A DNA stretch of 64,000 nucleotides from NCBI GenBank assembly GCA_903813345.2, contig CAIIXF020000013.1, positions 215,008 through 279,007 of the forward strand, read 5' to 3'. This document shows positions 1 through 64,000 of the stretch, in pieces; the stretch's first letter is position 1; each line of letters starts with the position of its first letter. Position numbers and translations under genes: made by a program. The DNA comes from Owenia fusiformis. Taxonomy: Eukaryota; Annelida; Polychaeta; Sabellida; Oweniidae. The notes below the pieces were generated by a model, which did no database searches, was not told where the DNA came from, and saw only the letters and a list, made by a program, of their open reading frames with translations.

Positions 1-51
1 CCAACCCACTGACAAAATATCTCTAGTAGGACTAACATTGCCCCAGGAAAG
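1..51 (+). pseudogene. Aconitase-like exon, 3' part (left-arm copy)
   Basis: Read from base 2, the codons give [16 protein letters not shown] and then a phase-2 end followed by the donor GTAAGC at 52-57. It is the exact mirror of 23113-23163, the end of the exon encoding the [16 protein letters not shown] segment of mitochondrial aconitase. Only the last 51 bp are inside the window. The rest of a plus-strand copy, if real, lies upstream. Confidence is high for identity with the right-arm exon and moderate for a true second gene copy. Confidence 0.75.
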
Positions 52-59
52 GTAAGCTC

Positions 60-426
60 TCTTTTCTGATTTCAGCGCTACTTGAGTGCTCATTTCAGTA
101 AATATTAGTACTAAACTGAGCACTTATAACACGAGTACTGATTTATTGCAAGTTTTAGTACTAAATGAGTACTCATATGATGAGTGATAAAATAGCAATT
201 AAATAATTTCCTTGTTCAAAATGGTCAAAAACTGCATGATTTTGGCTGGGGGAGGGGGGGGGTCCGCTCAAACCCTGTGGACCCCCCTGGCTACGAGCCT
301 GCTATGAGCACTGACTAAGTGCATTTTTTGAAATGAGTACATATGTCTTGAATAAGTACTAAATTAGCACTCTTGGCATGAGTGCTCATAAATGCGCTTT
401 TGCCAGAGTGCTAATTAAGTACTAAT
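60..426. repeat. AGTACT/AGCACT-rich region
   Basis: Short palindromic words (AGTACT, GAGTACTC, GAGCACT, GAGTGCTCA) recur densely, separated by AT-rich sequence and a G-run near 247-262. The right-arm counterpart (about 22822-23100) keeps the part near the hairpin but lacks about 100 bp of the AGTACT cluster. It also has an extra local inverted repeat around a CCACAGGGTTTGAGCGGACC word. No coding sequence is seen. Confidence 0.5.
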
Positions 427-800
427 TATCCCACCGAACGAAGTTTGAGGGGGATATAGGAAAGCCGTGCATTTGTCCGCCCGCTTTCTGTCCGTGCGTT
501 CGTCTGTTCGTTTGTCCGGGCGACAACTCAAATACCAGATGATGGATTTGATTCAAATTTTATAGGCTTATGCCTTATGGGTGTAGAATATCTGCTTGAG
601 AAGAAATTTTCAATATGGCCACTCAATTCAAAATGGCCCCATTTTTTGTAAAAATATAAATGTTGATAACTTCCATACTAGTTGATGGATTTGGTTCAAA
701 TTATATATGCTGATGCCTAGGGACAAAGGAGCTTTGCCAAAAAGAAATTTTCAATAGAAAGTCGGGATATACATTCCTCTGAAGGTTCCAAACTGTGTGA
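427..800 (-). mobile_element. Pearl/HINE-like element, left-arm copy
   Basis: It opens with the hairpin TATCCC..CGAAC..GTTTG..GGGATA at 427-456, followed by a TCCG/TTCG-rich microsatellite (473-520). Then comes sequence with 'CAATATGGCC' and 'AAAATGGCCCC' words also found in the families at 30.3, 36.2 and 53.4 kb. This is the reverse of the order tandem core, ACGG microsatellite, terminal hairpin, so the element lies on the minus strand. Its inner boundary is approximate. Confidence 0.55.
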
Positions 801-1131
801 GCACAGGACCATGGGTCCTTTATTCTAATTCTAATTTTTCTTAATGACAAGAAACTTTCCATGGGATAACATTATGAGGATAATATTTTCGACATTTAAT
901 TCTCCGAACCTGACAAAAATTAAGCAATAGGCAAATTAAATGATTAGGCAAAATTACCACTAATACATTATACTAAGTTAATTTTAAAATTTGAATGAGA
1001 AAATGGTAAAAATATTAGAATAGATGTTTTAAATAAAGAATAACATATTTTTATGTACAATTTTAAATCTTTATCTTTTGAAATGTTTGATAAAAATTGA
1101 TGCATCTTAATGTTATCAAATTTTATTTCAG

Positions 1132-1310
1132 AATGGTACATCCAATGGTTGGAAGAAGTTCCAAAAGAGGAATCGTGAATACAAAGCATTCACGAAAAAC
1201 ATAGTGGTGTTTGATCCTAACTGCCAAGTGTATGGCCTCTATGAACTGACTTTGAGACTATGGAGACTGGGATATACATCCTCTGTCAGCTCTGAATACT
1301 GATTATAGAC
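1132..1310 (+). other. Possible 3'-terminal exon, unassigned
   Basis: A pyrimidine-rich TTTTATTTCAG precedes 1132. It is the next good acceptor after the aconitase donor at 52, and its mirror copy starts at 22117 on the minus strand. Joined in phase, the reading stops after about 24 codons (sooner in the right arm). Another frame is open for about 58 codons but does not resemble the HTFN..QIEWF aconitase C-terminus. It may be a decayed terminal exon or unrelated sequence. Confidence 0.25.
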
Positions 1311-1490
1311 ATTTTTGTTCATTTATCATCAACAAGTTTAACATATGCTGAATATCAATGAATGATTTTATCAATGAGAGTGAAAGTACTAGACTTTTTA
1401 TTTAGGTGACTATATATTTTGAAGGATTGCCTAGGAGGCTACTTTGTAAATTTACCTATTGTACATATACATATTGTAAATTTACACTAG

Positions 1491-1700
1491 GTGATTGTAG
1501 ATTTTTTAGTGCCATTGTAGACAATTTGAGACTAGATCTTAAGGTGATTGTAGATTTTTTAGTGCCATTGTAGACAATTTGAGACTAGATCTTAAACTGA
1601 TTGTAGAATTTTTAGTGCCATTGTAGACAATTTGAGACTAGATCTTAAAGTGATTGTAGAATTTTTAGTGCTATTGAAGAGGTCACCACGTGTTATACAG
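1491..1700. repeat. 53-bp tandem repeat, about 3.5 copies
   Basis: Units start near 1491, 1544, 1597 and 1649 and contain GTGATTGTAGA and CCATTGTAGACAATTTGAGA. The mirror copy is at about 21560-21770. The unit carries a short self-complementary core (ATTGTAGACAAT). No coding sense is apparent. Confidence 0.85.
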
Positions 1701-2519
1701 CAAACTGGAGGTTACTGTAGATTTTCTATTTTTGTCATATCATAAGTATATCTCAATATGGATATGTTATGGAGCAATTTTTAAAGATCAATATCGGAAA
1801 AGTAACTCTATTTGAACAAACCCCTCCCTCCCCCCTTATAATTGTGTCTGAGAAATGTTGATATGCATCATTTCGAAAGTCACATTAATCTAACACTAAG
1901 ATACACTAAGGTTTAAAACTATAAATGAATACATAAGTGAATCCATAGGTGACACAAAGTTAAAAGACTGCCTTGGAAGAAGGTGAATGTATAATAATAT
2001 AATATAAATCGGTATGCACCTGCAGTACAATAGCATTAAAGAACTGTTGGGTCATTTAAATGGACACGTTAAAGGCATTTGGATGCATACAACACATACC
2101 CATTGGCTTAGATGGATTGTGCCGGCTTACAAAGTCAGTAATTGGAAGATCAGCTCGCCAAATACTCAAACTTTCCTGCTTCAGAAACAAATCTAATTTT
2201 GTTAAATCATTTTTGTACAAGTATTTTTTTTGACGATTTTGTTGTTTGGTTCAGTGTTGTTTTTTTATCTAGACCAGAATACATTGACAAAACTTTCATA
2301 TTTGTTACTTCAGGATTGCCATAAATAGGGTTCAAAAAGATAATTTTTAGTATAATTTTACTTTGTTGTGATCTTTTTATTTTCAGTGCTCAGTAGTACC
2401 GAAAGTGCACTGGATGAAAAATTCCCAGGCCGATGTCAGATTAATGCTTATGACCCCCCTCCCTCCCCCTAACTCTTCAAATACAGTTAATTTTCTGATA
2501 TCGATCTTTTGAAATGCTC

Positions 2520-4080
2520 CATTATACAACAACATTGAAATTTATGGTTGTTGGCATTTCTCTACTACGGAGAACTATATCATAGACTTGCTTCATTCCT
2601 CGTGGTGACCATATAATTTCTATGGTTATTGTACAGTGTAGACTGTATGCTGTACAGTGACCTTGAGATGACCATAGATAGGGTCATTGGTATTTCTCTA
2701 TTTTGGGAAACTGTCCATCATAGACTTGTCATAGACTCTGTTGCGACTGTATATTTTCTATGGTTGCTGATCTTGTAAATTTACACACTAAATTTACACT
2801 GACAGAGATTGACTCAATTAGGGACTAGATCCTGAATTGAATATAGAGTTTCTTTTGCCATTGTAGAGGTGACTGTACGTCATACAGCAGCCTTTAGGTA
2901 ACTTTAGATTTTCTATGTTCATCATAGCATAGGTATTCCCAATTGAGAAATGTTGTTTGACAACATTGAAATCTATGGTGGTTATTGGCATTTCTCTACT
3001 TAGGGAGAATTATGTCTGTAATAGACTTGCCATATTTTTTATGGTGACCATATACTGTTAATTCAGTGGTTATCATCGAGGATGTACAGTGACCTCAGGA
3101 CGACTGTAAGTTTTCTACGGTCGTTGGTATTCTCAATTTTGAGAAACTGTGTCTACCATAGACTTCCCTTACACTCTGTGGCGACTGTAGATTTGCTATG
3201 GTTTCCCTATAGGCTAATTTGTAAAATTACATCTTGTAACTTTACATTGATAGAGATTGACTCAATTAGGGATTAGATCTGAGCTGAGTGTAGAATTTCT
3301 ATTGCCATTGTAAAGGTAACTGTATGTCATACAGCAGCCTTTAGGTAACTTTAGATTTTCTATGTTCATCATAGCATAGGTATTCTCAATTGAGAAATGT
3401 TGTTTGACAACATTGAAATCTATGGTGGTTATTGGCATTTCTCTACTTAGGGAGAATTATGTCTGTAATAGACTTGCCATATTTCTTGTGGTGACCATAT
3501 ACTATTAATTCCATGGTTACCATTGAGCATGTACAGTGACCTCGAGACAACTGTAAGTTTTCTATGGTCGTTGGTATTTCTCTATTTTGAGAAACTGTGT
3601 CTATCATAGACTTCCCTTACACTCTGTGGCGACTGTAGATTTGCTATGGTTTCCCTATAGGCTAATTTGTAAAATTACACCTTGTAACTTTACATTGATA
3701 GAGATTGACTCAATTAGGGATTAGATTCTGAGCTGAGTGTAGAATTTCTATTGCCATTGTAGAGGTGACTGTACGTCATACAGCAGCCTTTAGGTAACTT
3801 TAGATTTTCTATGCCTGTCATAGAATTGGTATTTCCCAATTGGGATATGTTGTACAACAACATTGAAATCTATGGTGATTATTGGCATTTCTCTACTTAC
3901 AGAAAACTATGCCTGCCATGACTCGCCGTATTCCTTGAGGTGGCCATATAGTTTCTATTGTTACCATAGAGGCTGTAGAGTATAGGTTGTATGATTCATA
4001 ATGACCTTGAAGCAATTGTATATTTTTTTATAGTCATTGGTATTTTATGGGAAACTGTGCCCACCAAAATACAATTTGTG
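2520..4080. repeat. ~448-bp tandem repeat
   Basis: The marker CAGCAGCCTTTAGGTAAC recurs at 2885, 3332 and 3781 (spacing 447 and 449). Units are rich in local dyads such as CTATGGTGACCATA. Flanking partial units are more diverged. Small ORFs inside are shared only through the repeat and show no protein signature. The mirror copy is at about 19270-20830. Confidence 0.85.
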
Positions 4081-5500
4081 TATGACTTTTGACAAACAGC
4101 TCATTTTAACTCAAATGCTTCTCTACATGTATATAGATCATGTAGGCCTATACTTAAGAGTTCAAAAATGTAAATAGATGCATGTTCAATAAAATTAAAG
4201 TTGATTTTTTTTTTACTTTTCATGAGAATAATTACTATATGAAAGTTGTTATATTTTTCATATTTGTCTTAGTATTCTACTTTAATACAGTTTTAAATAA
4301 ATTCATAAAATATGAAACTATTAAACATTTAATAAATTATCAATAGTTATAATCATGGATATTATGATATAATATAATTGTATAAGTAAAATAGTATCAA
4401 CATACATACCAATCAATATTGTTATTTTCCTGTCGTTTAATGACAGTGTTGACATGCTTTGTTTATGTAATCATTGACATTAACCTTTTATTTGTGTAAG
4501 GGAACATAGACATACAGCAAATGAAAATTTCATGCAAAATATCAAATCATAATTAAAGATCTGTTAAGCATTATGAATTGCATTATGGATTGTTTGAAAT
4601 GTTGCTGTTTTTAAGCAAAAGAAAGAGTACATAAGAACATTTAAAGCCCAGTCTGTTATTATTGATCTATTTTGTACTTATTCATATGATATATGTACTG
4701 AAAATATGTATGAAAACTTTATTTGACTAATTCCTGATGTTTTAACCAAAATTCTAAAAAAATATGTTTCACACACCCTTTTCCTTCAGCTTTTAAGCTG
4801 GACTGCAATGTAAAGCTGCGATGTATCAATAGATTAAGAAATTATGGTTGTAGTGATATCATAAGTAATTGTTGTTATTCCTCAATAGAATTTTTATATG
4901 TTAAATATTTGTTCTGTTCTTGCTGGTGATATTTGATATTCTCTTAGAAGTTTCAGAATCTGATTTGTACGTTACCAAGGAGTGGTTACATTTTAAGAAC
5001 AAACAAACTACTAGCCTAACCAATCAATGACCTAAACCCAACAACAAATCAAACAGCCAAACAAGCAAGCGATAAACCAAGTTAAAAGTTTGAATACCTA
5101 AGGTCAAGCTCAAAAACTTGGTCAATTCAAAACGACAATCTGAACATTTTTGTTAACCATCATTCTCCACACAGATATCTCAATAATTGGGTCAAAATAC
5201 CTTCTGACGGGAAAAGGCTGGCTATCTCTATGCTACAGGACAAGTGAGACCCTATAAAAGCCCACAAGATATTTAGAATAAATTGTACGGGATATCAAAG
5301 AAGGGGCTTTGTTTGATAACCAAATCCAAAAATTAGGTCATTCTGACCTTTATATTTCAAAATATAGGTCATTCTATTATGAAGTTTAAAATGGCCCTTT
5401 GAAGAAAAAATCTCTGTCATTTGTCTGTTACTATCAATAATCAAAATAAATATTATATATATTTAGTTTTTATCACACCATCGGTGGAATATAGTCGCCA
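4081..5500. other. Unassigned AT-rich stretch
   Basis: No gene, RNA or clear repeat boundary is recognised. Near 5100-5350 there is sequence of the type 'CTCAATAATTGGGTCAAAATACC..CTGACGG..AAAGGCT', which also occurs in the ~480-bp array at 10.7-12.5 kb. This end is therefore probably part of the same repeat family. The mirror copy is at 17885-19270. Confidence 0.5.
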
Positions 5501-5504
5501 TAGA

Positions 5505-6030
5505 TACTGGTCGTGGTCGTGATCGTGGTCGTGATCGTGATCGTCCCGCTTTTTGTCATCGCCGTTTAAGGAAAACTGCTCATCAGATTTTCTCCAAATT
5601 CGCAGAGATGATAGAGTATATGAAGTACTAGAGCTGATTAACTTTTGGGTGGCCATCTTTTTTCTGGCGGCCATTTTGAAGGTTTTTCGAAAAATCTTGT
5701 CATCGCCATTTCAGGAAAACCGCTCATTGGATTTCCTTCAAATTTACACAAATGATAGAGGATATCAAGTACTAGAGCTGATTAACTTTTGGGCGGCCAT
5801 CTTGTTTTCTGGCAGCCATTTTGAAGATTTTTCGAAAAATCTTGTCATCGCCATTTCAGAAAATCCGCTCATCGGATTTCCTTCAAAACACACATGATAG
5901 AGGATATGAAGTACTAGAGCTGATTAACTTTTGAGCGGCCATCTTGTTTTCTGGTGGCCATTTTGAAGGTTTTTCGAAAAATCTTGTCATCGCCATATCA
6001 GAAAAAACGCTCATCGGATTTCCTTCAAAA
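5505..6030. repeat. Microsatellite plus ~144-bp tandem units
   Basis: A GATCGT/GGTCGT microsatellite (5510-5545) is followed by units carrying TTCGAAAAATCTTGTCATCG at about 5686, 5831 and 5973 (spacing 145 and 142). Each unit holds GGCCATCTT and ACTAGAGCTGATTAACTTTT. The opposite-strand reading of the microsatellite gives alternating His-Asp, which explains the spurious ORFs. In the right arm (17280-17835) the microsatellite is longer. Confidence 0.85.
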
Positions 6031-6340
6031 AAGTCAAAAAATGTATATCAAACTATTGAATATTGATGTTCTTTATGTTTCTTTGAGATCAATTGTTCAC
6101 CAACTATGGGTCACAAAAGAATAGTGAATTTTTAATTGATGTCATAGTGAGAAAGAAAAAGGGGCTCCATTGAAAAACACTTCAAGTAATTAACTAATGC
6201 AAATCAGTATCTTGATCAATTGCTCCTATACAGTTTGCACTAAAGTGGCACTAAAATACTGAATTTATTATTTTACATCACAATGAAAAACCACACAGGA
6301 CAACATTTGAAAGCACATAAAATATATCATATATATATAT

Positions 6341-7169
6341 CAGGTGTCCCAAAAAAAATGAGCCACTTTTTGACAAGTATTATCTCGGCAACTGATGAAC
6401 CAAATTCATTGAAAATTTGTACAAAGTAGCCCAGGAGTATCGGTTGCAAGGTATAAAGATATGAAAAAGACCAAGTAAATGTTATGTGAGTACTAAGAAA
6501 TTCAAGATAGCATGTCATAATAGCCCATACTGGAGCAACGTAATGAGAACTTTATAGCATTTCTCCCCAAAAAATGAGAAGCAATTTGACAAGTAATTTC
6601 TCAGCAATAGATAGCCTAAGCCAAATTCTTTGAAAACTTTACCTGAGGCACTTAAGGTTATCCTCTGCTAGTGCCATGAATATGTAAGGGATTGGTCTCA
6701 TAGTATGTGTGTATTTTAGAATTAAGGACAGTATGTCAAAATAAACAATATCAATGTAAAAGTCACTTATTAATGCATTTTCGAGCAAAAATACTTTTCC
6801 GCATTTATTCTTACAATATCACCTCCAATGAATTTGAGAATGAACTGGATTTTGGATATTTGGGATGAATGAAAAGAATTAACCAGACATCACTCAGCTC
6901 CCATCGAATGCAATGAAGACTGAGCAAGCGAAGATGATAGCTGGTACAAACATTTTTGAAGTCTTATATCAGAGCTCCGGTTTGGGAATTTTTGACATGC
7001 AGTTTTGAATTTCTTAGAACTCACATAATATTTACTTGATCTTTTTTATATTTTTACAACTTGCTAAGGATACTCTTAGGCTACTTTGTACAAATTTTCA
7101 TTGAATTTGGTTAATAAGTTACCGAGATAATACTTGGCAAAAGGTGGCTCATTTTTTTTGGGACACCTG
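6341..7169. mobile_element. 829-bp TIR element (mariner-like MITE), left arm only
   Basis: The ends are perfect inverted repeats beginning CAGGTGTCCCAAAAAAAATG, with looser inverted similarity running about 150 bp inward. It sits in a TATATA run, compatible with TA target duplication. The right arm has an uninterrupted AT-rich site at the mirror position, so the insertion is seen directly against an empty site. A third, internal copy of the end motif lies near 6560. No transposase frame is present, so it is non-autonomous. Confidence 0.85.
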
Positions 7170-7269
7170 CTATATATCTTTACATAATTGTTTTATTTAG
7201 TCTATAATGGTGTAAAAGAGCACATTCCTGTTTCTTCATTATAATATGTTAGTCTCAGATTGTATGACA

Positions 7270-7368
7270 CTTTAGCCTTGCCCAAGTCGGTCTCTTTTAC
7301 TTATCTTGATTTCTATAATTCAGGACCTGAGATAAGTAAAAAAAATACCGACTTGGGCAAGGCTAAAG
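7270..7368. repeat. Small perfect hairpin before LINE fragment
   Basis: The 22-bp arm starting CTTTAGCCTTGCCCAAGTCG (7270-7291) is exactly complementary to 7347-7368. Pairing continues through ACTTATCTT/GAGATAAGT around a ~30-bp loop. The mirror copy is at 16805-16905. It abuts the 5' truncation point of the LINE and may be a fold-back created at truncation or a separate small TIR element. Confidence 0.85.
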
Positions 7369-7372
7369 ACAC

Positions 7373-8830
7373 TTAAGGTGACAACATTTCAGACATATCA
7401 ATATCAGAAATCAATACCACTGGATATGGCATTGACATTGGAGGGACTAACATAGGTATCTTAGCATATGCAGATGATATTATTTTGATCTCCCCAAGCT
7501 CAGATAATCTACAACAACTACTCAATATTTTAAATGAATGGTGCAAAAAGTGGAGAGTACGGATTAATAAAGACAAAACCAAAATAATGCATTTCCGCCC
7601 CAAAAATGTAAATTGATGCCAGAAACAATTTATATGCGGTTAAATAACACTTGATTACACACATGATTATAAATATCTTGGACTGTATTTTAATGAACAC
7701 CTAGACTATAATGAATCAGTAAAAATACTCGCAAAATCTGCCAGCCGAGCTCTTGGAGCGGTGATTGCCAAATTTAAATCCTTTGGAGGATTTCCATATA
7801 AAGTATACACAAGACTTTTTGAAACTATGGTTCAGCCAATTCTCCTATATGGGACTGGAATATGGGGTACACAACAGTATCCATGCATAAATGCCATACA
7901 GAACAGAGCATGTCGTTATTTTCTCTGCCTTGGGAAATGTAGCACCAAACGTAGCCACCACCGGAGACATGGCATGGCCTTCAATTTACACTAAACAGCG
8001 TGTGGAAATTGCACGTCTGTTCTGTAGGCTAACTAACATGGACCACGATCGTCTCAATAGGAAAGTCTTTATATGGTCATCATCATGCACTTTTCTAGGA
8101 CGATCAAAGTCATGGGAAATGCTGACTACCTTGTTTTTTGAATCGTCTGGAACAGAATACTTCAATGAACCATATATATCTAATGTAAAGACAAAACTTC
8201 AAGCCTTCAAGTAACTGCTTATTTCGGCGGATCACACCACATGGATGCATAATCTTTGGGATGACAGCAAAGCTCCAATGAATGGTAACAAGTTACGTAC
8301 CTACAGGCTACACAAAACACATGCAGTTGAACCTGAGGGTTAAAACCAGCTGAGTAGGAACCAGAGGAGGCACATAGCTCAGCTTAGATCAGGGACACTG
8401 AAAATCCATATAGAGACTGGCAGATACTGTAGACCACCAACTCCCATTGAGAACAGACTTTGTTCATGTGGAACAGGCTCAATTGAAGATGAAAGACACA
8501 TTCTTTTATCTTGCAAATATGTATGAACAACAAAGGCAAGAACTTATAAACAAAATGAATATTCTATACAGTGACTTATCAATGCAATAACCTAGTTCAA
8601 TATGCTCTCATTATGAACTCAAACCTACATAGGACATTAGCCAATACATTGATTAATATAATGAAACACAGAAGAACATTAATATTTTAATATGGATAAA
8701 CTGAATTTATTTTATACAGTATTTTAAAAATAAATTTTTAATGTACTAAATTTTATAGTCTCTCCTAAGCCGGCAACGGCTTGATGTCCAGGAGACATGT
8801 GAGACTTTAATAAACAAATATACACATACA
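7373..8830 (+). pseudogene. Non-LTR retrotransposon 3' part (left arm)
   Basis: The sequence encodes the RT palm motif AYADDIILIS followed by the thumb region WCKKWRVRINKDKTKIM. After frame changes come YKYLGLYFNEHLDYNESVK, a PILLYGTGIWG segment and a C-terminal zinc-knuckle-like LCSCGTGSIEDERHILLSC. The 3' UTR has several AATAAA-like words and ends near 8825. This order is that of CR1/Jockey-type LINE ORF2 C-termini. The copy is 5'-truncated, with at least two frameshifts and a TAA at 8212-8214 that the right-arm copy lacks. It is non-functional. Confidence 0.85.
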
Positions 8831-8940
8831 TATCCTTTGGATATAAAAGGTCAGGCCTAGTTCTTGACCTAGTATTCAAGCAGCCCAGGTACATTCCCTA
8901 GTTAGGCCTAACTTTGTAAGTAGGTTTGAGTAAGGCCTTC

Positions 8941-9560
8941 TACAGGGTGTTCAAAAAACGCAACCCAAAGAAATCGCTATATCTTGAGTTCATTTTTCAG
9001 GAAGATAGTAGAGATCAAAGATGTATAGCTCCTGTAGCTAGTTGGTTGAAAAACATAATGCCTTTGACACTCGCTCAAAAGATATTCTTAATAGAAGAAT
9101 ACTTGAAAACGAAGTCAAGGGTGTTAAAAACAAATGCAATTGCAATAGTATTCAAGCAGCCCAGGTACATTCCCTAGTTAGGCCTAACCTTGTAAGTAGG
9201 TTTGAGTAAGGCCTTCTACAGGGTGTTCAAAAAACGCAACCCAAAGAAATCGCTATATCTTGTGTTCATTTTTCAGGAAGATAGTAGAGATCAAAGATGT
9301 ATAGCTCCTGTAGCTAGTTTGTTGAAAAACATAATGCCTTTGACACTCGCTCAAAAGATATTCTTAATAGAAAAATACTTGAAAACGAAGTCAAGGGTGT
9401 TAAAAACAAATGCAATTGCAATAAAACCAAACAACTTCCTAACCACAGTGTTTTGGTACTTCAAATTTGACAGCAGATGGTCGTAATGCCTTCTAAAGTC
9501 TGCCTTGACCAGGACGCATGACTGTGTTTTGAAATATTTTTCTATAACGATTGTCTTTTG
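8941..9560 (+). mobile_element. Tandem copies of a CAGGGTG-type TIR end
   Basis: A unit beginning TACAGGGTGTTCAAAAAACG occurs at 8941 and again at 9217 (spacing 276). It matches the CAGGGTG consensus of TA-flanked mariner-like ends seen elsewhere in this window (24241, 59682, 61752, 63821). Each copy reads open for about 85 codons, but the two frames share identity only because the DNA is duplicated. The mirror copy is at 14695-15250. Confidence 0.6.
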
Positions 9561-9587
9561 AACAGGTGTTCAAGGCATTGTGTTTTT

Positions 9588-9680
9588 GGCTCACACAGTG
9601 AGCCTATGGGATCGACCAGGCGTCCGTTGGTCCGTCCTTCCGTCCGTCCGTCAACATTGGCCGCACAAATTAAAACTGCT
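9588..9680 (-). mobile_element. Hairpin end of a pearl-like family
   Basis: The perfect hairpin GGCTCACACAGTGAGCC (9588-9604) is followed by CGTCC/GTCCGT microsatellite sequence and AACATTGGCCGCACAAATTA. The mirror copy is at 14510-14593. A fragment of the same family (TTTGTGCGGCCAATG) lies near 39972. This is the terminal module of a tandem-core element whose core may be the array further inward. Confidence 0.6.
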
Positions 9681-10199
9681 ATTCGGATTGAGTCATATCC
9701 ACATTCATTTTACGCATACCCATAATGTCTATTTGACTTTTATCATCGCCATTTCCCAAGTTCGCCCGGTTTCCGAGAAATTGCGGATTTTGACGTCAAA
9801 AAGTCAAATTTTCTGTAAATACTAGACACTTTTTAAGTAGAACTTTTAAATAACTTTTAGTAGTTGCTGTATATGCAACTTATGCCTTCTGAAGATTTCA
9901 AAGCTCTGGGAATTACAGTTTTTGGTGTTTACTCTATAAAATTTTACAAAAAGTAGAACTTAATCATTTTCAGGAAACTTTCTCATGTATAAAGTCAATG
10001 GCAGGTTTTGTGATTGACAAGTTTCTCAAAGTTTGCCTTATACTTGATCATTTCTTGCAATGAATTGCATCATTACTAGCATTACTAGATTTAAGCATTC
10101 CCTACATATTGCTCAATATATGTAAGCATAAAATTTTTACAGTTTTTGGTCAGCTTAACAGCTTAATTACAAAAGACCTTACTGAGCTCTGAATAAGTA

Positions 10200-10660
10200 T
10201 AATTTTCAAGGTATGGTATAAGGAAGCTAAAGAAACGAAAGTGTCTAGCCAGGACGGCATTTCAAATGAACATCTCATTCACGGAGGTGAGTCCCTAATA
10301 AGCATTCTAGCTACGCTTTTCAACCTGATAACATTCACAATGACTCCACCACTTGCTTTTTCGCAAGGTTTAATAGGGAAATAACGCAAAGGTGGTCAGA
10401 AATCGAGGCTTGATCTTTATAACTATAAAGAAATTACCGTTCTCCCTGTGATAGAAAAGCTATGGGAGTCATAAGTGAAGGTTCGGATTGACAAAGCGCA
10501 CTTCTGGAACCAGATTTCACAAGAGCCCTCAACAGAATGCTTATGAAAAGGGACTCAGCTGCACGACTTGCAACTTTAACATTACTGGGACAATCAATTC
10601 CAAGAGTGAGCTTGGTCAGAAAACATTTATGGCAGGTCTTCACAGCGAGTAATCCAAAAA
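10200..10660 (+). pseudogene. LINE reverse-transcriptase fragment (left arm)
   Basis: Forward frames give SSQDGISNEHLIHGGESLI, then a LATLFNLITF segment, then YNYKEITVLPVIEKLWES, a pattern typical of the fingers of LINE RT. Downstream PQQNAYEKGLSCTTCNFNI continues the RT homology. Frame changes and stops break it. It may belong to the same LINE type as 7373-8830, in the same orientation but separated from it by other repeats. The mirror copy is at 13800-14260. Confidence 0.7.
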
Positions 10661-10739
10661 CGAAAGTTTTCACAGAAATTTTTTTTTCCAAGTAACATGA
10701 TGAAAAAACTCGCATCCAAAATATTGAAGAACAGCTAAA

Positions 10740-12500
10740 AAAGTGGTTAAATAGTGAAAACTCAAGATTTGACCTAGTTATTGACCTTTGACCTAAATAT
10801 AAATTTGACCTAATTTCCGAGAAAGTCAGTCACATTCCCATAACTTCTGAACCGAAAGTTGGATTGAAATTTGATTTGCAGATTCGGACTCCTGAAAATA
10901 TTTTACCTTTGTTTCATAATTCACATGTTTAATTTGGAAAACTCTTTATCTTGACCTAATTTTCAGACACCATATCTCAAAAGTGGGTCAAGAAACTTTG
11001 TGACGGCAAAAGGCTAACACTATTAGAAAACTTTTTGCTATCTGTATACCAAATTTAGAAGAATATCATTAAAGTGTAGTGTCCAATTCGCAAAATTAAC
11101 GAAAACCATGAATTTGACCTAAATTTTGACCTTGGCTTTTCAGTGTCCAAATTTTGAATTAAAGTAGGTTTTGAGGACCTATTTTATGGCACGCTTCCAT
11201 TAATTGTATTTTTATTCTGTCAGTATCTTTTATATTTAAAATTTGTAATTTTCTGCTGCCCTATTGACATAACATGGGATATCAAAATAGCAATTTTTTG
11301 ATTTTTCAAAACGCCATTACTTCCAATCCGGGGGTCTTTGCTACCTGTTTAAAAGATTTTGAAGCAAATCATTTAAGTGTAGTGTCAGAATCGCAAAAAT
11401 AAGTTAAAACTATAAATTTGACCTGCATTTTTACCTAGGCATTTTGGTGTCCAAATTTTAAAGCTAGATAGCATTCGAAGTCCCTTCCTTCTATAGGCTT
11501 TCATTACGTAAAGCTGTACTCAGTCTATATCTCGTATTTTACACTCCAAAAAAATCTTTTTTTCCCATTGCCATAACATGGGGCACCAAATTTAGCGATT
11601 TATGAGCTTTCAAAACGCCATAACTTCCAAACCAAAAGTCGGATTGAAATTTGGTTTGCAGATTCGGATTCCTGTGAAAATTTGACTCTTAATTCATAAC
11701 TCAAACGTTAAATTTGGAGAACTTTTCATGTTGACCTACTTTTCGGACACTATATCTCAAAAGTTGGTCAAAATACTTTCTGACGGCAAAAGGCTAACAC
11801 CATTAACACACTCTTTGCTACCTGTATACCAAATGTTGAAGCAAATAATTAGAGTGTAGTGTCAGAATCTAAAAAATAAGTTAAAACTATAAATTTGACC
11901 TAGATTTTGACCTAGGCATTTTGGTGTCCAAATTTTGAAGCTAGATAGCTTTTGAGGTCCGTTTATTTTATAGGCTTTCATTATGTGAAGCTGTACTCAG
12001 TCTTATATCTCGTATTTTACACTTCAAAAAAATCTTTTTTCCCATTGCCATAACATGGGGCACCAAATTTAGCGATTTTTGAGCTTTCAAACCGCCATAA
12101 CTTCCGAACAAAAAGTCATATTGAAATTTGGTTTGCAGATTCGGATTCCTGAGAAAATTCTACCCTTTATTCATAACTCATACGTTAAATTTGGAGAACC
12201 TTTTAGTTTGACCTACTTTTCGGACACCATATCTCAAAAGTGGGTCAAAATACTTTCTGACGGCAAAGGCTAACACTATTAGCACACTCTTTGCTACCTG
12301 TCTACAAAATTTGGAAGCAAAGCATTGAAGTGTAGTGTCAGAATCGCAAAAAATAACTTAAAACTATCAATTTGACCTAGATTTTGACCTAGGCATTTTA
12401 GTGTCCAAATTTTCAAGCTAGATAGCTTTTGAGGTCCCCTTCTTTTACATGCTTTCATTATGTTAACCTGTATTCAGTCTACATTTAGTATTTTACACTT
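10740..12500. repeat. ~480-bp tandem array at palindrome centre (left)
   Basis: Markers such as CTGACGGCAAAAGGCTAACA (near 11780 and 12256, spacing about 478) and CGCCATAACTTCC (near 11610 and 12090) repeat through the region. A more diverged unit sits at 10840-11330. The array runs into the N gap and restarts inverted on the other side. No protein signature is present. Confidence 0.85.
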
Positions 12501-13000
12501 NNNNNNNNNNNNNNNNNNNNNNNNNNNNNNNNNNNNNNNNNNNNNNNNNNNNNNNNNNNNNNNNNNNNNNNNNNNNNNNNNNNNNNNNNNNNNNNNNNNN
12601 NNNNNNNNNNNNNNNNNNNNNNNNNNNNNNNNNNNNNNNNNNNNNNNNNNNNNNNNNNNNNNNNNNNNNNNNNNNNNNNNNNNNNNNNNNNNNNNNNNNN
12701 NNNNNNNNNNNNNNNNNNNNNNNNNNNNNNNNNNNNNNNNNNNNNNNNNNNNNNNNNNNNNNNNNNNNNNNNNNNNNNNNNNNNNNNNNNNNNNNNNNNN
12801 NNNNNNNNNNNNNNNNNNNNNNNNNNNNNNNNNNNNNNNNNNNNNNNNNNNNNNNNNNNNNNNNNNNNNNNNNNNNNNNNNNNNNNNNNNNNNNNNNNNN
12901 NNNNNNNNNNNNNNNNNNNNNNNNNNNNNNNNNNNNNNNNNNNNNNNNNNNNNNNNNNNNNNNNNNNNNNNNNNNNNNNNNNNNNNNNNNNNNNNNNNNN
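12501..13000. other. Assembly gap (500 N)
   Basis: Exactly 500 N separate the two arms of the inverted repeat. Both flanks belong to the same ~480-bp tandem array in opposite orientation. The gap therefore sits where an assembler could not bridge a repeat or a palindrome centre. Its real length is unknown. Confidence 0.99.
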
Positions 13001-13680
13001 ACCCCCGGATTGGAAGTAATGGCGTTTTGAAAAATCAAAATATTGCTATTTTGATATCCCATGTTATGTCAACAGGGCAGCAGAAAATTACAAATTTTAA
13101 ATATAAGAGATACTGACAGAATAAAAATACAATTAATGGAAGCGTGCCATAGAATAGGTCCTCAAAACCTACTTTAATTCAAAATTTGGAAACTGAAAAG
13201 CCAAGGTCAAAATTTAGGTCAAATTTATGGTTTTCGTTATTTTTGCGAATTGGACACTACACTTTAATGATATTCTTCTAAATTTGGTATACAGATAGCA
13301 AAAAGTTTGCTAATAGTGTTAGCCTTTTGCCGTCATAAAGTTTCTTGACCCACTTTTGAGATATGGTGTCTGAAAATTAGGTCAAGATAAAGAGTTTTCC
13401 AAATTAAACATGTGAGTTATGAAACAAAGGTAAAATATTTTCAGGAGTCCGAATCTGCAAATCAAATTTCAATCCAACTTTCGGTTCAGAAGTTATGGGA
13501 ATGTGACTGACTTTCTCGGAAATTAGGTCAAATTTATATTTAGGTCAAAGGTCAATAACTAGGTCAAATCTTGAGTTTTCACTATTTAACCACTTTTTTA
13601 GCTCTTCAATATTTTGGATGCGAGTTTTTTCATCATGTTACTTGGAAAAAAAAATTTCTGTGAAAACTTTCGTTTTTGGA
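13001..13680. repeat. ~480-bp tandem array, right side of gap
   Basis: This is the reverse complement of about 10690-11334. It is fewer units long than the left side, which has over 1 kb more before the gap. The apparent ORFs across the gap are artefacts of N. Confidence 0.9.
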
Positions 13681-13739
13681 TTACTCTTATCAATTTTCTT
13701 CTCCTTCTTCTCTTAAATTGCTGTACAGCCGGTAAATTA

Positions 13740-14260
13740 TTATCAAGAATCGACCTTAGAGCCCAAGCTTGTGTAGCTTAAGAAACAGCCCTGCGTGCCA
13801 TATGGAATCGAATGTTTAAGCGCTGTGAAGACCTGCCATAAATGTTTTCTGACCAAGCTCACTCTTGGAATTGATTGTCCCAGTAATGTTAAAGTTGCAA
13901 GTCGTGCAGCTGAGTCCCTTTTCATAAGCATTCTGTTGAGGGCTCTTGTGAAATCTGGTTCCAGAAGTGCGCTTTGTCAATCCGAACCTTCACTAATGAC
14001 TCCCATAGCTTTTCTATCACAGGGAGAACGGTAATTTCTTTATAGTTATAAAGATCAAGCCTCGATTTCTGACCACCTTTGCGTTATTTCGCTATTAAAC
14101 CTTGCGAAAAAGCAAGTGGTGGAGTCATTGTGAATGTTATCAGGTTGAAAAGCGTAGCTAGAATGCTTATTAGGGACTCACCTCCGTGAATGAGATGTTC
14201 ATTTGAAATGCCGTCTTGGCTATACACTTTCGTTTCTTTAGCTCCTTATACCATACCTTG
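13740..14260 (-). pseudogene. LINE reverse-transcriptase fragment (right arm)
   Basis: This is the mirror of 10200-10660, with about 145 bp of additional LINE-like sequence at 13685-13835 that the left copy has lost. The additional part continues the frame ending SLVRKHLWQVFTA. Having both versions shows an indel between the arms. The copy is broken by stops and has no function. Confidence 0.7.
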
Positions 14261-14319
14261 AAAATTATACTTATTCAGAGCTCAGTAAGGTCTTTTGTAA
14301 TTAAGCTGTTAAGCTGACC

Positions 14320-14593
14320 AAAATTTACATCCAAAAATCAATTTGAAAAATCATTTTTTACCTTTCGAAGGTCACTGAAGGTCAAGTAAAGGTCCTAAAA
14401 CTAATGTCAGATTTGAACTCCTGGCAATTTGTAGATGATTTTCAAAAAAAAATTTGGTCAAATTGAAGCAAATTGAAAAATAACTTATTTTTACTGTTTT
14501 TTTTAGCAGTTTTAATTTGTGCGGCCAATGTTGACGGACGGACGGAAGGACGGACCAACGGACGCCTGGTCCCATAGGCTCACTGTGTGAGCC
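14320..14593 (+). mobile_element. Hairpin end of pearl-like family (right arm)
   Basis: The hairpin GGCTCACTGTGTGAGCC is at 14577-14593, preceded by ACGG-type microsatellite at 14534-14565. The sequence inward (14330-14510) differs from the left arm's 9680-10160. One arm has therefore suffered a replacement or a large deletion here. Confidence 0.6.
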
Positions 14594-14694
14594 AAAAACA
14601 CAATGCCTTGAACACCTGTTCAAAAGACAATCGTTATAGAAAAATATTTCAAAACACAGTCATGCGTCCTGGTCAAGGCAGACTTTAGAAGGCA

Positions 14695-15250
14695 TTACGA
14701 CCATCTGCTGTCAAATTTGAAGTACCAAAACACTGTGGTTAGGAAGTTGTTTGGTTTTATTGCAATTGCATTTGTTTTTAACACCCTTGACTTCGTTTTC
14801 AAGTATTTTTCTATTAAGAATATCTTTTGAGCGAGTGTCAAAGGCATTATGTTTTTCAACAAACTAGCTACAGGAGCTATACATCTTTGATCTCTACTAT
14901 CTTCCTGAAAAATGAACACAAGATATAGCGATTTCTTTGGGTTGCGTTTTTTGAACACCCTGTAGAAGGCCTTACTCAAACCTACTTACAAGGTTAGGCC
15001 TAACTAGGGAATGTACCTGGGCTGCTTGAATACTATTGCAATTGCATTTGTTTTTAACACCCTTGACTTCGTTTTCAAGTATTCTTCTATTAAGAATATC
15101 TTTTGAGCGAGTGACAAAGGCATTATGTTTTTCAACCAACTAGCTACAGGAGCTATACATCTTTGATCTCTACTATCTTCCTGAAAAATGAACACAAGAT
15201 ATAGCGATTTCTTTGGATTGCGTTTTTGAACACCTGTAGAAGGCCTTACT
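14695..15250 (-). mobile_element. Tandem CAGGGTG-type TIR ends (right arm)
   Basis: Mirror of 8941-9480. The second copy (about 15230) has lost bases in the end motif: AACACCTGTAGAAGG in place of AACACCCTGTAGAAGG. Small indels thus separate it from the left arm. Confidence 0.6.
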
Positions 15251-15349
15251 CAAACCTACTTACAAAGTTAGGCCTAACTAGGGAATGTACCTGGGTTGCT
15301 TGAATACTAGGTCAAGAACTAGGCCTGACCTTTTATATCCAAAGGATAT

Positions 15350-16801
15350 GTATGTGTATATTTGTTTATTAAAGTCTCACATGTCTCCTGGACATCAAGC
15401 CGTTGTCGGCTTAGGAGAGACTATAAAATTTAGTACATTAAAAATTTATTTTTAAAATACTGTATAAAATAAATTCAGTTTATCCATATTAAAATATTAA
15501 TGTTCTTCTGTGTTTCATTATATTAATCAATGTATTGGCTAATGTCCTATGTTCAGTTCATAATGAGAGCATATTGAACTAGGTTATTGCATTGATAAGT
15601 CACTGTATAGAATATTCATTTTGTTTATAAGTTCTTGCCTTTGTTGTTCATACATATTTGCAAGATAAAAGAATGTGTCTTTCATCTTCAATTGAGCCTG
15701 TTCCACATGAACAAAGTCTGTTCTCAATGGGAGTTGGTGGTCTACAGTATCTGCCAGTCTCTATATGGATTTTCAGTGTCCCTGATCTAAGCTGAGCTAT
15801 GTGCCTCCTCTGGTTCCTACTCAGCTGGTTTTAACCCTCAGGTTCAACTGCATGTGTTTTGTGTAGCCTGTAGGTACGTAACTTGTTACCATTCATTGGA
15901 GCTTTGCTGTCATCCCAAAGATTATGCATCCATGTGGTGTGATCCGCCGAAATAAGCAGTTGCTTGAAGGCTTGAAGTTTTGTCTTTACATTAGATATAT
16001 ATGGTTCATTGAAGTATTCTGTTCCAGACGATTCAAAAAACAAGGTAGTCAGCATTTCCCATGACTTTGATCGTCCTAGAAAAGTACATGATGATGACCA
16101 TATAAAGACTTTCCTATTGAGACGATCGTGGTCCATGTTAGTTAGCCTACAGAACAGACGTGCAATTTCCACACGCTGTTTAGTGTAAATTGAAGGCCAT
16201 GCCATGTCTCCGGTGGTGGCTACGTTTGGTGCTACATTTCACAAGGCAGAGAAAATAACGACATGCTCTGTTCTGTATGGCATTTATGCATGAATACTGT
16301 TGTGTACCCCATATTCCAGTCCCATATAGGAGAATTGGCTGAACCATAGTTTCAAAAAGTCTTGTGTATACTTTATATGGAAATCCTCCAAAGGATTTAA
16401 ATTTGGCAATCACCGCTCCAAGAGCTCGGCTGGCAGATTTTGAGAGTATTTTTACTGATTCATTATAGTCTAGGTGTTCATTAAAATACAGTCCAAGATA
16501 TTTATAATCATGTGTGTAATCAAGTGTTATTTCACCACATATAAATTGTTTCTGGCATCAATTTACATTTTTGGGGCGGAAATGCATTATTTTGGTTTTG
16601 TCTTTATTAATCCGTACTCTCCACTTTTTGCACCATTCATTAAAAATATTGAGTAGTTGTTGTAGATTATCTGAGCTTGGGGCGATCAAAATAATATCAT
16701 CTGCATATGCTAAGATACCTATGTTAGTCCCTCCAATGTCAATGCCATATCCAGTGGTATTGATTTCTGATATTGATATGTCTGAAATGTTGTCACCTTA
16801 A
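15350..16801 (-). pseudogene. Non-LTR retrotransposon 3' part (right arm)
   Basis: Minus-strand mirror of 7373-8830 with the same RT palm YADD (near 16710), the PILLYGTGIWG segment and the C-terminal Cys/His knuckle (near 15680). Here the frame after the KTKLQAFK segment stays open and continues to LRTYRLHKTHAVEPEG. The left copy stops at this point, so each arm has private mutations. It is 5'-truncated and still broken by a frameshift near 16200. Confidence 0.85.
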
Positions 16802-16804
16802 GTG

Positions 16805-16912
16805 TCTTTAGCCTTGCCCAAGTCGGTATTTTTTTTTACTTATCTCAGGTCCTGAATTATAGAAATCAAGATAAGTAAAAGAGACCGACTTGGGCAAGGC
16901 TAAAGTGTCTTA
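16805..16912. repeat. Small hairpin (right arm)
   Basis: Mirror of 7270-7368, with the same 22-bp perfect stem (CTTTAGCCTTGCCCAAGTCG and its complement) around an AT-rich loop. Confidence 0.85.
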
Positions 16913-17279
16913 TAATCTGAGACTAACATATTATAATGAAGAAACAGGAATGTGCTCTTTTACACCATTATAGACTAAATAAAACAATTATGTAAAATAT
17001 ATATGATATATTTTATGTGCTTTCAAATGTTGTCCTGTGTGGTTTTTCATTGTGATGTAAAATAATAAATTCAGTATTTTAGTGCCACTTTAGTGCAAAC
17101 TGTATAGGAGCAATTGATCAAGATACTGATTTGCATTAGTTAATTACTTGAAGTGTTTTTCAATGGTGCCCCTTCTTCTTTCTCACTATGACATCAATTA
17201 AAAATTCACTATTCTTTTGTGACCCATAGTTGGTGAACAATTGATCTCAAAGAAACATAAAGAACATCAATATTCAATA

Positions 17280-17840
17280 GTTTGATATACATTTTTTGAC
17301 TTTTTTGAAGGAAATCCGATGAGCGTTTTTTCTGAAATGGCGATGACAAGATTTTTCGAAAAACCTTCAAAATGGCCACCAGAAAACAAGATGGCCGCTC
17401 AAAAGTTAATCAGCTCTAGTACTTCATATCCTCTATCATGTGTGTTTTGAAGGAAATCCGATGAGCGGATTTTCTGAAATGGCGATGACAAGATTTTTCG
17501 AAAAATCTTCAAAATGGCTGCCAGAAAACAAGATGGCCGCCCAAAAGTTAATCAGCTCTAGTACTTGATATCCTCTATCATTTGTGTAAATTTGAAGGAA
17601 ATCCAATGAGCGGTTTTCCTGAAATGGCGATGACAAGATTTTTCGAAAAACCTTCAAAATGGCCGCCAGAAAACAAGATGGCCACCCAAAAGTTAATCAG
17701 CTCTAGTACTTCATATACTCTATCATCTCTGCAAATTTGGAGAAAATCTGATGAGCAGTTTTCCTTAAACGGCGATGACAAAAAGCGGGACGATCACGAT
17801 CACGACCACGATCACGATCACGACCACGACCAGTATCTAT
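17280..17840. repeat. ~144-bp tandem units plus microsatellite (right arm)
   Basis: Mirror of 5505-6030. The GATCAC/GACCAC microsatellite is at 17788-17832 and is longer than in the left arm, a typical length polymorphism. Confidence 0.85.
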
Positions 17841-17884
17841 GGCGACTATATTCCACCGATGGTGTGATAAAAACTAAATATATA

Positions 17885-19270
17885 TAATATTTATTTTGAT
17901 TATTGATAGTAACAGACAAATGACAGAGATTTTTTCTTCAAAGGGCCATTTTAAACTTCATAATAGAATGACCTATATTTTGAAATATAAAGGTCAGAAT
18001 GACCTAATTTTTGGATTTGGTTATCAAACAAAGCCCCTTCTTTGATATCCCGTACAATTTATTCTAAATATCTTGTGGGCTTTTATAGGGTCTCACTTGT
18101 CCTGTAGCATAGAGATAGCCAGCCTTTTGCCGTCAGAAGGTATTTTGACCCAATTATTGAGATATCTGTGTGGAGAATGATGGTTAACAAAAATGTTCAG
18201 ATTGTCGTTTTGAATTGACCAAGTTTTTGAGCTTGACCTTAGGTATTCAAACTTTTAACTTGGTTTATCGCTTGCTTGTTTGGCTGTTTGATTTGTTGTT
18301 GGGTTTAGGTCATTGTTTGGTTAGGCTAGTAGGTTGTTTGTTCTTAAAATGTAACCACTCCTTGGTAACGTACAAATCAGATTCTGAAACTTCTAAGAGA
18401 ATATCAAATATCACCAGCAAGAACAGAACAAATATTTAACATATAAAAATTCTATTGAGGAATAACAACAATTACTTATGATATCACTACAACCATAATT
18501 TCTTAATCTATTGATACATCGCAGCTTTACATTGCAGTCCAGCTTAAAAGCTGAAGGAAAAGGGAGTGTGAAACATATTTTTTTAGAATTTTGGTTAAAA
18601 CATCAGGAATTAGTCAAATAAAGTTTTCATACATATTTTCAGTACATATATCATATGAATAAGTACAAAATAGATCAATAATAACAGACTGGGCTTTAAA
18701 TGTTCTTATGTACTCTTTCTTTTGCTTAAAAACAGCAACATTTCAAACAATCCATAATGCAATTCATAATGCTTGACAGATCTTTAATTATGATTTGATA
18801 TTTTGCATGAAATTTTCATTTGCTGTATGTCTATGTTCCCTTACACAAATAAAAGGTTAATGTCAATGATTACATAAACAAAGCATGTCAACACTGTCAT
18901 TAAACGACAGGAAAATAACAATATTGATTGGTATGTATGTTGATACTATTTTACTTATACAATTATATTATATCATAATATCCATGATTATAACTATTGA
19001 TAATTTATTAAATGTTTAATAGTTTCATATTTTATGAATTTATTTAATACTGTATTATAGTAGAATACTAAGACAAATATGAAGAATATAACAACTTTCA
19101 TATAGTAATTATTCTCATGAAAATTAGTAAAAAAAAATCAACTTTAATTTTATTGAACATGCATCTATTTACATTTTTGAACTCTTAAGTATAGGCCTAC
19201 ATGGTCTATATACATGTAGAGAAGCATTTGAGTTAAAATGAGCTGTTTGTCAATAGTCATACACAAATTG
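17885..19270. other. Unassigned AT-rich stretch (right arm)
   Basis: Mirror of 4081-5500. No gene or RNA is recognised. The 74-codon frame near 18215 has no protein-family signature. Confidence 0.5.
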
Positions 19271-20830
19271 TATTTTGGTGGGCACAGTTTCCCATAAAAT
19301 ACCAATGACTATAAAAAAATATACAATTGCTTCAAGGTCATAATGAATCATACAACCTATACTCTACAGCCTCTATGGTAACAATAGAAACTATATGGCC
19401 ACCTCAGGGAATACGGCGAGTCATGGCAGGCATAGTTTTCTGTAAGTAGAGAAATGCCAATAATCACCATAGATTTCAATGTTGTTGTACAACATATCCC
19501 AATTGGGAAATACCAATTCTATGACAGGCATAGAAAATCTAAAGTTACCTAAAGGCTGCTGTATGACGTACAGTCACCTCTACAATGGCAATAGAAATTC
19601 TACACTCAGCTCAGAATCTAATCCCTAATTGAGTCAATCTCTATCAATGTAAAGTTACAAGGTGTAATTTTACAAATTAGCCTATAGGGAAACCATAGCA
19701 AATCTACAGTCGCCACAGAGTGTAAGGGAAGTCTATGATAGACACAGTTTCTCAAAATAGAGAAATACCAACGACCATAGAAAACTTACAGTTGTCTCGA
19801 GGTCACTGTACATCCTCAATGGTAACCATGGAATTAACAGTATATGGTCACCACAAGAAATATGGCAAGTCTATTACAGACATAATTCTCCCTAAGTAGA
19901 GAAATGCCAATAACCACCATAGATTTCAATGTTGTCAAACAACATTTCTCAATTGGGAATACCTATGCTATGATGAACATAGAAAATCTAAAGTTACCTA
20001 AAGGCTGCTGTATGACATACAGTTACCTTTACAATGGCAATAGAAATTCTACACTCAGCTCAGAATCTAATCCCTAATTGAGTCAATCTCTATCAATGTA
20101 AAGTTACAAGATGTAATTTTACAAATTAGCCTATAGGGAAACCATAGCAAATCTACAGTCGCCACAGAGTGTAAGGGAAGTCTATGGTAGACACAGTTTC
20201 TCAAAATTGAGAAATACCAACGACCGTAGAAAACTTACAGTCGTCCTGAGGTCACTGTACATCCTCAATGATAACCACTGAATTAACAGTATATGGTCAC
20301 CATAAGAAATATGGCAAGTCTATTACAGACATAATTCTCCCTAAGTAGAGAAATGCCAATAACCACCATAGATTTCAATGTTGTCAAACAACATTTCTCA
20401 ATTGGGAATACCTATGCTATGATGAACATAGAAAATCTAAAGTTACCTAAAGGCTGCTGTATGACGTACAGTCACCTCTACAATGGCAAAAGAAATTCTA
20501 TATTCAATTCAGGATCTAGTCCCTAATTGAGTCAATCTCTGTCAGTGTAAATTTAGTGTGTAAATTTACAAGATCAGCAACCATAGAAAATATACAGTCG
20601 CAACAGAGTCTATGACAAGTCTATGATGGACAGTTTCCCAAAATAGAGAAATACCAATGACCCTATCTATGGTCATCTCAAGGTCACTGTACAGCATACA
20701 GTCTACACTGTACAATAACCATAGAAATTATATGGTCACCACGAGGAATGAAGCAAGTCTATGATATAGTTCTCCGTAGTAGAGAAATGCCAACAAACAT
20801 AAATTTCAACGTTGTTGTATAATGGAGCAT
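19270..20830. repeat. ~448-bp tandem repeat (right arm)
   Basis: Mirror of 2520-4080. The same unit marker appears in reverse complement (GTTACCTAAAGGCTGCTG) at three positions about 448 bp apart. Confidence 0.85.
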
Positions 20831-21539
20831 TTCAAAAGATCGATATCAGAAAATTAACTGTATTTGAAGAGTTAGGGGGAGGGAGGGGGGTCATAAGCAT
20901 TAATCTGACATCGGCCTGGGAATTTTTCATCCAGTGCACTTTCGGTACTACTGAGCACTGAAAATAAAAAGATCACAACAAAGTAAAATTATACTAAAAA
21001 TGATCTTTTTGAACCCTATTTATGGCAATCCTGAAGTAACAAATATGAAAGTTTTGTCAATGTATTCTGGTCTAGATAAAAAAACAACACTGAACCAAAC
21101 AACAAAATCGTCAAAAAAAACAGCCGGCACAATCCATCTAAGCCAATGGGTATGTGTTGTATGCATCCAAATGCCTTTAACGTGTCCATTTAAATGACCC
21201 AACAGTTCTTTAATGCTATTGTACTGCAGGTGCATACCGATTTATATTATATTATTATACATTCACCTTCTTCCAAGGCAGTCTTTTAACTTTGTGTCAC
21301 CTATGGATTCACTTATGTATTCATTTATAGTTTTAAACCTTAGTGTATCTTAGTGTTAGATTAATGTGACTTTCGAAATGATGCATATCAACATTTCTCA
21401 GACACAATTATAAGGGGGGAGGGAGGGGTTTGTTCAAATAGAGTTACTTTTCCGATATTGATCTTTAAAAATTGCTCCATAACATATCCATATTGAGATA
21501 TACTTATGATATGACAAAAATAGAAAATCTACAGTAACC

Positions 21540-21775
21540 TCCAGTTTGCTGTATAACACGTGGTGACCTCTTCAATGGCACTAAAAATTCTACAATCACT
21601 TTAAGATCTAGTCTCAAATTGTCTACAATGGCACTAAAAATTCTACAATCAGTTAAAGATCTAGTCTCAAATTGTCTACAATGGCACTAAAAAATCTACA
21701 ATCACCTTAAGATCTAGTCTCAAATTGTCTACAATGGCACTAAAAAATCTACAATCACCTAGTGTAAATTTACAA
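21540..21775. repeat. 53-bp tandem repeat (right arm)
   Basis: Mirror of 1491-1700. Units contain TCTACAATGGCACTAAAAA. Confidence 0.85.
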
Positions 21776-22439
21776 TATGTATATGTACAATAGGTATATT
21801 TACAAAGTAGCCTCCTAGGCAATCCTTCAAAATATATAGTCACCTAAATAAAAAGTCTAGTACTTTCACTCTCATTGATAAAATCATTCATTGATATTCA
21901 GCATATGTTAAACTTGTTGATGATAAATGAACAAAAATGTCTATAATCAGTATTCAGAGCTGACAGAGGATGTAGATCCCAGTCTCCATAGTTTCAAAGT
22001 CAGTTCATAGAGGCCATACACTTGGCAGTTAGGATCAAACACCACTATGTTTTTCATGAATGCTTTGTATTCACGATTCATCTTTTGGAACTTCTTCCAA
22101 CCATTGGATGTACCATTCTGAAATAAAATTTGATAACATTAAGATGCATCAATTTTTATCAAACATTTCAAAAGATAAAGATTTAAAATTGTACATAAAA
22201 ATATGTTATTCTTTATTTAAAACATCTATTCTAATATTTTTACCATTTTCTCATTCAAATTTTAAAATTAACTTAGTATAATGTATTAGTGGTAATTTTG
22301 CCTAATCATTTAATTTGCCTATTGCTTTATTTTTGTCAGGTTCGGAGAATTAAATGTCGAAAATATTATCCTCATAATGTTATCCCATGGAAAGTTTCTT
22401 GTCATTAAGAAAAATTAGAATTAGAATAAAGGACCCATG

Positions 22440-22822
22440 GTCCTGTGCTCACACAGTTTGGAACCTTCAGAGGAATGTATATCCCGACTTTCTATTGAAA
22501 ATTTCTTTTTGGCAAAGCTCCTTTGTCCCTAGGCATCAGCATATATAATTTGAACCAAATCCATCAACTAGTATGGAAGTTATCAACATTTATATTTTTA
22601 CAAAAATGGGGCCATTTTGAATTGAGTGGCCATATTGAAAATTTCTTCTCAAGCAGATATTCTACACCCATAAGGCATAAGCCTATAAAATTTGAATCAA
22701 ATCCATCATCTGGTATTTGAGTTGTCGCCCGGACAAACGAACAGACGAACGCACAGACAGAAAGCGGGCGGACAAATGCACGGCTTTCCTATATCCCCCT
22801 CAAACTTCGTTCGGTGGGATAA
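22440..22822 (+). mobile_element. Pearl/HINE-like element (right arm)
   Basis: Mirror of 427-800: ACAGACG/AAAGCGGGCGG microsatellite near 22735-22775, then the terminal hairpin with TATCCC and GGGATA stems at about 22792-22821. Confidence 0.55.
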
Positions 22823-23112
22823 TTAGTACTTAATTAGCACTCTGGCAAAAGCGCATTTATGAGCACTCATGCCAAGAGTGCTAATTTAGTACTTATTCAT
22901 GACATATGTACTCATTTCAAAAAATGCACTTAGTCAGTGCTCATAGCAGGCTCGTAGCCAGAAGGGTCTGCTCAAACCCTGTGGGGGGGTCCACAGGGTT
23001 TGAGCGGACCCCCCCCTCCCCCGGCCAAAATCATGCAGTTTTTGACCATTTTGAACTAATATTTACTGAAATGAGCACTCAAGTAGCGCTGAAATCAGAA
23101 AAGAGAGCTTAC

Positions 23113-23230
23113 CTTTCCTGGGGCAATGTTAGTCCTACTAGAGATATTTTGTCAGTGGGTTGGACTCTATCATGGTCTGATGGGTCTGCAAATGTAAGGG
23201 GCAGCATACCTTGTTTCTCAAGATTAGTTT
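23113..23230 (-). pseudogene. Aconitase exon: [15 protein letters not shown]
   Basis: The acceptor TGTTTTCAG precedes 23230 and the donor GTAAGC follows 23113. It reads [20 protein letters not shown], then [19 protein letters not shown], with no lesion. Bases 23113-23163 are shared with the left palindrome arm (window bases 1-51), so the inverted repeat enters this exon. Confidence 0.92.
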
Positions 23231-24240
23231 CTGAAAACAAATCAATGATTTTCAGTTGCAACATACTCAGAATAGAAACCCATTCTACATTCTATGTATT
23301 GATTTCAATAGTAAATTCACATATTTGAGACAAGACCTATTTTAGCGATATTTAGATGTCAGGGAAATTATCACTTCTTACAAACTCTTTTTAATAAATG
23401 AGTATACTGTGTACCTTAAAGAAGTATTTCCCCATTCAACTGAAATATACCGTAATTGTGACTCTAACCCCCTAGGAGGAAAGTTAGAACTGGTCAAAGT
23501 TCGCAAAATACCCAAATTACCCAAATGCGAGTAGGTAGTTACCAGTTTCACCACCAGGTGGCTGATTCGGGTCAATTAACATGGCAGGTATATAAGAAAG
23601 TTACCTTAAACTTGAATATCAGCAATTTAAGTGGCTCAATTTTCATATAACCCTTATGTGTCTGATACTTATACTCATGAAAATATGTCCAGGAAAGCAA
23701 AATATTATCTGTCCACTAAAAGAAAAGATATTTCATTTTTTGTGATTTTATAGCATGGGGTCTATGGGGAATCTCCCCGAGCTAGAAGTCACATTTTCAA
23801 AGAAAATTAATTTTTCAAAGTTGATAAACACTTTTTAAAACCACATTTCTAGATGTAATTTTACATGTAGATTTCAAATATGATATTACTTTGACTGAAT
23901 TTTTAATTTTTAATGAGGTAAATCAACATTATTTCTACTCGCATCTGGGTTATTGTCATTTTTTGACTTGAAACGAAAAACCCCTATGTTCTGCCCCCCC
24001 CCCCGCTAACCGTTGGTGTCATTCTCTATAGCCTAACTGTGTAAGGGTTAAGTTCACATGGCTTTAAGTTTTCAGGAATTTCAGGAAATTCCAGGGAAAA
24101 ATTGACCAAAATCTGACCCCATTACAAATCTGGATTTATTTTTTGGGGCGAGTAGGTTGTCAACCAAGGGTCTCAAAATTAATGTCATATTTGTTAATTT
24201 TTTTCCTATGAAAATACTTTTTCCTCCAAATTTGAAAGTA
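23231..24240. other. Intron, unassigned
   Basis: Intronic sequence between aconitase-like exons. A 16-bp word ACCCAAATGCGAGTAG near 23516 recurs inverted, with one mismatch, near 23935. A C-run lies near 23993-24005. Nothing else is recognised. Confidence 0.6.
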
Positions 24241-25219
24241 CAGGGTGTTCAGGAAATAAAGATATTTATTCATGGATTGCATTGAAAGTTTCAGAGATTA
24301 TAGTTTTATAGTTTAACATATTGTTGGAGTTTCAGCTTCAAGCCATTTGATTGGTTGATTCTGTGGTTGTCATAGCAACGCGAGTAGCGCTAAGGCGGGG
24401 CAGGTGGAATAACTACAGTATATTTGCATGTTTTAAATGTTTTAAAAAGAGATTCTATTGTGTTTATGACTTAAAACGGATGCTTAAACGTAGTTATAAC
24501 TAAAAGCCAGAAATTCTTTGCCAATTTATCAATTTATTCTACAAAATTTCCCCCATTCTAGACACAAACTCTTTGCCTCTTGAACCTTCTTCAAATACTT
24601 CACAGAATTCTTCTTGGCTCATTTCCTAAAGTCTGTTTAACAAATGTGAATGTATGGTATGAGTATTCTCAAATGCATGTCCTCTTAAGTCCTGTTTTGA
24701 TTCAGCAAAGAAGTATATATCATTTGGCGCTTGGTTGGGTGAATAAGGTGGATGCTTGAGTTGCTCTAATCTCAGCTACTCAATTTTTTAGTGATTATGG
24801 CAGCAGTATGGGAGGGGGAATTGTCCAAGTGGAAGAGAAATTGCATCCCGAGTTGCTTTCTATGTAATGCCTGCATTAAGTCATGAAAATTCCACTGAAT
24901 ATCATTAAAAAGCATTTATTTGACTTTTATATCATAAAACAAAGAAATAGGAGAATTTTATCATGGAGATGCACCAAGAAAGCTTTAAATATGGAGTCAA
25001 AATCGGTTTGCCATGCTAAATGTTGCACAGAAACTACTGCAGTCATTCCATATGCCCCGCCTTAGCGCTACTTGCGTTGCTATGCCAACCACAGAAATGA
25101 CAAATCAAATCGCTTGAAGCTGAAACTCCAAAATTAAGTTTAAATATGTTTAAACTATAATCCCTGCAAATTTTATTAAAAAGTTATGTCATTATTATCT
25201 TTATTTCCTGAACACCCTG
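24241..25219 (-). mobile_element. Mariner-like element relic with transposase fragment
   Basis: The ends are inverted repeats starting CAGGGTGTTCAGGAAATAAA and extend, imperfectly, about 170 bp inward (including AGCGCTAAGGCGGGGCA near 24390 and its complement near 25060). TA flanks both ends. The minus-strand interior encodes LDNSPSHTAAIITKKL and, one frame over, EQLKHPPYSPNQAPND, the second and third catalytic-aspartate motifs of mariner transposases, followed by IYFFAESKQDLRGHAF. Stops and a frameshift separate them, and the N-terminal half is missing. It lies in an aconitase intron. Confidence 0.85.
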
Positions 25220-25483
25220 TATATGTAATGGGTCTACATTACTCTCAAAAGCACTCAAATTTCGTTTTTCCCAAATTTTTTGGAAGGATAACCTACCGAA
25301 ACCCATCACTTGCTTGGCCCTTGTTTTACACCATTCAATTTTCAGGAAATTTGAAATTTGTTGCTTTAGCCATGAGTTCAGTGTAGCATCGCCATTCAAG
25401 TCATGAGGAACTGACAAACTCAATACTATAAGCATCAGAAGCATAATACATTTTAGTGCTGTACAGCAATAGTGTACACTCAC

Positions 25484-25616
25484 CTTGTATTATTGCAAAG
25501 CTCTTTACAATGATAGCTCTGCCTCCTAGATGACGTGGTTCTAGAGCTGCATGTTCCCTGCTGCTGCCCTCGCCATAGTTCTCATCTCCTTCTACAACCC
25601 ATGAAAGTCCATTGGC
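25484..25616 (-). pseudogene. Aconitase exon: [20 protein letters not shown]
   Basis: The acceptor TTGATACAG precedes 25616 and the donor GTGAGT follows 25484. It reads [20 protein letters not shown], then [20 protein letters not shown], a nearly unchanged active-site segment. It joins in phase (Gln, then G|AA) to ETNLEKQG of the next exon. Confidence 0.93.
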
Positions 25617-26528
25617 CTGTATCAAAAGAGCAGCATGTTTGAAACTCTTAATTTCACATGTAATGTATGCATTGAAAATATGTTATTTACAATGTCCAAG
25701 ACAACAAATGCATATGTATCAGGCTCCTAGTGACCTTTTGTTACTTTGAAACTGGAAAGGGGTTCACTCTAACCCCCTTGGCTACAGGCTTGTGGTACAC
25801 CATCATACTCTCCAGTCAGATTATTACTACTTTTCAACTATCAATTTTACTACCTCCAACCAAAACCTGTGAAGTTCATTTGCCTGCAGAAAATACAAAA
25901 GGCATGAACATATCTTCTATATTTCAACAATTTAAATAGAAGACTATACTAACCCTATGAGTAAATTGTTTGATATGTTGTCAAGATGTCCTCTGTATTT
26001 CAACAAACACAGCATAGAAATACTGTATATCATTATGTTTGGATAACTGAAATACAAACAGATATTTTAGTGACATTCTGGTACATTACAAAGGCAACAC
26101 GATTAAACATCACAGCTTCTAACAAATTATTTACTAAGAACTATTGGTAATGATTTGTAATACTGATCGGGATCTACTACACTGATGAGCTTACATTATC
26201 AGCCACTAGTCATGCCCCATTACCCTCATTTACAATACATTAATAACTGTAAACTAAGGAAACATGTACTGATCATTAAGTCACAGCACTTCTTGTGATT
26301 TGTCTTTGACCTATGACTACTGACCTATACCGGCGATTACTAGAGTGCTGCTAACTCGATAAAAGGCTGGCGCTGGCTAGAATTGTCTATGGTTCTAACC
26401 ATGATAAAGATACCAGTTCTTCAACTCGACAATGGGAAGAACTGCTCTACCATAGTGACTAATATGTCATGATATGACATCTAAAGAGTCAATAAAAGAT
26501 ATACATATACTGATCATTAAGTAAATAC
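25617..26528. other. Intron where expected exons are missing
   Basis: In aconitases the segment between LEDLQ-LIKVKGK and the GDENYGEG region (about 90 residues including CTTDHISAAGPW) should lie here. I found no frame resembling it on the minus strand. The loss is either a deletion or decay beyond recognition. Confidence 0.55.
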
Positions 26529-26720
26529 CTTGATTAGAATACCCACAATTATCTTCCAGATCTTTGCCAGACCATTTCTCAAATGGTGTCAGTAGTTGTA
26601 GACGCTTACTTTCAGGGGATACATCCACTTGGAGACTAGAGCCCTCTGCTGGTGGTTCCTGGTATGTGTCCTGACCTGGAAGGTTGTCACCATATGGTGC
26701 GCCTAGCATAAACTTGGAAC
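26529..26720 (-). pseudogene. Aconitase exon: SKFML..GQDTYQ..DVSP
   Basis: It reads [20 protein letters not shown], then [20 protein letters not shown], then [18 protein letters not shown] one-base loss puts the last codons out of frame; one frame over they read IIVGILIK, matching the L-Q-x-LIK end. The donor is GTATTT. The first ~54 bp and their acceptor are duplicated immediately upstream, giving an alternative start at 26774. Confidence 0.9.
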
Positions 26721-26774
26721 CTAAATAAATATGTTCATCACCATATGGTGTGTCTTCTAGCATAAACTTTGAAC
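26711..26774 (-). repeat. Duplicated splice acceptor and exon start
   Basis: TATTTATTTAG|GTTCCAAGTTTATGCT (exon start 26720) and TATTTATCTAG|GTTCAAAGTTTATGCT (start 26774) are tandem copies 54 bp apart. Both lead into xAPYGD or DTPYGD codons. The duplication is 18 codons and frame-neutral. Confidence 0.85.
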
Positions 26775-27510
26775 CTAGATAAATATTAGGTAGTAAGCTA
26801 GCACCCAAAAATGTATTAGTTTGTGAACAAATTGAAATTCTTATGTATTTTTATGTGATACTTCAGAAAATTTTTGTCTGACACGCCATATCCGGGGCGA
26901 ACATTGTCAAATTGGGGTTTTCGACCCTAAAATGGAAAACTACAGGGGGTACTTTATCATCATTGAATAAATCATTCAGTTGGTCTTCAATCATCATGAT
27001 AATTGTGCTGAGAATTGATGAGATCGTTTTGAGGTAAATATAGTCTAATTGATTTCACATCAACAACTGAATACTACAGTAGTATGTTTCAAGATTGTGG
27101 AAACCACAATTTTCGTTCAAAATATCCTTAATTTTGGCAAAACCTGAACATGTACATCATGTAGAATATGGATTTTTCACGAATTCGGATCAATAGATAT
27201 CAGAACATTTTAGCACACTCAAAATAACCAGTACAGATCAAACATTTAAATTTTCCAAACTTTAATACTGATAGAAGTAAAGGTCCCAGCCTCGTTTTTG
27301 TTTTCAAAATCTTGTAGAATCTGTGATTTGGAGGATGCATTGAATGATACGTTTAGAAGCTTATATTTCTTTTAAAATATTCAAATTGATTTGAATAATC
27401 ATCTTCAATTTCCTCCCGATAATCGATCCATTATAGATAAATTAATCGAAACAAGCATTCAGGTGTTTTAGGATACAAAAACAAAACAGAACAGATGTAT
27501 GATAATTAGA

Positions 27511-27633
27511 GGTTATGTCACTATCGTTGCATATATGCCCGAGAGTTTCAGTGATAAACATGTATGGCCCGACCTTGGGAGGGACATTGATCACTGAGAA
27601 CCGAGGGCATATGTGCAACTATAGTGACATAAA
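27511..27633. mobile_element. ~120-bp hairpin MITE
   Basis: The left arm GTTATGTCACTATCGTTGCA and the complement of TGCAACTATAGTGACATAAAC pair with few mismatches, continuing through ATATGCCC/GGGCATAT and CAGTGAT. It is non-coding and intronic. Confidence 0.75.
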
Positions 27634-27920
27634 CGATTTATAACATACCTATGATAATCTAGTCTGATCAGAGAGTACTGTTTTCTTATCTAATTGTCTA
27701 GCTATGGTTCGGAAATGATGATTTATCCCCATGTTTGTATCTTACGAGTCAATTTGACCTGGGCCTAATGTATGACGTAGTTCCAGCGCTTGACCAATCA
27801 GAAAGTTAGCAGGCGCGGGCTTTTCAAAAGTTATATTGACCCGCTGTCTTGTGAACACTCTACACTATACCTCATCATAGATATGTTATAATGATAATTA
27901 TTGACATATGATAAACATAC

Positions 27921-28081
27921 CATTATGGGCAGTGAGTTCATCTATGAGTGGGCTGGTGATGTCACAAATGTATGAGTGGCAAATTTGGCATCATTGCGAC
28001 AAGTTAAGTTCCTGTTATATCACCCTTCTTGACATCACGTTTGTCAAGCACCATACCAACTGCCTCTCCAAGAACAACTGC
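27921..28081 (-). pseudogene. Aconitase exon lacking the CGPC cysteines
   Basis: The acceptor TTTATTGTAG precedes 28081. The reading AVVLGEAVGMVLDKRDVKKG stands where the family has VLANACGPCIGQWDR-D-KKG, so both remaining Fe-S ligands are gone. A frameshift follows, then NLTCRNDAKFATHTFVTSPA aligns with the N-F-T-x-RND..THAFVTSPE segment, and a stop ends it. The donor is GTATGT. Confidence 0.85.
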
Positions 28082-28423
28082 CTACAATAAAGAAACAAAC
28101 ATATGGGCCATCATTGTAAATTCAAAGCCACATCTGATTCATAGTATTTCAGCTAATCTAAATCTAAATTCCTAAGTTTATCAACATGGAAAAAGATGAT
28201 TATGACATATCACACAAACATAGCTGCAACAAATGACTTGTGTTTGCTTAAAAAGGTTAAGACGCTTGATCATTATGTTCAAGAGATGTTTGTTAAACTG
28301 ATTCAATAATTTTGTAAAATGAGTTATTATTGTCCATACACGGTCTGCTCTGTCTTAAGAAACAAGCCATATGCATATGAACAGCTCAAAGTATTGCTTT
28401 GATTTTTCCAGACATACATGTAC

Positions 28424-28581
28424 CTGTCCATCTCTTTCAATGATAGCTCTGATCTGTTCTGAGCCAGGTGTGATTGTGAATGCAGCCTTGGCCTTGACAC
28501 CTTTATCCAAACACTGCTTGGCTATAGCTGCAGATCTGCTCATTTCTTCATAACTGCTGTTGGTACAACTTCCAATCAGAC
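28424..28581 (-). pseudogene. Aconitase exon: [19 protein letters not shown]
   Basis: The acceptor TGTTTAG precedes 28581 and the donor GTACAT follows 28424. It carries aconitase signature 1, [18 protein letters not shown], with the first Fe-S cysteine intact, then [19 protein letters not shown]. No lesion is visible. Confidence 0.93.
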
Positions 28582-28683
28582 CTAAACATTAAAATCAATA
28601 GAGTTAGCATTACTGAATTCAAATTTTTATATGTACTCAAAAGATTGTATGAAATTTTCAAAATGAAATTACTTTATTATTTA

Positions 28684-29255
28684 CAGGTTGAGCCAAAAAA
28701 TGTAACCCTAACGAATCTTAATAACTCAGTCATCCAGTATGGGCATTGAGTCATATTTGGCACAACTGACCCTTGTTCAATGTACTTTCATTCTTATAAG
28801 TTTCATTTTTCTACTCAAAAGGTTATGATTTTATGGCCATTTTACAAAACATGCTCCAAATGCCAAAACATACCAAAACCACCCAATATGAATCGCCAAA
28901 ATTTTACTTTTGGGGCTATTTCAAATATAATGTGTACATTAAAAACTCTTAGAAGCATCAGAGAGTTGACACAAGATATTAGAAGGGAAATGAGAGCCTT
29001 TACACAAGATATTTGTGAGCGTGTAGTCAGAAAACTTTACCCGATGTGTTAAATTTGATTCAAAACACAAGACTGTCATTTTGAGGATGTTTTTTAAAAT
29101 GGCTATAAAATCATGACCACTTTGAGTCGACCCATGAAACTTAGTAAAATGAAAAACATTGAACAAGGGTAACTTTTGCCAAATATGATTTTAACCCCAT
29201 ACTGGATAAGGAAGTTATAAAGATTCGTTTGGGTTACATTTTTTGGCTCGCCCTG
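28684..29255. mobile_element. 572-bp TA-flanked TIR element
   Basis: The left end CAGGTTGAGCCAAAAAATGT and the complement of the right end (CAGGGCGAGCCAAAAAATGT) match over about 35 bp, with TA on each side (28682-28683, 29256-29257). The interior is non-coding. It shares ACATGCTCCAAATG-like sequence with the partial element at the window's right edge. Type: mariner-like MITE, inserted in an aconitase intron. Confidence 0.85.
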
Positions 29256-29429
29256 TACTTTGGTGGTTCTGTCAGATTTCAATGTTATTTCGCAATCTTA
29301 TTGTTTCTTAAGACAGAATTAATTCAATATTCAGGAAGTTCATGTAAACTTCCTACATAGATACCATGTGGGGTAACTCTCAAAATATTTCTACACAAGC
29401 TGTAACATTGAAATGAAGTTACTACATAC

Positions 29430-29535
29430 CAACTTTGATGTCCAAAGGCCAGTCATTCTTCTTGGTTCTGTCTCCAAGCTTCTGTATGGGATGTGGAAAG
29501 TCAGAAGTGAATGGACCATTGACATGGGGCTCAAA
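29430..29535 (-). pseudogene. Aconitase exon: HVNGPFT..WPLDIKV
   Basis: The acceptor TATTCCAG precedes 29535 and the donor GTATGT follows 29430. It reads FEPHVNGPFTSDFPHPIQKL, then GDRTKKNDWPLDIKV, with no internal lesion. It joins in phase to the LIGSCTNSS exon. Confidence 0.92.
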
Positions 29536-29739
29536 CTGGAATACAGAAAATAGCAATTCGAAATTTGAATTGTTCCATTATTTATAATATGGCAACTGGC
29601 ACAGATGCTTTATTTTTTCAACCATACTATTAAAAGTTATGAAATTAAAACTGATATTACAACACAAACAGATAATAATTAAATGAAAACACAGAATTAA
29701 ACTCCGTGCCAAGAACTGATGGCCAAGAACTGATGAAAA

Positions 29740-29830
29740 GTCAGTCCACCCCAGTAGGGATTGAACCTACTATCCCAGATACATAAGTACCTACGACTAC
29801 ACAATACTTCAGGCTTTAGCATTTTATCCA
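29740..29830 (-). repeat. Possible tRNA-derived SINE head
   Basis: The minus strand contains GGATAGTAGGTTCAATCCCT, which resembles a T-arm with a B-box (GGTTCAATCC) and a short matching stem (AGTAGG/CCTACT). About 30 bases upstream TGTAGTCGTAGG is a weak A-box. I could not fold a full acceptor stem, so this is not called as a tRNA gene. Confidence 0.3.
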
Positions 29831-29867
29831 TGAATTAATCTATAACAGATGTGCACACTTTATTATG

Positions 29868-29961
29868 CTTAACTCACTCAGATTTATCTCAATAAGCTGA
29901 TCATATTAACATCATTTATCTGCAGCAAGGAGATCTTGCCTCACATCATCAGCAGTCTCAC
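29868..29961 (-). pseudogene. Aconitase exon with two in-frame stops
   Basis: After the acceptor GGTATAG the exon reads GETADDVRQDLLAADK, stop, C, stop, YDQLIEINLSEL. The family has a Gly and a His where the TGA and TAA stand (D-x-G-C-x-Y-D-Q). The expected donor after the exon is CATAAT rather than GT. This is the strongest direct evidence of pseudogenisation. Confidence 0.88.
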
Positions 29962-30286
29962 CTATACCTGCAGCCAATACACATTCAATTTAACTAAAAT
30001 TATTTTATGTCTATGTTAATATTACATCCTTCTCACAGGACAGATTGCTATAAAGTAATAATATAAAAAGGATTGGACAGAAGGGTTATGCCTATGGTAA
30101 GCCTCTCCAAGTGAATAGCAATGCTTTAAATGCCCCATATAAACTTATATCATAGTCTTATCATGAAAAAGTAATATTTGAATGATTAAACTATATGTCA
30201 AACTTTGCATGGTGCCTTTAACCATGTCTTACTCCAATGATTAGAGAACAATGGACATGATTAACTTTTGAAAGACTATTTTGAAA

Positions 30287-31164
30287 CTAGACAACAGCAA
30301 CGCCAAAGCATAGCAAATCGCATTGAACAGTCATGGCTGGCATACTAACAAACAAAGAATATAGCAAAAATAATGGCGACCTTCTACCAAAAGTGTCATT
30401 AGACAGTGTGCCATGCTTATAGTACTCACATACCAAATATGAACAAAATCGCTCATCTACTTTTCGAGTTATAGTAAAATATGTTAAAATGGCGGCCATT
30501 TTTCAAAATGGCCACCTTCTACCAAAAGTGGCATTAGACAGTGTGCCATGCTTATTGTATTCACATACCAAATATGAACAAAATTGCTCCACTACTTTTC
30601 CAGTTATAGTAAAATACGTTAAAATGGCAGCCATTTTTCAAAATGGCCACCTTCTACCAAAAGTGTCATTAGACAGTGTGCCATGCTTATAGTATTCACA
30701 TACCAAATATGAACAAAATCACTCGACTACTTTTCGAGTTACAGCAAAAATCATAAAATAACGAGTAAAGGCCCCCTTTTTCAAGATGGCTGCCATGTGC
30801 TTCTTTAATATTTACATTTCTAGCTTTATTAATGTCCTTTATAACTTTTTACATATAAAACATATTGCTATTACAGTTTTACATATTGCACCTAAATAAC
30901 TGTAAAATCGGCATTAAAATGGCCATCATTTTTAAATGAGCGGCCATTTTCAAATGAGCGGCCATTTTGAAAATCGGCTTTCGAGCAGAACTTTTAAAAC
31001 CATAGGGTATATGTGTACAAAATATGAACAAAATCGGGTCAACTGTATTTGAGTTATTGCCTGGACGGACATATGTACTACGTACGTACGGATGGATGGA
31101 CGGATGGACAGGCAGACGGATGGAGGTGTTCCCTATATCCCTCCGAACTTTGTTCGATGGGATA
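30287..31164 (+). mobile_element. Pearl/HINE-like element, family A (copy 1)
   Basis: The order is a 5' segment with AACGCCAAAGCATAGCAAAT; 135-bp core units (marker CTTCTACCAAAAGTG at 30381, 30516 and 30651); a unique 3' part; an ACGG/ATGG/ACAG microsatellite (31085-31125); and the terminal hairpin TATCCC..CGAAC..GTTCG..GGGATA at 31136-31164. The 5' end carries 'ATCGCATTGAACAG', related to the hairpin stem. It lies in an aconitase intron. Confidence 0.75.
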
Positions 31165-31249
31165 GTAAATGTATATTGACAGTATACATTATACATTTTT
31201 CACCATGTTTGGTCAGTCATCGGTGAGGGTATAACAAATACATGTATAC

Positions 31250-31354
31250 CTGATCTGTTGGTGGCATCAAAATATGCTTTCATACAGTGGTTGTACGGAG
31301 ACAAAGATGTTGCAGCACCTATTTCAGCTCCCATGTTCCATATTGTATCCATAC
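31250..31354 (-). pseudogene. Aconitase exon: [11 protein letters not shown]
   Basis: The exon is open throughout: [20 protein letters not shown], then [15 protein letters not shown]. The acceptor is GTTTAG and the donor GTATAC, in phase with both neighbours. The TIC of the family is TIW here and R-M is C-M, so conserved residues have drifted although the frame is intact. Confidence 0.9.
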
Positions 31355-32107
31355 CTAAACAGTAATAAACACATGTTTAAAGGTTGATTGCCTGGAAATA
31401 TTTACACAATTGAACATGTTGAACAACTAATATACATACTTTTTGTGGCTTGGTTGAATGGCTATGAATCCCAAGTTCCGATGTGTCTCATCAAGAAGAC
31501 AATAGAGTGACAGAGATTATGTCAAGCCGAGTTTATAATTTTTGTGCGAATTTTCTTCTTGGATCGAACAATTTCATTTTAATTTGATTAACTTATATTA
31601 CGATAGGTGGCAAAAGGTCTCAAGGTAGGTCAAGTGACACAAAACAACAGATCATATGACTGCTCAGCTTCAATTTTGCTCTTGCAGTCGAAACTGAAAC
31701 TTCTTTCATCGATATCTAGGTAATTTTTTCAGCCTCCAGTATTTTGACAAAAGTAAGTTCAGGTCGTAGCCATTCTTCGGGGCACATTTGAGGCACCAAC
31801 GATTTTTTGAGTTTTTCTAAGGAATCATTCCTGATTTCCAGCTATTGCACCTTTAATTGATTAGTTATGTTTTTGGTATTATAGAATAAAGGGACTTATT
31901 TTCCAAACACTGGCTATGATACTGAACAGTATAAAATATAATTATTCATACTCATGTACATGTATGATCAAAATCTTTTAATGCATTTTTATTTTTTTCT
32001 ACTGAAAATGCAATTTTAAAGTGCACAAATATAAATCACTTGAAACAAGAATATGCACATATAGTAAAACAAGTGGAAGATATTTGAAAATACTTGAAGT
32101 GGTTTAC

Positions 32108-32259
32108 CTGTACAAGATATGGAGTGCAAGCCTGGGCCAAAGTATTCTATAATGGCTCCTGTGCCTCCTTTAACTGTGAGAATTGCCTGTCACCTTAAGG
32201 ATACCATCCTTTGGTGAGGTCCACTCACTCAACTCTCCTGTCAGCTTAACTCCAATCAT
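32108..32259 (-). pseudogene. Aconitase exon: IGVKLTG..SPKD..KGGTGA
   Basis: The exon starts ATGATTGGAGTTAAGCTGAC after an AG and ends before GTAAAC. It reads MIGVKLTGELSEWTSPKDGI. An extra base near 32190 then shifts the frame to [18 protein letters not shown], followed by LHSISCTG. One inserted nucleotide breaks an otherwise well-conserved exon. Confidence 0.9.
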
Positions 32260-32329
32260 CTACAGTCAAAACATAAACATGTACCGTATTCTCCCTAATG
32301 AGTCCACAGCCATTTTCAGGGAGGGGGTC

Positions 32330-34603
32330 AAAAATGAAACAAGAACACAAATGTGTACAATATGTCCCCACCAATGGGTGATCCCGTCAAATGGTTATCC
32401 CGAAAATGAGTAGACAAGACTTTACCATTACAATTTTGGGACGGAAAATGCAAATGACCACTTTAAAATTTACCCAGAATGCCAAAAAATTAGTCAGCTC
32501 TAGATTTTCATACTAGAAACCATCCCTGAAAATTTGAAATTGATCAGTCAAACAGTAAACCAGAAAACGCGTAAACAAGACTTTACAGACAAGATTTTAG
32601 GACAGAAAAATCCAAAATGGCTGCCTTGACATTTGCCCAGAATGCCTAACAAGAACACAAATGTGTACAAAATGTCCCCACCTATGAGTGATCCCGTCCA
32701 ATGGTTATCCTAAAAATGAGAAGACAAGACTTTACCGACACAACTTGAGGACAGAATATCCAAAATGGCCACCTTTAAATTTACCTAGAATGCCCAAAAA
32801 TTAGTCAGTTCTAGATTTTCATACCAAGAACCACCCCTGAAAATTTGAAATTGATCCCTCACACAGTTAACCAGAAAACATGTAAACAAGACTTTACAAA
32901 CAAGATTTTAGGACGGAAAATCCAAAATGGCTGCCTTGACATTTATCCAGAATGCCAAAAAACTAATATCTTCTAGATTTTCATACTCAGAATCATCCCT
33001 GAAAACTTGAAATTGATCTACCAAACGGTTCACCTGGAAATGCGCAGACAAAACTAAACAGACAAGATTTTAGGACAGAAAATCCAAAATGGCTGCCTTG
33101 ACATTTATCCAGAATGCCAAAATCTAATCAGATCTAGATTTTCACACTAAGAATCATCCCTGAAAATTTGAAATTGATTTACCAAACAGTTCACCTGGAA
33201 ATGCGTAGACAAGACTTGACAGACAAGATTTTAGGACAGAAAATCCAAAATGGCTACCTTGACATTTACCCAGACTGCCAAAAAACTGATCAGATCTAGA
33301 TTTTCATACTAAGAATCATCCCTGAAAATTTGAAATTGATCTACCGCAGAGTTCACCTAAAAATGCGTAGACAAGACTTTACGGGCAAGATTTTAAGATG
33401 GAAAATCCAAAATGGCTGCCTCGACATTTGCCCAGAATGCCAAAAAACTAATCGGATCTAGATTTTCATACTAAGAATCATCCCTGAAAATTTGAAATTG
33501 ATCTACCAAACGGTTCACCTGGAAACGCGTAGACTAGACTTTACAGGCAAAATTTTAAGACAGAAAATCCAAAATGGCTGCCTTGACATTTATCCAGAAT
33601 ACCAAAAAACTAATCAGATCTAGATTTTCATACTAAGAATCATCCCTGAAAATTTGAAATTGATTTACCAAACAGTTCACCTGGAAATGCGTAGACAAGA
33701 TTTTAGGACAGAAAATCCAAAATGGCTACCTTGACATTTACCAAGACTGCCAAAAAACTGATCAGATCTAGATTTTCATACTAAGAATCATCCCTGAAAA
33801 TTTGAAATTGATCTACCACAGAGTTTACCTAAAAATGCGTAGACAAGACTTTACGGGCAAGATTTTAAGATGGAAAATCCAAAATGGCTGCCTTGACATT
33901 TATCCAAAATGCCAAAAAACTAATCAGATCTAGATTTTCATCCTAGGAATCATTCCTGAAAATTTGAAATTGATCTACCGATTAGTTCATCTGGAAATGC
34001 GTAGACAAGACTTTACAGACAAGATTTTAGGACGGAAAATCCAAAATGGCTGCCTTGACATTTACCCAGAATGCCCAAAAACTAATCAGATCTAGATTTT
34101 CATACTAAGAATCATCCCTGAAAATTTGAAATTGATCTACCAAACGGTTCATTAAAAATGCGTAAAAAAGACTTTAAAGACAAGATTTTAGGACGGAAAA
34201 ATCCAAAATGGCCGACAGGCTTTTACAACAAAGTACACCTGACCTGTACGGATGGACAGACAGACAGATGGACAGACAGACAGATAGACAGACAACCAGA
34301 CGGACGGACACGCCTAGGCCGACAATATGGCCCCACACTGTGGTGGGGAGATAAAAAGCAACAGTGAAGCCGTTTTTCTTTAAGTTTGCAGACAAGGATT
34401 TTAGCATTTGACTTCAAAATGGCCGACAGGAAGTAGGTATCGAGTTAATTTTTTTCATCCACATCTGTATGCACTCATAAGTAAGCCCTGAAAATTTGAA
34501 GGTGATATCTGTAGCGGTTTTGGAGAAAACTGCCGGATGTACAGACAGACGGACGCGCCTAGCCTGACAATATGGCCCCACACTATGTGGTGGGGACATA
34601 AAA
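32330..34603 (+). mobile_element. Pearl/HINE-like element, family B, long tandem core
   Basis: A tandem array of about eleven ~160-bp units runs from 32330 to 34230 (marker TTTTAGGACGGAAAATCCAA). It is followed by an ACAG/ACGG microsatellite (34250-34310) and the hairpin CCCCACACTGTGGTGGGG (34331-34348) with AGATAAAAA. A second end, with a shorter microsatellite and the hairpin CCCCACACTATGTGGTGGGG (34576-34595), follows, so two copies are joined or one end is duplicated. Core, ACRG microsatellite and terminal hairpin match the architecture known for pearl elements. Confidence 0.75.
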
Positions 34604-35594
34604 AATGAAGCAAAATGTGCACTTTTTCTATAATCAATTGCATTTTCTTGTATATGGATGAAGATATTTTATTGTAAGTTAAAGATCTGTTACATCTTTT
34701 CACAGCAATACAAAATGTAAAAATCAAAATATTTGCTCAATCTAAAATTGATTGAGTAGCTTCTAACAAGCTTTCGAACTTTGACACTGATAAAATAAAA
34801 TATGCTGAATCAGCACTTTTGAGCCTGAACTGTCACCTGCAGGCAATAATAACAATGCAACATAGAAATTTCATCAATACTGATACAACTAATGCACAAA
34901 ATATAACTAGTATGACAGTATGCTTTAATTTGACATTGATGTCTACTTACCCCCCCCCCCCCTCCATAACCAAAGGCCAGATATTTAGTTAATTTTTTTC
35001 TTTTTTCTTATCTAATAAATCCTGTATGAACTCAAAAATGTTTATATGTATTGAGGCATGAATTATGTATTTCCTTGATTTTATTTCAGTTCTAGAACCA
35101 TCTTGGAAGAGAAGATATACAATAACATGTTATTAGCATAGAACTTAAAGAATGTCTATATTTGGACATCAAAGGGTTATAATCATACTTTTCTTTAGGC
35201 AGACATCATTAAAATAACTTATAAGCCTAAAATATAACATATTTAGATTGTGGCAATATAAGATTCCCCAGAATTAAGGAGGATTATTTCATTATAATTT
35301 TTTGAAATTTTACCCCTCTGAAAATTATGGGTGGGGGGTACAAAATCAATTTTCTCCCCAAAAACAGCTCTAGAACTTTGTACAAATAAAGAATTTTTTT
35401 TTAATTTCTTTATTTGAAATTTTAAATGGTTCACAGATCCACTAAATAAAATTTACGATTTGTTCCATCCAAAATCATAAGGGCCATTTTTGTAATGAAT
35501 TCGGTGTACTAATACCTGTTAATTCATAAATACATTCACTAAAATATAATTATCTCAGAAATAGCAATTAGAGGATAAGTTAGCTATGACTTAC
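34604..35594. other. Intron, unassigned
   Basis: AT-rich intronic DNA with a C-run near 34951-34962. No coding, RNA or TIR structure is recognised. Confidence 0.6.
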
Positions 35595-35746
35595 CTTTGG
35601 GCATTTCAGTTCCCAGGGTATATCAGCCACGACATCTACAGCATCAACGCTACTCTATATAGGCCCCTAAGACCTCCTCCATTGGAGATGTGGCCGTCTG
35701 TACCGATCATCAAAAGACCTGGGAAAGCATGATTCTCAAGGACAAT
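35595..35746 (-). pseudogene. Aconitase exon: IVLEN..IGTDGH..GGG
   Basis: The acceptor CTATTATAG precedes 35746 and the donor GTAAGT follows 35595. The codons give [20 protein letters not shown] and [10 protein letters not shown], then a shift, then [19 protein letters not shown]. Several residues between GGLGG and the DAVDV motif are lost, with an in-frame stop if read through. The family's TDSHT is TDGHI here. Confidence 0.88.
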
Positions 35747-36221
35747 CTATAATAGACAGGCAGTACCTATTTATTTTGTTTACAAATATTGTGAAAGATT
35801 AAATGTTCCAATTGTTTAGCTTTCATTATGCATTCATTCCCAAAGAGACAAATGTAATCTACATTTCACAATTTAGAAAAGATTCCAGCATACACAAAGG
35901 GAGAATTAATTTCATTGAACAAAATAAACAATGAATGCACTCAAGATGTTTCATTGGTTAATATCACAAAATAAATAAATTCCTCATAGGAGACAGTAAG
36001 CCCTTTGACATTCAACAAGATTTTATAAAGATGTAACTGGTGAATGATTCCACTGCAAGGCTTCCAGAAGCCAACATCATACTGTACAAGTGGTATTTAA
36101 TCTCAGTGGTTAATTTGTTGAATGGTCAAATTATATCATTTTCCTAATTTTAATTTTCCCAATGGCAAGAAACTGTCAATCCTGACAGGAGAATACATTG
36201 GTAATCAGTATAAAGATAACC

Positions 36222-37251
36222 AGAACAACGGCAACGCCAAAGCGTAGCGAATCCCATCGAACAGCCATGGATGGCATTTTTACAAACAAAGTATATAGCA
36301 AAAATGGCAGGCATTTTTCAAAATGGCCGCCTTCTACCAAAAGTGTCATTAGACAGTGTACCATGCTTACAGTATTCATATCGCAAATATGAACAAAATT
36401 GCTTCACTACTTTTCGAATTATTATAAAATACATTAAAATGGCGGCCATTTTCAAAATTTTTTTTCAAAATGGCCACCTTCTACTCAAAGTGTCATAGGA
36501 TAGTATGTCATGCTTTTAGTATTCACATACCAAATATGAACAAAATCGCTCCACTACTTTTCCAGTTATAGTAAAATACGTTAAAATGGCGGCCATTTTT
36601 CAAAATGGCCGCCTTCTACCAAAAGTGTCATTAGACAGTGTGCCATCCTTATAGTATTCACATACCAAATATGAACAAAATCGCTTCACTACTTTTCGAG
36701 TTATAGTAAAATAGGTTAAAATGGCAGCCATTTTGAAAAATGGCCACCTTCTACCAAAAGTGTCTTCAGACAGTGTGCAAGGTTTATAGTATTCACATAC
36801 CAAATATGAACATAATCGCTCCACTACTTTTCGAGTTACAGCAAAAATCGTAAAATAAGGAGTGAAGGCCGCAATTTTTTCAAGATGGTTGCCATGTGCT
36901 TCTTTAATATCTACATTTCTAGCTTTATTAATGTCCTATATAATCTTTTTACATCTAAAACATATTGCTATTACAGTTTTACATATTGCACCTAAATTAC
37001 TGTAAATTCGGCACTAAAATGGCCCCCATTTTGAAATGAGCAGCCATTTTGAAAATCAGCTTTCAAGCAGAACTTCTACCCCCATAGGATATATGTGTAC
37101 AAAATATGAACAAAATCAGGCTAACGGTATTTGAGTTATTGCCCGGACGTACGGACGGACGGACGTACGGACGGACGGACGTACGGACAGACGGACGGAC
37201 GGACGGACGGAGGCGTTCCCTATATCCCTCCGAACTTCGATCGATGGGATA
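36222..37251 (+). mobile_element. Pearl/HINE-like element, family A (copy 2)
   Basis: The 5' segment has AACGCCAAAGCGTAGCGAAT followed by CCCATCGAACAGCC. Core units lie at 36331, 36479, 36613 and 36748 (about 135-148 bp). An uninterrupted ACGG/ACGT microsatellite spans 37143-37210, and the hairpin TATCCC..GGGATA is at 37223-37251. The 5' 'ATCCCATCGAAC' is the complement of the 3' 'TTCGATGGGAT', a subterminal inverted repeat. Confidence 0.78.
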
Positions 37252-37449
37252 ACAAATCATTTTCACTGGAAAACTTAAAACTTTGCCTATGATAGACATG
37301 TATTCAAAATTGAATAATATAATAAATACTTTAAGACTACAAATATGGTTGGTCTTTTAGACATGGTCAGTCTTTTACACATTTTCCTCAAATCCTGTTT
37401 TGATGTTAGCTGTGGAAAAAGCTTCGTAAAACCCATATGACTAGTGTCT

Positions 37450-37862
37450 ACTTATTGTACTTACCTTCCAGTTCATCCTGGGGGAAACTATGTCACATGT
37501 CAAGGTGTCACCTTATGGATTCTAGCTCACTCTGTGACAGCACCTCTGCCAGTGTCACTGCAGATCAGTGTGACATACACTTAGCTCCACACTAAAATTC
37601 ATATTGAAAATGCTGTTACTTTTAACAGTGTACATTAAACGATCCTAAGGAGCTTACATTTATGACTCAAACCTCTTTTTGTAATTTTTAAATAAAAATC
37701 ATGTGGCTTTTTGGAAAGGCCAATTAATAAATCATAATAGCAGTTGTTATCCATCCAACACTAATTTTCCATGTTAAATTAACTGATGAATGGATATTTG
37801 ATAATATATTAAGAGGTTATTTTCTTCTTTGGCATCCACTTGATTTTAAAGCTTAACACATT
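37450..37862 (-). repeat. Duplicated segment, copy 1 (exon-like start)
   Basis: About 410 bp is homologous to 40007-40437 plus 42051-42111. On the minus strand it ends in GATGAACTGGAAG|GTAAGT, a consensus splice donor present in both copies. The preceding sequence (CTGATCTGCAGTGACACTG) is shared but has stops in all frames, and no protein family is recognised. It may be a decayed duplicated exon. Confidence 0.7.
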
Positions 37863-40006
37863 GTAGAAATGTAAGAGCCACAGCCCTGTGCTCAGAGTGT
37901 AGATTTTTTACAGGAATGGATATCCTGACTTTCAACCAAAAATATTAATTTGTAGTCTCAAACTTTGAGAAACTTGGCACAGCTTGTGAGCTAGTTTGAT
38001 GACCTTGAATATTTTACTTTTCAGATTAAACTGACCAAAATTTGAATCCAAAATCAATCACATTTTTGAAGGTCAACTAAAGGTCAAATCTCAAATATAA
38101 GGTCAAAAATAACCTATTTTTAACACATCAATCATCATTGACATCTAATATCTCAGAAACAGTAACAATTTAATGTTGAGCAATTTGAAGAGAATCTAGT
38201 TACAATTAATTTATTACAAGAAATAATGAAGTATAAGGACTTTGAGAAACTTGGGAAACTTGCCATAAACTTGATATATGAGAAACTATTTTTTCAAATG
38301 TTATTGAGCAAAGAACAGGTCCATTTAACAGGCCATTGGTCCACTTAGACTTTTTCCAAAAAACTCATTATTCCATTTACCTTTAAAACTGATTGCAATT
38401 TGTAGATAAACATTTTTTCTTGAGATGTGCAATTTCAAAAAGTGGCATTAGTTTTCAGTTTCTTTGAAAAATTGGCAGTAAGAACCCCTATCACAAGGCT
38501 GTCTGAATATGGGTACACACTATGTTTACCATCAAAATAATATCAAAGCTTATCATTAAATACACTTTATTATACACTTTATTATATGGAACATATGGCA
38601 TACAAGCATTCAGAGGGTAGAACATTTAACAAAATCTAGCTATTTATGAAGTTTACTAATGCAAATCTGGAAAACATTGTCATTTTTTGTTTACTTTTTT
38701 ATCAAGTTTTAGCATGGTGCTCATTTCCTTTCGTTGAAAATATAACCATCAGCCCACACTCCCACAAAAAAGATATTGAAACTGTATAATGCAGAGACAG
38801 TAAAGTAGCTTCTCTGCAAATATCATTTTTGTGGGAGTGTGGGCTCACCACTAAAACTGAACTTTTATGATGAAAATAAGGCTGACTGGTTTATGTTTTC
38901 AATATGGCTGCTAACCTGGGCATACATGTATACTACATAACTGCATGTACAGATTAGGCCATTCAAAATTAATTATATGTTTGCATTCTGATGAAGGGCC
39001 TTCATTATATTAATAAAAACTACAAAACCTTTATTTATTTAAAGGGTTTTATATATTAACAAGTACAGAGTACATGGGAGCATTTTGTTTTTTCTGAAAA
39101 CATGGAATTAAGTGACATTAATTATTAAAAATCTTTGAATGGCCTAAGTGTTTTTCTAAATAGGGAATAAGTAGAAATTATTTTAGGCAATCCTTTAAGT
39201 GTCATGCCATTTATATATGATGCTGCCTTAGATTTTATATTATATTTTGAAATTCGAATATGGGAATTGCAAATTGGCAAATAACTTTAAAACTAAGTCT
39301 CCATACAGACATTTAATTTCAAATTCCAATGCAAATGCCAATGGGCATTTATTAAAAGTGACCCTATAACTACTTAGAATATGGCAAACATGTTTAGAAA
39401 ACTGGCGAGAAGCAATTGAAATCAGAAAATCCATTCTCATGGAAGTGCCCTTGTGTGCATTTAATTGCAGCCATTTTATCCTAATTGCCCATGGGCATTT
39501 AAAATAATAATCACATCCTAACTCTCAAAACATGCTTGTATTAGGATACTGTTGGAGTTTCAAAAGGCAACAAGAACATTCATTTTTGAAACAGGAAAAT
39601 TTAGTCCCCCCCAAAAAATGCCCATATGGGGATTTATTCTCAAGATTTTCATGTAATTGCCCGTGAGAATTTATTAAAAATATTTTTATTTCCATATACA
39701 TGTCTTATTATCAGTCATCATCAAATTAAGCCAATTGCTTTCATTTCTTGTGTTAGAAAACAGCAAAATTTTGACAAAAATAGCAACTCTCAAAGTTGAC
39801 CTTTAAACCACCCTAATGTCAAGGTCAAATGTCAAAACTCTCAGAAATCACATTTTAAGTAATAAGTTATACTTCCTCTTCAATTCCATGTCAATATATA
39901 CTTGTTTTGTAGGGGGGCTAAAAGAGGGGTTTACCGCCACCTGTCCCTTCAAGAACTGCATAGCAGTCTTAATTTGTGCGGCCAATGACCAATGGCTCGG
40001 CTATCA
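37863..40006. other. Unassigned stretch between duplicated segments
   Basis: No gene is seen. It contains the hairpin MITE at 38751-38845 and, near 39965-39980, a fragment of the TTTGTGCGGCCAATG family. Small ORFs lack protein signatures. Confidence 0.5.
38751..38845. mobile_element. 95-bp hairpin MITE
   Basis: AGCCCACACTCCCACAAAAA at 38751 is perfectly complementary to the right end, and pairing continues to GATATT/AATATC. The ~40-bp loop is AT-rich. Target duplication is unclear. Confidence 0.8.
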
Positions 40007-40437
40007 CTTGTACTTACCTTCCAGTTCATCCTGAAGGAGACTATGTGACCTGCCCAGGTATCACCTAATGGTTTGTTGCCATGGTCATGTCTCAGATCTG
40101 TCTATAAGAATAACAGTGCATCTAGCTCAATTGTCACAGCACCTTTGTCAGTGTCACTGCAGATCAGCGTGGTATCTACACTAAGTTACAGTCTAAAATG
40201 TATATTGAAAATACTGTTATACACGTGGTTTTTATAATCATGTTTTACTTTTAACAATGTAGATCAAACAATCCTTAGGGGTTGACATTTATGAATTAAC
40301 TTTTTGTAATTTTTAATTAATTTATAAAAATTATGTAGCTTTTTGGAAATGGCTAAGTAATTAATCATAATAGCAGTTCTTATTCTAACATCTAACATTA
40401 ATTATCCATGTTTAATTAACTGATGAATGGATATATA
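40007..40437 (-). repeat. Duplicated segment, copy 2 (first part)
   Basis: Homologous to 37450-37862. It is interrupted after TATATA (40432-40437) by the 40438-42050 element and resumes at 42051-42111. It contains the same minus-strand splice donor after GATGAACTGGAAG. Confidence 0.75.
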
Positions 40438-42050
40438 GGGCCCCAGCCAGAGTTTGAAAGTATTGTTTAACCATCTAAATAAAACGTATCATTACTTTAA
40501 AAGCTGTATTGGAAATTTTCTGAAAAAAGTTGACTTAATTTTGAAAAAAAGTTATTGATATTTAATTTTTGAAATTTTAGCAGCAAAAGTTTAAATTTAT
40601 TGACAATCAAATACAGCACTTTCCACTTTCACACCTCATTCTCTTATACGTCATAGCACTGGGAGTTTACAACGTGATACCCAGTAATCTCCACGGGAGA
40701 TTTGTAAGTATTCATTTATTTCGATGTTTTGACAAAATATGGTCCTATCCATTTCATAGAAACATTGACCATACCATGCAGATATACCTCTTGTATCACT
40801 GCGTCTCAACATTTTGTCTAAACATGGTCTGAAACAACAATTTTTTGAAAAACAATGATAATTTTTCACGAAAATCATTATAGTTTCTACAATTTTAGCC
40901 CTTTCGTCTTGAAATACTGTTAAGATTAACAACACAATTTTGACATATCATCCAGACACTTCAGTTTCCCAAATCAATGAAAGAATTATTGGAAAATTAA
41001 CTTTTCTTTGAAAGTGTATGACGTAAAAGGAGTATGACATTCAGGGAATAAAAATCTACAATGAAATGTTGTATACCTCCTTTATGTCGTATACTTTCAA
41101 AGAAGGATTAATTTACTTTCATTGAATTGGGAAACTCAAGTGTCTGGATAATGTATAAAAATGTATTGTTAATTTAATCAATATTTCAAGATGATAGAAG
41201 TAGAATTAGAGAAATTATGATGATTTTTGTGAACAAAGATCGTTTTTTTTAAATGTGCTTTCTAGAAGGTTTGAGAGGTTTTATACCATGTTCAGATGAA
41301 TTGTTGAGATGAAGTGATGCTAGATGTATATCAACATGGTATGGTAAATGATTCTACAAAAAGGAAAGAATCATATTCTGTCAAAATGTCTAAACAAATG
41401 AGTACTTACAAATCTCTCACCGAAAATACATCGTAAAGTTCCATTGCTACGACGTATAAGAGAATAGGGTGTGACTATAAAACACATTATTTTATATACC
41501 CCACTGGATAGATTAAGTAAAGTAACATAATTTTAACAAATAAATTCAATTTTAAATGCATGCATTTAATTTTATGTTTTTAAAAACTTAAAATTAGGAG
41601 GCAAAAATTATTTTCAAAACTCATAATTTTTTTCTTCTCAGTCTTTTTTAAATATGATAAACTTTCAAAATAAAACTGTATTAAAGGCGTATATTAGTTT
41701 AAAAAAATATTTCAGCATCATTGATTTCAATGAGAATTTTTTAAGTGCCTTTTTCTCTGAACCACTTTTCTGCGTTTGTGAACTCATTTCTCTCTTATTC
41801 TTCAACCAATCTTCTAAATTTTTTAAACATAAAATAGATTAAGGAGTATGCTATCCATTGGTGTGCATTACTGCTTATTAATTGATGAGGACAACAAAAA
41901 ATTATTTGAAATAAGTTCACAATTTTTCGAACCAAAAGTCTTTCAAAATCACCATTTTGGAAATTAAATTGCAAAGTTTCACAAACCACATTTTGATAAC
42001 AATTGGTAAGACTATAAGTCAAAGTGATTTGAACTTTATGTGGGGCCTTT
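40438..42050. mobile_element. 1.6-kb TIR insertion in duplicated segment
   Basis: It splits the copy-2 duplication. The ends are GGGCCCCA and TGGGGCCTTT, and TATATA flanks both sides (40432-40437, 42051-42056). Copy 1 at 37800 provides the uninterrupted site. The interior contains the foldback element 40630-41472. No transposase frame was recognised; superfamily uncertain. Confidence 0.65.
40630..41472. mobile_element. ~840-bp foldback element
   Basis: The left end CACACCTCATTCTCTTATAC and the complement of the right end match. Inverted similarity continues to the middle, where TATGACGTAAAAGGAGTATG near 41018 pairs with CCTCCTTTATGTCGTATAC near 41075. It is therefore essentially one long imperfect palindrome. 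Non-coding; the 94-codon minus frame inside is part of the arm. Confidence 0.8.
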
Positions 42051-42111
42051 TATATATTAACAGGCTATTTTTCTCTGTGGCATTCATTTGACTTTAAAGC
42101 TTGACACATTA

Positions 42112-42920
42112 TCACTGGTTCCCAACTGGTTATAAAGATATTACATCTTTATAACAAAATGTACGAACTTCCATCGGAGGAAATTTTTATTTTCATCACA
42201 AGGAAGTCAATTTGTATTCAAATAATTTACCCGAGTGTTAATTTCCTCCAAGTTCATCCATTTTGTTATTAAGACATAACACCTTAATAACCAGGGGGTC
42301 ATTAACAGAACTTTCGTAAAGATACGAATTCGCAAGTCAATTGTTAATTTCATGGATTTGGTAAATGTGCATTAACAGAACTTTCTTAAAGTTGCGAACG
42401 ATTCACAAAAGTTATGAAAAAATGACGTCACATATGCTTTCGTTCGTAACTTTAATAGCACCTCGGACCCTTTCGTAACTTTGCGAATTGGCATATTTCT
42501 CATTCATTTCTTATGTAAGGTATACAGTTTGGCAAAAACAAATTGTTTTTTATATGCATGCCAAGTTTCAAGCTAAAATATCCACTAATTCTTGCACGAT
42601 TAGCAAATATGTTCCCGAGCTGGGAATTTTTGAGATTGCGGAAACAGGTTTAATCACAGCGCGCAATGATATTAAATGACATCATATTTTTATTTGTGCT
42701 AAATAATGATGAAAGATGACGTCACAATAAGAAATTCGTTAACGAACGATAAAAGTTACGAATGACTTACGAAAGTGTTCAGTTAATGGCCCATTCGTAA
42801 CTTTACGAATTCGTAAGTCATTCGTAATTATTTAAATATTTACGAATCTATAAAAATACGAATTACGAATTTGTAACTTTGTGAAAGTTCTGTTAATGAC
42901 CCCCAGTTGGTGACCAGTGA
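42112..42920. mobile_element. TIR element with TTA target duplication (Harbinger-like MITE)
   Basis: The ends are TCACTGGTTCCCAACTGG and the complement of CAGTTGGTGACCAGTGA, flanked by TTA at 42109-42111 and 42921-42923. Inverted similarity continues through TATAAAGATATTAC and CAAAATG. A three-base TTA duplication fits PIF/Harbinger insertion preference. It is interrupted by the nested element 42295-42903; without that insert it would be only about 200 bp. Confidence 0.8.
42295..42903. mobile_element. Nested TIR element (609 bp, CAG duplication)
   Basis: The inverted ends begin GGGGTCATTAACAGAACTTT. CAG stands on both sides (42292-42294, 42904-42906). Removing the insert and one CAG restores the outer element's right arm. 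The interior is rich in TACGAA/TTCGTA words. No coding capacity. Confidence 0.85.
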
Positions 42921-42923
42921 TTA

Positions 42924-43523
42924 ACAGAAAAATAAGTTTATCACTTACCTCATATCAGAAAAGGTTCGGGAGTAGTAGATCTGTTTATTAAATCAACCTG
43001 TATTACCTTGTTCATCTTCCATCATAATTCTCAATTGCTCTACTTACTCATTGTTTTGTTTTTGTCTAGTGTTATTTTTATTACTTTGCTATTCCATTGT
43101 AACATTGTGATATGTTTCAGAGCTGCAAATCATATTATTTAATTTACTGTCTTCTGTTTGCAATTTCCCCTTTGTCTCCTCTGATATTGCTGTTCTTTCT
43201 GCTTTGGTCTGTTGTAGAACTGTATTTTAAATTATTTATTCATTTTCTAAGTTGTGTTGACTTCCTGTTCATCTGTTTTATATATTGTCTTATTTTGTTG
43301 TTGATTCATTTGTTGACATTACCACCTTCATAAGTATCCATTGTCGCCATAAGCATCACTATTGTCGCCATAAGCATCGCTTTTGTCACCATATGCATAA
43401 CTTTTGTTGTCATAAGTATCCCTATTGTTGGCATAAAACCATCCAATTAGCTTAGTGGGTATCACTGATTTTTTATAGTCCTTTACAACTTAATACTTTA
43501 GATTATGTATACTACACTTGTAA
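42924..43523. other. Region 3' of the Helentron gene
   Basis: No terminal hairpin or CTRR end could be assigned with confidence. A degenerate 21-bp repeat lies at 43329-43437. A consensus donor-like ATGAG|GTAAGT occurs on the minus strand near 42950. The 3' boundary of the transposon is undetermined. Confidence 0.5.
43329..43437 (-). repeat. 21-bp coding-like repeat downstream of Helentron ORF
   Basis: On the minus strand, units read SDAYGDN or SDAYGDK, within an open stretch KDYKKSVIPTKLIGWF..YAYGDKSDAYGDN ending at a TGA. The frame differs from the Helentron ORF and begins after its stop. It may be the remnant of a C-terminal tail, or a minisatellite. Confidence 0.55.
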
Positions 43524-46500
43524 TTATTTCACATTCCTTATAATTATTTTGATCATTTCATGATAACTGTAATAGATAGGCATGACACTTATATCTACAT
43601 TTATTAATGCTCTACTGGTATAGACATGATCAATACATGTTCCACCTTCTGTAGTTGGTATATCTGTGTCTGAGAGTAATAAGTATCGTTTGCGCATCAT
43701 GAAATCGTGAATGTAATGTTTCTTTGAATCCAATAAATTTTCATTAAAATCACCTACGACGAGAACTTTGTCATGGTTTTTGTGAACATGCTGCAAAATT
43801 TTCTCCATTTCTGTTATGAATTTAGTTTTCTGCATTTTAGGCGACTTATATATAGTTATAATTGCAATATCTTTAACAATAGTTATAGCATTGTCTAATG
43901 GTGATGGTATGCTGATTGTTTGCACATTTCCTAAAATGCTTTTATTATAAATTGCAATGCCACCTTCATGGTTTGATAAGTTTAATACTTTTCTATTGAC
44001 TAAGTGTGGAGAGTTAAATGTTTCAATCTCAAGGATCCCACTTACTTTTTCATCTCTAAGCCATGTTTCTGTGAGACAAATAATGTCACAACAAGACAAA
44101 TCAGTGTTAGACTTAACATCTTTTATGTGAGCAATCAAACCTTGTGTATTGTGATAGATAAGGCTTAGATCATCTTCTGTTGCAGTTTCATATTTGGGCA
44201 GGTCAAAGTCTGGCATTTCGTCTAAAGCTTTTGCCATTTTTTCATCACAGTAAATTGACTTTGGATCATAATCGATAATGTAGAGACCATCAGATGAAGT
44301 AACTCTACTAAAAGCAACATATGCTTGACCACCAGCGAACATATCTTTGCAAGAAATTGCTAGTCGGTTACATGTTTTTCCTTGTAACTTATGTATAGTG
44401 CAAGCGTATGATGGAATAAGTGGTATTTGCTGTCTCATAAACTTGCTATTGACTTCATCATTATATGGTTCAATACGTATAGATTCAGGATGAACTTCAG
44501 TCTGATTTTTATATCTGGTCTTAATACCTACTTTTGGATTATCAAACTTCACCCATACAGCACTTGGCATATTGTCGGATTCCTTCTTAAACTCAATTGC
44601 AGTTACAACACCAAATGCACCATTAGCAAGTCCATCAGCAATACATATATTCTTTATCAGAAGAACTTCTGTACCAATACAAATTTGCAATTCATGAAGA
44701 AGTGTATCTGCTCGCTGTTTTGGTTCTTCATCAATTTTTTTCCATTCTTGCCCCTTCAATTTATTGTGGTCAATTGCTTTTATCTTATATATTTTGGCAT
44801 TTGTCGATTTTGCATGTGAGAGTATTCTCTTCCGATTATATGCATCAACATTGACACGCTTTGAATATACCCTCATAACATCTTCTGGAATCGGTTTCTT
44901 CATTATTTGTCTTATAAATTCATCATCTTGAGCTGATATCCTTTCTCCTTTTTTAAGAACTCTAATCCTATTTAAAAATTCTGCATATTTCATATCACCC
45001 TTTTGTCTCATGATTTGTGTAAGCTCTATTTTCTTGAACTTTTCCCAAGGGTTATAATTTGTTTCATCAGACTTAAGTAAACTTTTCTGTTTGACTGGAG
45101 GCAATTGATAAAAATCCCCAAATGCTAATATTGAAGTATCGCCAAAGTCAGGATTATCACCAGGTTTAATTTGCTGAAGCCTTCCTCGTACTGTATTAAA
45201 TAGTCTAACGCTTACCATAGATATTTCATCAATTATTAAATCTTTCAGAGATTCGAGTCTCATTTTCAATGGAGCTATCTTGGATTCTTCAAGTTCCTCA
45301 TACACTCTAGATAGATATCGTGAAGTTATTCTGAATGCAGAATGTAACGTATTGCCATTAATTTGGAAGGCACTTGTACCTGTTGGACTAGTTAAAAGCA
45401 CACTCAAATCATTTGGATGCTTTAAAAGGTTTCTCAATAAATGGGTAGCAATGTAATGAATACATTTTATTAGGTGTGATTTACCAGTTCCAGCTTTGCC
45501 ACAAATATGAAGAAATAATGGTTTTATTTTCTTACCCCATGATAGTTCTAGGCATTGTTTTCGTATCAAGTAAAATATTTGTTTTTGTTTTGTGTTCATA
45601 GATCTTATCAATTCCATGGCTTCATTTGTCGGTATTGTGTCCGTTTGTAATTCAACTAGACAATTCACTTTTCCTGTTTCCTTGTCTTTGGTTTTAAAAT
45701 CAATGTCAGGCATATCAGTTTCATCAATGTCATCAGATATTGGTTCAATATTTTCAGAAATACACTCTTGTCTTTCTAGTTCTTGCTCAGGAGCTAAATT
45801 AGCCCATGCATTCTCATACGAATCTCCGTCAGATAATTTATCTTGTGCAGCATTTAATTCATCACCAGTTACATCATAAATACTTTTATGTTTTGTTACA
45901 ATTTCAGAAACATTAAACAATTTACCTCCTTGTTTTATTTTGCCACATTTAAAATAGCCTTCAAATGTTTCATGTTTAGTAGGTCGTAATTCCTTATCAC
46001 TTCTGTGTGGGATGAACAGTTGGAGCATACTATGATAATATTCATCTGGATTAGTTTCCTTTGAGAACTTTGGGTAGCGTATAATAGCTGGTGGACTTTT
46101 TGATCGCTTTTGTATAAATCCTAAACCAAAGTCTAGTTTTATTTTTTTGGATGTTTCCTTCTGATTTTCTACTATATCTTCATCATTGTTATATGTCACA
46201 AGTCTATATTGTGATGCAAATTCTGCCAAGCATAAATCATTGAATTCAACACTGTGTGGTCTTGCAAAATATCTATCTATGATACTTGTTGCCCATATTT
46301 TATCATCTTTCTGTTGACGAATTACTGAAATTGGTAGTGACATTTTAATAGGATTGTTACCTACTGGAAGGAAAACAGTTTGTCTTGAGCATTCTTTGAG
46401 ATGAAGATTACTTGCTCTGTATACGGCTTCTTGAGCACTAACTTCTCTATGTTTCATATATCGGTAACCAATGATTTTCATGAGTTTAGAAGCTGAGGAG

Positions 46501-49500
46501 TTTTGTTCTTTGGCTTCCTGTTCTGCATCTATAAGATTCTGACTCATTTCTCTTTCCTGTTTTGATATATATGATACAATGTAGACAACACATGAAAATA
46601 CATCAAGGACAAATTGTATATCCATATTGGCTTCCCATGCTTTCAAAAGGTCTGCATTGTAGTTATTTATCCAAATGTCTTTAACAGTTCTCTTCAAAAA
46701 TATGGCTTTCCTTTTACTTTTTGTCAGAGTTCTTATAATATTTTCATATTTTTCCATTGTTAAGCCTGGGTGTGCTTTTTCAAATATTTCATTTAATGTC
46801 ATTTGAGAATAATCTTCAGAGAGAAAGAATTCCCAGAGAGATTGAATGATATCTTCGGCTACTTTTATTGGTATACACTCTGTAGTCTCATCAGGAATTT
46901 TGTCATCAATGATAAAGGTTTTCTCAGATGGCAGTCTTGGAAAGTGAAATCTACAAGTTCTTTTATTTTTCTTGCAACTTTTTGAGTGGTTTTTGCTGTG
47001 TGTTTGGACTTCGTTTACTATTCTGAACAAGTCTGAGTCAGTTTTTTCATCGGGCAATGCACAAGTGATATACTTATCTATGAATTCTTCAACTTCTAAA
47101 TTTGGTGATTTACCATAAACGGGAGCATCTTCGATCCAAATTAAACAATGTATATGAGGTGATCCTCTCATTTGAAATTCAACTCTGTAAAACATGTCTT
47201 TCACTTTACCAATTGGTTCAGCTGGTGATTTAATAACATCATTCATGAACCTTTTCCATCTATTATCAAACATTCTAGTTACAGTGACCGGATTATCCCT
47301 TATCAGTTCACAACGTTCTGTTTTGGTTATTTCTTCTGGTAATCGAGGGTCATTGTTTTGTTTGAGAATTGTGTTAATAACTTCATTCCATTTCATATCT
47401 GCTGACGAAAATGAGCAAAACCATGTTGGTGGACCAAGTTGCCTAATCATTGCAAATAAATCTTTTTGTACGTGTTGCCAGTATGGTGGTGTTCCACGAA
47501 TCGGTTGCAAATAGTGATGACCAACATTCTTACGGCAAAGCATTTCACTCTTTTCTTTGTTGATAATATCATCAGCTGTTATTGTATTACCGCTTGTTGA
47601 TTTTTCTGTTGTTTTTCTGAGGTTAATACTAACTTTGGATATTATATTCTGGAGTTCAGTCAAAAATTGGGCATAAAATATATATTGAGTATTCTTAGCA
47701 AATCTCAAGTCTGCAGAGAATAGCCTATTACCAAAATATTTTGTTGCTGACAACTTTTTTTCTCTATTTTCATCATGAGCGTTTCTACCATTTGGAAATA
47801 GAGTGGGAAATGAAAGAGCTTCATTATTCTTTTCTTCAAGAATACGTATTGGTTTGTTTCCTTCTCCTGGTGCTATGCAGTATATTTTGTCAAGATGTGT
47901 ATCCAGAATGTGTTGAGCAATGTTATCAGGTTGCAAACAAGTATCAGATACTACACCCATCATATCATTTGATGTGTCTTTCCCCCGATTCTCTGTGCTA
48001 TTTTCTAGTTGACATACATTACAGTCAATATCAGTTTGTTTCAATTCAGGTGTCATTCCATATTGCTTTTGATCTTCTTCACTTAAAATTTCTGGAGGTA
48101 TTAAGTTCACAAAATCATCCAATATATTAATGTCTTTGTAGTGCACATTGTTTTGTTTTAGGTATCCCAATGCCGCTTTAACTTTTGAAATACTGACTGA
48201 TTTATATAAGTAATGACCTCGATATTCAAGTTTGCGTTTGAGTTTGACAGTCAAAAGCTGCTCATCATGAATTGGTCTTGGTAAAGCATTTATGGTTTCC
48301 TGAGCATTATTTGACACAGATATAACAGGACCATTCATACCAAATTGCCCTCCTCTTGGTAATTGTACTACTTTCATAAAAGGTAAACGTAACGATACTA
48401 AATGTTGTTCAAGGACATTCAAATCTTTCAATTCCGCTGGTATTGTTTGTAATAACAAATTATTGCTATTAGCCATTGGGGGAATATTGCCATTTTTAAA
48501 ATGTACATGACAGTTCTGACATATCCATAGTTTACTTATTGGAGACTTACAAAGTTCACAGTTTTCTTTGCATGATATTTCTCTAGTATGCAAATATATT
48601 TTTGAAATACACTTTTGTTTGTTTTCCTGAGATACTTTAGAATATGCATTTCCCTTGTAGGCTAGCACCTGGTGTTTAAATAGCAATCTGTGACAAACCA
48701 CACAAATATAGTTTAGTCCATCATTTATTGTTTGTTTAAAGTCATGAATTACTCTTTCAATATTTTTTCGTTTGGCCTTTTTGGTAATGTGTTTTTCTTT
48801 ACCTTGGATAATTTTCATTTTTTTGAAGGTTTCATCAGTGTCATATTTTTGTTTGATCTGTTGCTTAACTCTTTCTTTAAAGTCTTGATCAAATTCATAC
48901 TTTTCTTTACTGTATCGCTTGACTCTTTCTTTAAAGTCTTGATCAAATTCATACTTTTCTTTACTGCATCGCTTGACTCTTTCTTTAAAGTCTTGATCAA
49001 ATTCATACTTTTCTTTACTGCATCGCTTGACTCTTTCTTTAAAGTCTTGATCAAATTCATACTTTTCTTTACTGTATCGCTTGACTCTTTCTTTAAAGTC
49101 TATATCACATCCATATTTTATTTTACTTTGGTTAAGCTTGCTATGTTTGAGGTCTTCATCAGTTTCATATCTTTGTTTGCTTTGGTTAAGCTTAGTACGT
49201 TTGAAGTCTTCATTAGTTTCATATCTTTGTTTGCTTTGTTGCTTGCTTTGGTTAAGCTTAATACGTTTGAAGTCTTCATCAGTTTCATATCTTTGTTTGC
49301 TTTGTTGCTTGCTTTGGTTAAGCTTAATACGTTTGAAGTCTTCATCAGTTTCATATCTTTGTTTGCTTCGTTGTTTGCTTTTATTAAGCTTAGTACATTT
49401 GAAGTCTTCATCAGTTTCATATCTATGCTTACTTAAAAATTTCTTTTTATCTTTTAACTCAGGTGTAGATGCATATTTCTCTCTATCATGTTCCAATTTT

Positions 49501-52500
49501 TTATTTTTAAAGGTTTCATCAGTAGTATACCTTTTTTTCAGAAGAATGTTACGCTTGTATTGCCTTTGATCGGACTTAGACATTTTTCTCAATTTATCCT
49601 TTTCTTTATCTGAGAAAATATCAGTTTTGCAATCTTCAGCGCACAGGTTACTGTTTTCTTGATTATTCACAGTATTTTCAGAACAATGCACTCTAGCTTT
49701 ATCACATTTTCCAGGAACTAGCTGTCCACGTTCGCATGTGAATTTACATAGGTCAACATATGATTTTTTGATTTGAGCATTTTGTTCATGATCGGACATT
49801 AATTCTATACTTTTAGATTCTTTTCTTTGATGTACATCAATGTTTTCATCAAAATTTAATCTTCTTTTGCAAAATGTTCTTTGGGCTGACTTTGAGGACA
49901 TGGATGGTTGACTAGCAGTAAGTTTTTTTACTTCATTTTTTGCTTGGTCATTTCTACATTTTATTTTGCTGGATATTGTTGATAGTTTAGGCTCGGAGTT
50001 TTGATCTTTTATTTGCTTAGATCTCCTACATTCTTCAAATGTTATACCATCAACAGAAAATCCATGTTTGGCATTAGTTCTGTTTATTAAACTATCAGTT
50101 AAAGACTCGGCAGTGTTCCACAAGAATAAGGATATTTTTTCCAATGAATTCGACATGTGAATTATTGCATTTCCTGAAACATTAATTCTTCCTTGATCAT
50201 CCCTACTGTGTGGGTCAAATGAATAATACATGGCTTTGTTCTTCATCACACATGTTGTTGTATTGAGGAATGTAACAAGGCATGCATTGTAATCTGTGAA
50301 AGCGTTTTCAATAGCTTCATGTAAAGTTAATCCTTGGCTATCTTCTTCAGTATAATTCCAGTATTCTAAGTAGCCCTGTTGTTGTCTTGATTTGTATGCA
50401 TAATTTTTGTTGTTAAAGCTTAAGATTTTTGGAATATCAAATATTTCCAAATAACCTGTTGGAGTTGGATTTTGAGATATGATACTATTGTATAATATGT
50501 TGCCTCGGACTAAAACATCAGTAATGAATTCTGCATTAATTTCATGGTGACTTTCATTTTGAAGCATCAGTAAAAATGACAAAGAGTTAGCATAACATTG
50601 TTTTCCTTGACCTATGCCTTCAAACATTACATGATTTTGAGACATATTTCCTTCTATAACTTGATCAAATATCTGTATTGCTGATGCATTGTTCTTTGCA
50701 GGATTTGTATTTGTATTTGCATCTATCACATCTGTTACCACGTCATAATGACATTGGCTAGAATGATCTAGGTACATACATCTGTTAACAAATGTTTTTC
50801 CAAATACTGTCCATCTATTTGTGTTTTCAAAAGTAAGTATCTGGGTTTGGAATAAATGGCAAGCTGCGGCAATTTCAATATCAGTTCCCCATACAGATGA
50901 TCTATTCATATTTTGGGATTTTATATGATTTTCCAATTCTGTTGCGGTCATTCCTCTTGTTTTACAAATGTATTTCTTACAGCTTTGGTCATTTCTATGA
51001 GACACTATACTCTGTCTAATAGCAGTGTGGTCATTTTCATCGTTTGTTATACAATATGCAATTGCTCTAAAAAGACAGTTTCCATCACCTCTGATATGTT
51101 TTAAGGATTCATATTTTGGCTTCATAAAGGCAATTTCAACATTGTCATATACAGGATCATTGCTTTTTGGCGTATACTTGAGATGATGGATGTTACATAA
51201 ATGAACTTTCTCTTGGTTTTGCAAAGGGTTAAAATTCCCAATAGGCTCACTGTAGGTTTCTTTCAAAACAGTTACATCATCGGGACTTTCCTTTGATTTA
51301 TCCTTAGAATTATCTTTTGGGTCGTAACCTCCAGTTTGGGAAACTTTGTATTTTGTTCCAGTTTGTAAATCTTTCGAAGACACATTTTCATTAAACAGTT
51401 TGTCACCATTGTCAGCTTCTAAGATTTCAGTCTTTTTCACTTCATATTTATGGTTCATGGAAAACAGTATTTCATTGTTTTTGCTATGACTATGAATCGT
51501 TACTGGTGGAACACGTAAACATCCTTCAGCAAAAATATCTTGCATTTGTTCTACAATTTCTACAAAGTATGGATTTTCACTGTCTGGCATATCTTTAGTT
51601 TCTGGTTTGTTTCTAGTTGTATCAATATCTGATTTGTAACTAAGATATTTGGATCTTTTCAATTCTTTCCTGTTTGAACAGTGTTCAATATTCAGCTTGA
51701 ACAGTGTTTCAGTGTTATCAATGTTTAAGATTTTGAGATCATTATTTTCAATTGGTGGTACTCTTACAGTGTTGTCAGACAAAAACTGTTCTAGATCATG
51801 GTGTGGCAATACATGTTTCTTTGGTTGTGAAGCTCTGAAAGTACTATCTGGGACATGCTTTTGTTGTTTTGAAGTTGAGATGCTTTTCAATCGTCCAAGT
51901 TTACGCCTCGATAGTTTCTGTGTTTTTATAAGAATAGGCTGTAATGTTTCATTGTTTTTTAAATGTCGTTCCATTTTCTTTCTTCTTGCTTTCATTTTGA
52001 TAACTTCAGATCTTTCTTGTCTCCTTATTTTGTTACTTAAGTACTTTTCTGATTTCAACAGAGATCTAAGAATATCATTGTTATCAGTAAGAAGTGCGTT
52101 CACATCATGAATAATTTTGAGAGATTTTGCAAGAGTATCAATGCAGTTTGCTATTAAAATATCTTTTGGTTGTGTGACAGTTCCAACCTCTGCTGACACA
52201 TTGGCAAATTTGGTAAGTTTTCTGAGTTTCTTCTTCTCAGATTTCTTTATGGTATTCTGTATTAACAGTGTGGCAAACTCAGATATTAATGAATCTTCCA
52301 TATCTTCTGCTAACACCTTGTGATGGTTTGTATTGTTCTCAGTAATATTAGAAGTTGTACGGGATATTGTATCAATGTTTTTATACATATATTCAGTTGA
52401 ACATGAGAATGCGACTTCCGAAAGTATGGTCTTATTGAAGCACAATGGTACTGGCATTTCTTGCTTTCCATATGGTATTTTAGGTAAATTAGGCACTTCA

Positions 52501-52820
52501 GTTTGTATTTCAGTTTGTACTTCAGCTTGTACTTTAGGCACAGTAAGCACTTCAGTTTGTATTTCAGGTACAGTAAGCATTTCAGTTTCTATTTCAGGTA
52601 CAGTAAGCTCTACAGTTTCTATTCTAGGTACAGTAAGCACTTCAGTTTCTATTCTAGGTACAGTAAGCACTTCAGTTATTCTGGGTACAGTAAGCACTAC
52701 TACAGGTTGGGAATGCATTTGGTCTCCCTCCAGCCGCGATGCAAATGCATCACCCCCACCGCGACCTTCGCAGGAATCATACCCACCAACCCTTCGCTTC
52801 TTCCTCCGATCAGGTGTGGC
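43524..52820 (-). CDS. Autonomous Helentron transposase, main exon (OTU/Rep/helicase/endonuclease)
   Basis: One uninterrupted frame of about 3,100 codons; the same frame stays open up to an ATG at 52922. I place the exon start at the acceptor TTTTTTACAG|GCC (52820), in phase with an upstream exon. Domains by approximate residue: basic N-terminus and LTVP repeats (1-130); OTU cysteine protease, GDGNCLFRAI to SQCHYDVV (595-720); second cysteine-protease-like domain, GKQCYANSL to FDPHSRDDQG (750-925); lysine-rich repeats (1110-1360); Cys-rich DUF6570-like region (1395-1590); Helitron N domain and Rep, GSPHIHCLIW and YIVSYISK (1690-2120); PIF1-type helicase, GKAGTGKSHL and LIIDEISMV (2460-2870); AP-like endonuclease, LTETWL, GDFNEN, GTCIDHVY (2910-3120). 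No stop or frameshift is seen, so it is plausibly active or recently so. It replicates the element by rolling circle. Confidence 0.93.
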   Translation of the reverse strand, partial: ATPDRRKKRRVGGYDSCEGRGGGDAFASRLEGDQMHSQPVVVLTVPRITEVLTVPRIETEVLTVPRIETVELTVPEIETEMLTVPEIQTEVLTVPKVQAEVQTEIQTEVPNLPKIPYGKQEMPVPLCFNKTILSEVAFSCSTEYMYKNIDTISRTTSNITENNTNHHKVLAEDMEDSLISEFATLLIQNTIKKSEKKKLRKLTKFANVSAEVGTVTQPKDILIANCIDTLAKSLKIIHDVNALLTDNNDILRSLLKSEKYLSNKIRRQERSEVIKMKARRKKMERHLKNNETLQPILIKTQKLSRRKLGRLKSISTSKQQKHVPDSTFRASQPKKHVLPHHDLEQFLSDNTVRVPPIENNDLKILNIDNTETLFKLNIEHCSNRKELKRSKYLSYKSDIDTTRNKPETKDMPDSENPYFVEIVEQMQDIFAEGCLRVPPVTIHSHSKNNEILFSMNHKYEVKKTEILEADNGDKLFNENVSSKDLQTGTKYKVSQTGGYDPKDNSKDKSKESPDDVTVLKETYSEPIGNFNPLQNQEKVHLCNIHHLKYTPKSNDPVYDNVEIAFMKPKYESLKHIRGDGNCLFRAIAYCITNDENDHTAIRQSIVSHRNDQSCKKYICKTRGMTATELENHIKSQNMNRSSVWGTDIEIAAACHLFQTQILTFENTNRWTVFGKTFVNRCMYLDHSSQCHYDVVTDVIDANTNTNPAKNNASAIQIFDQVIEGNMSQNHVMFEGIGQGKQCYANSLSFLLMLQNESHHEINAEFITDVLVRGNILYNSIISQNPTPTGYLEIFDIPKILSFNNKNYAYKSRQQQGYLEYWNYTEEDSQGLTLHEAIENAFTDYNACLVTFLNTTTCVMKNKAMYYSFDPHSRDDQGRINVSGNAIIHMSNSLEKISLFLWNTAESLTDSLINRTNAKHGFSVDGITFEECRRSKQIKDQNSEPKLSTISSKIKCRNDQAKNEVKKLTASQPSMSSKSAQRTFCKRRLNFDENIDVHQRKESKSIELMSDHEQNAQIKKSYVDLCKFTCERGQLVPGKCDKARVHCSENTVNNQENSNLCAEDCKTDIFSDKEKDKLRKMSKSDQRQYKRNILLKKRYTTDETFKNKKLEHDREKYASTPELKDKKKFLSKHRYETDEDFKCTKLNKSKQRSKQRYETDEDFKRIKLNQSKQQSKQRYETDEDFKRIKLNQSKQQSKQRYETNEDFKRTKLNQSKQRYETDEDLKHSKLNQSKIKYGCDIDFKERVKRYSKEKYEFDQDFKERVKRCSKEKYEFDQDFKERVKRCSKEKYEFDQDFKERVKRYSKEKYEFDQDFKERVKQQIKQKYDTDETFKKMKIIQGKEKHITKKAKRKNIERVIHDFKQTINDGLNYICVVCHRLLFKHQVLAYKGNAYSKVSQENKQKCISKIYLHTREISCKENCELCKSPISKLWICQNCHVHFKNGNIPPMANSNNLLLQTIPAELKDLNVLEQHLVSLRLPFMKVVQLPRGGQFGMNGPVISVSNNAQETINALPRPIHDEQLLTVKLKRKLEYRGHYLYKSVSISKVKAALGYLKQNNVHYKDINILDDFVNLIPPEILSEEDQKQYGMTPELKQTDIDCNVCQLENSTENRGKDTSNDMMGVVSDTCLQPDNIAQHILDTHLDKIYCIAPGEGNKPIRILEEKNNEALSFPTLFPNGRNAHDENREKKLSATKYFGNRLFSADLRFAKNTQYIFYAQFLTELQNIISKVSINLRKTTEKSTSGNTITADDIINKEKSEMLCRKNVGHHYLQPIRGTPPYWQHVQKDLFAMIRQLGPPTWFCSFSSADMKWNEVINTILKQNNDPRLPEEITKTERCELIRDNPVTVTRMFDNRWKRFMNDVIKSPAEPIGKVKDMFYRVEFQMRGSPHIHCLIWIEDAPVYGKSPNLEVEEFIDKYITCALPDEKTDSDLFRIVNEVQTHSKNHSKSCKKNKRTCRFHFPRLPSEKTFIIDDKIPDETTECIPIKVAEDIIQSLWEFFLSEDYSQMTLNEIFEKAHPGLTMEKYENIIRTLTKSKRKAIFLKRTVKDIWINNYNADLLKAWEANMDIQFVLDVFSCVVYIVSYISKQEREMSQNLIDAEQEAKEQNSSASKLMKIIGYRYMKHREVSAQEAVYRASNLHLKECSRQTVFLPVGNNPIKMSLPISVIRQQKDDKIWATSIIDRYFARPHSVEFNDLCLAEFASQYRLVTYNNDEDIVENQKETSKKIKLDFGLGFIQKRSKSPPAIIRYPKFSKETNPDEYYHSMLQLFIPHRSDKELRPTKHETFEGYFKCGKIKQGGKLFNVSEIVTKHKSIYDVTGDELNAAQDKLSDGDSYENAWANLAPEQELERQECISENIEPISDDIDETDMPDIDFKTKDKETGKVNCLVELQTDTIPTNEAMELIRSMNTKQKQIFYLIRKQCLELSWGKKIKPLFLHICGKAGTGKSHLIKCIHYIATHLLRNLLKHPNDLSVLLTSPTGTSAFQINGNTLHSAFRITSRYLSRVYEELEESKIAPLKMRLESLKDLIIDEISMVSVRLFNTVRGRLQQIKPGDNPDFGDTSILAFGDFYQLPPVKQKSLLKSDETNYNPWEKFKKIELTQIMRQKGDMKYAEFLNRIRVLKKGERISAQDDEFIRQIMKKPIPEDVMRVYSKRVNVDAYNRKRILSHAKSTNAKIYKIKAIDHNKLKGQEWKKIDEEPKQRADTLLHELQICIGTEVLLIKNICIADGLANGAFGVVTAIEFKKESDNMPSAVWVKFDNPKVGIKTRYKNQTEVHPESIRIEPYNDEVNSKFMRQQIPLIPSYACTIHKLQGKTCNRLAISCKDMFAGGQAYVAFSRVTSSDGLYIIDYDPKSIYCDEKMAKALDEMPDFDLPKYETATEDDLSLIYHNTQGLIAHIKDVKSNTDLSCCDIICLTETWLRDEKVSGILEIETFNSPHLVNRKVLNLSNHEGGIAIYNKSILGNVQTISIPSPLDNAITIVKDIAIITIYKSPKMQKTKFITEMEKILQHVHKNHDKVLVVGDFNENLLDSKKHYIHDFMMRKRYLLLSDTDIPTTEGGTCIDHVYTSRALINVDISVMPIYYSYHEMIKIIIRNVK

Positions 52821-53422
52821 CTGTAAAAAATTAATACTTACTGTACTCTTAGTATTTTTTTGTATGCCATTATATTTTGCGCTTTTTAAGAGCATTATAA
52901 ATTTGTAAAATAAAGAAGCCATGAAATTCTAATGATCTAAATTCACAAAAAATACATCCTCCAATCACAGGGCTTCAAAATCCAGAATATATTCTTTCTT
53001 TTTACCCCCTGCGATAAGCAGTTAGTATTTCCCCTATTAAGAACTCGTAATCTGATTGGTTGTTGCAACAGAAATCACTCAGAGTTTGCAGTATTTTACA
53101 GCTTGGCAATAAAGGTATTTTTGAAAGCATGAGCCTGGTCTAAGGCAAAACCAACAAATTTTTGTGAGGGCACTAGTATTGCCGATATTAATGTTCAATA
53201 AGATAAGATAAACATGCAAATTTACATAATAAAAAAACATGCGACGTTTTGAAATGTCTCAAATCACCAAATATGATTTAAAAATTTGAAAAAAGTGAAA
53301 GTTACAGAAAACTAATAGAAACTGAAAATTTTCAATAACACAAAAAAAGCAAAATATAAAACCATGGAATATTGCAAAAAGTATAGTATCTGGTATTCAG
53401 ATGAATGAATGACTAATACAAA

Positions 53423-53977
53423 CTAGACAATAGCAATGCCAAAGCGTAGCAAATCCCATCGAACAGCAATGGCTGGAAATATTTACAAAAATTGTCATTA
53501 GACAGTGTGTCATGCTTATAGTATTCACATACCAATTATGAACAAAATTGCTCCACTACTTTTTGAGTTACAGCAAAAATAGTAAAATAAAGAGTAAAGG
53601 CCACCATTTGTCAAGGTGGTCGCCATGTGCTTCTTTAATATCAACATTTCTAGCTTTATTAATGTCCTATATCATTTTTTACATTTAAAACATATTGCTA
53701 TTACAGTTTTACACATTGCACCTAAATAACTGTAAAATTGACACTAAATGGCTGCCATTTTTAAATGAGTGACCATTTTAAAAATCAGCTTTCTAACAGA
53801 ACTTCTACCCCTATAGGGCATATATGTACAAAATATTAACAAAATCAGGCCAATGGTATTCGAGTTATTGCCCTAACGGACACACAGACGTTTATACGTA
53901 CGGACGTACATACGGACAAACGGACAGATGGATGGAGGCATTCTCTATATCCCTCCGAAATTTCATTCGATGGGATA
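53423..53977 (+). mobile_element. Pearl/HINE-like element, family A (copy 3, in Helentron intron)
   Basis: The 5' segment AATGCCAAAGCGTAGCAAAT is followed by CCCATCGAACAGC. It has less than one core unit (no tandem array), an ACGG/ACGT microsatellite (53876-53935), and hairpin TATCCC..GGGATA at 53948-53977. It lies on the strand opposite to the Helentron gene, inside its predicted intron. It is a short-core version of copies 1 and 2. Confidence 0.75.
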
Positions 53978-54883
53978 ATGAATACATACCTATGCAAATC
54001 ACTTTCGCAGGGTTAGGATGCTACATAGTCAGTTTGATGTATCCAGTACCTGAGATTGATTGACTAATTCACTCAAACACACTAGATGTCATATTCATAC
54101 TCACATACTACAACACTGCAACTGGAAGCTTAGTGATAATAAATGAATAATAAAAAGAGCACAGGTAGTAACTTATCCAATGCCCTTGACTATTCAGAAA
54201 ATCCCCAAGACTGAGTGTTTCATTACATATTTTCACTACATTCATACACACTGTCTTAAAAACATACAGTGGAACACTTTCGTCATCGATGAATCAATAA
54301 GCACAATTGTCTATCTCATGACCTGTAATTGCAAAAACAGTTGTCTATCTTGATTTATCCTGAAATGTTTACAGCTCAGGAAATTCAGCATCTTTAAATG
54401 ACATAAGTTATGCACAGACATTTTCACTCAATTGTTCCCAATGACTTGGAACAAGAAACTCTGCCACTTAAAGCCCAGCCATTGATCATAAATGAGTGAA
54501 AATATATAAAGCCAACACCCAATTAAACTTCCAGGTTATAGCACCAATCACCTTACCTGATGTATCCAGAGCTCTATACTACTTGGCTAGATTCCATTAC
54601 CCAGGATGCCTAAAGGGTTCACTCAGTTACATACTAACAAATGCTCGACTGTCCTTAAGGAATCACAACTTGAGTTGTCAAATTTTTATAACTGAAACCC
54701 CAGACAGTGATCATTCATTGACTATAAACATGTTTCTCAAACTCACAACATCTAGGTAACAGCATACCTACCCAGTAGCTCTAGATGATGAAATATAACA
54801 ATAGTCATATAACACTGCTCTCCATCTAGTTTACAAGGTTACAACATAGATGACCATTTTTAGAACTGTTGTTAATAGTTTAC

Positions 54884-54952
54884 CTTTTTTAGGTCTAACT
54901 TGGACCTCTTGACATATTCTCTTTTCCTCAATCCTTTTGGTTTTCTCGCCAT
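54884..54952 (-). CDS. Predicted first coding exon of Helentron gene
   Basis: An ATG at 54952 opens 23 lysine/arginine-rich codons (MARKPKGLRKREY...) ending at donor GTAAAC (54883-54878). Phase 0 here meets phase 0 at the acceptor before 52820, so splicing removes a 2,063-bp intron and avoids the 34 codons encoded by the long ORF upstream of the acceptor. The ATG itself follows a pyrimidine-rich TTTATTTACACAG by two bases, so another 5' exon or a trans-spliced leader may join here. The basic peptide continues naturally into ATPDRRKKRRV. Untested inference, but both splice sites and phases agree. Confidence 0.6.
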
Positions 54953-55679
54953 GGCTGTGTAAATAAAAAATAAAAAATAAATAATCAAGACAATAAATAT
55001 ACATTTTCTATGATATATGCCAGATTTAAAAAACTTCAGAAATTAACTTTTTGTATCATGTATGACAAAGAGCTGGAGTGTTACGCTATTTTTCATTTTA
55101 TATGCAATTTAAAAATTTCAACAGTTAAATATAAGCTATTTTTATTTCATCTAAAATCAAATGTATCAATTGAGGCAATTTAAGTATAAAATCTAGCCAA
55201 AATTTAAATTCATCTTATTGTTACATTGTCATACTTAATTAGTCAAAACATGATTGAGTATATGGTTTGTATTTATGAATGAGTATTCAATAAAATCATG
55301 TTTGAAGGACACCAGAACTATGCTTAAAATTCAAAATTTAAATACTAAATATTTGGTTTGAGATTCTGTTAAAAATTCAATATATATATATGGTGCGCTT
55401 AATAAACTTTCAACTTCACTATTGTATTTATGGTATGGGATATATTTATCATAAGTGTATTTCTATTAGGCATATATATCATAGAATTTGTATTTTTAAT
55501 TCATTGAATAAAATGTTATGTAAAATTATAGCACAGTAGATAGTGTAACCAATTTCAACTGTTTATCCTTTGGGTATTGAGTGTGAGTGTATCAAAATAT
55601 GACAAATTATGACAAATTATGACAATATATCATTACGAAAGAAAGTTTGATAACATAGTCACTTTGCTTGTATTTGCAA
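54953..55679. other. Region 5' of the Helentron gene
   Basis: AT-rich DNA with a polypyrimidine tract (minus strand, 54955-54985) next to the predicted first exon. No promoter motif or 5' terminal structure of the element could be assigned. TATATATATA lies near 55382. Confidence 0.5.
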
Positions 55680-55830
55680 ATGCAACTATCAGCTGTCGGA
55701 TACTGGATTAGCTTAATGTTTTATGGTCAACCCATTTAAATATGAATATTACATGCCACTATTTTGTTCATATTAAAATGAATTGGTCATAAAATAGTAG
55801 GTTAATCCAGTAGCCAACAGAAAGTTGCAT
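55680..55830. mobile_element. ~150-bp hairpin MITE
   Basis: TGCAACTATCAGCTGTCGGA at 55681 and the complement of the right end (TGCAACTTTCTGTTGGCTAC) pair, and pairing continues to TACTGGATTA/TAATCCAGTA. Non-coding. Confidence 0.75.
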
Positions 55831-56960
55831 TCACTAATATAAACTCAGCCAATTAAGCAATATGTTAACTTTAAAGTGAACAATTTATTACAATGTCTAA
55901 TACAAAATTGATGAGACCTTAGAAAAATAAAATGTACATTTAATACTTTAATAAAATAATCCTTAATTGAAGAAATTAGGTATAATTTTAAAAATATACC
56001 ACTATGGACAAAATATTGTAAGAGGGTATAGCCAAACCAATACAGTGACAAGGATATTACAGGTGGAAGAATCATAGAACACATGAAAGGCAAAAGAGGA
56101 ACTAGCAAGAACTGGTCTTAAGTAGAAGGCATTAGTTGAAAGAGTAGTAGAAGGAATATATAAGCACAAATGCCAAATGGGAGCTGTGACTAAAAACTAT
56201 AAAGAACCCCAACGAGAAAAGCAAACTCTAAGTGTAAATCTGTCATAAGAAAAGTAGACCCTTTATATCCCAAAACCATGATCTAACGTGAAAACAAACA
56301 ATGTCTAACATCCCCCCCTCCAATCGAGAAGCAGTATCACAATCCAGGACCAGAACACCAAGGGACATTTCATTCATACTGAAGTCATTACAATACATGT
56401 TGAAGAAAAATTGAAAAAATTGATAGCCAATACTCATAACATCAAAACAACATCATTAAATGAACAATGAAGTAACAAGTACACACTGGCATGCTGAAAA
56501 TTCCAATTAAAAAACTTGTTCACATGAAGGCATGACCAACTCCATGAAAAGAAAACGACACATCCTTAGTAATTTGATCTTGTTAAGGCAAAGGGCACTT
56601 GGAAGAAACCCAGGAGAAGTGTACTGACCACCACAAGAAGTTGGTTCACAATTCAAGGTTGTTTGGTTGATTTGCATTAAAACTTCTATTGCCAAATCAC
56701 TGCACTATAATGATACTCATCAGACCAGATATTCTCCTGTCTTAAAATAGTACAAAGCATAACAAGGACAAAGGTCACAGTGTCATGAGGATGCAAAAAA
56801 GATCTGATTGAAGAAGTTGCCAAAGGCTGTATTGTCCATTTATTGTCCAATTGAAATTGGATGAAAGAGATTCCCTTCATTCACCCCACACTACACAACA
56901 TAGCTTAAGGTTGAGCGAGTATTAATCGCTATTAAGGAATTCTAATTGCAAAAAAACTGA
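55831..56960. other. Unassigned stretch
   Basis: Several 60-90 codon frames on the minus strand (around 55845, 56507, 56686) lack a recognisable family. Two abutting ones at 56507-56880 could be parts of one decayed coding region, but I cannot name it. Confidence 0.35.
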
Positions 56961-56964
56961 TTAG

Positions 56965-57175
56965 TAGATGCACTTACCTTGTACTTAATTTTAATGGATA
57001 TATAACATCATATGCAGTTATAAGTTGTTATAAAGGAAGTGTGTGGTAACAGCAGCTCATCACGTGAGCTAATAATAACTGATAAGTAGATTCACTCACC
57101 TTGTAATTCATTTTAATAGATATACAACAACCAATTATAGGTCGTTATAAAAGGAAGTTGAATTTCTTCCACTTT
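56965..57175. repeat. Tandem duplication, ~122 bp
   Basis: CTTACCTTGTACTTAATTTT near 56973 and CTCACCTTGTAATTCATTTT near 57095 start similar units that end in TTATAAAGGAAGT and TTATAAAAGGAAGT. Each begins, on the minus strand, with a GTAAG or GTGAG donor-like word. No exon was recognised. Confidence 0.65.
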
Positions 57176-58618
57176 GGAAGATTCATATTATCATTCACAA
57201 TGGAAACTATACATAATCTTAGAACACATTTGTACTTTAAAAAGAAGTTGTGTTAGTTCTCAATAAGATTTTTAGACTGAGTTTGATTTATAATACATTC
57301 CTTTGGTTAACATGGCAGAATGTTCACAGTTCAAATTTGATTCAAAGATTTAAATGCTTTCTTAATTTATATTTGTAGAATTTTTTTGGAGACCAAAAAT
57401 ATTAGAAATAAAATAGTGAGATTCTGCATTTTAGTCTAAAGATTCAGTGAGAACCCTATAGTAAATAGGTTGATGGACTTAAAACTATCTGATTACCAAT
57501 TACCAATGTTGACAGAACATGTACTCCCCATAGCAGCAAACCTGAAAATACTTCTATTTCTTCCAGTTGTAAGTAAATGCTCACTTCCTGTCCATTCTTA
57601 TTTTGCTGATTGTTTTTTCCATCTTTTTCATTTAGCCTCAGATTGGTTTGTTATATCCATTCTTCTTTGAAAGTATTCTTTTGTCATTGAATGTATCTTT
57701 ATGTTTGTGTGTTTTCATCAGCCCTCTTGTTAATGCCACATTTTCCTTAATTTGTTATCCATTCTCAGGTCAAACTCTCCAGTACATAAATAATAAATAT
57801 ATCCTCTTAAAACCTAACCACTTCGAGTAAACTTGCTTGGACACATCTCATTTAGCAATTGCATCTTGGTTAAACAAAGCAAGAATCACAAGAGTCTGGT
57901 ACTACTGATGCCTTGTATTGATTGCTTGACTTTCCCAGCAATGTCTGCATTCATAGAATAAAGCATACAAAAGATAAATAAACTGATTGAATAATATAAT
58001 GTGGCAGATACAGAAATACAGTCACTGCAGGTTAAATTATTGGTAATGCAATACCCCAAAGAGAAACAATTCTAATGCCAAAGCTTGAGATCCAAGGGTG
58101 GAGCAGGTGGTTTCAGAGAAGCTTGCAAGAACCACAGCAAGAATTATGGCTTCTGGTTACCTCATCACAAAGTCATATACAGCAGTCCAGCATTTCCTTC
58201 TCTTAAATCTTGGAGATATCACCTAAAGTAGTTTAAAGCAATTTGGTTTTCATCCTGGAGTTTGGTAAATCAACCTACCTACAATTTGAAATTAACAGCA
58301 TTTAAGAAAAATGTTCTAAATTCTAAATGGGCATGGCTTTTAAATAATTTCAAGCCTCAGACATTGAAATGTCCTTATTTCTTAATTGAAACAGATTGAT
58401 TTCCATTTATCTACAATGTTCCATCTATTCTTGCAGGTTCTGTCTTTCTGAAACCAGGCATTAACATGCAAACTGTCAGCACCTATTTGTTACAAATGCT
58501 CAACTCCAACTGCTATTACACATTCCACAAAAACGAAAAAGTATAATATAGAATAAAAGTTGACCAAAAATAGAAAAACATGCAGACTGACACTGACACT
58601 AAATTACTGAACAAGCTA
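57176..58618. other. Unassigned stretch
   Basis: No gene or repeat boundary is recognised. Small frames near 57470 and 57648 are hydrophobic and low in complexity, typical of AT-rich DNA. Confidence 0.45.
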
Positions 58619-58927
58619 CTGTACACCCAGTACACCCAGTTTAAATTTCGCAAATTTTGAGAAATACCAATTTCGCGGCCATTAAATTTCGCGGATTTCA
58701 AAGGTTTAAATTCCATTATTCTCTGAATCCTCAAGCTCTGTAAACTAATTTACCTTATCTACAGTAATCATATTTGGATAAGATTTACAATTTCTAGATC
58801 TTAGTCAACGGCATTGTTGCACCTCAGCCTTTAATTCGCAAAATTAACGATGATTTATTTTCACGATTTTAACACAATCGCGAAAAGCGCGAAACTAAAT
58901 CGCACGCGAAAAATACCGGGCGTACAG
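58619..58927. mobile_element. 309-bp TA-flanked TIR element rich in TTTCGCG
   Basis: The ends are CTGTACACCC and the complement of GGGCGTACAG, with TA on both sides (58617-58618, 58928-58929). The interior has repeated TTTCGCG/CGCGAAA words in both orientations, which form a long imperfect hairpin. Non-coding. Confidence 0.75.
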
Positions 58928-59682
58928 TATGTTCTTGAGGTTTAAATTATTTCTGAGTCAATTTTCTGATTGACCAGCACCTTTTCATATGGACCGAAAC
59001 TGAAGTACTCCGGGTTATGTTGAGCAGCTTAATTTGATACCAACCACCTGACTTTTAAGGTCAAAGGGTTGTTTTAGCAGTCTCAGTTTTGCCCTAAATG
59101 TCTACACTGTTTGCCAGAGATGAATGATGTGTGCTAGTTGCTAGTGTATCACTTTGATTGGTTCCTCCTGATTCATCTGGTATTTGTTGTTCAGCCAAAA
59201 ATTGGATTCCTCTCTATGCTGATACTGTATTTGTCTTTAATTTGGCAAAGGAGTTCATGACCATTAGACTGACAATCACAATGTTACAGCACTTTAAACA
59301 ACATGCCCCAGTGGCTAATATTGGGCTGTAGGCAAACCTGCTCATGTCATCTAAATTGTCCTATCTGACTTCTACCTGTGGGTATACACCAAAGATAGAG
59401 TGTATGAGAATGACCTCAGGACAATTGCAGACCATAAAAGGAAGATCATCCATGTCATTCAGGCCATACCTGCTGAGGAATACAGTTGGATTGTTGCCAG
59501 CTTGTGCAGGTTTGCCTACAGGGCGATGATGGCCACACCTGTGTCATGTTGTTGAAAGTGCTGTATTTTGTGGGATAGTAGGAAATTATATGTTCTACAA
59601 ATATGTGAAAAATCAGGAAGTTATTTCTTAAAATGACAAAGATATGAGGAAAATGCAGGGTTGCCGTTTTTTGACCACCCTG
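58928..59682. mobile_element. Fragment with CAGGGTG-type right end
   Basis: The right end, read on the minus strand, starts CAGGGTGGTCAAAAAACGGC at 59682 and is followed by TA. The left partner was not found, so the start is arbitrary. A plus-strand segment near 59447-59560 (HVIQAIPAEEYSWIVASLCR) could be a transposase C-terminus. That match is weak. Confidence 0.4.
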
Positions 59683-59854
59683 TATGATCCCAGTCGCAGT
59701 CCACCATCAGCCCCATATCCACCCAACTCAAATCAAATATTCCATGACAATATCACCTAAGTAGATATCCATGTTTTAAAACTTTTTAAACTAAAAAAAA
59801 CTCAACGTTTGGAAAAAATTTGGAAAACTGAATAGGCTTACAGCAGAATGACTT

Positions 59855-60030
59855 ATACACCATTCAAACGTTTGTGAGAGACCCCCCCCTCCTCCCATTG
59901 GCATGAATAGGGAATTTAACATCCTCACCCCGTCATTGGCCAAATAAATGTGTCAATTTCCCCTCTCTCAAATCAAATTCCCCAACCTCCCTGCGTGGGG
60001 GGTCTCAGGCAAACTTTTGAATGGTGCATT
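59855..60030. mobile_element. ~175-bp MITE with C-run TIRs
   Basis: CACCATTCAAACGTTTGTGA (from 59859) and the complement of the right end (CACCATTCAAAAGTTTGCCT) match, and both continue into GAGACCCCCC. The interior is short and non-coding. Confidence 0.8.
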
Positions 60031-60760
60031 ATTTAAACTTAATTAAATTTCTTATGGAAAATTGTCAACAGAATTCTATTATGTCATCAAGTCTTTTAAT
60101 GGTTAAATATGCAAATCTCTCTATTGCATCATCAATGGGAACCTATAACAATAAGCCTTTAATTAAAAATGGAAGCCTAAAATAAAAGAAAAAAACACAA
60201 AATTCATTCCTTAAAGAGGAAATTATGTCCTCTAAAATAAACAGTATGATTAGAGAGCTTTCGATAAAAGTTGTTTCAAAAACGTATATGGTATGTAAAC
60301 TTTGACTTTAAAGGGTCTTGTCACACTAAAATCAATTTGAAATTTGAAATTGATTTTCATGTACTTTGTTGACATAAATAGTTTCCCAATTCTATACCTC
60401 ATTCATCAATCAGTGACTGTGATTGTAATATCTGTAACATCATTGTAATCTGTACATTATCAACTCAATACCTAGCTCTTGTGACGTGGTGTTCTACACA
60501 CAAGACTCTTTAACGTGGTTCGTCACACAGCAGAGTAGATTATTTCACAGTTCTCAGTGATCCCCACAGCATTAAAGCAAGTGGGCACAGCCCCCATCTG
60601 AGATTTTTAAAACATGCTTGCACTCACCTGAAAATCCATTTGCACCAACTTGAAAATGAGAAAAATCATGAAAAATGGGCACATTTTGACCAATTTTGGT
60701 CTGAATTGTGAGAATGAGAATTTTGCACCCACTTGACAAAACAAGGCACAGACGTGAACA
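60031..60760. other. Unassigned stretch
   Basis: AT-rich, with no gene. The 64-codon minus frame near 60607 overlaps the start of the following element and has no signature. Confidence 0.45.
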
Positions 60761-61466
60761 ATATCGTACCTAAAACACAGCATTGTGGTCTTGTTGACCA
60801 AGAAAGCAAGATGGCCGCAGAAAAGTTAATCAGCTCTAGAACTTATCACTGTGTAACATATGTAAAAATTTGAACGGTTTGGCTAGAAACCTGTAGACAA
60901 ATCTTGAAAGTGAAGATTTTAGGACGGAAAATCCAAAATGGCCACCTTAAAATTTTCCCAGAATGCCCAAAAACCAATCAGTTCTTGACGTTAGTATGTA
61001 GAAACATCCCTGAAAATTTCAGATGAATTCCTCAAATGGTTTGGCTAAAAATCTGTAGACAAGTCTTGAAAGTGAAGATTTTAGGACGGAAAATCCAAAA
61101 TGGCCACCTTAAAATTTAACCAGAATGCCCAAAAACTAATCAGTTCTTGACGTTGATATGTAGAAACATCCCTGAAAATTTCAGATGAATCCCTCAAATG
61201 GTTTGGCTGAAAACCTGTAGACAAGTCTTGAAAGTGAAGATTTTAGGACTGAAAATCCAAAATGGCCACCTTAAAATTTACCCAGAATGCCCAAAAACTA
61301 ATCAGTTCTTGACGTTGATATTTAGTAACATCCCTGACAATTTCAGATAAATCCCTCAAATGGTTTGGCTGGAAACCTGTAGACAAGCTGAAAAGTGAGA
61401 CGCCGCCCGCCCGCCTGCCGCCCGCCAAGCTGACTACAATATCGTACCTCTTGTTAGGTACGATAT
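60761..61466 (+). mobile_element. Pearl/HINE-like element, family C
   Basis: The 5' end is ATATCGTACC (60761-60770). Core units spaced 162 bp (marker GAAGATTTTAGGAC at 60912, 61074 and 61236) are related to the family B core. A CCGC/CCCG-rich microsatellite follows (61401-61427). The terminal hairpin ATATCGTACC..GGTACGATAT is at 61439-61466. The 5' ten bases are identical to the hairpin's left stem, a clear subterminal repeat. No coding. Confidence 0.8.
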
Positions 61467-61751
61467 AAAAACTGTGGAGAACACTGGTTCTTATAAAAGT
61501 TTAAGTTGAGATATAAGTTTAGAATGTATAAAAAGGTATATAGTAGACAATGATTGTAAACTTATAAATTGGATCTACATGTAAAGCCTAACATACGCAT
61601 GATCCCTATTCAAAATTAATAAGCTGAATATGCAAAGTATCCAATCAAACACTTCGACTACCATTTTGATACATTAATCAATCCAATCTGTGCTAGCGAT
61701 TTCTGGAGCGAGCCATTTGTTGCATAATAAACTCTCTCACCAGTATCTGTA

Positions 61752-61948
61752 CAGGGTGTTTCATAATGTTCATCCCCAAATTAGGATAGACTTTAATGTA
61801 TATATCATATCGGAATTCCTATTTCATTTTAGACCAAGACACCTCACACATGTGATAATAAAAGTCACAAATGGTTTGCATTTGAATGTTATGTTATGTC
61901 CAACCTCTGGAGATTTTTGAGTAATAGCTTTCATTATGTAGCACTCTG
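61752..61948. mobile_element. 197-bp TA-flanked MITE
   Basis: The ends CAGGGTGTTTCATAATG and the complement of CATTATGTAGCACTCTG match with few changes. TA stands at 61750-61751 and 61949-61950. Confidence 0.65.
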
Positions 61949-61950
61949 TA

Positions 61951-62735
61951 TTTTTATTTAGAAGCACAAGTTTACATACAAGTTGACCAAATAACTTACA
62001 TCGAAAGCTCTCTATTGATCGATCTGAAGCTGCAAAGATATCCAAAACAATATAAAGTCAAATCAATGCAATTTTTCTTAAATACCTCTTGAGCTCTATT
62101 TGTGTGGCTCAACTAACAACTTCATAAAATTTTAAGTCCATCGACCTTAGTTACTGATGCCCATATTTCATAAGCTGAAATCAGTAGATAACTGGCAGAG
62201 AGTCTGGTTGAGAAACATTGAGTGTGTGTGTGAATAGAGCCTTCAATTTGTGTTAATCTTTCACATTCATTATGATATACTGTACTTGTATCTTAGCATA
62301 TTGCTTGAGCTACATCAAGCATGAAATCCCTACCTAACCTATTACTAGCTATGCTTAAATGGTAACAAATACATTACTATTATTGCAACAATAAAGGTTT
62401 TCATTGACACAAAGTTACACTATCCATGCTCTACATATAGCAAAGAGCAGCTGGAATATTTCAGGCCTGTGGGGCTACACCATAGTACTTGATGGTCCTG
62501 TGAAGAAGCAGATCTGACTCTTTTTTGTTCTTCACTCGTCATTCCACAGTTTCTGCTGCTGATTTTGTAACTCTTACACAGAATTTTATTCCTACCCTCT
62601 GTTCAATTTTATCAATTTGAAAAAGTTCTGGTAGCATATTTGACAGACAAAAAAGGATGAGATGCAAACAACTTTACTCTGTTTTGAATAAAATTAGTTA
62701 AAGCACTCATTCTCAAAATCATCAATTTTAGGGGA
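61951..62735. other. Unassigned stretch
   Basis: No gene, RNA or repeat was recognised. Confidence 0.45.
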
Positions 62736-62739
62736 TTTT

Positions 62740-63075
62740 TCAAAAGTTGCCCTTGCGCTTTTTAACATGACTTTAGCTTTCAAATAACACTGCAGCTTGG
62801 GCTGTATTCAAATATCTGTGTTTTAAATTGATGCCCTTGTGCCTTTCAATATTGAGTTTGTACTTTCAAATGTTGACTCGTGTGCTTTTATTGAACAATT
62901 GTGTTTTGAAATGTTGCCCTTGTGCCTTAGCTTTCAAATTTTGCGCTTATGCCTTTTAATATCGATTCTGTGTTTTCCAATTTTGCCCTTATGCCTTTAA
63001 ATATTGATTTTGCCCTAATGCAAATTTTGCCAATTGTGCTTTCAATCAAATATCTGTTTTTGAAATGTTGCTCAG
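62740..63075. repeat. Degenerate ~60-80 bp tandem repeat
   Basis: Words such as TTGCCCTTGTGCCTTTCAAT, TTTTGCGCTTATGCCTTTTA and TTTTGCCCTTATGCCTTTAA recur, followed each time by ATATTGA or ATATCGA and a TGTG/TTTTC segment. Spacing is irregular and units are diverged. No coding sense. Confidence 0.6.
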
Positions 63076-63818
63076 TGCATTAAATATTTGCATTTATTAA
63101 TGTTAGCACACACATTTTAATTTAAGCAACATGTATGATTAATTCTCCAATTTGTTTACTACCGCCTTAAATATACATGCAATTTATCTTGCAATAAATC
63201 TGTGACATCGTATCAAATGATGAATTTACTTAAGATCCAAAATGCTAAATCATTTAAATTCTCAAAAATGTTGAAATTCTCCAAATTCCAAAACTTTGCA
63301 TGCATCTCATCCTTGAACTACTTATTCCCTTACAGAATTTACACATTGTTTTTGGATACTTAGAAATACATTTTAAATGTTATATTTAATTTGAACATCT
63401 ATTAAACCGTCCATCTAATAGTTATCTATCTACTCTATCAGGCTAATACATGAACTTCCCTAAATAATACTATTAAGAGAAAATTTAAATTTCTATTGTA
63501 AGGTGGGTTATGTATGTTGTGTAAGCATATCTATCCTCCACAAAGAGACATGGCAGTTTCCTAATTTCTCTTAAAAATTTTCAAACACTTCAATTTTAAT
63601 ACAAATTTAATTATTGCAAATATTTTCAGAAAAATATTATAATACTGAACATTAGCCCTAATTAAAAGTTTCCGCAAGTGCATGACGAGCCAAATTTGGT
63701 GATCTGTCAACTCGATCAACTCAACTGTTAGCTTCAGATTTATTTTAACAGGTTCATAAACAAACAAAATAGTGAACAAATACAACTAGAAAGCAACACA
63801 AAAACATTTTTATCTTAT
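63076..63818. other. Unassigned stretch
   Basis: AT-rich DNA; no feature recognised. Confidence 0.45.
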
Positions 63819-63820
63819 TA

Positions 63821-64000
63821 CAGGGTGACCGGAAAAAAAGGAGACCATTGAAATAGGCAATATCTCCTAAAATAGACTAGTGACATCAATGAAATTTGGC
63901 ATACATCAGGACAGTTCTATGGAAATTTGTTCCTGAAAGTGTCAATACAAGCAGTCAACTGGTTCAGGAGCTATGATCATTTACATAACATGCTCCAAAT
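63821..64000. mobile_element. Left end of a TA-flanked TIR element (truncated by window)
   Basis: TA (63819-63820) precedes CAGGGTGACCGGAAAAAAAG, followed by ATATCTCCTAAAATAG. Near the edge, ACATGCTCCAAAT matches the interior of the 28684-29255 element. The other end lies beyond the window. Confidence 0.65.

Follow-up and report, generated by a model that had tools for sequence, protein, structure and literature searches.

The window, as we call the whole 64-kb stretch of Owenia fusiformis DNA analysed here, contains a single open frame longer than 240 aa. This frame (43524–52928, minus strand, as are all features of the element given below) runs for 3134 aa from stop to stop, with its coding part probably beginning at 52820, and it carries no lesion, as the initial annotation had stated for a frame of ~9.3 kb. 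Every domain match in a Pfam scan of the 3134-aa protein lay above its curated cut-off, and the matches follow the order OTU, Herpes_teg_N, DUF6570, Helitron_like_N, PIF1 and Exo_endo_phos. The OTU cysteine protease (50799–51092; Pfam residues 613–710) has Asp615, Cys618 and His727 in place, the last of these just past the Pfam end, and its profile matches OTUD3 and OTUD5. Beyond the second peptidase domain (Herpes_teg_N, treated below) come Lys/Arg/Glu-rich tandem repeats (48600–49530; 18- and 22-residue units with 54- and 66-bp spacing), a tract whose length varies from copy to copy, and then DUF6570 (48114–48494; Pfam residues 1479–1605). The transposition machinery occupies the rest of the protein: an HUH Rep (Helitron_like_N, 47139–47729; Pfam residues 1734–1930) with the HUH motif HIH at residue 1925 and a two-Tyr motif near residue 2116, a PIF1 helicase (44943–45599; Pfam residues 2444–2662) with its Walker A motif at residue 2477, and a C-terminal AP-type endonuclease (Exo_endo_phos, 43575–44153; Pfam residues 2926–3118). 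An HUH Rep and a PIF1 helicase in one protein, with an AP-type endonuclease at its C terminus, mark the element as a Helentron, and the domain matches and active residues together bear out its first description as a Helentron with OTU, Rep-helicase and AP-endonuclease modules. An Rfam scan of the 64-kb window gave no RNA match.

Gene model and boundaries of the element

Upstream of the main frame we could read directly a first coding exon (54884–54952), which begins with the ATG of a basic 23-codon peptide, MARKPKGLRKREYVKRSKLDLKK, and is followed by the phase-0 splice donor GTAAAC. In the copy on C5, where DNA identity is 82%, the exon-1 peptide is nearly unchanged and the same donor is kept; this conserved exon explains why the initial annotation had drawn its outer limit at 54952. 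We infer that exon 1 is joined to a phase-0 acceptor at 52821, which would define an intron at 52821–54883 (donor AAG/GTAAAC, acceptor TTTTTTACAG/GCC). In copies C2 and C399 the frame is broken upstream of the 52821 acceptor. Part of the intron region (~53420–53984) is ~87% identical to short non-coding elements that bear tandem repeats and lie on the large chromosomes, a family that possibly represents non-autonomous Helentron relatives.

Homologous 5' element sequence runs well past 54952, as non-coding DNA common to other copies (54953–63820; identity of up to 98.6%) that extends at least to 63820. We rejected 63820 as a shared 5' end of all copies: the last stretch at the right edge of the window (63821–64000) is the terminal part of a DNA transposon with a TA target (CCGGTCACCCTG/TA) that has entered the 5' region of the window copy, and nine other copies continue uninterrupted across the site. 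The true 5' end of the element therefore lies beyond this interruption. At the 3' side, the ends differ among the copies compared and no clean terminus was found among them. The terminal hallmarks of Helentrons are subterminal inverted repeats, a hairpin at the 3' end and insertion at TT.

Two smaller elements were also seen in the window. A ~723-bp repeat at 60744–61466 is present in the window, in C104 and in a copy on C13, and is absent at that position from C2, C482, C415 and C100; it is a nested insertion, with dozens of copies at ~95% identity across the chromosomes, some with ~324-bp tandem units. A ~620-bp element at 42284–42908, with inverted ends GGGGGTCATTAACAGAACTTTC and at least 36 copies at ~90% identity, is shared at the same place by three other Helentron copies.

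The second peptidase domain and its known relatives

The initial annotation had seen a second C...D-x-H domain next to the OTU and likened it to a peptidase of marine animals that it left without a family. Its peptidase character stands (residues ~760–960), but Pfam and profile searches place the domain in the VTD, or C76 herpesvirus-tegument deubiquitinase, family (Herpes_teg_N, PF04843). The domain spans residues 745–965 (50034–50696), with a Pfam match at residues 772–912 (E 2.6e-7), and contains Gln764, Cys778 and Asp905-Pro-His907. When a profile built from the window domain and 14 copies from the same genome, 15 sequences in all, was compared with solved structures, it matched the crystal structure of a Helitron VTD from zebrafish (8ADD, E 1.4e-15), the Waddlia VTD (8ADB, E 4.5e-6) and herpesvirus tegument proteins including cytomegalovirus M48 (2J7Q). 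By residue count, His907 aligns with the catalytic His453 of 8ADD (numbering per PMC9741609). An AlphaFold2 model of the window VTD from its single sequence reached a pLDDT of 30 and was discarded; homology to 8ADD and 2J7Q nevertheless predicts a papain-like VTD fold in which Cys and His would be in contact. A search of viral contigs for VTD relatives found none. The herpesvirus tegument deubiquitinases (M48, UL36, BPLF1) share with the window VTD its domain family, its catalytic motif and a significant profile match, whereas theirs is part of a virion tegument protein and ours of a transposon protein.

The combination of a VTD and an OTU in one Helentron was already reported in 2022, with 121 such elements listed, and the D-x-H motif is part of the published VTD signature (PMC9741609). 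The VTD-bearing Helentrons described there have the same Rep, helicase, C-terminal AP endonuclease, VTD and C...D-x-H site as the window element. In zebrafish, DrT2 carries a VTD and an OTU and DrT1 two VTDs; zebrafish Helitron VTDs cleave K48 and K63 di-ubiquitin in vitro, and a crystal structure has been solved (PMC9741609). The main text of that paper does not name the window element, which is known here from its sequence. OTU-bearing Helentrons share the OTU cysteine protease, for which a role in transposition or in cleavage of the Rep protein was proposed; the available portion of that report does not mention a VTD (PMC4067079). The architecture of the window protein is thus known. What we did not find in the literature searched are its OTU-VTD-OTU relatives and the exchange of a block between elements in the same genome, both taken up below.

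Copies, constraint and candidate function

The host assembly comprises 498 Mb in large contigs (C1–C12) and many small ones. PF04843 occurs at 37 loci, so this genome adds at least 37 VTD-bearing loci, most of them (23 of 37) in open frames of at least 2,900 aa. About 30 of the VTD loci sit on small unplaced contigs, so alleles or duplicates created in assembly may account for some of the near-identical copies. No OTU or VTD match is present in at least five Helitron-type frames with a length of 1,840 aa or more. One divergent Helitron-type frame (L019, C6:27.12 Mb) has a VTD and no OTU match, and two frames of ~2,000 residues (L020, C1:55.25 Mb; L029, C11:19.95 Mb) combine an OTU with DUF6589, the portion of them that was scanned showing no Helitron domains.

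The initial annotation had named conserved replacement of the Cys or His as evidence against a protease. No such replacement was seen, as Cys and Asp-x-His are retained in 37 of 37 other VTD copies examined, and every complete OTU accompanying a VTD keeps its Asp, Cys and His. Median dN/dS across families was 0.10 for the OTU, 0.19 for the VTD, 0.11 for Rep and 0.41 for the linker ahead of the OTU (Nei–Gojobori estimates, rough for the widest pairs, where synonymous distance exceeds 1), so the two deubiquitinase-type domains are constrained nearly as strongly as the transposase core. Rolling-circle transposons commonly capture gene fragments, and the OTU and VTD might on that ground be leftovers of host genes picked up in this way, without function. 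Yet the purifying selection on them is about as strong as that on Rep, and their catalytic residues are fully kept across families with synonymous distances > 1. Neither is expected of neutral passengers, and we regard this explanation as extremely improbable. Given the active residues kept in all 37 other copies examined and the median dN/dS of 0.19, the window VTD is very likely an active deubiquitinase.

The sequence shows an intact Helentron whose single protein sets an OTU and a VTD, members of known deubiquitinase families with kept active sites and under purifying selection, ahead of the HUH Rep, PIF1 helicase and AP endonuclease; we consider it probable that this exchangeable block serves to strip ubiquitin. 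Rep and helicase copy and move the element. The OTU and VTD would most likely take ubiquitin chains off the transposase, or off host proteins present where transposition occurs, the VTD acting on K48 or K63 chains by analogy with the zebrafish enzymes. Such removal would shield the machinery from the proteasome or from a restriction signal in the germline, to the benefit of transposition. The specificity of the window VTD and OTU may differ from that of the tested zebrafish domains, since these are distant in sequence and the DrT2 VTD is weakly active (PMC9741609). Alternatively, the domains might act mainly as binders of ubiquitin or of proteins like it, or the modifier they cut might be a different one, for instance NEDD8, which two zebrafish Helitron VTDs also cleave (PMC9741609). 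However, the complete catalytic triads in all copies point to catalysis rather than binding, and a third zebrafish domain is ubiquitin-selective (PMC9741609), so that we regard this alternative as very unlikely.

The initial annotation had proposed both ubiquitin removal and self-processing of the polyprotein. Of the two, ubiquitin removal is favoured because homologous Helitron VTDs carry it out in vitro. Under self-processing, the OTU, the VTD or both would cut the giant protein and free the Rep-helicase-endonuclease part from the N-terminal part, much as viral OTU-type proteases cut at di-glycine sites; viral deubiquitinases often process polyproteins as well (PMC9741609). One candidate site would suit such a model: some 80 residues ahead of the OTU, all families have a Q-x-G-G-Y motif (region 51327–51344; G-G at residues 533–534) that stays invariant despite the fast evolution of the surrounding linker, even in a family whose OTU is only ~44% identical. 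Yet this motif lacks the Leu and Arg of the ubiquitin tail, and it has no conserved counterpart on the other side of the two proteases, as the region from the VTD to DUF6570 showed no conserved di-glycine, and another candidate, LPRGGQ at residue 1526, falls within DUF6570 and is not conserved in L019, an element that does carry a VTD. An N-terminal RVGGY was rejected as a second cleavage-like motif, being absent from the C5 family. With one conserved motif to its credit, we judge self-cleavage unlikely.

Exchange of the block and three-domain relatives

The survey of copies and identities that the initial annotation had called for showed that similarity to the closest copies is unevenly distributed along the protein. 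Against C104, C2, C399 and C515_140, the window protein is mostly 96–99% identical over residues 1–800, and 66–93% identical past residue 1400. More generally, its block is 97–99% identical to that of elements whose Rep-helicase is only 82–86% identical. The 5' non-coding part, too, is 97–99% identical to C104 and C2, so that selection at the protein level cannot explain the similarity of the block.

Phylogenies of the two parts disagree accordingly. In the OTU+VTD tree the window clusters with C104, C2, C399 and C515 (95/100). In the Rep-helicase tree its partners are C13_374 and the C38 group (98/97), and C104 with its relatives falls together with C457 and the copies related to that one. 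Swapping in the opposite grouping was rejected in each tree by the AU test (p 4e-6 and 4e-57), values that are descriptive, as the groups were picked after the identities were seen. On this sequence evidence, a 5'-OTU-VTD block has been exchanged by recombination between Rep-helicase lineages, making it in effect a module passed from one lineage to another. The recently shared tract stops near residues 850–880, an older exchange boundary lies near residue 960, just past the VTD, and the nesting of the groups suggests that the C104 group received its block from the lineage of the window. Compared with its neighbour L032, one locus (L033, C515:177 kb) has an additional switch near residue 700, which suggests that recombination or gene conversion took place repeatedly.

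At seven loci (C1:21.11 Mb, C6:36.03 Mb, C328, C340, C500, C73 and C158) a single frame encodes OTU-VTD-OTU, and the active sites of all three domains are kept, the frames of the C1, C6, C500 and C158 copies being 3141–3200 residues long; an eighth candidate, on C337, is truncated where its contig stops. The stretch ahead of the second OTU resembles that ahead of the first, suggesting that the second OTU arose by duplication within the element. Neither this order with three active sites nor block exchange between Rep-helicase lineages was found in the part of the literature that we searched, which comprised main texts.

Elements with similar Rep-helicases and different deubiquitinase blocks, and the reverse, are natural swaps that allow one to ask whether the block influences the success of an element. 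More tentatively, the block may be a swappable anti-degradation module, traded among elements by recombination, with one lineage having stacked OTU-VTD-OTU; we hold this as a possibility short of an expectation. If true, it would point to ongoing selection on ubiquitin control of transposition, with the transposon and a ubiquitin pathway of its host engaged in an arms race.
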